Origin: an uncultured Alphaproteobacteria bacterium | GTDB lineage: Bacteria; Pseudomonadota; Alphaproteobacteria; HIMB59; GCA-002718135 | Length of the DNA stretch: 37,856 nt | Assembly (NCBI GenBank): GCA_902553945.1 | Contig: CACDMT010000010.1 | Coordinates: 1-37,856, forward strand | Direction of reading: 5' to 3' | Shown: positions 1-37,856 of the stretch, piece after piece | How the letters are laid out: the number at the start of each line of letters is the position of its first letter | Numbering within the stretch: position 1 is the stretch's first letter | Notes under the pieces: generated by a model | Databases searched by the model: none | Told to the model about the DNA's origin: nothing | What the model saw: only the letters and a program-made list of their open reading frames with translations | Position numbers and translations under genes: made by a program

Positions 1-1
1 G

Positions 2-913
2 CTGGAAAATAGAGAGATAATGATGAGGATGTTCCCCGATTTATTTTTAAAAAATAGAGTTACACCAATTGATAACTATCCAACGCTATTACTTCAAACA
101 CTTATGAGTCTAGCTCCTATAAAATGTGATAGTGCTGAACCAGTGGTAGTTTTATTTACACCCGGACCTTTAAATAGTGCTTACTATGAACATAGTTTTT
201 TATCTGATCAAATGGGAATAGAAATGGTTGAGTCTAACGATTTATTTGTAGAAGGAAAATTTCTTTATATGAAAACTGTAGATGGGCCAAAAAAAGTAGA
301 TGTAGTTTATAGAAGAATAGATGATGATTTTTTGGATCCTCTTTGTTTCAATCCTCAATCAATAATAGGTGTGCCAGGTATAATGGATGTTTATAGAACA
401 GGTGGTGTGAATATATGTTCTGCACCTGGAGCAGGAATAGCTGATGATAAAGCAATATATATTTATGTTCCTGAAATGATTAAATTTTATTTAGGTGAGC
501 AACCAATTTTAGATAATGTTGAAACCTGGAACTGTGAAAAAGGTGATCAGTTAAAATATGTTTTAGATAATATTTCAGATCTTGTTGTAAAAGAGGTCGA
601 TGGATCTGGAGGTTATGGAATGTTGATTGGACCAAAATCATCAAAATCAGAAATAGATATTTTTAAAAGTAAATTATCAAAAAACCCCAATGGATATATA
701 GCACAACCTCTAATAGATTTATCATTCACACCTACATTAATAAAAAATCAAGTAGAAGGTAGAAGAGTAGATCTTCGCCCATTTTGTTTAATGGGAGAAA
801 AAGCACAATTAAGCTCTGGAGGTTTAACCCGTGTTGCAATGAATGAAGGTTCATTTGTTGTTAATTCTAGCCAAGGTGGAGGAGTTAAAGACACTTGGGT
901 TTTAGCTGAATAG
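2..913 (+). CDS. Circularly permuted ATP-grasp protein, 5' end cut by window edge
   Basis: The reading frame is open to the left edge (first full codon at base 2), so this is the C-terminal 303 or so residues of a family whose members are usually about 470 residues. Family hallmarks seen are the AGAGIADDKA stretch, followed by a YVPEMIKFYLGEQP-like segment, and the glycine-rich GGYGMLIGP motif after a KEVDGSGG stretch, which match the nucleotide-binding and grasp elements of circularly permuted ATP-grasp proteins (DUF404/DUF407 type). Such enzymes are predicted to form amide or peptide bonds with ATP; no substrate is known. The stop codon is one base before the next start, and the alpha-E and transglutaminase genes that follow form the classic conserved cluster. 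The ATG at 20 is internal, not the true start. The family call is firm; the function is inferred. Confidence 0.88.
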   Translation: MENREIMMRMFPDLFLKNRVTPIDNYPTLLLQTLMSLAPIKCDSAEPVVVLFTPGPLNSAYYEHSFLSDQMGIEMVESNDLFVEGKFLYMKTVDGPKKVDVVYRRIDDDFLDPLCFNPQSIIGVPGIMDVYRTGGVNICSAPGAGIADDKAIYIYVPEMIKFYLGEQPILDNVETWNCEKGDQLKYVLDNISDLVVKEVDGSGGYGMLIGPKSSKSEIDIFKSKLSKNPNGYIAQPLIDLSFTPTLIKNQVEGRRVDLRPFCLMGEKAQLSSGGLTRVAMNEGSFVVNSSQGGGVKDTWVLAE

Positions 914-914
914 A

Positions 915-1850
915 ATGTTAAGTAGAACAGCTGAATATTTATATTGGATAAGCAGATACATGGAAAGAGCTGAAACAACAGCTAGACTCCTTGATGTTGG
1001 ATATAGAATGTCTCTTTTTCCTAATCCCAAAGGATATAATAACGAATGGGAATCAGTATTAGCTGCATCAGGTTCAATAGAAAATTATAAAAACAAGCAC
1101 AAGGATATAATCCAACAACATGTTGAAGATTTTTTGTTTTTTGATGAAGAAAATCCATCATCTGTTTATAATTGTATTTTAAATGCTAGAAATAATGCTT
1201 TAGTTGTTAGGACGTCATTTACTCCAGAATCTTGGCTAGCAATAAATAAAGCTTATCAAGAAATTTTAAAATTAAAAAATAATAAATACTCAACTTCTGA
1301 TTTGCCTAATCTTACTGAATGGACAATAGAGCAAGTTAATCTTTTTCGAGGAACAATTAATTCTTTGCTAAGAAATGATGGATATAATTTTTTATTATTA
1401 GGACTGTTTGTTGAAAGAGCTGATAATTCTGCAAGGTTACTTGATGTAAAATATTTTGTTTTACTGCCTAAACCTGAATATATAGGAAGTGACATTGATA
1501 ATATGCAATGGAGCATATTACTTAGATCACTATCTTCATTTAGAGCATTCAGATGGGCTTATGATGGAGAAATTACTGCAACAAAAATAGCAGATTTTTT
1601 AGTCCTTAATGATAATTGTCCGAGATCATTAAGTTATTGTATTCAAAATATTGTAGCTCATCTTATCAACCTTAAATGCAGTCCAACTAAAGTTGAAAAA
1701 ATATATAATTCATTAAAAGATTTGAATGTCACAATTCAGCAAGAAAAGATTGAATCAATAGTTGAATATGGATTACATGAATTTGTATCTAAATTTATAA
1801 ATAAAATATCTATGTTTGACACAGATATTCATAGGGAATTATTTAACTAA
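915..1850 (+). CDS. Alpha-E domain protein (DUF403)
   Basis: A 311-residue, largely helical protein of the alpha-E family. Typical features are the N-terminal segment LSRTAEYLYWISRYMERAE and a second, similar arginine/glutamate pattern (LFVERADNSARLLDVKY) in the middle, the conserved acidic and arginine positions that give the family its name. Length is normal for the family. It has no known biochemical activity; it is nearly always encoded next to a circularly permuted ATP-grasp and a transglutaminase-like protein, as here, and was proposed from that context to be part of a peptide synthesis or tagging system. It starts one base after the ATP-grasp stop and ends two bases before the transglutaminase start, so the three are almost certainly co-transcribed and translationally coupled. 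Confidence 0.9.
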   Translation: MLSRTAEYLYWISRYMERAETTARLLDVGYRMSLFPNPKGYNNEWESVLAASGSIENYKNKHKDIIQQHVEDFLFFDEENPSSVYNCILNARNNALVVRTSFTPESWLAINKAYQEILKLKNNKYSTSDLPNLTEWTIEQVNLFRGTINSLLRNDGYNFLLLGLFVERADNSARLLDVKYFVLLPKPEYIGSDIDNMQWSILLRSLSSFRAFRWAYDGEITATKIADFLVLNDNCPRSLSYCIQNIVAHLINLKCSPTKVEKIYNSLKDLNVTIQQEKIESIVEYGLHEFVSKFINKISMFDTDIHRELFN

Positions 1851-1852
1851 TT

Positions 1853-2686
1853 ATGGAACTTTCAATAAAACATAAAACTAAATATGAATATGTTAATCCT
1901 ATTGGTAATCTTATTCAAACTACAAAGTTGTATCCATCAGAAAACAATGCTTTAAAAATAATAAATTGGAATGTAACACGAGATGCAGCTAAAAAATCAA
2001 AAATTTACACTGATGGAGAAGCTAACAATATACAGAATTTTTCAAATAAAAATAAAGTTAAAAATATTAATTTTACTGTTAATGGTAAAGTGCAAACATT
2101 TGATACAAAGGGTATTTATAAAAATCCTTTGGATAAAATAAATCCTTTAGTCTATTTAAGAAATACTCCATTAACTGAATCAGATAGTGAAATTGTTGAG
2201 TTAGGTAACGATGCTAAAAATGGAATATCAGATAGTATAGAAATATCACATAAATTACTAAAATTAGTTGCCGAAAGGGTAGAATACAAACCTTTAACAA
2301 CATCAAATGAAACTTCAGCAATAATTGCATATAAACAAAGAAAAGGTGTGTGCCAAGATCAAGCACATATCATGATAGCTGCAGCTCGTTCAATTGGTAT
2401 TCCTGCACGATATGTAAATGGATATATGCATAACAATTCACATAATTCTGAATATCAATCAACACATGCTTGGGCAGAGTTTTATATTGAAAATCTTGGA
2501 TGGGTAGGATTTGACTCAACAAATAATTGTAGTCCTGATGAAAGATACATTAGAGTTTCATGCGGATTAGACGCTAATTATGCAGCACCAATAAAGGGTG
2601 TTTTTTATGGAAACAATAATTCAAATGGTTTTATTGAAAACTTAGAAATTTCTGTACAGACACTAGAGTATAACTCTCAGCAATAA
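1853..2686 (+). CDS. Transglutaminase-like cysteine protease, third gene of ATP-grasp/alpha-E cluster
   Basis: A 277-residue protein with an N-terminal beta-rich half (bacterial transglutaminase N domain, starting MELSIKHKTKYEY) and a transglutaminase core. The catalytic triad is visible: Cys167 in KGVCQDQAH, His205 in STHAWAEF and Asp221 in GWVGFDSTN. No signal peptide is evident, so a cytoplasmic site is likely. Proteins of this type are thought to be peptidases or amide-bond transferases. With the two preceding genes it forms a complete cluster, although the Anbu proteasome-like peptidase gene often linked to such clusters does not follow; the next gene lies on the other strand after 190 bases in which I see no gene or clear terminator. 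The family is certain; the substrate is unknown. Confidence 0.9.
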   Translation: MELSIKHKTKYEYVNPIGNLIQTTKLYPSENNALKIINWNVTRDAAKKSKIYTDGEANNIQNFSNKNKVKNINFTVNGKVQTFDTKGIYKNPLDKINPLVYLRNTPLTESDSEIVELGNDAKNGISDSIEISHKLLKLVAERVEYKPLTTSNETSAIIAYKQRKGVCQDQAHIMIAAARSIGIPARYVNGYMHNNSHNSEYQSTHAWAEFYIENLGWVGFDSTNNCSPDERYIRVSCGLDANYAAPIKGVFYGNNNSNGFIENLEISVQTLEYNSQQ

Positions 2687-2876
2687 TTTAAAATATATTA
2701 GACAATCAATAAATTTGATACATTACATCTTTGTAAATTTCTCTTTGAGATAAATTAATTCTAGTTTCATTCTTTTTTAACTCCAATAAACATAACTTAC
2801 TATTGCTAATGATTCTTCCGAATAAAAGTTTAAGCAAAAATATTTAGTTAAAAGATGTTTAAAAAGTGTGAGTAAA

Positions 2877-3602
2877 TTAGTTTTTTAAATTCTGAAGGAG
2901 TAAATCTTTAAATTCTTTCACAGCAACTGTTGCAGGCTTATGAATTGCAAAATCAAATTGATCTTGATTGCGTGATGGTTCGAGATTTAGTTCTACAGTT
3001 GGTTTTTGCATATCTTTGAACATAGAAACAAACCCAGCGGCAGGGTAGACCTCTCCAGAAGTCCCAATAGAGACAAACAAACTAGATTGCTCAGCTAAAT
3101 CATGGATTTCTTCCATTTGCATTGGCATTTCTCCAAACCAAACGATATGAGGTCTTAATTGAGATTTACATTTAGGGCATTTATGGGCCTCATTTAAGTC
3201 CTCTAGCCACTCAAATACGTGATTGTCATTCATTATACATCTCGCTTTATTTAACTCTCCATGCATGTGAATAATTGATGATGAGCCTCCAATCTCATGT
3301 AAATTATCGATATTTTGTGTAACTATATGAATTTTATATATTTTTTCTAATTCATGCAGTAAAATATGAGCCCTATTTGGCTTAATTCCTGAGTTTAGTT
3401 CTTTTCGGCGTTTATTATAAAAATCGTATACAAGAGTAGGGTTTCTATAGAATCCTTCAGGACTGGCAACATCCTCAATCCTATGATTATTCCATAGTCC
3501 ATCAGAGTCTCTGAATGTCTCAATCCCAGACTCTTTACTTATACCAGCACCCGTTAATACAAAGATCTGGGAATCTGCTGAAATCTTCGGTAATTGTTCC
3601 AT
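2877..3602 (-). CDS. cobB: NAD-dependent protein deacylase, CobB-type sirtuin
   Basis: A Sir2-family enzyme that removes acyl groups from protein lysines using NAD. Numbering from the ATG at 3602: the NAD loop GAGISKESGI begins at residue 18, TQNIDNLHE follows near 96, the catalytic histidine is His114 in MHGE, and HIVWFGEMP and IGTSGEVYPAAGF are typical of E. coli CobB relatives. Tyr62 and Arg65 (FYNKRR) are the class III pair that favours succinyl and malonyl lysine. Only three of the zinc-site cysteines are present (Cys122, Cys142, Cys145), similar to CobB variation. A GTG at 3611 could add three residues; neither start has a clear Shine-Dalgarno. Some lines of this gene look richer in G+C than the surroundings. 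It is divergent from the recombinase gene. Confidence 0.9.
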   Translation of the reverse strand: MEQLPKISADSQIFVLTGAGISKESGIETFRDSDGLWNNHRIEDVASPEGFYRNPTLVYDFYNKRRKELNSGIKPNRAHILLHELEKIYKIHIVTQNIDNLHEIGGSSSIIHMHGELNKARCIMNDNHVFEWLEDLNEAHKCPKCKSQLRPHIVWFGEMPMQMEEIHDLAEQSSLFVSIGTSGEVYPAAGFVSMFKDMQKPTVELNLEPSRNQDQFDFAIHKPATVAVKEFKDLLLQNLKN

Positions 3603-3731
3603 TTGATACACTATATACAGTATTTTATTACACGTGAAAATCTATATCTAGTTTGTAATATTAGAAATTGAATTAGATAATAGATATATATTATTGATTT
3701 ATAGTTATATTATTTATTACTTGACTATTAT

Positions 3732-3755
3732 TTACGATAACTGTAATTATCGTAA
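3732..3755. repeat. dif-like perfect inverted repeat upstream of recombinase gene
   Basis: Two perfect 9-base arms, TTACGATAA and TTATCGTAA, flank a 6-base centre (CTGTAA). The arrangement of inner ATAA...TTAT edges around a 6-base spacer is that of Xer/dif recombination sites. It ends 8 bases before the ATG of the tyrosine recombinase, so it also overlaps the place where its ribosome site would be. It could be the recombinase's own crossover site, an autoregulatory operator, or both. The repeat itself is certain; the role is inferred. Confidence 0.65.
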
Positions 3756-3763
3756 TATATATT

Positions 3764-4822
3764 ATGGTTAAAATATCACTAAATGAAAACGTAAGTAAAT
3801 TAAAGGAAAAATCTAAGGCAAAGAATACGCAGGATAAATACAATGGAGATTGGCTTAAATTTATCGACTATTGCAAAAATAAATACAATTGCAGTCCATT
3901 AGATGTTGATGATTTAGAAAGTGCATATGCGTTAACTGCTAATTATATGGATTGGCTTCACGAAGATCCAGAAGCAAAAATATTGAAGGGCACAAGCAAT
4001 ATTCCAGGTAGAGAAAAATTAAATAATAACCCCTACTCTTCATCTGCCTATAAAGCCTCAACTATACAAAGAATTTTAGCCTCTATAACTTATAAATATA
4101 GAGTTAATGGTTTTCAGTTTGATAGAAAAAATCCAGATATATCAGAAACGATAAGTGCAATTTTAAGAGATGAAAAAAATAACAAATCTGGTCAAGCAAA
4201 GGAACTTTTAAAAGCTGACATTGAAAAAATAATTAATAAAATTCCAGACGATAATAATGATTTTAGAAACATAAGAGATAAGGCCCTGATATTAATTGGT
4301 TTTTATAGTTTTTGCAGAAGATCAGAGTTGTTAGGCATGAAATATGAGCATTTAAATTTTGAAGATGATGGAGTTCAGGTTTTAATTCCTTTTTCTAAAA
4401 CTGATCAAAAAGGTGAAGGGAGATTGATCTATTTACCTAAAAATAACTCTCCTTATTGTCCCGTATCTGCGTTAAAGAATTGGTTAGAGGTAGCATTAAT
4501 TGACTCAGGCCCCCTCTTTTATAAAATTAATAAAGCTAATAATATTGAAAAATATATTCTTAATAATAAAAATCAAAAAGTAAGTTTGACTGACACAAGT
4601 TTTGTTTTAATTTTAAAGAAAAGAGCTGAGGACGCAGGTATAGAAAATTGTGATAAAATTTCTGGTCATAGCCTAAGAATAGGCTCAATTACTCAAGCTA
4701 GAATGAATGGTGTGCCTACTCATGAAATTATGGCTCAAAGTGGTCACAAGACAACACAAATGATAGATAGATATACAAAACTAACAAATATAAAAGAAAC
4801 TAGTGCAGCAAAAAAATTATAA
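3764..4822 (+). CDS. Tyrosine recombinase / site-specific integrase
   Basis: A 352-residue tyrosine recombinase. The N-terminal core-binding (SAM-like) domain spans about residues 5-135 and the catalytic domain about 145-350. All catalytic residues can be placed: Arg185 (CRRSELLGM), Lys212 (SKTDQKG), His302 and Arg305 (GHSLRIGS), His328 (SGHKTTQM) and nucleophile Tyr337 (DRYTKL). It therefore looks active. No other phage, transposon or relaxase genes and no tRNA gene lie nearby; the neighbours are ordinary chromosomal genes. A perfect dif-like inverted repeat ends 8 bases before its ATG, reminiscent of single-recombinase Xer systems (XerS, XerH) that sit beside their own site. It could instead be a remnant of an integrated element. 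The family is certain; the biological role is open. Confidence 0.92.
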   Translation: MVKISLNENVSKLKEKSKAKNTQDKYNGDWLKFIDYCKNKYNCSPLDVDDLESAYALTANYMDWLHEDPEAKILKGTSNIPGREKLNNNPYSSSAYKASTIQRILASITYKYRVNGFQFDRKNPDISETISAILRDEKNNKSGQAKELLKADIEKIINKIPDDNNDFRNIRDKALILIGFYSFCRRSELLGMKYEHLNFEDDGVQVLIPFSKTDQKGEGRLIYLPKNNSPYCPVSALKNWLEVALIDSGPLFYKINKANNIEKYILNNKNQKVSLTDTSFVLILKKRAEDAGIENCDKISGHSLRIGSITQARMNGVPTHEIMAQSGHKTTQMIDRYTKLTNIKETSAAKKL

Positions 4823-4823
4823 A

Positions 4824-5249
4824 TTAATAGAATGCAATTGCTGCTGTAATTAAAACTATTACTAAAAGCCCTCTTCCACTCATTGTAGCTATTTTCATTA
4901 TAGTTTTATTTGGTGGTAAATTATTTTTAGAAGAATTAAAAACATGAAAATTTACAAAAGCAGATAGCCCTAAAAGAAAACCTGCTGCAATTATTTTGAT
5001 CGTAAATGCACTGTTTATAATAAATCCCCCATATAAATTAATTGATAGAATGATACCGGATATCCATAGGATAATTAGAGATATTAGACCAATATATCCA
5101 AGCAACTTTAATATCTTTGCTGTGGTTAAGTCAGGAATTTGATTTACCCTTGCATAAACAGATTGAATTACACCTCCACCAACTAGAACACCTCCAGAAA
5201 AAACTATTGCAAGGTAGTGAATGAATTTAAGTGTTACTATAATTGTCAT
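4824..5249 (-). CDS. Four-helix membrane protein, CopD/DUF2269-like
   Basis: A 141-residue hydrophobic protein with four predicted membrane helices (about residues 8-28, 45-68, 80-102 and 120-140). The overall pattern, with a histidine in the first helix (LKFIHYLAIVFSGG), a short loop, a conserved tryptophan (ILWISGIILS), a lysine starting the third helix (FTIKIIAAG) and a histidine at its end, resembles the small CopD/DUF2269-type membrane proteins, but the match is by eye only and no function is implied. It is convergent with the recombinase gene (its stop lies one base beyond that gene's end) and divergent from the peroxiredoxin-like gene, with 47 bases between them. Confidence 0.6.
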   Translation of the reverse strand: MTIIVTLKFIHYLAIVFSGGVLVGGGVIQSVYARVNQIPDLTTAKILKLLGYIGLISLIILWISGIILSINLYGGFIINSAFTIKIIAAGFLLGLSAFVNFHVFNSSKNNLPPNKTIMKIATMSGRGLLVIVLITAAIAFY

Positions 5250-5296
5250 TAAAATTTAATATTAATTTTTTCTTTTTATACTATTAATATAAAAAT

Positions 5297-5833
5297 ATGA
5301 AAATAAAAAAAGGTGACTCACCTGAGCTTAAATTAAAGAAAATGGATGGATCAGACTTTGATCTTATTAACTTAAAGGGAAAAAAAGTATATTTAAAATA
5401 TATGAGATTTGCTTCTTGTATGTTTTGTAATCTAGAAGTTAATCATTTAAAAAATAAACATAGCGAATTTGGACAAGATTTTGAGATTGTTTTAGTTTTT
5501 CACTCTAGTGTTGAGTTTTTAAATAAACAAATGAAAAAACACGGCCCACTCCCATTCACTGTTCTTGCCGATCCTAATTATTCTTATTACAAAAAATATG
5601 AAATTGAAAGATCAATGGCTAAATTAATGAATGCTTTTATTTTTAAATTCCCTAGAGCCCTTTCTGCTATGCTCAAAGGTTATATTCCTATTAAACTTGG
5701 TGGTTATCTAGATATAATGACTGCAGATTTTTTTCTTGATAAAAATGGTATTGTAATAAAATCTAAATACTCTGAAAAAGATGCTTTTGATGGTTTTGAA
5801 TTTAATGAAATAAAAGAATTTTCTTTAAGCTAA
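5297..5833 (+). CDS. Peroxiredoxin-like (AhpC/TSA family) thioredoxin-fold protein
   Basis: A 178-residue thioredoxin-fold protein. After the start MKIKKGDSPELKLKKMDGSD, typical of redoxins that open with a small beta hairpin, comes the active-site strand RFASCMFCNLEVNHL with Cys41 and Cys44 in a CxxC arrangement, then the strand EIVLVFHSS and the late-strand FFLDKNGIVIKSKY that is standard near the C terminus of AhpC/TSA proteins. No signal peptide is seen, so it is probably a cytoplasmic thiol peroxidase or disulfide reductase. The substrate cannot be read from the sequence. It stands alone on the + strand between two minus-strand membrane-protein genes; its stop codon overlaps the T-run of a terminator serving the opposite strand. 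Confidence 0.78.
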   Translation: MKIKKGDSPELKLKKMDGSDFDLINLKGKKVYLKYMRFASCMFCNLEVNHLKNKHSEFGQDFEIVLVFHSSVEFLNKQMKKHGPLPFTVLADPNYSYYKKYEIERSMAKLMNAFIFKFPRALSAMLKGYIPIKLGGYLDIMTADFFLDKNGIVIKSKYSEKDAFDGFEFNEIKEFSLS

Positions 5834-5858
5834 AAAGCTGGGATCTTTAAATCCCAGC
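5832..5858 (-). terminator. Rho-independent terminator
   Basis: A perfect 8-bp stem GCTGGGAT/ATCCCAGC (5837-5844 with 5851-5858) with a 6-base loop. Read on the minus strand it is followed by TTTTT (5836-5832), so it terminates transcription of the membrane-protein gene ending at 5867. It sits between convergent genes and may also slow + strand transcription from the peroxiredoxin-like gene, although the downstream + sequence has no good T-run. Confidence 0.85.
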
Positions 5859-5866
5859 ATAATTAT

Positions 5867-6271
5867 TTAAACGTAAATTATATCTGAAAGTCTGTAGATC
5901 AGAATTATTGCAATAATAACAAATACATGTCCTACTATTTCATCTCCAACATCTTGTTTTGAATCTGGATCAATAATTTTAAGTCTTGTTGCCCAACCTA
6001 AAATTACCTGACATGTTGAAATAAGGAAATTTAATATAAGAAAAATCCAAGCACCTTCTGGCCCACGAAAAATTAAATAAACCCCTATTATTAAAAGTGG
6101 CAAAACAAAAGTTCCTACTATTCTTATAATCGGAACAGACTTTTCTCCCAAATCATATCTAGTAACTATTGTATTTGGACTTAATACAGTAAGAAACGCA
6201 TAGTAACCTAAACCTAACATACTAATTAGAAACAAAATTAAATTTAAAGTACCTCCCCAAGCCATAATCAT
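5867..6271 (-). CDS. Small multi-pass membrane protein, unknown function
   Basis: A 134-residue hydrophobic protein with about four membrane helices (roughly residues 7-29, 47-68, 72-94 and 108-128). I do not recognise the family. It has a clear Shine-Dalgarno (AAGGAG, 8 bases before the ATG at 6271), and further upstream a plausible promoter: TTGACA (6340-6335) and TATTTT (6316-6311) with an 18-base spacer. It ends at a strong terminator, so it appears to be a single-gene transcription unit. A second ATG two codons in (MIMAWGG) could also serve as start. Confidence 0.65.
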   Translation of the reverse strand: MIMAWGGTLNLILFLISMLGLGYYAFLTVLSPNTIVTRYDLGEKSVPIIRIVGTFVLPLLIIGVYLIFRGPEGAWIFLILNFLISTCQVILGWATRLKIIDPDSKQDVGDEIVGHVFVIIAIILIYRLSDIIYV

Positions 6272-6310
6272 ATTTATTTTCTCCTTAAAAAATTAATTAT
6301 CATAAAATTT

Positions 6311-6340
6311 AAAATACTTATCTTGCTTGAATTTTGTCAA
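6311..6340 (-). promoter_or_regulatory. Putative sigma70-type promoter for the 5867-6271 gene
   Basis: On the minus strand a perfect -35 hexamer TTGACA (6340-6335) is separated by 18 bases from TATTTT (6316-6311). It lies about 40 bases before the start codon and is followed by a leader with AAGGAG. In DNA this AT-rich -10-like hexamers are common, so the support comes mainly from the exact -35 and the spacing. Confidence 0.45.
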
Positions 6341-6413
6341 CTCAAAATAATTTAATTAATAAAATTAATAAATGTAAAATTAATTAACTATTAAGATTTA
6401 ATAATAATAATTG

Positions 6414-6929
6414 TTATTCTTGATCCGATTTACTACTAAAATAATCCATTAAGGCTAGTAATAAGCCAGAAACAATAAATACAGCATGTATATAAATCAT
6501 AAGATATATTTCTTCAGGATTTTTCTTCGATGTATCAACAAATGCCTCTAAAAGACCTATTGAACTTATAGCAATTATTGAGGCAATGACTTTGAGTTTT
6601 AAATCTTTAAAACTTACTTTCCCTAAAAATTTCGGAGTATCTACTGAGTCTTCTGCAACTTCAATTCTTGATACAAAAGAACTATATGAACTCATAATTA
6701 AAATTAATACAAGGTTTGCGACCAATGCAAGATCAACAATATGCAATACAAATATTAAAAGATCATTTACACTCATTTCAAAAATATGGGTAATTTCATA
6801 TAAAAATTCCTGAACAGTTTTAACACCTATTATTATTAAAGTTAAAACAAGAACAACATAAATTGGTGTTAAGAGCCATCTAGAATTAAAAATAAAATTC
6901 TCTAAAATTTTTTCAAATTGTTTAAACAT
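6414..6929 (-). CDS. yqhA: YqhA/UPF0114 family membrane protein
   Basis: A 171-residue inner-membrane protein matching the YqhA (UPF0114) family along its whole length: the N-terminal FEKILENFIFNSRWLLTPIY, the central NDLLIFVLHIVDLALVANL and the IASIIAISSIGLLEAFVD block are all family signatures. About four membrane helices are predicted (near residues 18-40, 56-82, 112-130 and 145-163). The family has no firmly established function. It follows the DMT permease gene by 31 bases on the same strand, so it could be a distal member of the dmdA transcription unit, though nothing links it functionally to DMSP. Confidence 0.87.
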   Translation of the reverse strand: MFKQFEKILENFIFNSRWLLTPIYVVLVLTLIIIGVKTVQEFLYEITHIFEMSVNDLLIFVLHIVDLALVANLVLILIMSSYSSFVSRIEVAEDSVDTPKFLGKVSFKDLKLKVIASIIAISSIGLLEAFVDTSKKNPEEIYLMIYIHAVFIVSGLLLALMDYFSSKSDQE

Positions 6930-6960
6930 TTATCAATGATTTATTAGTTATTAAAAGATA

Positions 6961-7848
6961 TTAGCTTTTAAGAGGAATAGATTTTTTGGCAATATCTTTT
7001 TTTAAATAATTTTCCCTATAAGTAATAATTAATACTGAAGTAAATACTAAAATCCCCCCTGCCCATGTCCATCCATCTGGAATTTCTCCAAAAATACTAA
7101 ATCCAAATACTGATGCAAAAATTAACTGTGTAAACCAAACTGGTTGGATAACAGATAAATCTGCCAATCTATATGAATTATTAATACATAAATGCAAAAC
7201 TGTACCAACTATTGCAGCTAGCAAGACATAATACAATGAATGAAGTGTTGGATTTGTCCAATAAATTAATGCCAAAGGTAAAGTAAAGATGGTTACAAAT
7301 GTATATTGATAAGTCAAAATCGTCATTGGACTGTCTTCTTTAGACATGAATTTTGTTATTATTATTACTGTAGACCATAATAAACCTGACAAGAGAACCA
7401 TATAGGCTCCAATATTGATTTCAATTATCCCAGGCCTCAAAATTATCAATACTCCAACAAAACCAATAATAAGCGCTAGAATTCTTATAATATAAATTTT
7501 TTCTTTCAATATTAAAACACTTAGAATTACAACTAGAATTGGACTTAAGAAACCAATAGCTTTAATTTGCTCAAGAGGTATGTACATTAAAGCTGCAAAA
7601 CCTAAAATCATCATGGGAACATTGATCATGCTTCTTATTAAGTGAAATTTTAAATTATTTGTTTTATAGATATTAAAATTTGATTTAATAATAAAAGGAA
7701 AAATAACTATTAATCCAAAAAAAAATCTTAGGAAGCCAGCAGTAAAAACATTAATATCAGTTTGGGCTAATTTTAGAAATACTGCCATCAATACTGCACA
7801 AAAAGAAGCAACTGTTGCTAAAAGTACAGCTTTAATATTATTATTCAT
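6961..7848 (-). CDS. DMT-superfamily permease (EamA type)
   Basis: A 295-residue protein with ten predicted membrane helices arranged as two EamA repeats (about residues 6-138 and 150-282). Signatures include the N-terminal ASFCAVLMAVFLKLAQ helix, FLRFFFGLIVIFPF, and LSPILVVILSVLILKEKIY ending the first repeat, mirrored by WFTQLIFASVFGFSIFGEIP in the second. Substrates of EamA permeases range from amino acids to metabolites and cannot be read directly. It begins 9 bases after the dmdA stop codon, and from memory a DMT permease also follows dmdA in Pelagibacter, so a role in export or uptake of a DMSP-related compound is a reasonable inference. It ends 31 bases before yqhA. Confidence 0.88.
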   Translation of the reverse strand: MNNNIKAVLLATVASFCAVLMAVFLKLAQTDINVFTAGFLRFFFGLIVIFPFIIKSNFNIYKTNNLKFHLIRSMINVPMMILGFAALMYIPLEQIKAIGFLSPILVVILSVLILKEKIYIIRILALIIGFVGVLIILRPGIIEINIGAYMVLLSGLLWSTVIIITKFMSKEDSPMTILTYQYTFVTIFTLPLALIYWTNPTLHSLYYVLLAAIVGTVLHLCINNSYRLADLSVIQPVWFTQLIFASVFGFSIFGEIPDGWTWAGGILVFTSVLIITYRENYLKKDIAKKSIPLKS

Positions 7849-7857
7849 TTATAAATT

Positions 7858-8979
7858 TTATACAAAAGGTAATTCGCAAACCTTACCTGTGTGAATATTT
7901 TGATTACTTTTATCTATTAAATTGATTTCGAATTTTTGATCTTTATTAAAATATGGTTTTTTAATCATTGCCATACCAATAACTTTTTTAAAAGTTGGTG
8001 AATAAACAGCTGATCTAAGCTCACCTATTATATTATTTTCAAAAAATAAATTTAATGAACCTGTCATTTCAATTTCATTAATATCAATAATAACTCCCAT
8101 TAATTTTTTTGAGATTCCATCTTTTTTAATTTTTATTAATTTATCTTTGCCTAGAAAAGTTGCAGAACTTTCTAAATTTATAAAACGTTCAAAACCACAT
8201 TCTAATGGGTTGTCATTGATATCAATATCATTTCCATATGATAACAAGCCACTTTCTATACGCTCAATAAGATGTGGGCAGCCAGGTTTAACATTAAATT
8301 GTGTACCTTGTTCAAATAATTCATCATATAGTTTTAATCCAGCTTCATCATTTTCAACATAAATTTCAAATCCACCCTGCTTTGACCAACCAGATCTAGC
8401 TATTAAATAATTATTATCATTAAATTCAAAGTAATCAAAATTATAAAATTTTAAATCTAATATTTTTGATCCAAATATTTTCTCCATTAATTTAAAAGAT
8501 TTAGGTCCTTGGACTGCAATAATATTAACATTTGGTTCAAAAATATCTACCTCGTAATCTTTTCCGATAGCAAGTCCTTTAGCAAATAAAGATAAATCTG
8601 AGTCTGCAATTGATACCCACCATTTATCATCATTAAATTTAAGAATTATTGGATCGTTAATAATACCTGCATCACTATCAATTATTGGAGAATAATAACA
8701 TTTACCGTTTAATGTTTTACTCATGTCTCTAGGTGTCATTAATTGCACTAATTTTGATGAGTCTTTACCAGATATTTGAATTTGTCTTTCAGCAGCGACA
8801 TCCCAAATTTGTACATGTTCTTTTAAATGGAAATAAGAGTCCTCAAGAGTATCAGAAAAACTAGCTGGAAGTAGCATATGGTTATAAACAGTATATGATT
8901 TTAAGCCTTGTTTCTCAATTCTCGAGGAGTAGATAGTACTTCTCAATCTTCTTGATTTAGCAACAGTTGGAATAGCCAT
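7858..8979 (-). CDS. dmdA: Dimethylsulfoniopropionate demethylase
   Basis: A 373-residue GcvT-fold enzyme that transfers a methyl group from DMSP to tetrahydrofolate, giving methylmercaptopropionate and 5-methyl-THF in the cytoplasm. It resembles Pelagibacter DmdA from end to end: [17 protein letters not shown] at the start, [47 protein letters not shown], the pocket segment [14 protein letters not shown] (Trp198, Tyr207), and an ending GKVCELPFV. These features separate it from the true gcvT in this window (27386-28510). The start at 8979 is the only suitable Met before residue 35. The predicted promoter leaves only a few untranslated bases. It is followed at 9 bases by the DMT permease. Assignment is strong; the enzyme clade is not resolved. 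Confidence 0.93.
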
Positions 8980-8984
8980 ATGAA

Positions 8985-8994
8985 ATAGCGCTAT
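8985..8994. repeat. Palindrome overlapping dmdA -10 region
   Basis: A perfect 10-base palindrome ATAGCGCTAT lies between the dmdA promoter elements and its start codon, overlapping the proposed -10 hexamer (8995-8990). GC-containing palindromes are rare in this AT-rich DNA, and the position is that of a repressor operator. There is no direct evidence of a bound regulator. Confidence 0.4.
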
Positions 8995-9018
8995 AAATAT
9001 TAGAATATGCTATGTCAA
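8990..9018 (-). promoter_or_regulatory. Predicted dmdA promoter
   Basis: On the minus strand: exact TTGACA (9018-9013), a 17-base spacer, then TATAGC (8995-8990). A start site about 7 bases beyond the -10 would fall near 8983, only about 4 bases before the dmdA ATG (8979), implying a nearly leaderless message. No Shine-Dalgarno lies before the ATG, which agrees with this reading. Confidence 0.55.
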
Positions 9019-9043
9019 ACTTTCTGATTGAAATAATTTAAAA

Positions 9044-9478
9044 TTATTTTGAAACAATATTTGACCTCATTATATCATCGAATAAGGCTATAATTCTATT
9101 TATATTGAAAAGTAATTTGAAATAAAATGATAAAATAAAAGATAAAATAATAAGAATCATCACAATGATTCCAGCATAAAATGAATTTAATTTTAAAAAT
9201 AGATTTAAGAACATTAGCACATTGACGTATATGAAACTTATAAATCCAATAGCAACCCCTTCGTTAACAAGAAATCTTAAATATCTAAATTTATTCTGAT
9301 AACGATAATATAATATTAAAACTGATGAAATTACCAAAGTGTACAAAAATGAAATTCTCCTTTCTTCTCTCTCAAAAAAAAGAAACTCATTTAATATTAC
9401 AAATGGATATACAAATAAAAAATAAGTTAATGTAAATACGATGATATAAAAAAGAGCGTTTTGAAAAGCTTTATGCAT
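9044..9478 (-). CDS. Four-helix membrane protein, unknown
   Basis: A 144-residue membrane protein with four predicted helices (about residues 8-30, 43-58, 70-92 and 100-125) and a short charged C-terminal tail. I do not recognise a family. Its start codon lies within the end of the 56-residue membrane peptide gene upstream (ATGCATAA overlap, 8 bases), so the two are probably translationally coupled. It ends 64 bases before the dmdA start, and the dmdA promoter lies in that gap. Placement next to dmdA suggests nothing specific beyond a membrane location. Confidence 0.6.
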   Translation of the reverse strand: MHKAFQNALFYIIVFTLTYFLFVYPFVILNEFLFFEREERRISFLYTLVISSVLILYYRYQNKFRYLRFLVNEGVAIGFISFIYVNVLMFLNLFLKLNSFYAGIIVMILIILSFILSFYFKLLFNINRIIALFDDIMRSNIVSK

Positions 9479-9641
9479 ATAGATTATAAAAATAATACAA
9501 TGAAAAAACAGTCAATGCTATTGCAATCCATATAGAAAGATTAGTGAAGAATGTTTTTAAATTATTATTAGAACTTAAAAAAGCTGGTAAAACTAATAAT
9601 AAAACACCTACCATATAAATTATTGGAACTAATTTATCCAT
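9471..9641 (-). CDS. 56-residue two-helix membrane peptide
   Basis: A short reading frame, MDKLVPIIYMVGVLLLVLPA at its start and FYNLYA at its end, fills the gap between the dehydrogenase and the next membrane gene. It has two hydrophobic segments (about residues 6-22 and 36-52), the second beginning SIWIAIALTVF. It starts 5 bases after the dehydrogenase stop and overlaps the next start by 8 bases, which is the packing of a real operon member. Small proteins of this kind with a tryptophan in helix two are common in Alphaproteobacteria, without known function. Confidence 0.6.
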   Translation of the reverse strand: MDKLVPIIYMVGVLLLVLPAFLSSNNNLKTFFTNLSIWIAIALTVFSLYYFYNLYA

Positions 9642-9646
9642 AAGGT

Positions 9647-10513
9647 TTAATATTTTTCTTTTTCAATCAATTCACTAATCAAAAATTCTCCATTACCTTT
9701 TTCAACAGAATCTTCATAAAACTTTTTCGCAACTGATGAAAATTTTTCAGCATTTGGTAAATCTTTAACTAGATCATTAATATATGATAGATCTTTAAGA
9801 GTATTTGATACAGAAAATGTATAACCCGTATAATCTCCTCCTATAGCTTTTTCAGCTATTCTGTTTAGGGCAACTGAATTACCAGAGCCTAGTTTTGCTA
9901 CTTCAAAAAGTTTTCTCCAATCAACTCCAAGTTTTTCTGCTGATTTAAAGTACTCTACCACCGTAGTTGTTGTTAATAATGATAAAAAATTTGATAAAAG
10001 TTTGGCTGCACAAGCTTTATCAACTGTTCCAAAATTAATAACATCCTTACAAAATGTATTTAAATAAATTTTAGACTCATCAAACTTATCTATATCTCCA
10101 CCCCAAAGAGAACCTAAGATGCCTTTTAAACTTTCATTCTTAGATCCCATAACAGGAGAAACGACAAAAGAAATATTAAATTTATCAAATATACCTTTCA
10201 TATTTGTAGCTCCATTTTTATTATGAGTGGTTAAGTCAATAACTAAAGAACAATTTTTTAATGAAGGAGCTAATTTGTTAGCAATTTCAATAGCTATTGG
10301 CGTATTAGTGACACAAAGCATTAAACAATCTAACTCTAGATTTTGTATTTCATTGAAAGATTTGATTTCTTTTGCTCCATTCGAAACCAATAAATCAATA
10401 TTCTCTCTCTTTTTATTAACATATACATAAACTGTATTTTGTTTTAATAAATTTTGAGCCATGCCATGTCCCATATATCCATTGGCTCCAATAAATAGTA
10501 TTTTTTTATTCAT
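9647..10513 (-). CDS. NAD(P)-dependent beta-hydroxyacid dehydrogenase (3-hydroxyisobutyrate dehydrogenase family)
   Basis: A 288-residue member of the beta-hydroxyacid dehydrogenase family, which oxidises 3-hydroxy acids or reduces semialdehydes such as tartronate, succinate or methylmalonate semialdehyde. The Rossmann motif GANGYMGHGMAQNL (residues 9-22) is at the N terminus; DLTTH near residue 93 and SPVMGS near 119 replace the usual DxST and DAPVSGG substrate motifs; the catalytic lysine is Lys171 in AAKLLSNF. The altered substrate motifs make the substrate uncertain. It begins 27 bases after the MFS transporter gene and runs into the small membrane peptide gene, so it shares an operon with both. 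Confidence 0.85.
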   Translation of the reverse strand: MNKKILFIGANGYMGHGMAQNLLKQNTVYVYVNKKRENIDLLVSNGAKEIKSFNEIQNLELDCLMLCVTNTPIAIEIANKLAPSLKNCSLVIDLTTHNKNGATNMKGIFDKFNISFVVSPVMGSKNESLKGILGSLWGGDIDKFDESKIYLNTFCKDVINFGTVDKACAAKLLSNFLSLLTTTTVVEYFKSAEKLGVDWRKLFEVAKLGSGNSVALNRIAEKAIGGDYTGYTFSVSNTLKDLSYINDLVKDLPNAEKFSSVAKKFYEDSVEKGNGEFLISELIEKEKY

Positions 10514-10540
10514 TTAATTATTAATTAATATTAATTGCAT

Positions 10541-11713
10541 TTAAGTTTCAATTTTTTTTTGAATATTATTAGTAAAAAAAATAGTTAATAGGACAAGCAA
10601 TAATAGTGGAATGCACATTAAATTTAAAAACTCCCAACTTGTTGTATAAAGAAGAATACCAGCAGTTAAACTTCCTGTTGCTTGTGTTGCAAAAACGATA
10701 AAATCTGCAGTTCCTTGAGCTACAAATTTATCTTTTTTTTCATATGATATTACTAATAATGAACTTGAGCATACAAATGTAAAATTCCATCCAACACCAA
10801 GAAGGATTAAACCTAGTGCATAACCTATGTATGTTTGATAAAATATATTTGAAGAAATACTTAAAAATAACAAAATTATACCACTAATAATAATTATATT
10901 ATGGCCAAATTTTTTAATTAAATCCCCAGTAAATAAACTCGGCAGAAACATCGCAACAATATGCAACTGAATTACTATTGAAGTTTCAAAAATTGTGAAT
11001 TCTTTCATTATATGAAGAAATAAACTTGATGCCGTCATAATACTCGCCATTACATAATATCCAACACCTCCACATACTATAGATAGAATAATTTTAGGAT
11101 TTTTTAAAATTGATGATATTTTATCAAATTCAAATTTTGATTTATCTATTACAATTTTTTCATCTTTGTAAAAAAATAAAAATATGATTGGAATTAATGC
11201 CGTTATTGATAAAAAAAGAAATGATCCTGTAAATTCAATCGAGGTTAAATTTTTAAAGTAACTAGCAAAATTTGATGCAAGTAAAGCTGATACAATTCCA
11301 AGAAGTAAAATATAAGACATTGCTCTTGGAACAAATTTTTCACCCACATTTTCTGGAATTGTAAAGCGGTATTGATGAACAAAAGCATGAGCAGAACCAA
11401 TAAGCAAACAACCAAAACAAAAAATATAAAAATTTGAAATTGTAATAGAGTATGAGCAAATAATTGCCGCAAAACTACTCATTAAAGAAGATAACATAAA
11501 ACCTTTTTTTCTCCCTATTAATCTAAATAAATTAGAAGCAATTGGTGCAAATATAAAAGTTCCACAGATCATTAATGACATGCCCATAGTACTAGCCCAA
11601 CTAGTTTCGATTAATTGACTTCCAATAATACCGCTTAATAGTACTGTTACTACTGGTGCAAAAGAGGCAAAAGTAGAACTTAAAAAGATTATTAATAAAT
11701 TTCTATTTAGCAT
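10541..11713 (-). CDS. MFS transporter
   Basis: A 390-residue, twelve-helix major facilitator protein, of normal length. The loop between helices 2 and 3 carries a degenerate MFS motif (NLFRLIGRKKGFMLSS), and the mid-protein loop after helix 6 is charged (FYKDEKIVIDKSKFEFDK), as expected for the cytoplasmic linker. A second motif copy occurs in DLIKKFGHNIIIISG. The substrate cannot be inferred. It is the first gene of the minus-strand run that continues with the beta-hydroxyacid dehydrogenase, which may act on the transported compound or its product. It is divergent from the aminotransferase-like gene, with 80 bases between them. Confidence 0.87.
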   Translation of the reverse strand: MLNRNLLIIFLSSTFASFAPVVTVLLSGIIGSQLIETSWASTMGMSLMICGTFIFAPIASNLFRLIGRKKGFMLSSLMSSFAAIICSYSITISNFYIFCFGCLLIGSAHAFVHQYRFTIPENVGEKFVPRAMSYILLLGIVSALLASNFASYFKNLTSIEFTGSFLFLSITALIPIIFLFFYKDEKIVIDKSKFEFDKISSILKNPKIILSIVCGGVGYYVMASIMTASSLFLHIMKEFTIFETSIVIQLHIVAMFLPSLFTGDLIKKFGHNIIIISGIILLFLSISSNIFYQTYIGYALGLILLGVGWNFTFVCSSSLLVISYEKKDKFVAQGTADFIVFATQATGSLTAGILLYTTSWEFLNLMCIPLLLLVLLTIFFTNNIQKKIET

Positions 11714-11793
11714 TTTATTGGTAATTTTATGAAGATACTTTTTATATATTAATTATCACTAGACCGATAATCTTATTTCAATTAATATTTGTT

Positions 11794-12687
11794 ATGGTTT
11801 CTAGTCATGATTTCCAACAAGATAAAAGAAATAAAAAAATTAAGATTTATGTGAATGGTATATATTATCCAAGAGAAGATGCAAAAATATCTGTTTTTGA
11901 TTCATCTGTTTTGTTAGGTGATGGTGTATGGACAAGTGGTAGAATTTATAATGGAAAGTTTATTTTTCTAAAAGAACACTTAGATAGATTGTATAAAGAT
12001 TTAAAACTTATTAATATTAAACTGCACTTAAATAGAAAACAGTTAACTCTTATAATAGAGAAAACTATTAAAATTAATAGAATGAAAGATGATGTTCACA
12101 TGAGAATTATAATCTCTCGTGGATTAAGAAGTACTCCCTATCAATCTGAAAAGGTTGTCATCTCAGATCCTTCAATTATTATTATACCGGAGTATAAAAA
12201 ACCTAATATTGATATTTATAATAAAGGATTAAAGCTAGTTACTGTAAAAACAATTAGAGGTAGTCTGAATGCTCAAAACCCACAAATAAATAGTCTTTCA
12301 AAATTAAATTGTATAATAGCTTGCATAGAAGGACATAAAAAAGGTGGTGATGAATCTTTAATGTTTGATATTAATGGTAATATTGCAACAAACAATAGTA
12401 CTCACTTCTTCTATATAAAAAATAAATCAGTTTATACTTCAAAAGGAAGGTACCAGGTTACAGGGATAACGAGACAAAAAATTATAGATATTTGTAAAAA
12501 AAATAAAATTAGAATTTTTCAAAAAGATTTTAAACTCAAGGATGTATTAAAAGCAGATGAAGCATTTGTGACGGGTAGTTTTGGTGGTGTCGTACCTGTA
12601 AATGCAATAAATAATAAGAAATTTAAATTAAATAACCAAAATTTAACTTATCAATTAAGAAATTGGTATGAAAAGCTTTTAAAATAG
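11794..12687 (+). CDS. Class IV aminotransferase-fold PLP protein with altered cofactor motif
   Basis: A 297-residue protein of fold-type IV (branched-chain or D-amino-acid aminotransferase, aminodeoxychorismate lyase). It shows YVNGIYYPREDAKISVFD, LLGDGVWTSGRIYNG, HLDRLYKDLKLI and RIIISRG, and the PLP lysine is Lys170 in NSLSKLN. The late ITRQKIIDICKKNKI block is also standard. In the usual G-x-x-x-E-x-x-x-x-N-x-F motif, the glutamate that contacts the pyridine nitrogen is Thr199 (codon 12388-12390) and the asparagine is His204, in GNIATNNSTHFF. This may change or weaken catalysis. It abuts the sulfotransferase-like gene with no gap and opens a nine-gene + strand block. The fold is certain; the reaction is not. 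Confidence 0.85.
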   Translation: MVSSHDFQQDKRNKKIKIYVNGIYYPREDAKISVFDSSVLLGDGVWTSGRIYNGKFIFLKEHLDRLYKDLKLINIKLHLNRKQLTLIIEKTIKINRMKDDVHMRIIISRGLRSTPYQSEKVVISDPSIIIIPEYKKPNIDIYNKGLKLVTVKTIRGSLNAQNPQINSLSKLNCIIACIEGHKKGGDESLMFDINGNIATNNSTHFFYIKNKSVYTSKGRYQVTGITRQKIIDICKKNKIRIFQKDFKLKDVLKADEAFVTGSFGGVVPVNAINNKKFKLNNQNLTYQLRNWYEKLLK

Positions 12688-13395
12688 ATGAAGATATTTA
12701 TGTGGTCTGGTCCTCGAAATATTTCGACAGCTTTACTACGCTCATTTAGTAATAGAGATGACACAATTGTGTATGATGAACCATTCTATTCTTATTATTT
12801 AAAAGAAACTGGACTAAATCATCCAATGAGAGATGAAATAATAGATTTTTATCCTACTGAGGAAAATGAAGTAATTAAAACAATATTGAAAGACAAAAAA
12901 GGTATTTATTATCAAAAACACATGACGCATCATATTTTGAATAAAACAAATATTGAATGGTTGAATAAAGGTATTAATTGTTTCTTAATCAGACACCCAG
13001 CAAAAGTTATAAATTCATACATAAAAAAAAATAAATTAAAAAATATAACTGATATTGGATTTGATCAAATTTTTCGATTATTTAATCACGTTAAAGATAA
13101 TATTACTAAAAATATTATAATAGTTAATGCTGATGTTCTTTTGGAGGATCCAGAAAAATATATAAAAAAACTTTGTAATAAACTAGAAATAACTTTTACA
13201 AAAAAAATGTTAAATTGGGATAGAGGTATCAAAAGTGATTATGGAATATGGCATTCGCATTGGTATAATGATATAATTAATTCTACAGGATTTAATAAAA
13301 CAGAAAATATTATTACAGAAGTTCCATATGAATATAAAAAAATTTACATAGAAAGTTTAAAAATTTATGAACATATGAATCAATATTCAATTTAA
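12688..13395 (+). CDS. Sulfotransferase-like P-loop protein
   Basis: A 235-residue protein beginning MKIFMWSGPRNISTALLRSF, a 5'-phosphosulfate-binding-type P-loop of the sulfotransferase superfamily (residues 7-19), followed by VYDEPFYSYYLKETG, KHMTHHIL and FLIRHPAKVINSY, where the R-x-P segment matches the 3'-phosphate motif region of sulfotransferases. The start follows the aminotransferase stop without a single base between. From memory, plant proteins labelled branched-chain aminotransferase-like join the same two domains in one chain, which supports a shared task. Whether it transfers sulfate or only uses the nucleotide fold is unknown. It ends three bases before the hydratase gene. Confidence 0.78.
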   Translation: MKIFMWSGPRNISTALLRSFSNRDDTIVYDEPFYSYYLKETGLNHPMRDEIIDFYPTEENEVIKTILKDKKGIYYQKHMTHHILNKTNIEWLNKGINCFLIRHPAKVINSYIKKNKLKNITDIGFDQIFRLFNHVKDNITKNIIIVNADVLLEDPEKYIKKLCNKLEITFTKKMLNWDRGIKSDYGIWHSHWYNDIINSTGFNKTENIITEVPYEYKKIYIESLKIYEHMNQYSI

Positions 13396-13398
13396 AAA

Positions 13399-14193
13399 AT
13401 GAAAAAACAACAAATTTTAGAAGCATCTAAACTTTTATTTAATCATAAATTAAATAAAACTGGTTTAGATAATCTCAATCATCTTGAACCTAAAAATATA
13501 ATAGAAGCATATGAGATTCAGGACGCATTAAAAGTCCATTATTTAAGTTTGAAAAATAATATATGCATAGGAAAAAAAATTGGATGTACTTCTAAAGCTG
13601 CACAAGCACAAATGAATGTATCAGAGCCATTTTATGGAAATTTATTCAGTAAATATTCAACTAAAAATAAAAATAAATTAAATTCAAAGTATTTTTTTCA
13701 ACCTTTTGCAGAGCCAGAAATAAGTTTTAGAATTAAAGAGGATGTAGATATTTCAAAAGCTCCTTATACAATGAATAATATTAAAAATTTAATAGATGGA
13801 ATATTATGTTCGATAGAAATAGTAGATTTTAGATTCCAAAGAGAATTATCAAAAATTGGTGCAATAAATTTAATAAGTAATAATGGTGCATCAGATTATT
13901 GGATACATAATGATAAAATATTTAATATAAATGAAATAGATCTAAATGATTTTGAAGTTTGTTTTTTTATAAATGATGAACTTAAAGAAATAGGTAATAC
14001 AAAAAATGTTCTTAATAATCCCCTAAATGCAGTATTATGGTTAATTAATACTTTATGTAAAAAAGGTGAGCCTATGTTAAAGCATCAGTATATTTCTTCA
14101 GGTTCATGTACAAAGGCCTATAAATTGAATAGTGGAAATAAAATTAAAGCTGATTTTGGTAAACTTGGATACATTGAATTTGATTATATTTGA
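13399..14193 (+). CDS. 2-keto-4-pentenoate hydratase-like enzyme (MhpD/FAH superfamily)
   Basis: A 264-residue protein of the hydratase/decarboxylase family related to MhpD and fumarylacetoacetate hydrolase. Seen: NIIEAYEIQDAL, GKKIGCTSKAAQAQMNVSEPFYGNL, the metal-site region FAEPEISFRI and CSIEIVDFRFQ, and late SSGSCTKAYKLNSGNKI with DFGKLGYIEFDY closing the protein. Length is normal for the family. Typical reactions add water to 2-oxo-4-enoates in aromatic ring degradation, but no other catabolic meta-cleavage genes are here, so the actual substrate, perhaps a small 2-oxo acid or its lactone, is open. It is three bases after the sulfotransferase-like gene and 14 bases before the DCC gene. 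Confidence 0.83.
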   Translation: MKKQQILEASKLLFNHKLNKTGLDNLNHLEPKNIIEAYEIQDALKVHYLSLKNNICIGKKIGCTSKAAQAQMNVSEPFYGNLFSKYSTKNKNKLNSKYFFQPFAEPEISFRIKEDVDISKAPYTMNNIKNLIDGILCSIEIVDFRFQRELSKIGAINLISNNGASDYWIHNDKIFNINEIDLNDFEVCFFINDELKEIGNTKNVLNNPLNAVLWLINTLCKKGEPMLKHQYISSGSCTKAYKLNSGNKIKADFGKLGYIEFDYI

Positions 14194-14207
14194 CTTAAAT
14201 AAATATT

Positions 14208-14570
14208 ATGAACTGTAAAGTTTATTTTAATAATTCATGCAGTATATGTAAATTTGAGATAGATCATTATAAAAAATTTACAAAAAATATAGATTGGATA
14301 GATATTTCTTCAGATAGTAACGCGAAAAAAGATACCAATTTAAATGCTAAAAATCTTTTAAGAAGACTTCACGTTAAAAAAAAAGATCATTTATATAAGG
14401 GTTTAGATGCTTTTATAGAGTTATGGTCAGAAATTCCAAGATACAATATTTTAGCAATTATTCTTAAAAAGCCTATAATTTATCACTTATCATGGTTTTT
14501 ATATGAATTTATTGCACTATTTCTATTTTATAAAAATAAGAATCAATTAAATAAAATAGAAAGATTATAA
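14208..14570 (+). CDS. DCC-family thiol-disulfide oxidoreductase (DUF393)
   Basis: A 120-residue protein of the DCC family. The N-terminal strand VYFNNSCSICKFEIDHY holds a CxxC pair (Cys11, Cys14), with the usual preceding Asp-Gly replaced by Asn-Asn; a WIDISSD segment follows and later LHVKKKDHLYKGLDAFIELW, the family's second conserved block. A hydrophobic stretch near the C terminus (about residues 95-112) may attach it to the membrane. Predicted to be a thioredoxin-fold reductase of unknown partner. It ends immediately before the PsiE-family gene (stop and start directly adjacent). Confidence 0.85.
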   Translation: MNCKVYFNNSCSICKFEIDHYKKFTKNIDWIDISSDSNAKKDTNLNAKNLLRRLHVKKKDHLYKGLDAFIELWSEIPRYNILAIILKKPIIYHLSWFLYEFIALFLFYKNKNQLNKIERL

Positions 14571-14957
14571 ATGAATAGCTACTTTGAATTATTAGAAAAA
14601 ATTGTCTTATCAATTCTTATAATTTGCACTGTAATTGCAATTGGTATGGAGATACAAGGAATGTATTTTAATTCAAAAGTTACTCTTGCAGATATATTAC
14701 TTCTCTTCATATATATTGAAATTATAGGCATGATAAAAGAATATTGGATATCAAAAGTTATACGTATGAGCTATCCCCTTTTCATTGCTATGACAGCATT
14801 AGCAAGGATGATAATTATGCAACGTAAAGATGTAGATCCATCTGCTTATGTTTATGAGTCAGTTGCAATTTTAATTATTGCTATAGCGATAGTAGTTCTA
14901 CGGGTTAGACATATGGAAATTTTGAATAGAAATTCTAAAAAAATATCAGAAGACTAA
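14571..14957 (+). CDS. PsiE-family membrane protein
   Basis: A 128-residue protein with four membrane helices, matching the phosphate-starvation-inducible PsiE family: the central ADILLLFIYIEIIGMIKEYW and the following YPLFIAMTALARMIIMQRKD stretch, then VAILIIAIAIVVLRVRH. Function in E. coli is unknown beyond phosphate-starvation induction; no Pho box-like repeat is apparent here and it lies inside an operon, so regulation by phosphate is not supported by the sequence. It follows the DCC gene with no gap and precedes the photolyase-like gene by 12 bases. Confidence 0.85.
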   Translation: MNSYFELLEKIVLSILIICTVIAIGMEIQGMYFNSKVTLADILLLFIYIEIIGMIKEYWISKVIRMSYPLFIAMTALARMIIMQRKDVDPSAYVYESVAILIIAIAIVVLRVRHMEILNRNSKKISED

Positions 14958-14969
14958 TTATAACTAAAC

Positions 14970-16151
14970 ATGTTCGAATCAACAATCAGCGAAGCTGATA
15001 ATAATTTTATTTCATTTTTACCAAATATTGGAAGCTATTATTCAAATAGAAGAAATTACAGCCGGGACCCATATACAAATGAAAATACAACGTCTCTTTT
15101 ATCTCCATACATTAGGTATAGAATTTTATCAGAAGAAAAAATATTAAATAAAGTATTAAATACTTATAATTTCAATAATGCTGAAAAATACATTCAAGAA
15201 ATTTTTTGGAGAACATATTGGAAAGGATGGTTAGAATTCAGACCAGAAGTTTATGATGATTATTTAACACAAAGAAATATTTTAAAATTAAAGTTATCAA
15301 AACAAACACCTTATTTAAATGCAATAAATGGTAAAACTAAATTTAAATTTTTTAATCAATGGGTAAAAGAAATTTTATCAAATGGTTATTTGCATAATCA
15401 TATTAGAATGTGGTTTGCTTCAATTTGGATATTTAATTTAAAATTACCATGGCAATTAGGTGCTGATTTTTTTATGCAACATTTATTAGATGGAGATCCG
15501 GCATCTAACACATTATCATGGAGATGGATTGCAGGTATCCAAACAAAAGGAAAAAATTATATAGCTAGAAAAGATAATATTGAAAAATATAGTAATATAA
15601 AAATTTCACAATCTGAAATTTTAGATGAAAAAGTTGAACCAATTATTGAAGATAAAATTTTTACCATGAAAGAATTAAATTTAAATGAAATTGCAGATTT
15701 TAAAATTATTAAAGCTATTGTTATTCCAACAGATGAATTAAATTTTTTAAAAGACTTTAAAATAAATTGTAATGCATTTTTTGGGTGTCCATTTGAAGAT
15801 TATAATGATCATAAATTCAATGATAAAATCATTAATCACATTAGAAAAATTACATTATCTAATTTAAAAGAAGATAATTATTATACTAATGTTAATTATG
15901 AAATTCATTTTGAAAATTATTATACAATGCTAAAGAAATGGATAAATATTAATAATATTAATGAAATTTATCTCCCATATGTAACAAGGGGTAATTGGGT
16001 AAAGATTTACAAAAATATAATAATGCATAATCCATCTGTTAATTTTATTATATTTAATAGAAATTATGATGCAAAAAGCTGGATTTATTCAAAAAAAGGG
16101 TACTTTAATTTTAAAAAAAATATACCAAATATAATTAAGAATATTTTCTAA
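14970..16151 (+). CDS. Photolyase/cryptochrome-like FAD-binding protein with FAD domain first
   Basis: A 393-residue protein. The FAD-binding helical domain of photolyases fills about residues 25-215: LLSPYIRYRILS, EIFWRTYWKGWLEF, NGYLHNHIRMWFASIWIF, and MQHLLDGDPASNTLSWRW, where the Asn of ASN and the Trp residues of the electron path are kept, then IAGIQTKGKNYIARKDNIEKY. The usual N-terminal antenna domain (about 130 residues) is missing; instead roughly residues 230-393 form an alpha/beta-looking segment (KAIVIPTDE, INEIYLPYVTRGNW, FIIFNRNYDAKSWIYSKKGY). The domain order is thus reversed relative to classical photolyases. It may repair DNA or act as a light or redox flavoprotein. It overlaps the ABC gene by one base (TAATG). 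Confidence 0.85.
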   Translation: MFESTISEADNNFISFLPNIGSYYSNRRNYSRDPYTNENTTSLLSPYIRYRILSEEKILNKVLNTYNFNNAEKYIQEIFWRTYWKGWLEFRPEVYDDYLTQRNILKLKLSKQTPYLNAINGKTKFKFFNQWVKEILSNGYLHNHIRMWFASIWIFNLKLPWQLGADFFMQHLLDGDPASNTLSWRWIAGIQTKGKNYIARKDNIEKYSNIKISQSEILDEKVEPIIEDKIFTMKELNLNEIADFKIIKAIVIPTDELNFLKDFKINCNAFFGCPFEDYNDHKFNDKIINHIRKITLSNLKEDNYYTNVNYEIHFENYYTMLKKWININNINEIYLPYVTRGNWVKIYKNIIMHNPSVNFIIFNRNYDAKSWIYSKKGYFNFKKNIPNIIKNIF

Positions 16152-17095
16152 TGAGTACAGTTTTAAAAATAAATAATGTTACTAAAACATATAATAAGAA
16201 ACTAAAGGCTCTAGATAAAATTAATTTACAAATAAAAAAAGGTGAGATCTTTGCTCTTTTAGGACCAAATGGTGCTGGTAAATCGACATTAATTAATAGT
16301 ATTTGCGGTATAGTAAATTTTGATTCAGGATCAATTAAAATAAATGATTTAGACATTATACAAAATTATAGAGAAACAAGAAAAGTAGTAGGTATAGTTC
16401 CACAAGAATTATACTTAGAAGCTTTTGAGACAATTTGGAATAATGTTAATTATTCAAGAGGTTTATTTGGAAAACCTCCAAATTATCAATATGTAGAAAG
16501 TGTTTTAAAAGAATTATCTTTGTGGGATAAAAAAGACAGTAAGTTAAAAGAATTATCTGGAGGAATGAAAAGAAGAGTTTTAATTGCTAAAGCTCTTTCA
16601 CATGAACCTAAAATATTATTTTTAGATGAGCCAACTGCTAGTGTTGATGTTGAACTCAGAAAAGATATGTGGAACGTTGTAAAAAAATTAAATCATAAAG
16701 GTGTAACAATTATATTAACAACTCATTATATTGAAGAAGCAGAGGAATTAAGTGATAGAGTAGCAATAATTAATGATGGAAAAATAATTTTAGTAGATGA
16801 AAAACAAAAACTAATGAAAAAACTAGGTCAAAAAACAATTAAAATTGAATTAGAAAACTCAATTGAAAATATCACTACAAAACTTTCAAAATATAAATTT
16901 GATATAGATGAATCTAAAAAAATATTAACTCATAGTTTTAATCTTAGTAAAGAAAATACAGATATTACTGAAATGTTAAATGATCTAAAAAATGAAGGGC
17001 TAAAATTAAAAGATATTAATACAGATCAAAGCTCACTAGAAGAAATTTTTATAAAATTAATTAAGGAAAATAATAATGAACTGGTACGGAATTAA
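16151..17095 (+). CDS. ABC transporter ATP-binding protein (ABC-2 / drug-exporter type)
   Basis: A 314-residue ABC ATPase. Walker A GPNGAGKST is at residues 38-46, Q-loop in VPQELYLE near 85, signature LSGGMKRR at 135-142, Walker B ILFLDEPTA at 155-163, H-loop in TTHYIEEAEELSDRVAI. An extra C-terminal segment of about 90 residues ends QSSLEEIFIKLI, typical of CcmA/NodI/DrrA-like exporters. It begins by a one-base overlap with the photolyase-like gene and its last 20 bases overlap the permease gene, so the ATPase and permease are translationally coupled and should form one exporter. Confidence 0.95.
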   Translation: MSTVLKINNVTKTYNKKLKALDKINLQIKKGEIFALLGPNGAGKSTLINSICGIVNFDSGSIKINDLDIIQNYRETRKVVGIVPQELYLEAFETIWNNVNYSRGLFGKPPNYQYVESVLKELSLWDKKDSKLKELSGGMKRRVLIAKALSHEPKILFLDEPTASVDVELRKDMWNVVKKLNHKGVTIILTTHYIEEAEELSDRVAIINDGKIILVDEKQKLMKKLGQKTIKIELENSIENITTKLSKYKFDIDESKKILTHSFNLSKENTDITEMLNDLKNEGLKLKDINTDQSSLEEIFIKLIKENNNELVRN

Positions 17096-17837
17096 ATCAA
17101 TTTTTATCCATGAGTTGGATAGATTTAGAAGAACTATATTTCAAAGTTTAGCATCGCCTATAATTACAACATCATTGTATTTTGTTGTGTTTGGTTCAGC
17201 AATTGGATCAAGAATAACTGAAATTGATGGAATAAACTATGGATCATACATAGTTCCAGGTATGATAATGCTAACTATATTAACACAGGCGATTTCTAAT
17301 GCATCATTTGCTTTTTATTTTCCTAGATTTACAAATACAATTTATGAAATATTAGCAGCACCTCTATCATCTTTTGAAATAGTTTTAGGTTTTGTTGGTG
17401 CAGCTGCTACAAAATCAATAATAATTGGATGTGTAATAATTATAACAGCTGGTTTCTTTGTTGATATTGAAATAGAACACCCATTTTTAATGATTTTTTT
17501 TCTAATATTAACATCAATAACTTTTGCTTTATTCGGTTTTATAATTGGAATGTATGCAGATAATTTTGAAGGATTACAAATAATACCAATATTAGTTATA
17601 ACGCCATTAGTATTTTTAGGTGGTTCATTTTATTCAATAAATATGCTCCCAGAATTTTGGCAAAAAGTATCATTGTTAAACCCAGTTTTGTATTTAATTA
17701 GCGGTTTTAGGTATAGTTTTTATGAAGTTTCAGATGTAAGTTTATTTACTAGTATATTAACTATTTTTGTTATCTTGATTAGTTGTATTAGCTTTATTAC
17801 AATTACTTTTGCAAGAGGTTATAAAATAAAAAATTGA
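17076..17837 (+). CDS. ABC-2 type transporter permease
   Basis: A 253-residue permease with six predicted membrane helices, of the ABC-2 (NodJ/DrrB-like) family. Signs are RRTIFQSLASPIITTSLYFVVFGSAIG at the first helix, YGSYIVPGMIMLTILTQA, YEILAAPLSSFEIVLGFV (the coupling-helix region) and the late PLVFLGGSFYSINMLPEFW with LLNPVLYLISGFRYSF. Together with the preceding ATPase it would export a lipid, polysaccharide or small hydrophobic compound; the substrate is unknown. The start is inside the ATPase gene (20-base overlap) and the stop overlaps the dioxygenase ATG by one base (TGATG). Confidence 0.94.
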   Translation: MNWYGIKSIFIHELDRFRRTIFQSLASPIITTSLYFVVFGSAIGSRITEIDGINYGSYIVPGMIMLTILTQAISNASFAFYFPRFTNTIYEILAAPLSSFEIVLGFVGAAATKSIIIGCVIIITAGFFVDIEIEHPFLMIFFLILTSITFALFGFIIGMYADNFEGLQIIPILVITPLVFLGGSFYSINMLPEFWQKVSLLNPVLYLISGFRYSFYEVSDVSLFTSILTIFVILISCISFITITFARGYKIKN

Positions 17838-18631
17838 TGTTAGATAAAAAAGTAAGTGATGAATTTATAGAAAACGGAGTTGTATTACTTAAAAATATCA
17901 TTGAGAAACAATGGATAGAGAAGTTAAAAATTGGTGTAGAAAAAAATTTTTTAAATCCAAGTAAATATAAATGTGTTTATGAGGTTTTAAATAAAGAAGA
18001 AATATTTTATGATGATTATTGTAATTGGCAAAGAATAGATGAGTATAAAAATTTTATATTTGACTCAAATATTGCAAAAATTGCAATGTTCCTTATGAAT
18101 TCTAAAAAAGTAAACTTGTTCCATGAACATGTTTTAATAAAAGAAAAAGGATCAAAAAAAAGAACACCTTGGCATCAAGATCAAGGATATTATTGTGTAA
18201 ATGGAAAAGATAATGTTAGTATATGGATACCACTAGATAAAGTTGATAAAAATTCTTCTATGGAATTTATAAAAGGCTCTCATAAATGGAATAAAACTTT
18301 TCTTCCAACTAAATTTAAGGGTTATGATTATGATAATGTAGATGAAGAATTTGAAAAAATTCCAAATATTGAAAATAATAGAGATAAATACGATATTATT
18401 TCTTATGAGTGTGAACTTGGTGATGCCATTGCGTTTAATTATGCCACTATACATGCTGCTTATGAAAATAATTCAGAAAACAGAAGAAGAGCTTTTTCAT
18501 TAAGGCTTACAGGTGATGATGCTAGATATATTAAGAGGAAAGGTGAGATGTCCCCTCCTTTTCCTGATATTAAATTAAAAAATAATGAAATATTAGATTG
18601 TGATACTTTTCCTGTATTAATTTCTTCTTAA
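17837..18631 (+). CDS. Phytanoyl-CoA dioxygenase (PhyH) family protein
   Basis: A 264-residue Fe(II)/2-oxoglutarate oxygenase of the PhyH family. The iron ligands are His113 and Asp115 (PWHQDQGYY) and His206 (ATIHAAYEN); an Arg for 2-oxoglutarate lies in NRRRAFSLR near 216-223; IPLDKVDKNSSMEFIKGSHKW is a strong family signature. I place the start at the ATG 17837, which overlaps the permease stop (TGATG), rather than at a TTG one codon earlier. Marine relatives hydroxylate varied small molecules, so the substrate is open. It is the last gene of the + block; its 3' end overlaps the convergent BASS symporter gene by 15 bases. Confidence 0.9.
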   Translation: MLDKKVSDEFIENGVVLLKNIIEKQWIEKLKIGVEKNFLNPSKYKCVYEVLNKEEIFYDDYCNWQRIDEYKNFIFDSNIAKIAMFLMNSKKVNLFHEHVLIKEKGSKKRTPWHQDQGYYCVNGKDNVSIWIPLDKVDKNSSMEFIKGSHKWNKTFLPTKFKGYDYDNVDEEFEKIPNIENNRDKYDIISYECELGDAIAFNYATIHAAYENNSENRRRAFSLRLTGDDARYIKRKGEMSPPFPDIKLKNNEILDCDTFPVLISS

Positions 18632-19453
18632 GAAATAAATTAGTGGGATAGCTGTAGCATACATTATTAAACTATAAATTGCAGCAGGAATTAAATAAAC
18701 CGTACTTGCAAAAAACGTATTTGCTACAACAATAGCTAAAGTTCCATTTTGGAGACCTACTTCCATTAACCAACATCTAAAAGTTTCTTTAGATGATTTA
18801 AAATACTTAGATAAAAAATAAACGATAATCATCATAAGTATATTAAGAGCAAACATTATTAATCCAGCTTGTGCAAAATAACTTACAACATTTTCTCTTT
18901 GTGATAATATTGCACCAAATAATACTAAGACGAATAGAACAATAGAAATATTTTTTGCTAATTTTTCAAATGAAGAAAGTAGATTACTTAAAAGAACACC
19001 CAATATAACAGGAATTGTTACAATTAAAAACATTTGCAATGCTACGCTAAATAGAGATTGATTATCATTCAAACTTCCATAACCTAAAATAGATAATGAA
19101 ATTATTAAAATAACTGGGACTGTAATAACGCAAAGAATGCTATTAATAGCAGTCAAAGAAATTGAGAGAGCAATATTACCCTTAGCGTAAGATGTTAATA
19201 CGTTACTAGTTACACCACCTGGAGCTGCAGCAAGAATCATAACACCGACTGATAATTCAGGTGACAAAGGCCAAAATAAAACTAGTATTATTGCAACAAT
19301 TGGTAAGATAATTATTTGAAAAAATAAACCAATAAGAAAATCTCTAGGTTTAAAAAAAACTCGTGTAAAATCAGTAATTGAAAGTCCTAAACCTAAAGAG
19401 AACATAATAAATGCTAAAGATAGAGGAAGTATTACATCAGTTACTATACCCAT
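18617..19453 (-). CDS. Bile acid:sodium symporter (BASS) family transporter
   Basis: A 278-residue membrane protein with about nine helices. Family marks are LAFIMFSLGLGLSITDF, the sodium-site helix region AAAPGGVTSNVLTSYAKGNIAL followed by SISLTAINSILCVITVPVI, and near the end MEVGLQNGTLAIVVANTFF, which matches the ENVGLQN-type motif of BASS proteins. Bacterial members move organic anions such as bile acids, pantoate, 2-oxo acids or sulfonates; the specific cargo is unknown. Its 3' end overlaps the PhyH gene by 15 bases in convergent orientation. It lies 43 bases downstream of the YbgC-type thioesterase gene on the same strand. Confidence 0.93.
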   Translation of the reverse strand: MGIVTDVILPLSLAFIMFSLGLGLSITDFTRVFFKPRDFLIGLFFQIIILPIVAIILVLFWPLSPELSVGVMILAAAPGGVTSNVLTSYAKGNIALSISLTAINSILCVITVPVILIISLSILGYGSLNDNQSLFSVALQMFLIVTIPVILGVLLSNLLSSFEKLAKNISIVLFVLVLFGAILSQRENVVSYFAQAGLIMFALNILMMIIVYFLSKYFKSSKETFRCWLMEVGLQNGTLAIVVANTFFASTVYLIPAAIYSLIMYATAIPLIYFLRRN

Positions 19454-19496
19454 AGATTAATTTTACCATTTTTTTTATAAAAGAAAAAATAAATTA

Positions 19497-19895
19497 CTAA
19501 TTACTTTGATTTTTGGGTAAAATTTCTAGCATTTCATTAGGCATTTTTGATATTTTTCCATCAATATTTATAGAAACAATTATAATATTCGAATCAAGTA
19601 ATAATTTATTATCTTTTAAAATTTGTTGATTAAATTCAATTTTAGCTTTTGAAAAATTTATAATTGAAGTTTTTATATTTAAAACATCCTCAAAGTATGC
19701 GGGTTGAATATATTCAATATTACATGATTTAACTACAAAATAAATTTTATTATTAATGAATAAATTTCGATGATTAAAACCGAGATTGTATAAAAAATCT
19801 GTTCTACCTCTTTCCAGATATTTTAAATAATTTGCATAATATACTCTACCTGATGCATCAGTATCTTCATAATAAACTTTAATATTAGTATTCAT
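19497..19895 (-). CDS. ybgC: YbgC-type hotdog acyl-CoA thioesterase
   Basis: A 132-residue hotdog-fold thioesterase. The N-terminal VYYEDTDASGRVYYANYLKY with Asp13 as the probable catalytic residue, then LERGRTDFLYNLGF, is the YbgC/4-hydroxybenzoyl-CoA thioesterase signature. It hydrolyses acyl-CoA or acyl-ACP thioesters at the membrane surface. In many Proteobacteria ybgC heads the tolQRAB-pal cluster; here it stands apart, upstream of the BASS transporter, with no Tol genes in the window. It is divergent from cysE with 69 bases between them. Confidence 0.9.
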   Translation of the reverse strand: MNTNIKVYYEDTDASGRVYYANYLKYLERGRTDFLYNLGFNHRNLFINNKIYFVVKSCNIEYIQPAYFEDVLNIKTSIINFSKAKIEFNQQILKDNKLLLDSNIIIVSINIDGKISKMPNEMLEILPKNQSN

Positions 19896-19964
19896 ATTTA
19901 ATGATCTATTTACTTAATTTTTAAATATTTAGAATTCAACAAGAAGATTGAAATATATTGAATA

Positions 19965-20558
19965 ATGACTAAATATTTAGATATGAGTGATTATTTAGAG
20001 TCAATTATAAAAAGAGATCCTGCAGCTAGGAGTAAATTAAGTATAATTTTAACATATCCAGGAGTAAAATCAGTTTTTTTTCATATGATTGCAAGTAAAT
20101 TATGGAACATTAATTTATATACTCTAGCAAGAATTGTTTCTCAATTTAGTAGATTTTTGACTGGAATAGAGATTCATCCTGCTGCAAAAATAGGCAAAAA
20201 TTTATTTATCGATCATGGTATGGGTACAGTAATTGGAGAAACAAGTGAAATTGGTAACAATGTTACAATGTATCACGGTGTTACATTAGGTGGAATTAGT
20301 CCAGCTGAAAACTCTAGTGATCAAATAAATATAAAAAGACATCCAACAATAGATGATAATGTAATAATTGGATGTGGCGCAAGTATACTTGGACCAATCA
20401 AAATTGGGAGTTGTGCAAGAATAGGTGCAAATACTGTAGTACTTAAGGATGTGCCACCATATGCTACAATGGTTGGAAACCCCGTTAAAAATATAAATAT
20501 TAATAAAGATACGTCATTTAATCCATATGGTGTAAGAGATATTGATGATAACCAGTAA
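19965..20558 (+). CDS. cysE: Serine O-acetyltransferase
   Basis: A 197-residue left-handed beta-helix enzyme that acetylates serine with acetyl-CoA in cysteine synthesis. Seen: a short helical N-terminal part ([16 protein letters not shown]), the hexapeptide repeats starting at [27 protein letters not shown] (Asp83, His84), [10 protein letters not shown] (His104) and closing [21 protein letters not shown]. It is the short form lacking the long N-terminal helical domain of E. coli CysE (about 270 residues). It starts the cysteine operon and overlaps the cysteine synthase gene by 14 bases. The C-terminal tail ends RDIDDNQ without the terminal Ile typical of complex-forming CysE proteins, so formation of the cysteine synthase complex is uncertain. 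Confidence 0.93.
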
Positions 20559-21543
20559 TGTTATTGAACTAATAGGCAACACTCCTCTTATCAAACTCAA
20601 ATATCCATCAGAAGTATCCGGTTGCGAAATATATGGAAAAGGTGAATTTATGAATCCTGGTGGTTCAGTCAAAGATAGAACAGCTCTAGGTATTATTTTA
20701 GATGCGGAGAAAAAAAAATTAATAGAACCAGGTGGCACTGTTGTTGAGGGAACATTTGGAAATACTGGTATTGGACTAGCATTAGTTTGTAACGCAAAAA
20801 AATATAATCTTAAAGTTGTAATGCCTAATACAACTGTAGAATCAAAAAGAGATATATTAAAAAACATGGGAGCTGAACTTCATTTAGTAGATGCAAAACC
20901 CTATGCAGATCCAGGTAATTATCAAAGAGTATCAAAAAAATTAGCATTAGATATCGAAAACAAAACTGGTAAAAAAACTTTTTGGGCTGGTCAATTTGAA
21001 AATTTAGCAAATTACAAATATCATGAACTAACTACAGCAAAAGAAATTTTTGATCAAACAAATGGTACTGTTGATGGCTTTACATGTGCAATAGGTACTG
21101 GCGGAACAATAACAGGTGTTAGTGTAGGATTAAAATCACTTAATAAAAAAATTATTATAGGTTGTACAGACTCTCAAGGTTCATCAATGTATAACTATTT
21201 CACTAATGGAACTCCTGAAAAAAAAGGTGATGAGTCTATAACTGAGGGGATTGGTCAAGCTAGAGTAACAAAAAATCTTGAAAATTGTGAAGTTGATAAG
21301 TCATTCTATGTAACTGATAAAGAATGTATGGAAATGTTATATAAGTTAATTAAAACAGATGGATTATTTTTAGGTCTTAGTTCTGGAGTAAATGTTTGTG
21401 GTGCAATCAAATTAGCTAAAGAAATGGGTCCTGGTAAAAAAATTGTAACTATACTTTGTGATGATGCTAATAAATATTATGATAAAATGTTTAATAAAGA
21501 TTTTTTACAATCAAAAAATTTACCAATTCCCGATTGGTTGTAA
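20545..21543 (+). CDS. cysK: Cysteine synthase A (O-acetylserine sulfhydrylase)
   Basis: A 332-residue fold-type II PLP enzyme. Lys43 in [10 protein letters not shown] binds [18 protein letters not shown] is the substrate loop; [16 protein letters not shown] is the phosphate-binding loop; [23 protein letters not shown] and LPIPDWL at the C terminus match the cysteine synthase A form of Alphaproteobacteria. It makes cysteine from O-acetylserine and sulfide. A cystathionine beta-synthase activity is the alternative, given the following transsulfuration enzyme. The ATG at 20545 is preferred to a TTG one codon earlier; it overlaps the end of cysE by 14 bases. The next gene starts two bases after its stop. 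Confidence 0.92.
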
Positions 21544-21545
21544 AT

Positions 21546-22706
21546 ATGAATAAAAAAGATAAAAAATTTAATTCTAAAGTTATACATTCAGGACATGGTG
21601 CAGATGAAGCAACTGGTGCTGTTATGCCACCAATACATCTTTCTTCTACTTTTAAACAAAAATCACCTGGAAGATTTAAATATGAATATGCAAGGACTGG
21701 AAATCCCACAAGAGATGTTCTAGAAAAATTATTATCTGAAATAGAAGATGGTAAGTTTGGTTTTGCTTTTAGCTCAGGAATGGCTGCTATTTCTGCACTA
21801 TCAGATGCTCTTGGTAATAATTACTCTATTCTATCAAGTGACGATTTATACGGGGGAACGAGAAGAATATTTGATAAAATTAAATCAGTAAATCAAAATG
21901 TTGAAATTACTTATGCTGACTTAAGTAAAGATAATAATTGGCAAGGACACATTAAAGAAAATACAAAAATGATATGGTTAGAAACTCCTTCTAATCCACT
22001 ACTAAAATTAATTGATATTGAAAAAATAAGAAACAGTATAAATAATCAAGAAATCATAATTGTATGTGATAATACTTTTGCTTCACCTTATAACCAACAA
22101 CCTCTTAATCAAGGAGCTGATGTCGTTATTCATTCTTCAACTAAATATCTAGGTGGTCATAGTGATATAATTGGAGGAGCTCTTGTTATTAATAATAATC
22201 CTGAATTAGCAGAAAAAATTAAATACATTCAAAATGCCGTAGGATCTGTTCCAAGTCCATTTGATTGTTACATGTTAGTTAGATCTATCAAAACACTCGC
22301 AGTAAGAATGGAAAGGCATAACAATAACGCTTTAGAAATTGCTAATTACTTATCAAAACACAATAAAGTTAATAATGTTTTTTATCCTGGTTTAAATTCA
22401 GACCCAAATAATGAAGTTGCAAAAAAACAGATGAAGGGATTTGGAGGTATTGTTTCTATAGATTTAAAAGGTGATATTAATTCTGCAAAAAAATTTCTTG
22501 AAAATATAGAAATTTTTACTTTAGCTGAAAGCTTAGGTGGAGTTGAAAGTCTAATTGAACATCCAGCAATTATGACTCACGCTTCTATTGATAAAAAAAT
22601 AAGGGAAGAATTAGGTATCTCTGATACTCTGATAAGGCTTTCTGTTGGAATAGAAGATGTTAATGATCTCATAAAATCTTTAGATAAGGCCTTAAACTTA
22701 ATTTAA
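21546..22706 (+). CDS. Transsulfuration PLP enzyme (cystathionine gamma-lyase / gamma-synthase family)
   Basis: A 386-residue Cys/Met-metabolism PLP enzyme of normal length. Seen: VIHSGHGADEATGAVMPPIHLSSTF, YARTGNPTRDVLEKLL, the cofactor contacts in FSSGMAAISA, IIVCDNTFASPY, and the PLP Lys200 in VIHSSTKYLGGHSD; the C terminus has SLGGVESLIEHPAIMTHAS and LIRLSVGIEDVNDLI. Members act as cystathionine gamma-lyase, gamma-synthase or homocysteine synthase, which motifs alone do not separate. Position after cysE and cysteine synthase points to transsulfuration between cysteine and homocysteine. The ATG at 21546 is two bases after the previous stop. The end overlaps the convergent MazG-like gene by 4 bases. 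Confidence 0.92.
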   Translation: MNKKDKKFNSKVIHSGHGADEATGAVMPPIHLSSTFKQKSPGRFKYEYARTGNPTRDVLEKLLSEIEDGKFGFAFSSGMAAISALSDALGNNYSILSSDDLYGGTRRIFDKIKSVNQNVEITYADLSKDNNWQGHIKENTKMIWLETPSNPLLKLIDIEKIRNSINNQEIIIVCDNTFASPYNQQPLNQGADVVIHSSTKYLGGHSDIIGGALVINNNPELAEKIKYIQNAVGSVPSPFDCYMLVRSIKTLAVRMERHNNNALEIANYLSKHNKVNNVFYPGLNSDPNNEVAKKQMKGFGGIVSIDLKGDINSAKKFLENIEIFTLAESLGGVESLIEHPAIMTHASIDKKIREELGISDTLIRLSVGIEDVNDLIKSLDKALNLI

Positions 22707-23071
22707 ATAATTTTTTTTAAGTCAGGTGGTGAATAATTAGGACCCTTCATAACCTTTCCATATTCATTATAAATCGGTTTACCTTCCTCAGATAATTTAC
22801 TCATATTACTACGATGTACTTCTTGAAAACATTTATCTAAATCTATTCCAAAAGCTGCACCCGCACCGTAAGTTACAACCAATATATCAGTTAATGCATC
22901 TGCTACTTCAACGATATCATTATGATTTATAGCTTCTTTTAATTCACTAAACTCTTCATCTATAAGTTTTTTTCTTAGTTCTATAATTTTATCATTTGGA
23001 AACTCTGCATTAGATTTAACTTCTTGACCAAAAGTTGTCATAAATTCTTTTACTTTATCAAAGTTAGTCAT
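22703..23071 (-). CDS. MazG-like / phosphoribosyl-ATP pyrophosphohydrolase-like NTP pyrophosphatase
   Basis: A 122-residue all-alpha NTP pyrophosphohydrolase. The metal-binding acidic residues are arranged as usual: Glu39, Glu40 and Glu43 (IDEEFSELKEA), then Glu55 and Asp58 (VEVADALTDILVVTYGAG). The tail with VHRSNMSKLSEEGKPIYNEYGKVMKG is typical of single-domain HisE/MazG-like proteins that hydrolyse nucleotides, often called phosphoribosyl-ATP pyrophosphohydrolase-like. It may clean the nucleotide pool or act in a pathway not visible here. A good Shine-Dalgarno (AGGGAG) precedes the ATG. It follows rseP by 18 bases and is probably co-transcribed with it. Confidence 0.85.
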   Translation of the reverse strand: MTNFDKVKEFMTTFGQEVKSNAEFPNDKIIELRKKLIDEEFSELKEAINHNDIVEVADALTDILVVTYGAGAAFGIDLDKCFQEVHRSNMSKLSEEGKPIYNEYGKVMKGPNYSPPDLKKII

Positions 23072-23089
23072 TTTATCTCCCTAAAATAA

Positions 23090-24118
23090 TTATTTATAAA
23101 AAATATCGTTGTAAGTAACAACTATAAAGAGAAAAGATATAATTGTTATCCCCACAGCTAAATAAACTCTAGTAACAAATTCTGGGAGAGAATTTGAAAA
23201 AATTCTTCTAATAATAAAATACATTATGTGACCACCATCGAGTAAGGGGATTGGCATGAGGTTAAATAGTCCTACAAATAAAGATATTACAATGAATAAA
23301 AACAATACACCTCTAACTTGATCAAGCATCATTTGATCTGCATTTTTAACAATTCCGATAGGTCCAGCAAGCTGATCACCTAAAGTGTCTTCTTTATAAG
23401 ATTGTTGAAGAAAACTAAAAGAAGCAACATAATATGTTGGAATAAACGAAAGTGAATTTTTTATAGAACCAATAAGATTATATTTATCTATACTCGGGTC
23501 ACTTGGAGAAGAAATTCCAATAACAAATTTATTTAATTCTTCATTAAAAATTAAATCAAAGCTTTTATTGATAATTTTATTTTCTCGTTCAATTAAAATA
23601 TTAACAGTATTGCTATTCCCAATAGCTCTTGGAATATCAGAAAATTCTTCAATATTTTTATTATTGATTTCTAATATTCTATCTCCTTCACGTAGATCAT
23701 TTTTGTAGGCAGCAGAGTTTTCCATAACAGAACCAATAATTGGAAGAAAATTAACAATTCCAAAAAAGAAAAAAATTGAAAACAAGGCTAACCAAGCACT
23801 TACAATATTAAATACGCTACCAGCTAAAAGAACAGAAATTTTCTGAAATAAAGTAAGTGATTGAAATGAACCTTCATCTTCAGAACTATTTTTAGAAAAA
23901 ATATTATCTAATCCTTTAATTTTTACATAACCACCAAGTGGAATTGGGGCTATTTTCCAAGTAGTTCCATTCTTATCGGTAAATTTAAATAGTGGTTTCC
24001 CAAATCCAATAGAAAAATCACTCACTTCTGCCTTAAAAAACCTAGCGACAATGTAATGTCCATACTCATGGATTGCGACTAGGACTAAAAAAACTATTAA
24101 AAGGTTTAAATAAATCAT
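23090..24118 (-). CDS. rseP: RseP-type site-2 intramembrane metalloprotease
   Basis: A 342-residue M50 protease of the inner membrane that cuts membrane-anchored regulators such as anti-sigma factors and remnant signal peptides. The zinc motif HEYGH is at residues 17-21 in the first helix; GFGKPLFKF and PLGGYVKIKG follow; a single PDZ domain lies at about 125-200 (LREGDRILEINNKNI); the third zinc ligand region is NLMPIPLLDGGH (293-297). E. coli RseP has two PDZ domains and about 450 residues, so this is the shorter one-PDZ form. It is 51 bases after gcvP. Its usual neighbours (dxr, bamA, cdsA) are not in the window. Confidence 0.94.
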   Translation of the reverse strand: MIYLNLLIVFLVLVAIHEYGHYIVARFFKAEVSDFSIGFGKPLFKFTDKNGTTWKIAPIPLGGYVKIKGLDNIFSKNSSEDEGSFQSLTLFQKISVLLAGSVFNIVSAWLALFSIFFFFGIVNFLPIIGSVMENSAAYKNDLREGDRILEINNKNIEEFSDIPRAIGNSNTVNILIERENKIINKSFDLIFNEELNKFVIGISSPSDPSIDKYNLIGSIKNSLSFIPTYYVASFSFLQQSYKEDTLGDQLAGPIGIVKNADQMMLDQVRGVLFLFIVISLFVGLFNLMPIPLLDGGHIMYFIIRRIFSNSLPEFVTRVYLAVGITIISFLFIVVTYNDIFYK

Positions 24119-24169
24119 TTTCTAATTATAAATTTTAAATAAATATAATAAATTATTGAAATATATCAT

Positions 24170-27022
24170 TTATCCAGTTTTAGCTTCGTCATATTCTTCA
24201 ATAGGAGGACAAACACAGAATAAATTTCTATCTCCATATACATTATCAATTCGACTAACAGGACTCCAATATTTATTGTTTAAAAGGTAAGAATGAGGGT
24301 AAGCAGCTTCTTGCCTTGTATAAGAGTGTTCCCATTCATCTGATGATATTTCCTCTACTGTATGAGGTGCATTTTTGATAGGATTATCTACTTTATCAAA
24401 AGAGCCATCTCTGATTTTTTCAATTTCTCCATGTATAGAAATCATTGCTTCACAAAATTTATCAAGCTCTTCTTTTGATTCACTTTCAGTTGGCTCAATC
24501 ATTAGCGTTCCTGGTACAGGAAAAGACATAGTTGGAGCGTGAAAACCATAATCTATTAGTCTCTTAGCGATATCTTCATCAGAAATATTAATTTCTTGTT
24601 TCAAAGGTCTAATATCAATAATAAATTCATGCGCCACCATTCCATTTTTTCCTTTATATAAAATAGGATAATATTCACTCAATATCTGTTTTATATAATT
24701 TGCATTTAATATCGCAACTTGTGTTGCTAGTTTTAGTCCATCATCCCCCATCATAGATATATACGAATATGATATCGGTAATATTGATGCGCTTCCCCAT
24801 GGAGCTGCTGATACAGCTTCTTGTTCAGATAAACCAATTTCGTTTTTAAAAATTGGATGTCCAGGAGCAAATTCCTGAAGATGTTTTTTTAGACCTATTG
24901 CACCTACTCCAGGCCCTCCTCCTCCGTGTGGTATTGTAAATGTTTTATGAAGATTCATATGACACACATCAGGGCCAAATTTTCCTGGCTTTGCAACTCC
25001 AACCATTGCGTTATAATTTGCACCATCTAAATAAACTTGACCTCCTGCATCATGAATTTTATTACAAATCTCAACAATACTCTCTTCAAATACACCATGA
25101 GTAGAAGGATAAGTAATCATTAATGCTGAAAGATTATCACCTGCATCCTCAATTTTTTTATCTAAATGATCAATATCAATATTACCTTTTTCATCACAAT
25201 CAACTATTGAAATTTCCATTCCACACATTTGGGCACTTGCTGGATTTGTTCCGTGAGCACTTTTAGGAATTATACAAATGTTTCTTTTTATATCAGAATT
25301 TTTTTCATGAAATTTTTGTATTGCTAATAAACCAGCAAACTCTCCCTGAGCTCCAGCATTTGGTTGAAGTGATATTGCATCAAAACCAGTAATATCTCTT
25401 AACATTGATATTAATTCTTCCATCATTTGATTATAGCCATGTCTTTGATGCGATTCTAAGAAAGGATGTGCATTTGAAAAACCAGGTAAACTAATTGGTA
25501 ACATTTCAGACGCTGCATTTAATTTCATAGTGCATGATCCTAATGGAATCATAGATCTATTCAAAGCAATATCTTTATTCTCAAGTTTTTTTAAATATCT
25601 CATCATTTCAGTTTCTGAATGATAAATATTAAAAACTGGATGATTAAGTATTTTATCGTCTCTACTTAAACTATTTTCAAAACATGATTTATCAATTGTA
25701 TTTTCAATTTGTTCTGGAAATATATCAATTTTTTCTTCATTAAAAAAAACTAATAAATTATCAACTTCTTTTAAGGTTGTAGTCTCATCTAGGGATAATG
25801 TAAAATTTTTATCATCAATTAATCTAAAATTAATACCTTGTTCAATTGATTTATTAACCCAGTATTTAGCTTTTGATGTTTTAATTAGTAATGTATCAAA
25901 ATAATTTTTTGAGATTATTTCAAAACCCAAATTCTCTAATGATTTTTTTAAATATCTTGTATTGTGATGAATATTGTTAGCTATATTTTTTAATCTTTCA
26001 GGGCCGTGATATATAGCATATGATGCAGATATTATAGCAAGTAACGCTTGAGCTGTGCATATATTACTTGTGGCTTTTTCTCTTCTAATATGTTGTTCAC
26101 GAGTTTGTAATGCCATTCTGTAAGATCTTTTGTTGTTTCTATCAACGGATACACCTATTAACCTACCTGGCATCATTCTTTTGTATTCATCTAAGGTTGC
26201 AAAATAAGCTGCATGTGGTCCACCTAAACCCATAGGCACACCGAAACGTTGTGAGCTGCCAACGACTATATCAGCATGAAAATATCTAGGCGATTTCATT
26301 ATAACTAAACTCATAATGTCTGATGCAACTATTGACAAAATGTCGTTTTCCTTATTTTTTTTTATTAATGAACCTAAATCTGCTATTTCTCCAAATGTAT
26401 CAGGGTTTTGAATTAAACAACCAAATGTATCATCATTTGATTTATCAAATATAATCTTTATTCCTAAGGGCTTAGCTCTTGTTTTTAAAACAGATAAAGT
26501 TTGCGGGTGACATTTATTTTGGATGCAAAATGTAAATTTGGAATTTTTTTTAATTTTAAATGCCATCATCATGGCTTCAGCAGCTGCAGTGCTTTCATCT
26601 AATAAGGAGGCATTTGCAATATCCATTCCTGTTAAATCAATTATCATTTGTTGAAAATTCATTAACATTTCTAGTCTACCTTGACTCACTTCAGGTTGAT
26701 AAGGAGTATAAGCGGTATACCAACCAGGATTTTCAAGAATATTCCTTAGGATAACACTAGGTGTTGTAGTATTGTAATAACCCATACCAATGTAAGTTTT
26801 TTTAAAATTATTTTTCAAAGATAAAAGTTGTGTATTTATTTTATTAAACTCCTCAGACATACCAGGTCTAAGTTTCAGCTTTTCTTTAAATATTATATGA
26901 TCAGGAATTGTTTTTTCAATTAAGTCATCTAAAGAGTTACAATTAACAACTTTAAGCATATCAATTATATCTTGATTTCTTGGACCTATATGTCTACTTG
27001 CAAATTTATCTATATCAATCAT
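24170..27022 (-). CDS. gcvP: Glycine dehydrogenase (decarboxylating), P protein
   Basis: A 950-residue single-chain P protein of the glycine cleavage system, which decarboxylates glycine and passes the aminomethyl group to the lipoyl arm of GcvH. The N terminus FASRHIGPRNQDIIDMLK, FKKTYIGMGYYNT, and the N-terminal half GGPHAAYFAT are followed by the catalytic half with MIPLGSCTMKLNAASEM, LQPNAGAQGEFAGLL, CHMNLHKTFTIPHGGGGPG (PLP lysine in LHKTF) and EPTESESKEELDKF near the end. Full length, no sign of damage. It overlaps the stop of gcvH by one base, so gcvT, gcvH and gcvP are one coupled unit controlled by the glycine riboswitch upstream. Confidence 0.97.
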   Translation of the reverse strand: MIDIDKFASRHIGPRNQDIIDMLKVVNCNSLDDLIEKTIPDHIIFKEKLKLRPGMSEEFNKINTQLLSLKNNFKKTYIGMGYYNTTTPSVILRNILENPGWYTAYTPYQPEVSQGRLEMLMNFQQMIIDLTGMDIANASLLDESTAAAEAMMMAFKIKKNSKFTFCIQNKCHPQTLSVLKTRAKPLGIKIIFDKSNDDTFGCLIQNPDTFGEIADLGSLIKKNKENDILSIVASDIMSLVIMKSPRYFHADIVVGSSQRFGVPMGLGGPHAAYFATLDEYKRMMPGRLIGVSVDRNNKRSYRMALQTREQHIRREKATSNICTAQALLAIISASYAIYHGPERLKNIANNIHHNTRYLKKSLENLGFEIISKNYFDTLLIKTSKAKYWVNKSIEQGINFRLIDDKNFTLSLDETTTLKEVDNLLVFFNEEKIDIFPEQIENTIDKSCFENSLSRDDKILNHPVFNIYHSETEMMRYLKKLENKDIALNRSMIPLGSCTMKLNAASEMLPISLPGFSNAHPFLESHQRHGYNQMMEELISMLRDITGFDAISLQPNAGAQGEFAGLLAIQKFHEKNSDIKRNICIIPKSAHGTNPASAQMCGMEISIVDCDEKGNIDIDHLDKKIEDAGDNLSALMITYPSTHGVFEESIVEICNKIHDAGGQVYLDGANYNAMVGVAKPGKFGPDVCHMNLHKTFTIPHGGGGPGVGAIGLKKHLQEFAPGHPIFKNEIGLSEQEAVSAAPWGSASILPISYSYISMMGDDGLKLATQVAILNANYIKQILSEYYPILYKGKNGMVAHEFIIDIRPLKQEINISDEDIAKRLIDYGFHAPTMSFPVPGTLMIEPTESESKEELDKFCEAMISIHGEIEKIRDGSFDKVDNPIKNAPHTVEEISSDEWEHSYTRQEAAYPHSYLLNNKYWSPVSRIDNVYGDRNLFCVCPPIEEYDEAKTG

Positions 27023-27393
27023 TATTGTTCCAAAAATTTTTTGTAATCGTCTTCACTCATTAATTCATTATATTGTGCTTCATTAGATATTTTCATTTTA
27101 AAAATCCAACCAGTATTTTCAGCATCTTGATTAATAATTGCAGCTTCATTTTCAAGATTATTGTTTATTTCGATAATTTCGCCATCTATTGGTGCATAAA
27201 TATCTGATGCAGCTTTTACTGACTCAACTACACATATTTCATCATTTGCTTTAATTGATTTTCCAACTGAGGGTAATTCAATAAATACAATATCACCTAA
27301 ACTCTCTTGAGCATGATTGGATATTCCAACTGTAGCAATGTCATTTTGAATAGAAACCCATTCATGATCTTTAGTATATTTTTTTTCACTCAT
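27022..27393 (-). CDS. gcvH: Glycine cleavage system H protein
   Basis: A 123-residue lipoyl carrier protein. It opens KKYTKDHEWVSIQNDIATVG, has GDIVFIELPSVG, and bears the lipoylated lysine Lys60 in VVESVKAASDIYAPIDG, followed by AENTGWIFKMKI. Length and sequence are fully typical. It shuttles the aminomethyl group between GcvP and GcvT and electrons to the shared L protein, which is not in this window. Its start overlaps the end of gcvT by 8 bases, and its stop overlaps the gcvP start by one base. A purine-rich Shine-Dalgarno (GGAGG) lies within the end of gcvT. Confidence 0.97.
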   Translation of the reverse strand: MSEKKYTKDHEWVSIQNDIATVGISNHAQESLGDIVFIELPSVGKSIKANDEICVVESVKAASDIYAPIDGEIIEINNNLENEAAIINQDAENTGWIFKMKISNEAQYNELMSEDDYKKFLEQ

Positions 27394-28510
27394 TATTGCC
27401 TCCTTTTTTTTTATAATTTTTTTTAATAAATGGAAGATTAGTCTTCTTTACTAATTCTATTTTATTTCTAATTTCACAAAAAATTTCATTTTTAAAATTA
27501 GTCTCGGTATTAACATAACCTATAGCTATTGATTTATTCAAGTTTGGTGAAAAACAGCCACTAGTAATTTTTCCAATTATATTATTTTTATTATCTAATA
27601 AATTCATCCCTTCTCTTAACATTGATCTATTCAATGAAATTATTCCAATTTTTTTTTTTGATGTTTTTTTTTTAATTTGATCTATGAGTATATTACCTCC
27701 ATTCAATTTTTTATCATTTAATCTTTCTTTATCTAAAGCCCATATTAAACCAGCATCAACTGGGGTTATATTTTCATTTAGTTCATGACCATATAGACTT
27801 AATCCAGCTTCAAGTCTTAAAGAGTCTCTTGATCCTAAACCACAAAGCATAGTATCTTTAGATTTAAGAATTTTTTTTAAAAAATTTTCTGATTGTTCTA
27901 TTAAAATTGAAATTTCAAAACCATCCTCACCTGTGTAACCAGTTCTGCTAACTATGACTTCATTTTTTTCATATTTAAAAATATTGATATCTAAAAAATT
28001 CATATCCTTTGGTATTTCAATTATATTTTCTAAAACATTAATTGAATTAGGGCCCTGAATCGCAAATAAACAATTTTTATTGTATATAGTTTTAGCTGAT
28101 GGTGCACATTTTAAAAATATTTCTTCATCTTCATTTTTTCGTGATGCATTATAAACAATATAAAAATTAGATTTTCCTTTGAAATCTATATTTGAAATTA
28201 TCAAATCATCAATAATTCCTCCATTCTCGTTAAGTAAAAAAGTGTAATTAGATTTATTTTTTTTTAAGTTTTTTAAATTTAAAGGAATATATTGTTCTAA
28301 ATTTTTGATATTAATTTCATTGTTATCAATTAAAATCTGCCCCATATGACTTACATCAAAAATACCACAATGATTTCTTACAATTTTATGTTCATTGATA
28401 ATTCCTGTAGTGTAATTAATTGGCATATTGAAACCTGCAAAGGGAATCATTTTTGCACCATTATCTTCATGAAATTTTTTTAATGGAATATTTAAAGGTA
28501 ATTGGTTCAA
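27386..28510 (-). CDS. gcvT: Aminomethyltransferase, glycine cleavage T protein (TTG start)
   Basis: A 374-residue T protein that releases ammonia and moves the one-carbon group from GcvH to tetrahydrofolate. Seen: PLKKFHEDNGAKMIPFAGFNMPINY, HCGIFDVSHMGQI, FAIQGPNSINVL, SRTGYTGEDGFEIS, GLGSRDSLRLEAGLSLYGHEL. These mark true GcvT and distinguish it from the DmdA gene at 7858-8979. No ATG fits the start; TTG at 28510-28508 is used, with GGAG (28521-28518) 7 bases upstream. The second aptamer of the glycine riboswitch ends only 9 bases before that GGAG, so the riboswitch can control ribosome access directly. It overlaps gcvH by 8 bases. Confidence 0.95.
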   Translation of the reverse strand: MNQLPLNIPLKKFHEDNGAKMIPFAGFNMPINYTTGIINEHKIVRNHCGIFDVSHMGQILIDNNEINIKNLEQYIPLNLKNLKKNKSNYTFLLNENGGIIDDLIISNIDFKGKSNFYIVYNASRKNEDEEIFLKCAPSAKTIYNKNCLFAIQGPNSINVLENIIEIPKDMNFLDINIFKYEKNEVIVSRTGYTGEDGFEISILIEQSENFLKKILKSKDTMLCGLGSRDSLRLEAGLSLYGHELNENITPVDAGLIWALDKERLNDKKLNGGNILIDQIKKKTSKKKIGIISLNRSMLREGMNLLDNKNNIIGKITSGCFSPNLNKSIAIGYVNTETNFKNEIFCEIRNKIELVKKTNLPFIKKNYKKKGGNNE

Positions 28511-28527
28511 ATAAAATCTCCAAACTA

Positions 28528-28668
28528 CCCCTCTGTCTATTTACCTGAGAGCTTTTCACCTTCGGTAGAGCTAATGCTCTTTTCCAGAGTTTTTTTTAAC
28601 GGTCCATTTTGCCTGAGAGTTTCCGGGTCGTTGCTCCTTCGGCTCTGAATAATCAGTATCTCCCGTGT
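28528..28668 (-). promoter_or_regulatory. Tandem glycine riboswitch (gcvT leader)
   Basis: On the minus strand two aptamers follow one another. Aptamer 1 (28667-28599): ACGG...CCGT closing stem, GAGCCGAAGGAGCAA, and the conserved GAAACTCTCAGGCAAAA. Aptamer 2 (28589-28531): CTCTG...CAGAG closing stem, CTACCGAAGGTG, and AAAGCTCTCAGGTAAA. They are joined by an A-rich linker. The expression platform is very short: GGAG lies 9 bases after the second closing stem and the TTG start of gcvT 7 bases beyond. No terminator hairpin is seen, so control of translation initiation is more likely than attenuation. A -10-like TATAAA (28682-28677) is placed to start the RNA near 28670. Confidence 0.95.
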
Positions 28669-28703
28669 ATGTTTTTTTTATACTTATTTTTAATATAAAA
28701 CAA

Positions 28704-29300
28704 TTAATTTAGAGGTATTTTATTACTATACTTACTTTCTTGATAATATTTAGATAAATCTTGATATTCTTTACGAATTTTATCTATTTTAATGCTAAGT
28801 TCATCATATTTTTTTAAATTATTAATTTCTTCAATAATTGAATAAGAAGTCCAATAATCATTATTTTTAGTATAATTACCATTATCTATGTTAAAAATTT
28901 GAGTCATAATATTGAGATCATGCGGAATGTTGAATGTTAATTTTGTGTCATTATAAGGAAAAAAATAATAAAAATTATCAAAACCAGACCATGTTATTGC
29001 AGATAGACAAAGAGAGCATGGTTGGTGTGAGCTAATAAAATAATAATCTTTTAAATTTTTATGATTCTTATTAAAAAAATTTAAAATTGCTGATATTTCA
29101 CCATGAAATATTGGATTTTCAATCTCATTATTGGTGCCGATAGATGTGAGGGACATATCAGTTTTCCTTATTATAAATGCTCCAAAAATTTTATTTCCTT
29201 TATTTACAGCTAATTTTGATTCAGGAATTAAATTATTCAAAAAATAATCTAGTACTATAGTAAAATTTGTTATCATATGATTTTTTAAATTGATTTGCAT
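28704..29300 (-). CDS. Nucleoside/nucleobase deaminase (CMP/dCMP deaminase superfamily)
   Basis: A 198-residue zinc deaminase. Zinc and catalytic residues are His66 and Glu68 (FHGEISAI) and Cys95 and Cys98 (HQPCSLCLSAITWSGF), the arrangement of the guanine/cytidine/tRNA-adenosine deaminase superfamily. The segment FNIPHDLNIMTQIFNI and a charged C terminus (about 40 residues rich in Lys and Tyr) are extra to TadA, and the HGE instead of HAE is closer to nucleobase deaminases. Substrate unknown. The ATG at 29300 is only 5 bases past the T-run of a terminator and has no Shine-Dalgarno; Met9 (29276) is an alternative start. It ends just before the gcv promoter region. Confidence 0.8.
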   Translation of the reverse strand: MQINLKNHMITNFTIVLDYFLNNLIPESKLAVNKGNKIFGAFIIRKTDMSLTSIGTNNEIENPIFHGEISAILNFFNKNHKNLKDYYFISSHQPCSLCLSAITWSGFDNFYYFFPYNDTKLTFNIPHDLNIMTQIFNIDNGNYTKNNDYWTSYSIIEEINNLKKYDELSIKIDKIRKEYQDLSKYYQESKYSNKIPLN

Positions 29301-29305
29301 ACAAT

Positions 29306-29339
29306 AAAAAAAAAAGGTCCAGCAAGCTAGACCTTTTTT
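29306..29339 (-). terminator. Rho-independent terminator upstream of deaminase gene
   Basis: GGTC/GACC (29316-29319 with 29330-29333) extended by six A-T pairs makes a 10-bp stem with a 10-base loop. On the minus strand it is followed by a run of ten T (29315-29306). The A-run and T-run on both sides make it potentially bidirectional, but only minus-strand transcription has a candidate RNA leading into it. It lies between the structured RNA and the deaminase start, so it either ends a separate small RNA or attenuates the deaminase message. Confidence 0.8.
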
Positions 29340-29415
29340 ATGTATCGTGCATTTCCTCCCGATACAAACTAACTATAGTTTCCCATAATCAATTTGGTTA
29401 TTACCTTTGCGTGTA
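29306..29415 (-). ncRNA. Candidate structured small RNA or regulatory leader
   Basis: Read on the minus strand, three hairpins lie in about 110 bases: AAACTA-TAGT-TAGTTT (29381-29366, perfect 6-bp stem, tetraloop), GTATCG...CGATAC (29365-29342, perfect 6-bp stem) whose 12-base loop contains GGGAGGAAATG, and the terminator (29339-29306). Upstream AT-rich DNA has -10-like sequence near 29420. The second loop presents a strong Shine-Dalgarno with an ATG opening a four-codon peptide (Met-His-Asp-Thr-stop). I do not recognise a known RNA family. It may be an independent small RNA or a leader of the deaminase gene; the 5' end is a guess. Confidence 0.5.
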
Positions 29416-29530
29416 ATAATTAAATATAAATTACAAAAAAAAATTATCTAAATCAACGAAAAAAAGATAGATATATTTTTTTTTGTTAATATTATTGTTA
29501 ATAAACTGTGTAAAATTAATATCTTGAAGT

Positions 29531-30649
29531 ATGCAAAATATATTTAAAAAAAATATTTCTTATAATGTCTTGGGTTTAATGACAGGTACTTCAATGGATG
29601 GAGTTGATATAAGTTATATTAAAACTAATGGCACAAATTATTTTAAAATAATTAATGAAAAATCTTATCAATTTTCAAAAAAATATCAAAAAGAACTAAA
29701 AAAAATAATTGATTATAAATCAACATCAAAAAATCAATTGATTAAGTATTTTTATAGTCAAGAAGATAAAATTAATACAATATTAATTTACTTTATACAA
29801 AAATACTTGAAAGAATTTAATATTAATAATAAAAAAATTGACTTGATTAGTTTAAGCGGCCAAACAGTTTATCATAATCCAAGAAAAAAAATTTCAATAC
29901 AATTAGGTTCAGGAAAATTTATAGCAAATAAAACAAATATAAGAACAATTTCTAATTTAAGAGAAAAAGATATTAAAAATGGTGGTCAAGGAGCGCCTAT
30001 TGGTTCATATTATCATAGATATCTATTAAAATTATTTAAAAAAAAATCGATAATACTTAATCTTGGAGGTATAGCCAACTTTTCAATAATTGTTAATAAT
30101 AATATTTATTCATCTGATATAGGACCAGCAAATTGTCTTATAGATGATTTGTGTAATTATTTTTATAAAATTAAATATGACAAAAATGGAATAAATGCTT
30201 CAAAAGGTAATGTAAATAAAATGATTATTAATAATTTTAAAAAAGATCCTTTCTTTAAGAAAAATTTTCCTAAATCTCTTGATAGAAATTATTTTAAAAA
30301 ATATTTTAAAAGACTAATTAAAATTAAGAGAAATGATGCAATATGTACTGCCACTTACATGATTTTTTTAGGAATAGAAAAACTAGTAAAATGCAAAAAA
30401 TTTAATTTTAATAACATTATTTTAACCGGCGGTGGTAGAAAAAATAATTTTTTAATAAAAATTTTAAAAGAAAATTTAGATAAAAAAATTGAAATAATAG
30501 ATAAATATAATAGAAATGGTGATTTAATAGAATCACAAATGTTTGCATATATAGGAGTAAGATCTTTAAAAAACTTAATTATTAGTACTAAATATACTAC
30601 TGGTGTTAAAAAAAGTATTAGCGGAGGTAAGATATTTTATCCAAATTAG
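29531..30649 (+). CDS. anmK: Anhydro-N-acetylmuramic acid kinase
   Basis: A 372-residue kinase of murein recycling that phosphorylates and opens 1,6-anhydro-MurNAc to MurNAc-6-phosphate. The phosphate loop GLMTGTSMDGVD is at residues 15-26; LISLSGQTVYHNPRKK, NLREKDIKNGGQGAPIGSYYH, LNLGGIANFSI with SSDIGPANCLIDD, and the late ILTGGGRKNNF complete the family pattern. Full length. It has its own upstream region of about 110 AT-rich bases; no obvious Shine-Dalgarno is seen near the ATG. Its 3' end overlaps the convergent threonine dehydratase gene by 4 bases. No other murein-recycling gene is adjacent. Confidence 0.94.
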   Translation: MQNIFKKNISYNVLGLMTGTSMDGVDISYIKTNGTNYFKIINEKSYQFSKKYQKELKKIIDYKSTSKNQLIKYFYSQEDKINTILIYFIQKYLKEFNINNKKIDLISLSGQTVYHNPRKKISIQLGSGKFIANKTNIRTISNLREKDIKNGGQGAPIGSYYHRYLLKLFKKKSIILNLGGIANFSIIVNNNIYSSDIGPANCLIDDLCNYFYKIKYDKNGINASKGNVNKMIINNFKKDPFFKKNFPKSLDRNYFKKYFKRLIKIKRNDAICTATYMIFLGIEKLVKCKKFNFNNIILTGGGRKNNFLIKILKENLDKKIEIIDKYNRNGDLIESQMFAYIGVRSLKNLIISTKYTTGVKKSISGGKIFYPN

Positions 30650-31617
30650 ACTGTAAAATTATTCCAGGTTTTTATATCAATATTAGAACCACATAATATT
30701 AATAATGTATTTTTATTTTTAAGTTTATCTTTTAATCTATATTTGATTGCAGCCATACCAGCAACACATGCTGGTTCAAGTAATAATTTAAATTTATTAT
30801 ATGAAAATAACATATAATCTATCATCTCTTTATCAGTTACTGTAATCATTTCATTTATTACATATTTTGCAACATCGAATGAATATTGCATATGAAGTGG
30901 TGCGGATAAACTATCAGCTATGCTATTGATTTTAACATTACTCAATGGTTTGTTTGAAATTATACTATCAGTTAAACCTTTGGCTCCAGCTGGCTCAACT
31001 CCAATAACATTAACTTCAGGTAATATTTGTTTAATAAAAGATGCAACGCCACTAATCAAACCTCCTCCACCAACAGATATTATTAAATTGTCTATTTTTT
31101 TATTTATTTTAGTAAAATATTCTACAATTTCTAATCCTAAAGTTGCACTTCCTTGCAATGTTAATGGCCCATCAAATGGGTGTATAAAATAATATCCATC
31201 GTCTTGAGCATTATTAGCATCTATAAATGCTTGTTTAGGATTGGTAAAAATTATATTAGCATTATAATTTCTGCACATATTTATTCTATGTGTATTTGCA
31301 GTCTCATATAAAAAAATTTTGTTTTTTAAATTGAATAAATTTGCAACAAAAGAAGCTGCTATTGCATGATTCCCTGCACTTACGGCAGTTATACCATTCT
31401 TAAAATTTTTTTTATCTTGTGAAATTATATTATTAATAGCTCCTCTAGCTTTAAATGATCCAGATTTTTGTAAAAATTCACATTTAAAATAAAGATTTGT
31501 TGAAAAGTGTTCATTAATTTCATCAGAACATTTTAAAAAAGGAGTTTTATTAATAAAAGGTTTAATTTTTTGATAAGTAGAATAAATTTTTTCAACAGAT
31601 AAATCTGAGGGTATCAA
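30646..31617 (-). CDS. Threonine/serine dehydratase (PLP fold type II), no ACT domain
   Basis: A 323-residue PLP enzyme of the threonine ammonia-lyase / serine racemase group. Lys56 in SGSFKARGAINNI binds PLP, SAGNHAIAASF contacts the substrate, and the glycine loop VGGGGLISG (182-190) binds the phosphate; LLILCGSN closes the protein. The C-terminal ACT regulatory domain of biosynthetic IlvA is missing, so it is the short, catabolic-like form; serine racemase or another hydroxy-amino-acid lyase activity is possible. The start overlaps the djlA stop by 4 bases, making it the last gene of the csp-to-dehydratase run, and its end overlaps anmK by 4 bases. Confidence 0.9.
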   Translation of the reverse strand: MIPSDLSVEKIYSTYQKIKPFINKTPFLKCSDEINEHFSTNLYFKCEFLQKSGSFKARGAINNIISQDKKNFKNGITAVSAGNHAIAASFVANLFNLKNKIFLYETANTHRINMCRNYNANIIFTNPKQAFIDANNAQDDGYYFIHPFDGPLTLQGSATLGLEIVEYFTKINKKIDNLIISVGGGGLISGVASFIKQILPEVNVIGVEPAGAKGLTDSIISNKPLSNVKINSIADSLSAPLHMQYSFDVAKYVINEMITVTDKEMIDYMLFSYNKFKLLLEPACVAGMAAIKYRLKDKLKNKNTLLILCGSNIDIKTWNNFTV

Positions 31618-32357
31618 GAAATACCTCTAATTTCCTTTATTTTATCATAAGCTAGATTAATGGCTGCTAATTCCTTATTAGATTGTTTTATAAATTCTTT
31701 GGGCATACCCTTAGCTATTAAATTGTCTGGATGATGTTCTTTATTTAATTTAATCCATTTCTTTCTTAAATCTAAATCAGAAATTGATCTACTTACACCA
31801 AGTAATTTATAAGGATCTGAGTCAGAGTTTTTTAAGTTAGTTTGAAAAATTCTTTGAAAATCTTTTTCAGAAAATTTAAATGATTTAGAAATTGATCTAA
31901 GAATATCAACTTCACTAATAGAAATTTTTCCATCTGAAGCAGCAATATAAAACAAATTATTAAGTAATTCTTCCAATAAAATTTTATTGTCTTCAAATAA
32001 TTTACCAACCTGATTTGCTATTTGTTTATAACCATATGTGTCTTTTTTAGCTTCATTAAATATTTTTGAAACTTTACTTAATTCAGATTTAGGGACCTTA
32101 AATTTATCTTTAAAAGCTCTTATTTCATCTTCAGTAACTTGACCGTCTGATTTGGCAAGTTTAGCTGAAAGAATAATAAAACTTAAAGTAAAAATTTGCT
32201 GTTTTTGATTATTGTTAATTTTTTTAAAATTAAAATTTGAATTCGATCTAGATCTATTATCAAAGGCTCTACCAGCCATAACGCCAATAATTGCACCTAT
32301 AGGACCTCCTAGAGCAAAACCTGCTGCCCCTCCTATAACTCTTCCCCAAATACTCAT
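31614..32357 (-). CDS. djlA: DjlA-like co-chaperone (TerB and J domains)
   Basis: A 247-residue protein with three parts: an N-terminal glycine-rich membrane segment (IGGAAGFALGGPIGAIIGVMAG, about residues 8-30), a helical TerB domain (about 50-175) with two acidic loops KSDGQVTEDE and ASDGKISISE, and a C-terminal J domain (about 181-245) with the HPD motif at 209-211 (EHHPDNL). The order equals E. coli DjlA, a membrane-bound partner of DnaK, here with a slightly shorter linker. It overlaps the EF-hand gene upstream and the dehydratase gene downstream by 4 bases each (ATGA-type junctions), indicating translational coupling. Confidence 0.92.
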   Translation of the reverse strand: MSIWGRVIGGAAGFALGGPIGAIIGVMAGRAFDNRSRSNSNFNFKKINNNQKQQIFTLSFIILSAKLAKSDGQVTEDEIRAFKDKFKVPKSELSKVSKIFNEAKKDTYGYKQIANQVGKLFEDNKILLEELLNNLFYIAASDGKISISEVDILRSISKSFKFSEKDFQRIFQTNLKNSDSDPYKLLGVSRSISDLDLRKKWIKLNKEHHPDNLIAKGMPKEFIKQSNKELAAINLAYDKIKEIRGIS

Positions 32358-32605
32358 TTTAATGATTCTATTATTTTTTTTATTTCATTCATTTCAATTT
32401 TAGATATTAAGCCATCTTGATTGAAATCACTAAGTTGAAATATAATTCTTAAGGATTGCTCTAATTCCTCAAATGATATTTGATCATCATTATTAAAGTC
32501 AATAAAATCAAAATAAATTTCTTCATTTTTATTTAACTCATTAGAAAAAGAAGTTTGGTAAAAGAATATTATTAATATAAAAATAAATTTATTTATCCAA
32601 ACCAT
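32354..32605 (-). CDS. Small exported protein with two EF-hand-like motifs
   Basis: An 83-residue protein with an N-terminal signal-like hydrophobic segment (residues 6-20, FIFILIIFFYQTSFSNE) and two calcium-binding loops: Asp36-x-Asn38-x-Asp40 ... Glu47, and Asp60-x-Asn62-x-Asp64-Gly65 ... Glu71 (DFNQDGLISKIE). It should be periplasmic or lipid-side and bind Ca2+. The start at 32605 overlaps the end of the upstream membrane protein by 13 bases, and the stop overlaps djlA by 4 bases. No close family with a known role is recognised. Confidence 0.75.
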   Translation of the reverse strand: MVWINKFIFILIIFFYQTSFSNELNKNEEIYFDFIDFNNDDQISFEELEQSLRIIFQLSDFNQDGLISKIEMNEIKKIIESLK

Positions 32606-32820
32606 CTATACATACCAATTAATCCTGCTAATGCGTAAAAAATTTGTAAGAATAATATACCATTATGTTTTAATCTTAATGACCAAAATCCAATCATAAT
32701 AGCTGATAAAAACAATAAAGCGAAACCTAAAAATTCCAAACCAACATTAAGTGCTACAATTAAAGAATAAGAGATAGCTGTAATAACACCTATCCATTCT
32801 AAAAATTTGTTTGAATTCAA
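32593..32820 (-). CDS. Small three-helix membrane protein
   Basis: A 75-residue hydrophobic protein with three predicted membrane helices (about residues 8-25, 29-47 and 54-70). The C-terminal FLQIFYALAGLIGMYRW resembles the helix ending of PnuC/SemiSWEET-like small transporters (aromatic, Gly and Tyr-Arg-Trp), so it may be a half-transporter or orphan repeat unit; this is only a resemblance. It starts 9 bases after the csp stop and overlaps the EF-hand gene by 13 bases. Confidence 0.6.
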   Translation of the reverse strand: MNSNKFLEWIGVITAISYSLIVALNVGLEFLGFALLFLSAIMIGFWSLRLKHNGILFLQIFYALAGLIGMYRWFG

Positions 32821-32829
32821 TTATTTTAA

Positions 32830-33033
32830 TTATTTTTTCTTAATATTTATTGCGTTTTCTTTTCCACGGTTTTCACCGATTTCAAATTCAACTGGCATAC
32901 CTTCTTCTAAAGTGTCTATACCTGCTTCTTCTAATGCTGAAACATGAAGAAAAACATCTTTTCCTCCATCGTCATTTTCAATAAATCCATATCCTTTGGT
33001 TGGATTAAACCATTTTATTTTACCACTTGGCAT
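32830..33033 (-). CDS. Cold shock protein
   Basis: A 67-residue OB-fold nucleic-acid chaperone of the CspA family. It opens PSGKIKWFNPTKGYGFIEND with RNP1 KGYGFI (13-18) and has RNP2 VFLHVS (27-32), and ends AINIKKK. It has a strong Shine-Dalgarno (GGAGAA, 8 bases before ATG). The 137-base upstream gap shared with divergent rlmJ is AT-rich and would hold the cold-shock leader; I see no clear cold box. It is the first gene of the run leading to djlA and the dehydratase. Confidence 0.95.
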   Translation of the reverse strand: MPSGKIKWFNPTKGYGFIENDDGGKDVFLHVSALEEAGIDTLEEGMPVEFEIGENRGKENAINIKKK

Positions 33034-33170
33034 AATTACATTCTCCTTTTTTTGATTTTTTATGAGGTTTATATTTTTTATCGTATAATATATAGTATTA
33101 TAAATATTGATTAATTAAGATATTTAAATAACTAATAAGTAATTAATTTCAAGCTCTAATTTAACTTTTT

Positions 33171-33998
33171 ATGCTAAGCTATAAACACGGATATCATGCT
33201 GGAAATCACGCGGATGTGATGAAACATATCGTATTAATTTACCTATATAATTTGTCAAAAAAGCATCATAAATCAATAAGTTATATAGATACTCACTCAG
33301 GTTCTGGAAAGTATGATTATAAACATGATTATATGAATAAGAATAAGGAATATAATTTAGGCATAAGAAAACTAGATAATTATGATGGTAATAACAGATT
33401 AATTCTTAATTATCTCAGAATATTAAAAAAAATTAATTTTAATAAAAATTATTTTTATTTTGGATCTCCAGTTATTATTGCAAACATATCGGATAAAAAT
33501 GATAGATTAAATTTTTGTGAGCTTCATAAAAATGAATATAAAAATTTAAAAAAAAATTTAAATAAATTCACAAATGCTAAAATATATAATGAAGATGGTT
33601 TTAAATTTATAAAAAAAATAAAAGATAAAAAAAAGGATTATTTTATTTTTATAGATCCATCATATGAACTAAAAAGTGACTACGAAGAAATAGAAACATT
33701 ATTAGATAACTATGAAAAAAATTTAATTAAGCAACAAGTTATGATTTGGTATCCAGTAATTAATTTAGAAGAAAAAGATTTATTCATAGAAAAAATTAAA
33801 AAAAAAGGTATTAATAATTTATTGAATATTGAACTTCCAATTTATAAATATAATGAAGATCTAGGGATGAAAGGTAGTGGATTAATATTAATTAATTTTA
33901 AAAAATCTATTTTTAAAAACTTAAAAATATTAATAAAAGAATTACATACAATACTAAAAAATACAGACTCAAATAAACCGAAAATTAAATATTTATAA
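33171..33998 (+). CDS. rlmJ: 23S rRNA (adenine-2030-N6)-methyltransferase
   Basis: A 275-residue SAM-dependent methyltransferase that modifies A2030 of 23S rRNA. It begins MLSYKHGYHAGNHADVMKH, the diagnostic RlmJ start, then YIDTHSGSGKYDY (SAM motif), FYFGSPVIIAN, and a motif IV of IDPSYELKSDY (Asp162, Tyr165) where most relatives have DPPY; the Ser164 codon is TCA at 33660-33662. GSGLILINF near the end is also typical. Asp and Tyr of motif IV are kept, so it is probably active. It is divergent from csp and four bases before the MATE gene. Confidence 0.94.
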   Translation: MLSYKHGYHAGNHADVMKHIVLIYLYNLSKKHHKSISYIDTHSGSGKYDYKHDYMNKNKEYNLGIRKLDNYDGNNRLILNYLRILKKINFNKNYFYFGSPVIIANISDKNDRLNFCELHKNEYKNLKKNLNKFTNAKIYNEDGFKFIKKIKDKKKDYFIFIDPSYELKSDYEEIETLLDNYEKNLIKQQVMIWYPVINLEEKDLFIEKIKKKGINNLLNIELPIYKYNEDLGMKGSGLILINFKKSIFKNLKILIKELHTILKNTDSNKPKIKYL

Positions 33999-34002
33999 AA
34001 AA

Positions 34003-35358
34003 ATGAAAATTAATTTATTAAAAGATGATATTTATAAATTATTTTGGAAAATAGCATTACCTTCATCAATTGGAACTATATTTCAAAATCTTTATTCTCT
34101 AGTTGATGCAATATTTGCTGGTAGAATGATATCAGAAACTGCTTTAGCAGCAATTGGGCAAACATTTCCTATATATTTTATTATAATAGCATTGGGTATT
34201 GGTTTAAGTATTTCAACAACAAGTATAGTGGCAAACTCAATTGGTGAAAACAATATAAAAAAAGCTAGTAGCATATATTGTCAATCACTATGTTTAGCAG
34301 TTATTGTAGCAATAATAATATCAATTTTAGGTATTTCATTTGGATCAAGTGTTTTAGAATCAATTAATGATAATGAAGCAACATTAATACTATCTACTCA
34401 ATATATGAATATTATATATTTAGGATCTATATTCATTCTACTTTTGATGGTTACAAATTCATGTTTAGCTGCATTAGGTGATACAAAAAGCTATAGAAAT
34501 GTTTTAATATTTAGTTTTTTTTTAAATATTATTTTAAATCCAATATTAATTTCAGGTAATATTTTTAATATTTCACTATTTTCTCCTTTAGGAATAAAAG
34601 GAATTGCTTTAGCAACTATTTTATCTCAATTAATAGGTTTAATATATTTGCTTTATAAAATTACTAAGACTGAAATTTATAGTATTTTTAAAAAAAATTT
34701 CCTCATTCCTAAATTTGTACTACTAAGAGAAATATTATTTCAAGGAATTCCTGCTTCAATTGGGCTTATGATGATTGCACTAGGATCATATATATTATTA
34801 TATTTTGTAAGTATTCATGGAAATAATGCTATAGCTGGATTTGCTTCAGCAGGAAGATATGAACAATTATTATTCTTACCTTTACTTGGATTAAGTACTG
34901 CAGTTACTTCTATTGTTGGTCAAAATTTAGGTGCAAGACAAACAGAAAGAATAACAGAAACATTTAAAAAAGCTATTTCAACAGGTTTTATACTTCTAAC
35001 AATAGTAGCTATTATTCTATTTTTTACATCAGAATTATCAATGAAATTATTCACAGATGACAAAGAAGTAATTTTTTTTGGATCAGTATATCTTAAAATT
35101 TGGTCATTTGGCTTCCCTGCTTTTCCACTTTTTTTTATATCTAATGCAACATTTCAAGGATTAAAAAAAGCTAATATTGTAATGTATATGGCAATTCTAA
35201 GATTTGTATTAATTCCTATAATAATAATAACTTTAGTTAATAATTTTATAGATATTAATTACATATATATGTTTATAGGATTGGTAATTATGCACTGGGT
35301 AGTAGGTATTACATATTACTTTTATTCATTAAATAAAATCCAAGAATTAATTAATTAA
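34003..35358 (+). CDS. MATE-family efflux transporter
   Basis: A 451-residue, twelve-helix multidrug and toxin extrusion protein with two six-helix halves. Signs are the N-terminal IFQNLYSLVDAIFAGRMIS, ALAAIGQTFPIYFI, NSCLAALGDTKSYRNVLIF in the first half and the mirrored IAGFASAGRYEQLLFLPLLGL and TSIVGQNLGARQTERI in the second, with ATFQGLKKANIVMYMAILRF. The cargo is unknown, and typical MATE use of Na+ or H+ cannot be told apart. It is four bases downstream of rlmJ and so likely co-transcribed; its end overlaps the convergent pcm gene by 4 bases. Confidence 0.95.
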   Translation: MKINLLKDDIYKLFWKIALPSSIGTIFQNLYSLVDAIFAGRMISETALAAIGQTFPIYFIIIALGIGLSISTTSIVANSIGENNIKKASSIYCQSLCLAVIVAIIISILGISFGSSVLESINDNEATLILSTQYMNIIYLGSIFILLLMVTNSCLAALGDTKSYRNVLIFSFFLNIILNPILISGNIFNISLFSPLGIKGIALATILSQLIGLIYLLYKITKTEIYSIFKKNFLIPKFVLLREILFQGIPASIGLMMIALGSYILLYFVSIHGNNAIAGFASAGRYEQLLFLPLLGLSTAVTSIVGQNLGARQTERITETFKKAISTGFILLTIVAIILFFTSELSMKLFTDDKEVIFFGSVYLKIWSFGFPAFPLFFISNATFQGLKKANIVMYMAILRFVLIPIIIITLVNNFIDINYIYMFIGLVIMHWVVGITYYFYSLNKIQELIN

Positions 35359-35981
35359 ATTATACCACTTAAATTTGGTACAAATAATACATCATCATAT
35401 TGTTCGGAAATTATTTTCTTATTTTTTTTAATATATTTAATAATTATTTGTTTCTCATTTTTAATCAGTGGGCAAACAATAATACCATTTTCTGATATAT
35501 GCGAAAAAATTACTTCAGATATTTTTTTAGTGGCAGCTGTAAATATAATTCTATCAAATGGTATTTGTTCTTTCCAGCCATTGTTTCCATCTTCATACTT
35601 AGTAACTATATTATTTAATTTTAGTTCTTCAAAAATTTTAATTGATTTTTCATATAAATTTTTAATTCTTTCAATAGTATAGACTCTTCTTGCTAATTTT
35701 GATAAAATTGCACATTGATAACCACTGCCTGTTCCAATTTCTAAAACTTTATGATTTTTTTCTATTTCCAATAACTCTGTCATTTTTGCAACTACATATG
35801 GTTGACTAATAGTTTGATTATCACTTATTGGTAAAGCAATATTTTCATATGCTTGGTGTTTATAATTTTCAGGAATAAATTTTTCTCTTGGAATTATTTC
35901 TAATGCAGATAAGACTTTAGAATTAGTTATACCTGCTTCTCTTAATTCTAATATTAATCTTATTTTTCTTACGTCTAACAC
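35355..35981 (-). CDS. pcm: Protein-L-isoaspartate O-methyltransferase
   Basis: A 208-residue SAM-dependent enzyme that starts repair of isoaspartyl damage in proteins. Seen: IPREKFIPENYKHQAYEN, the PCMT core PISDNQTISQPYVVAKMTELL, SAM motif LEIGTGSGYQCAILSKLA (80-97), VYTIERI and GWKEQIPFDRIIFTAA. Length is typical. The first base of its start overlaps the final base of the serS stop, making tatC, serS and pcm one coupled operon. The surE gene commonly placed between serS and pcm in Alphaproteobacteria is not there. Confidence 0.94.
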   Translation of the reverse strand: MLDVRKIRLILELREAGITNSKVLSALEIIPREKFIPENYKHQAYENIALPISDNQTISQPYVVAKMTELLEIEKNHKVLEIGTGSGYQCAILSKLARRVYTIERIKNLYEKSIKIFEELKLNNIVTKYEDGNNGWKEQIPFDRIIFTAATKKISEVIFSHISENGIIVCPLIKNEKQIIIKYIKKNKKIISEQYDDVLFVPNLSGII

Positions 35982-37243
35982 TATAAAAGTGTTTTTTGAT
36001 TATTAAAATATTTTCTTAATATTTCAGGTATTTCAACATTACCATCTTCCATTTGATAATTTTCAAGAATTGCTATCAAAGTTCTACCTACTGCTAAACC
36101 CGAACCATTAAGAGTGTGGACATAAGTATTTTTATCTTCAGTCTTATATCTAGAATTCATTCTTCTGGCTTGAAAATCAGTACAGTTAGAGCAACTTGAA
36201 ATTTCCCTATATTTATTTTCACCAGGCAACCAAACTTCAATATCATATGTTTTATTAGCAGAAAACCCCATATCACCAGAACATAGAGTCATAACTCTAT
36301 AATGTATTTGTAAATCTTTAAGAATACTTTCAGCGCAATTTAGCATACGTTCTAGTTCTTCTTCTGAATGTTGCGGTTCAACAATTGAAACTAACTCTAC
36401 TTTTGTAAACTGATGCTGTCTTAACATGCCCCTTGTATCTTTACCTGCAGCACCTGCTTCTGATCTGAAGCATGGTGTAAAAGATGTTGCTCTAATTGGT
36501 AATTGATTAATATTTAGAATTTCTTCTCTTACTAAATTTGTAAGTGGTACTTCAGCTGTAGGTATGAGCCAATGATTCTCACCGGCTGTAAATAAATCTT
36601 CATCAAATTTTGGAAGTTGGCCTGTACCAAATAAGGAATCCTTTTTTACAAGAAATGGAACACTGTATTCTGTATATCCGTTTTCTTCTGTATGTTTATC
36701 AAGCATAAAATTAGATATAGATCTTTCTAACTTTGATATTTGTTTTTTTAATACTACAAATCTTGATCCAGATAATTTAGAAGCAAGTTCAAAATTAATT
36801 AATCCTAAACTTTCTCCAATTTCATAATGCATTTTTGGTTTAAAATCAAAATTAGGTCTGGAACCCCATTCTCTATATAATACATTATCATTTTCATCTT
36901 TGCCATTTGGAACTGTTTGATGAGGTATATTAGGCAGTCTATTTAAAATAGAATTTAGCTCATTTTCTTTAATTTGTTGAAGTTCTTTTAGAGTGTTAAT
37001 TTTATTTTTAATTTCATCAACTTTAAGCATTTCTTCTTTAGCATCTTCATTATTACTTTTTAATTTTCCTATAATTTTGGAAATATTATTTCTTTCTGCA
37101 AGTAATGTTTGAAGCACAGTTTGAGTTTCTCTTTTAACTTTATCAATTTCTAAAATTTTGGTTGATATAGGATTTTCACCCCTAACCTTCATGGCATTAT
37201 CAAATTCTATAGGATTTTCTCGAATATAATTAATATTATGCAC
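35981..37243 (-). CDS. serS: Seryl-tRNA synthetase
   Basis: A 420-residue class II aminoacyl-tRNA synthetase. It has the N-terminal antiparallel coiled coil (about residues 30-105, rich in Lys, Glu and Asn), motif 1 around FMLDKHTEENGYTEYSVPF, TAEVPLTNLVREEIL, motif 2 FRSEAGAAGKDTRGMLRQHQF and motif 3 LNGSGLAVGRTLIAILENYQ, with EISSCSNCTDFQARRMN between. Full length and apparently normal. It starts two bases after the tatC stop and overlaps pcm by one base. A tatC-serS neighbourhood is usual in Alphaproteobacteria. Confidence 0.97.
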   Translation of the reverse strand: MHNINYIRENPIEFDNAMKVRGENPISTKILEIDKVKRETQTVLQTLLAERNNISKIIGKLKSNNEDAKEEMLKVDEIKNKINTLKELQQIKENELNSILNRLPNIPHQTVPNGKDENDNVLYREWGSRPNFDFKPKMHYEIGESLGLINFELASKLSGSRFVVLKKQISKLERSISNFMLDKHTEENGYTEYSVPFLVKKDSLFGTGQLPKFDEDLFTAGENHWLIPTAEVPLTNLVREEILNINQLPIRATSFTPCFRSEAGAAGKDTRGMLRQHQFTKVELVSIVEPQHSEEELERMLNCAESILKDLQIHYRVMTLCSGDMGFSANKTYDIEVWLPGENKYREISSCSNCTDFQARRMNSRYKTEDKNTYVHTLNGSGLAVGRTLIAILENYQMEDGNVEIPEILRKYFNNQKTLL

Positions 37244-37245
37244 AG

Positions 37246-37856
37246 CTACTCGTCATCTTTCTTTTTTTGAATTAATTTAGCAATATATATTGAAATTTCA
37301 TATAAAATTATAATTGGTAATGCCAAACTAATTTGACTAAATGGATCAGGTGGTGTTAAGAATGCAGCTGCTAAGAAGGCAATGACAATGGCATATTTTC
37401 TAAATCTTCTTAGTGACTGGTGTGTTACAATACCAACTCTAGCCATTAAAGATAATACTACTGGTAGCTGAAATGCTAAACCAAATGCAAAAATAAATCT
37501 CATCATTAGTGATAGATATTCTCCCATTTTTGCTTCTAGCCTTATTGGGACGCCGCCAGAACCCATATTTTGATAAGATAAAAAGAATGACCAAGCTATA
37601 GGAGAAATTATATAATAAACCATAGATCCACCAGCAAAAAACAAAATAGGTGTTGCAATTAAATACGGTAAAAATGCTCTTTTTTCTTTTGAATACAAAC
37701 CGGGTGCAATAAATCTCCAAATTTGAACTGCAATTAATGGAAATGCAAAAAATAAAGCAAAGAAAAATGCAATTTTTAATTCTGTGAAAAAAGCTTCTTG
37801 AAGTGCAGTATATATAAATCCCTGACCTTTATCAGTATCAAGTAATTTAACTAATG
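37246..37856 (-). CDS. tatC: Sec-independent translocase subunit TatC, 5' end cut by window edge
   Basis: The frame is open to the right edge, so only the C-terminal 203 residues or so of a protein usually about 250 long are visible; the TTG at 37698 is internal. The visible part contains FFTELKIAFFFALFFAFPLIAVQIWRF, IAPGLYSKEKRAFLPYL (the conserved glutamate region of the first periplasmic/cytoplasmic loops), FAFGLAFQLPVVLSLMARVG and FLTPPDPFSQISLALPIIILYEISI, all signatures of TatC. It is the receptor for twin-arginine signal peptides in the inner membrane. tatA and tatB, usually upstream, would lie beyond the window. Confidence 0.95.
   Translation of the reverse strand, partial: LVKLLDTDKGQGFIYTALQEAFFTELKIAFFFALFFAFPLIAVQIWRFIAPGLYSKEKRAFLPYLIATPILFFAGGSMVYYIISPIAWSFFLSYQNMGSGGVPIRLEAKMGEYLSLMMRFIFAFGLAFQLPVVLSLMARVGIVTHQSLRRFRKYAIVIAFLAAAFLTPPDPFSQISLALPIIILYEISIYIAKLIQKKKDDE

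Follow-up and report, generated by a model that had tools for sequence, protein, structure and literature searches.

Results

The locus described here is very probably a single-recombinase Xer/dif chromosome dimer-resolution system of a marine alphaproteobacterium of the AEGEAN-169/HIMB59 type. This reading draws on comparative sequence evidence, namely a conserved gene and site, their position at the replication terminus, the polarity of octamers around the site, the gamma domain of FtsK, and the lack of proteins scoring as XerC or XerD. The window, which is the whole stretch of DNA that we analysed, is 37,856 nucleotides long, and its family (termed f1) is probably the AEGEAN-169/HIMB59-type group. 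The features of the locus are as follows (coordinates, strand, description, basis).

2877 to 3611, minus strand: Sir2-family gene, a divergent neighbour that is probably context only (open reading frame and Pfam)
3434 to 3441, plus strand: KOPS/SRS-like octamer GAGTAGGG, left of the site and oriented towards it (motif match)
3721 to 3750, plus strand: promoter-like TTGACT-18-AATTAT, its second hexamer within the core and right arm of the site (motif scan)
3732 to 3755, plus strand: candidate dif-like recombination site with arms TTACGATAA and TTATCGTAA and an asymmetric 6-bp core, CTGTAA (conservation, GC-skew switch in relatives)
3764 to 4822, plus strand: single Cre/Xer-type tyrosine recombinase of 352 amino acids (intact open reading frame, PF00589, alignment, model)
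4031 to 4038, minus strand: KOPS/SRS-like octamer GAGTAGGG, right of the site and oriented towards it (motif match)

A perfect inverted repeat directly precedes the recombinase gene

A preliminary description of this DNA had claimed a perfect repeat with a 6-base centre, ending 8 bases before the ATG of an intact tyrosine recombinase. We recovered exactly this arrangement: TTACGATAA-CTGTAA-TTATCGTAA is a 24-bp perfect 9-6-9 repeat at 3732 to 3755, with a gap of 8 bases before the ATG at 3764. It is the single copy in the window at up to 3 mismatches. A search of its own genome, which is 63% complete, found no further copy at the same tolerance, a loose test at which the reversed control pattern also matched once.

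Twenty simulated sequences of the same length and dinucleotide make-up held 0 to 2 perfect 9-6-9 inverted repeats each, compared to one in the window. The repeat alone is not beyond chance in the AT-rich DNA of the window. Since such repeats arise by chance, the finding stands or falls on comparison, by which the position of the repeat before the recombinase gene and its conservation appear to be beyond chance.

The promoter-like motif that overlaps the site was not enriched in the window (5 sites found versus a mean of 3.2 and a standard deviation of 1.6 in shuffles), and its upstream TTGAC stretch is kept in the f1 alignment. Because the site overlaps a promoter-like sequence with a conserved TTGAC part, autorepression of the recombinase gene is likely. 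The earlier suggestion of a self-repressed recombinase whose operator equals its crossover site is compatible with these data and likely also true, but its repression part is a prediction from the overlap.

The recombinase resembles Cre and lies outside the Xer families tested

The open reading frame at 3764 to 4822 is intact, as had been stated, and matched PF00589 with an E value of 7e-17. Residues R185, R186, K212, H302, R305, H328, and Y337 were invariant across 31 aligned proteins, and we take their catalytic roles to be those of the tyrosine recombinase superfamily. With a PF00589 match over the cut-off and the conserved R, K, H-x-x-R, H, and Y, the protein belongs to that superfamily. 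Curated Xer models scored it far lower than their cut-offs: 46.8 bits against 329.6 for XerD, 30.4 against 335.15 for XerC, 53.9 against 220 for archaeal XerA (NF040815), and 23.1 against 267 for XerS. No XerH model was among its five profile matches.

An AlphaFold2 model of the protein (mean pLDDT, 78.9; pTM, 0.63) was compared with known structures. Cre was the best match (Z 24.5, VIA; rmsd 5.5 Å over 296 residues; identity 14 to 17%), followed at lower rank by XerA (Z 19.4), XerH (Z 18.3), and XerD (Z 13.1). Judged by this model, the recombinase resembles Cre more closely than XerD, and it would be Xer-like in action while lying outside the Xer families tested.

Gene and site are conserved together in the family

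Of 61 genomes in the genus, with a mean completeness of 74.6%, 43 (70%) had a match to the protein, a count that includes the divergent G035 and the broken G046, so that the recombinase is about as common as a core gene would be. The orthologue of G046 (C20, 17119 to 18175) is split over two matches with in-frame stops, which is either a broken gene or an assembly error. At up to 2 mismatches, the site was found in 77 of 110 f1 genomes, with one copy each, in five of six genera and with no match for the reversed control. The site and the octamers below were inherited by common descent, and their counts are not independent. Among f1 genomes at least 90% complete, 6 of 10 held the site. The gene of G107 is interrupted by the contig end, and G106 has a different recombinase. 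Neither gene nor site was found in G054 and G055 (both at least 90% complete) or in the less complete G056, G057, and G112, and we ascribe these absences to missing sequence.

We compared the upstream regions of 75 loci that had been selected on the protein rather than the site; 58 of the upstream sequences were distinct. Left out of this count were L243 and L258, in which the gene start lies past the contig end, L311, L312, and the divergent L313, L314, and L316. L311 and L312 carry the same site 27 bases ahead of the gene. The pattern ATAA-N6-TTAT occurred in 57 of the 58 sequences, 50 times with the exact arms of the window and 7 times with altered outermost bases; the remaining sequence (L308) has one base altered in the left arm. 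The core of the 57 sites was CTGTAA in 56 and its reverse complement, TTACAG, in 1 (L262/L310). In that case (L262, 2963 to 2988/L310; MarineAlpha5_Bin9 record), the core is inverted relative to the gene and the arms are still symmetric.

A divergent allele was found in G035, whose recombinase (42% identity) is preceded at the corresponding position by a symmetric site of its own, GTATGATAA-GTGTAA-TTATCATAC. The two arms have altered in step, which is what binding by a single protein would predict. A Sir2 gene is likewise the neighbour in G035, giving a divergent set of Sir2 gene, site, and recombinase. The more distant recombinase of G106 has a repeat of lower quality, TTTGATAT-N7-ATATCGAA, 4 bases before the ATG; it was the best imperfect repeat near the start, with 9 of 10 pairs (the next had 8 of 10), and is weak evidence of a site. 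A recombinase of 33% identity was also seen in L263, a contig titled as a Sulfobacillus metagenome-assembled genome, possibly through transfer or misbinning.

The site lies at the GC-skew switch between converging octamers

Whether the site is near the GC-skew terminus had been proposed as a check. We read the f1 terminus from three contigs, covering 400 of 403 kb (G105), 200 of 258 kb (G009), and 160 of 172 kb (G142). Within these stretches, the maximum of the cumulative GC skew lay 8.5, 7.8, and 8.0 kb, respectively, from the site, which places the site at the skew switch within 9 kb in all three. A fourth contig, from G109, was read over 40 kb and gave positive skew followed by values near zero; it was not counted.

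FtsK is oriented by octamers, described in PMC9764985 as KOPS (GGGNAGGG) in Escherichia coli and SRS (GAGAAGGG) in Bacillus subtilis. Nine KOPS-like motifs were tried first, and the octamer GAGNAGGG, with a polarity of 23 to 0, was chosen afterwards; GGGNAGGG gave 6 to 0 and GGNAGGG gave 21 to 9, with almost no polarity for AGAAGGG (12 to 9) and GAAGAAGG (8 to 7). On the 400 kb of G105 contig C1, where the site is at 156,423, all 13 plus-strand copies of GAGNAGGG lie to its left, the nearest at about 156,124, and the 10 minus-strand copies all lie to its right, the nearest at about 156,727. Among 126 motifs of equal composition, this octamer had the strongest polarity on that contig; pooled, the 126 gave 1110 to 388, so general skew contributes to its polarity. 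Elsewhere, 13 of 13 copies followed the same rule in G142 and 15 of 17 in G009, where two plus-strand copies lie right of the site. The octamers change strand in an interval of about 600 bp that spans the site; two contigs show no exception and the third shows two.

Closer to the site, 56 of 68 distinct f1 stretches had GRGNAGGG facing it from both sides within 400 bp, most often at −298 and +275, and no outward-facing copy was present within that distance in any of the 68. These near octamers fall inside coding sequence, and common descent means that the counts cannot be treated as independent. One or both were missing in 12 of the 68, including those of G103, G104, G108, G132, and G035. The gamma domain of FtsK was found in 31 of 36 genomes tested (17 of 22 in f1, 11 of 11 in family f99, and 3 of 3 in family f2); it was not found in the window's own 63%-complete genome or in G055, G037, G028, and G027. 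A single-copy site in the terminus region, converging polar octamers, and an FtsK gamma domain, three traits expected of the Xer/dif functional class, are all present in the family.

These observations bear on the reading in which the repeat is an operator only, with the recombinase repressing its own gene and the real crossover site elsewhere. The site overlaps a promoter-like sequence and directly precedes the gene in relatives, as this reading would have it. However, an operator needs no place at the GC-skew switch or at the strand change of the octamers. An operator needs the arms alone, yet the asymmetric core is nearly invariant and is kept, in inverted form, in L262/L310. Nor did any of the 77 site-bearing genomes hold a second copy of the site at up to 2 mismatches, and we consider this explanation improbable.

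No protein of the family scores as XerC or XerD

The earlier description had asked for xerC and xerD to be sought. No protein from any of the 110 f1 genomes passed the XerD model (best score, 55.9 bits against 329.6), a strict model that 4 of 14 control genomes pass. For PF00589, none of 98 f1 genomes reached 100 bits (best, 97.3). In the sister family f2, of the same order, 49 of 52 genomes had a match of at least 124 bits, the exceptions being G081, G082, and G098. The window's own genome and many others have a single PF00589 protein. The preliminary description would have been contradicted by a normal XerC/XerD pair together with loss of the repeat from relatives; neither was found, as judged on the family because the window's own genome is 63% complete.

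A related explanation accepts the site as dif and adds a second recombinase, undetected here, as a required partner. Most of the genomes are incomplete, and a recombinase only remotely related to PF00589 could escape the search. Against this, the identical arms fit one protein, a single PF00589 protein is present in the window's own genome and many others, and none of the 110 genomes passed XerD. We therefore regard a hidden partner as a slim prospect.

SAR11 bacteria probably share the layout

A class-wide protein search matched 27 of 385 genomes at an E value of 1e-10 or better, f1 and SAR11 among them. Family f99, which we take as Pelagibacteraceae (SAR11), includes complete genomes of 1.2 to 1.5 Mb. 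It had a PF00589 protein in 110 of 147 genomes (47 of the 53 good ones), usually one, of 306 to 341 amino acids, and only one genome exceeded 100 bits (105.5). All 37 SAR11 loci scored had a site at the start codon, for example CTAATGATAA-TTAATTG-TTATCAATAG; these loci were drawn from the best 80 of 532 relatives and not at random, and the scoring favours ATAA/TTAT edges. In L268, the first ATG is inside the site and a second follows it. The centre between ATAA and TTAT is 7 bp in the SAR11 site versus 6 bp in the f1 site. A fixed SAR11 pattern, too narrow for the whole of f99, matched 67 of 147 genomes at up to 3 mismatches (reversed control, 6), with a second, weaker match in 3. In G564, the site is at 998,838 to 998,862.

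The GC skew switched at the gene in ten complete SAR11 genomes, clearly in nine and weakly in one. In G258, G366, and G455, the sign flips between the sampled stretches flanking the gene, with noise elsewhere in G366 and G455. The weak case is G532, mostly positive to 444 kb and then near zero or mixed, with the gene at 471 kb. The six others, sampled over 60 kb on each side, all had a positive mean on the left and a negative mean on the right; among 20-kb stretches, 17 of 18 on the left were positive and 16 of 18 on the right were negative. The SAR11 samples gave 61 to 5 for GRGNAGGG and 24 to 6, 16 to 7, 12 to 9, and 40 to 11 for four other G-rich motifs. Near octamers are scarce in SAR11, with none in the examined flanks of 12 of 18 loci. 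Taken together, SAR11 probably uses the same layout, with its own recombinase and its own site at the GC-skew switch. The GC-skew profile of G061, from f2, was too irregular for placement of the terminus.

In a tree of 31 proteins, the four f2 Xer rows separated (100/100), the f99 proteins formed one group (99/99), and four f1 orthologues formed another (96/91). All four Xer rows come from a single type of f2 protein, and three rows from the class have very long branches; the tree is compatible with either a shared or a separate origin of the f1 and the SAR11 enzymes.

Carnoy and Roten stated in 2009 that Pelagibacter ubique lacks dif/Xer, which was taken to show that the Xer machinery can be lost through genome reduction (PMC2731167). 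Two other papers mention SAR11_1019, annotated as xerD, "Integrase/recombinase," in a sulfur-limitation table (PMC5069961), and a light-induced xerD in P. ubique (PMC3090418). SAR11_1019 is probably the P. ubique version of the recombinase seen here.

An integration module is not supported at this locus

The preliminary description had also offered a remnant integration module with its attachment site, for which we found no support at the window locus. Such a module, remnant or active, would make the recombinase an element's integrase, in line with the patchy homologues elsewhere in the class (27 of 385 genomes, f1 and SAR11 included) and the defence-type genes beside the recombinase in G127 and G035, but it is scarcely credible against an occurrence at about the core-gene rate, usually as one copy with one site per genome, a terminus position kept across genera (seen in part), and, as the description had noted, no phage or conjugation gene among the window's open reading frames (inspected by eye). 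The IMG/VR database held no exact match to the 24-mer site or its inner 20-mer.

A C-5 cytosine methylase gene is near the recombinase in both L317 (G127, contig C2, 44001 to 64000) and L318 (G035, contig C6, 58001 to 78000). Left of a modified site, G127 carries genes for DUF4420, AIPR abortive infection, Vsr, C-5 methylase, a truncated Sir2, and a second recombinase, which adjoins the native one. The terminus appears to be a place where defence genes are exchanged. The idea that the G127 island is an element integrated at dif gained no support, as the 20 kb examined held no other site-like copy (best, 7 mismatches).

A proposed mechanism for dimer resolution

The dimer-resolution option of the preliminary description is strongly supported by the single recombinase, the lack of an XerD-scoring protein, the GC-skew switch, and the converging octamers. 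In the system that we propose, the 24-bp site at the replication terminus would be bound by two recombinase protomers, on its two symmetric arms. FtsK would load on the KOPS-like octamers, which run towards the site along both chromosome arms, pair the two copies of the site in a chromosome dimer at the septum, and activate or permit exchange. Catalysis of recombination at the asymmetric 6-bp core would then yield monomers. Bound recombinase probably also represses its own synthesis through the overlap of the site with the promoter-like sequence.

As a tentative extension, which we consider less likely than not, Cre-type recombinases may have been captured together with their site as an exchangeable module and replaced XerC/XerD in SAR11 and AEGEAN-169, both of them abundant ocean lineages with streamlined genomes. 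Here dif would double as an operator, and its occupancy and clearing by FtsK would set the recombinase supply at each division.

If the dimer-resolution reading is true, SAR11 and AEGEAN-169 kept dimer resolution, with one Cre-like enzyme acting at a named site and gene. The site would mark the terminus exactly in genomes of uncultured marine bacteria, and a separate single-recombinase system would be added to XerS, XerH, XerA, and XerL.

Comparison with known systems

The XerC/XerD-dif system shares the 6-bp core, the inner ATAA/TTAT edges, the terminus position, and KOPS polarity. It differs in that the present locus has one recombinase, identical arms, and scores far below the XerC and XerD cut-offs. 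The spacer of loxP is 8 bp, whereas the core here is 6 bp, and the present system is chromosomal, widespread in the genus, located at the terminus, and 14 to 17% identical to Cre. Cre/loxP of phage P1 is nonetheless the best structural match, and it is a single recombinase that separates dimers of the P1 genome (PMC8138268).

Single-recombinase systems with the site beside the gene, XerS and XerH, are known (PMC5357621). XerS/difSL of streptococci and lactococci and XerH/difH of Campylobacter and Helicobacter each have one recombinase of about 350 amino acids with dif beside its gene, as here, and are FtsK dependent, a likeness that would extend to the present system (PMC5357621 and PMC2731167). 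In difSL the arms are imperfect and the centre is 11 bp, in contrast to the symmetric arms and 6-bp core found here. XerL/dif of Legionellales was found in a lineage thought to be without Xer/dif (PMC9765430), and it resembles the present case in its single recombinase, long uninterrupted symmetric arms, and site near the terminus. In Legionella pneumophila, dif and xerL are more than 400 kb apart (same source), whereas here the site touches the gene.

New here is a Cre-type recombinase below the curated Xer cut-offs tested, present in AEGEAN-169-type bacteria and SAR11, with a site overlapping a promoter-like stretch. Searches of an open-access library, from which most subscription journals are missing, turned up no paper on this site or system. 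In the main text of a paper on AEGEAN-169 genomes (PMC10308909), no word starts with Xer, recombinase, integrase, or dimer.

Distant homologues in other alphaproteobacteria

In L076, L079, L080, L081, and L098, all from other alphaproteobacteria, distant homologues are downstream of a gene of about 324 to 367 amino acids. By eye this neighbour resembled RarA/MgsA, an assignment that we dropped when Pfam returned nothing for the two proteins tested. Repeats like TTCCGATAA-N7-TTATCGGAA are present near the start of the homologues in L076, L080, and L098.
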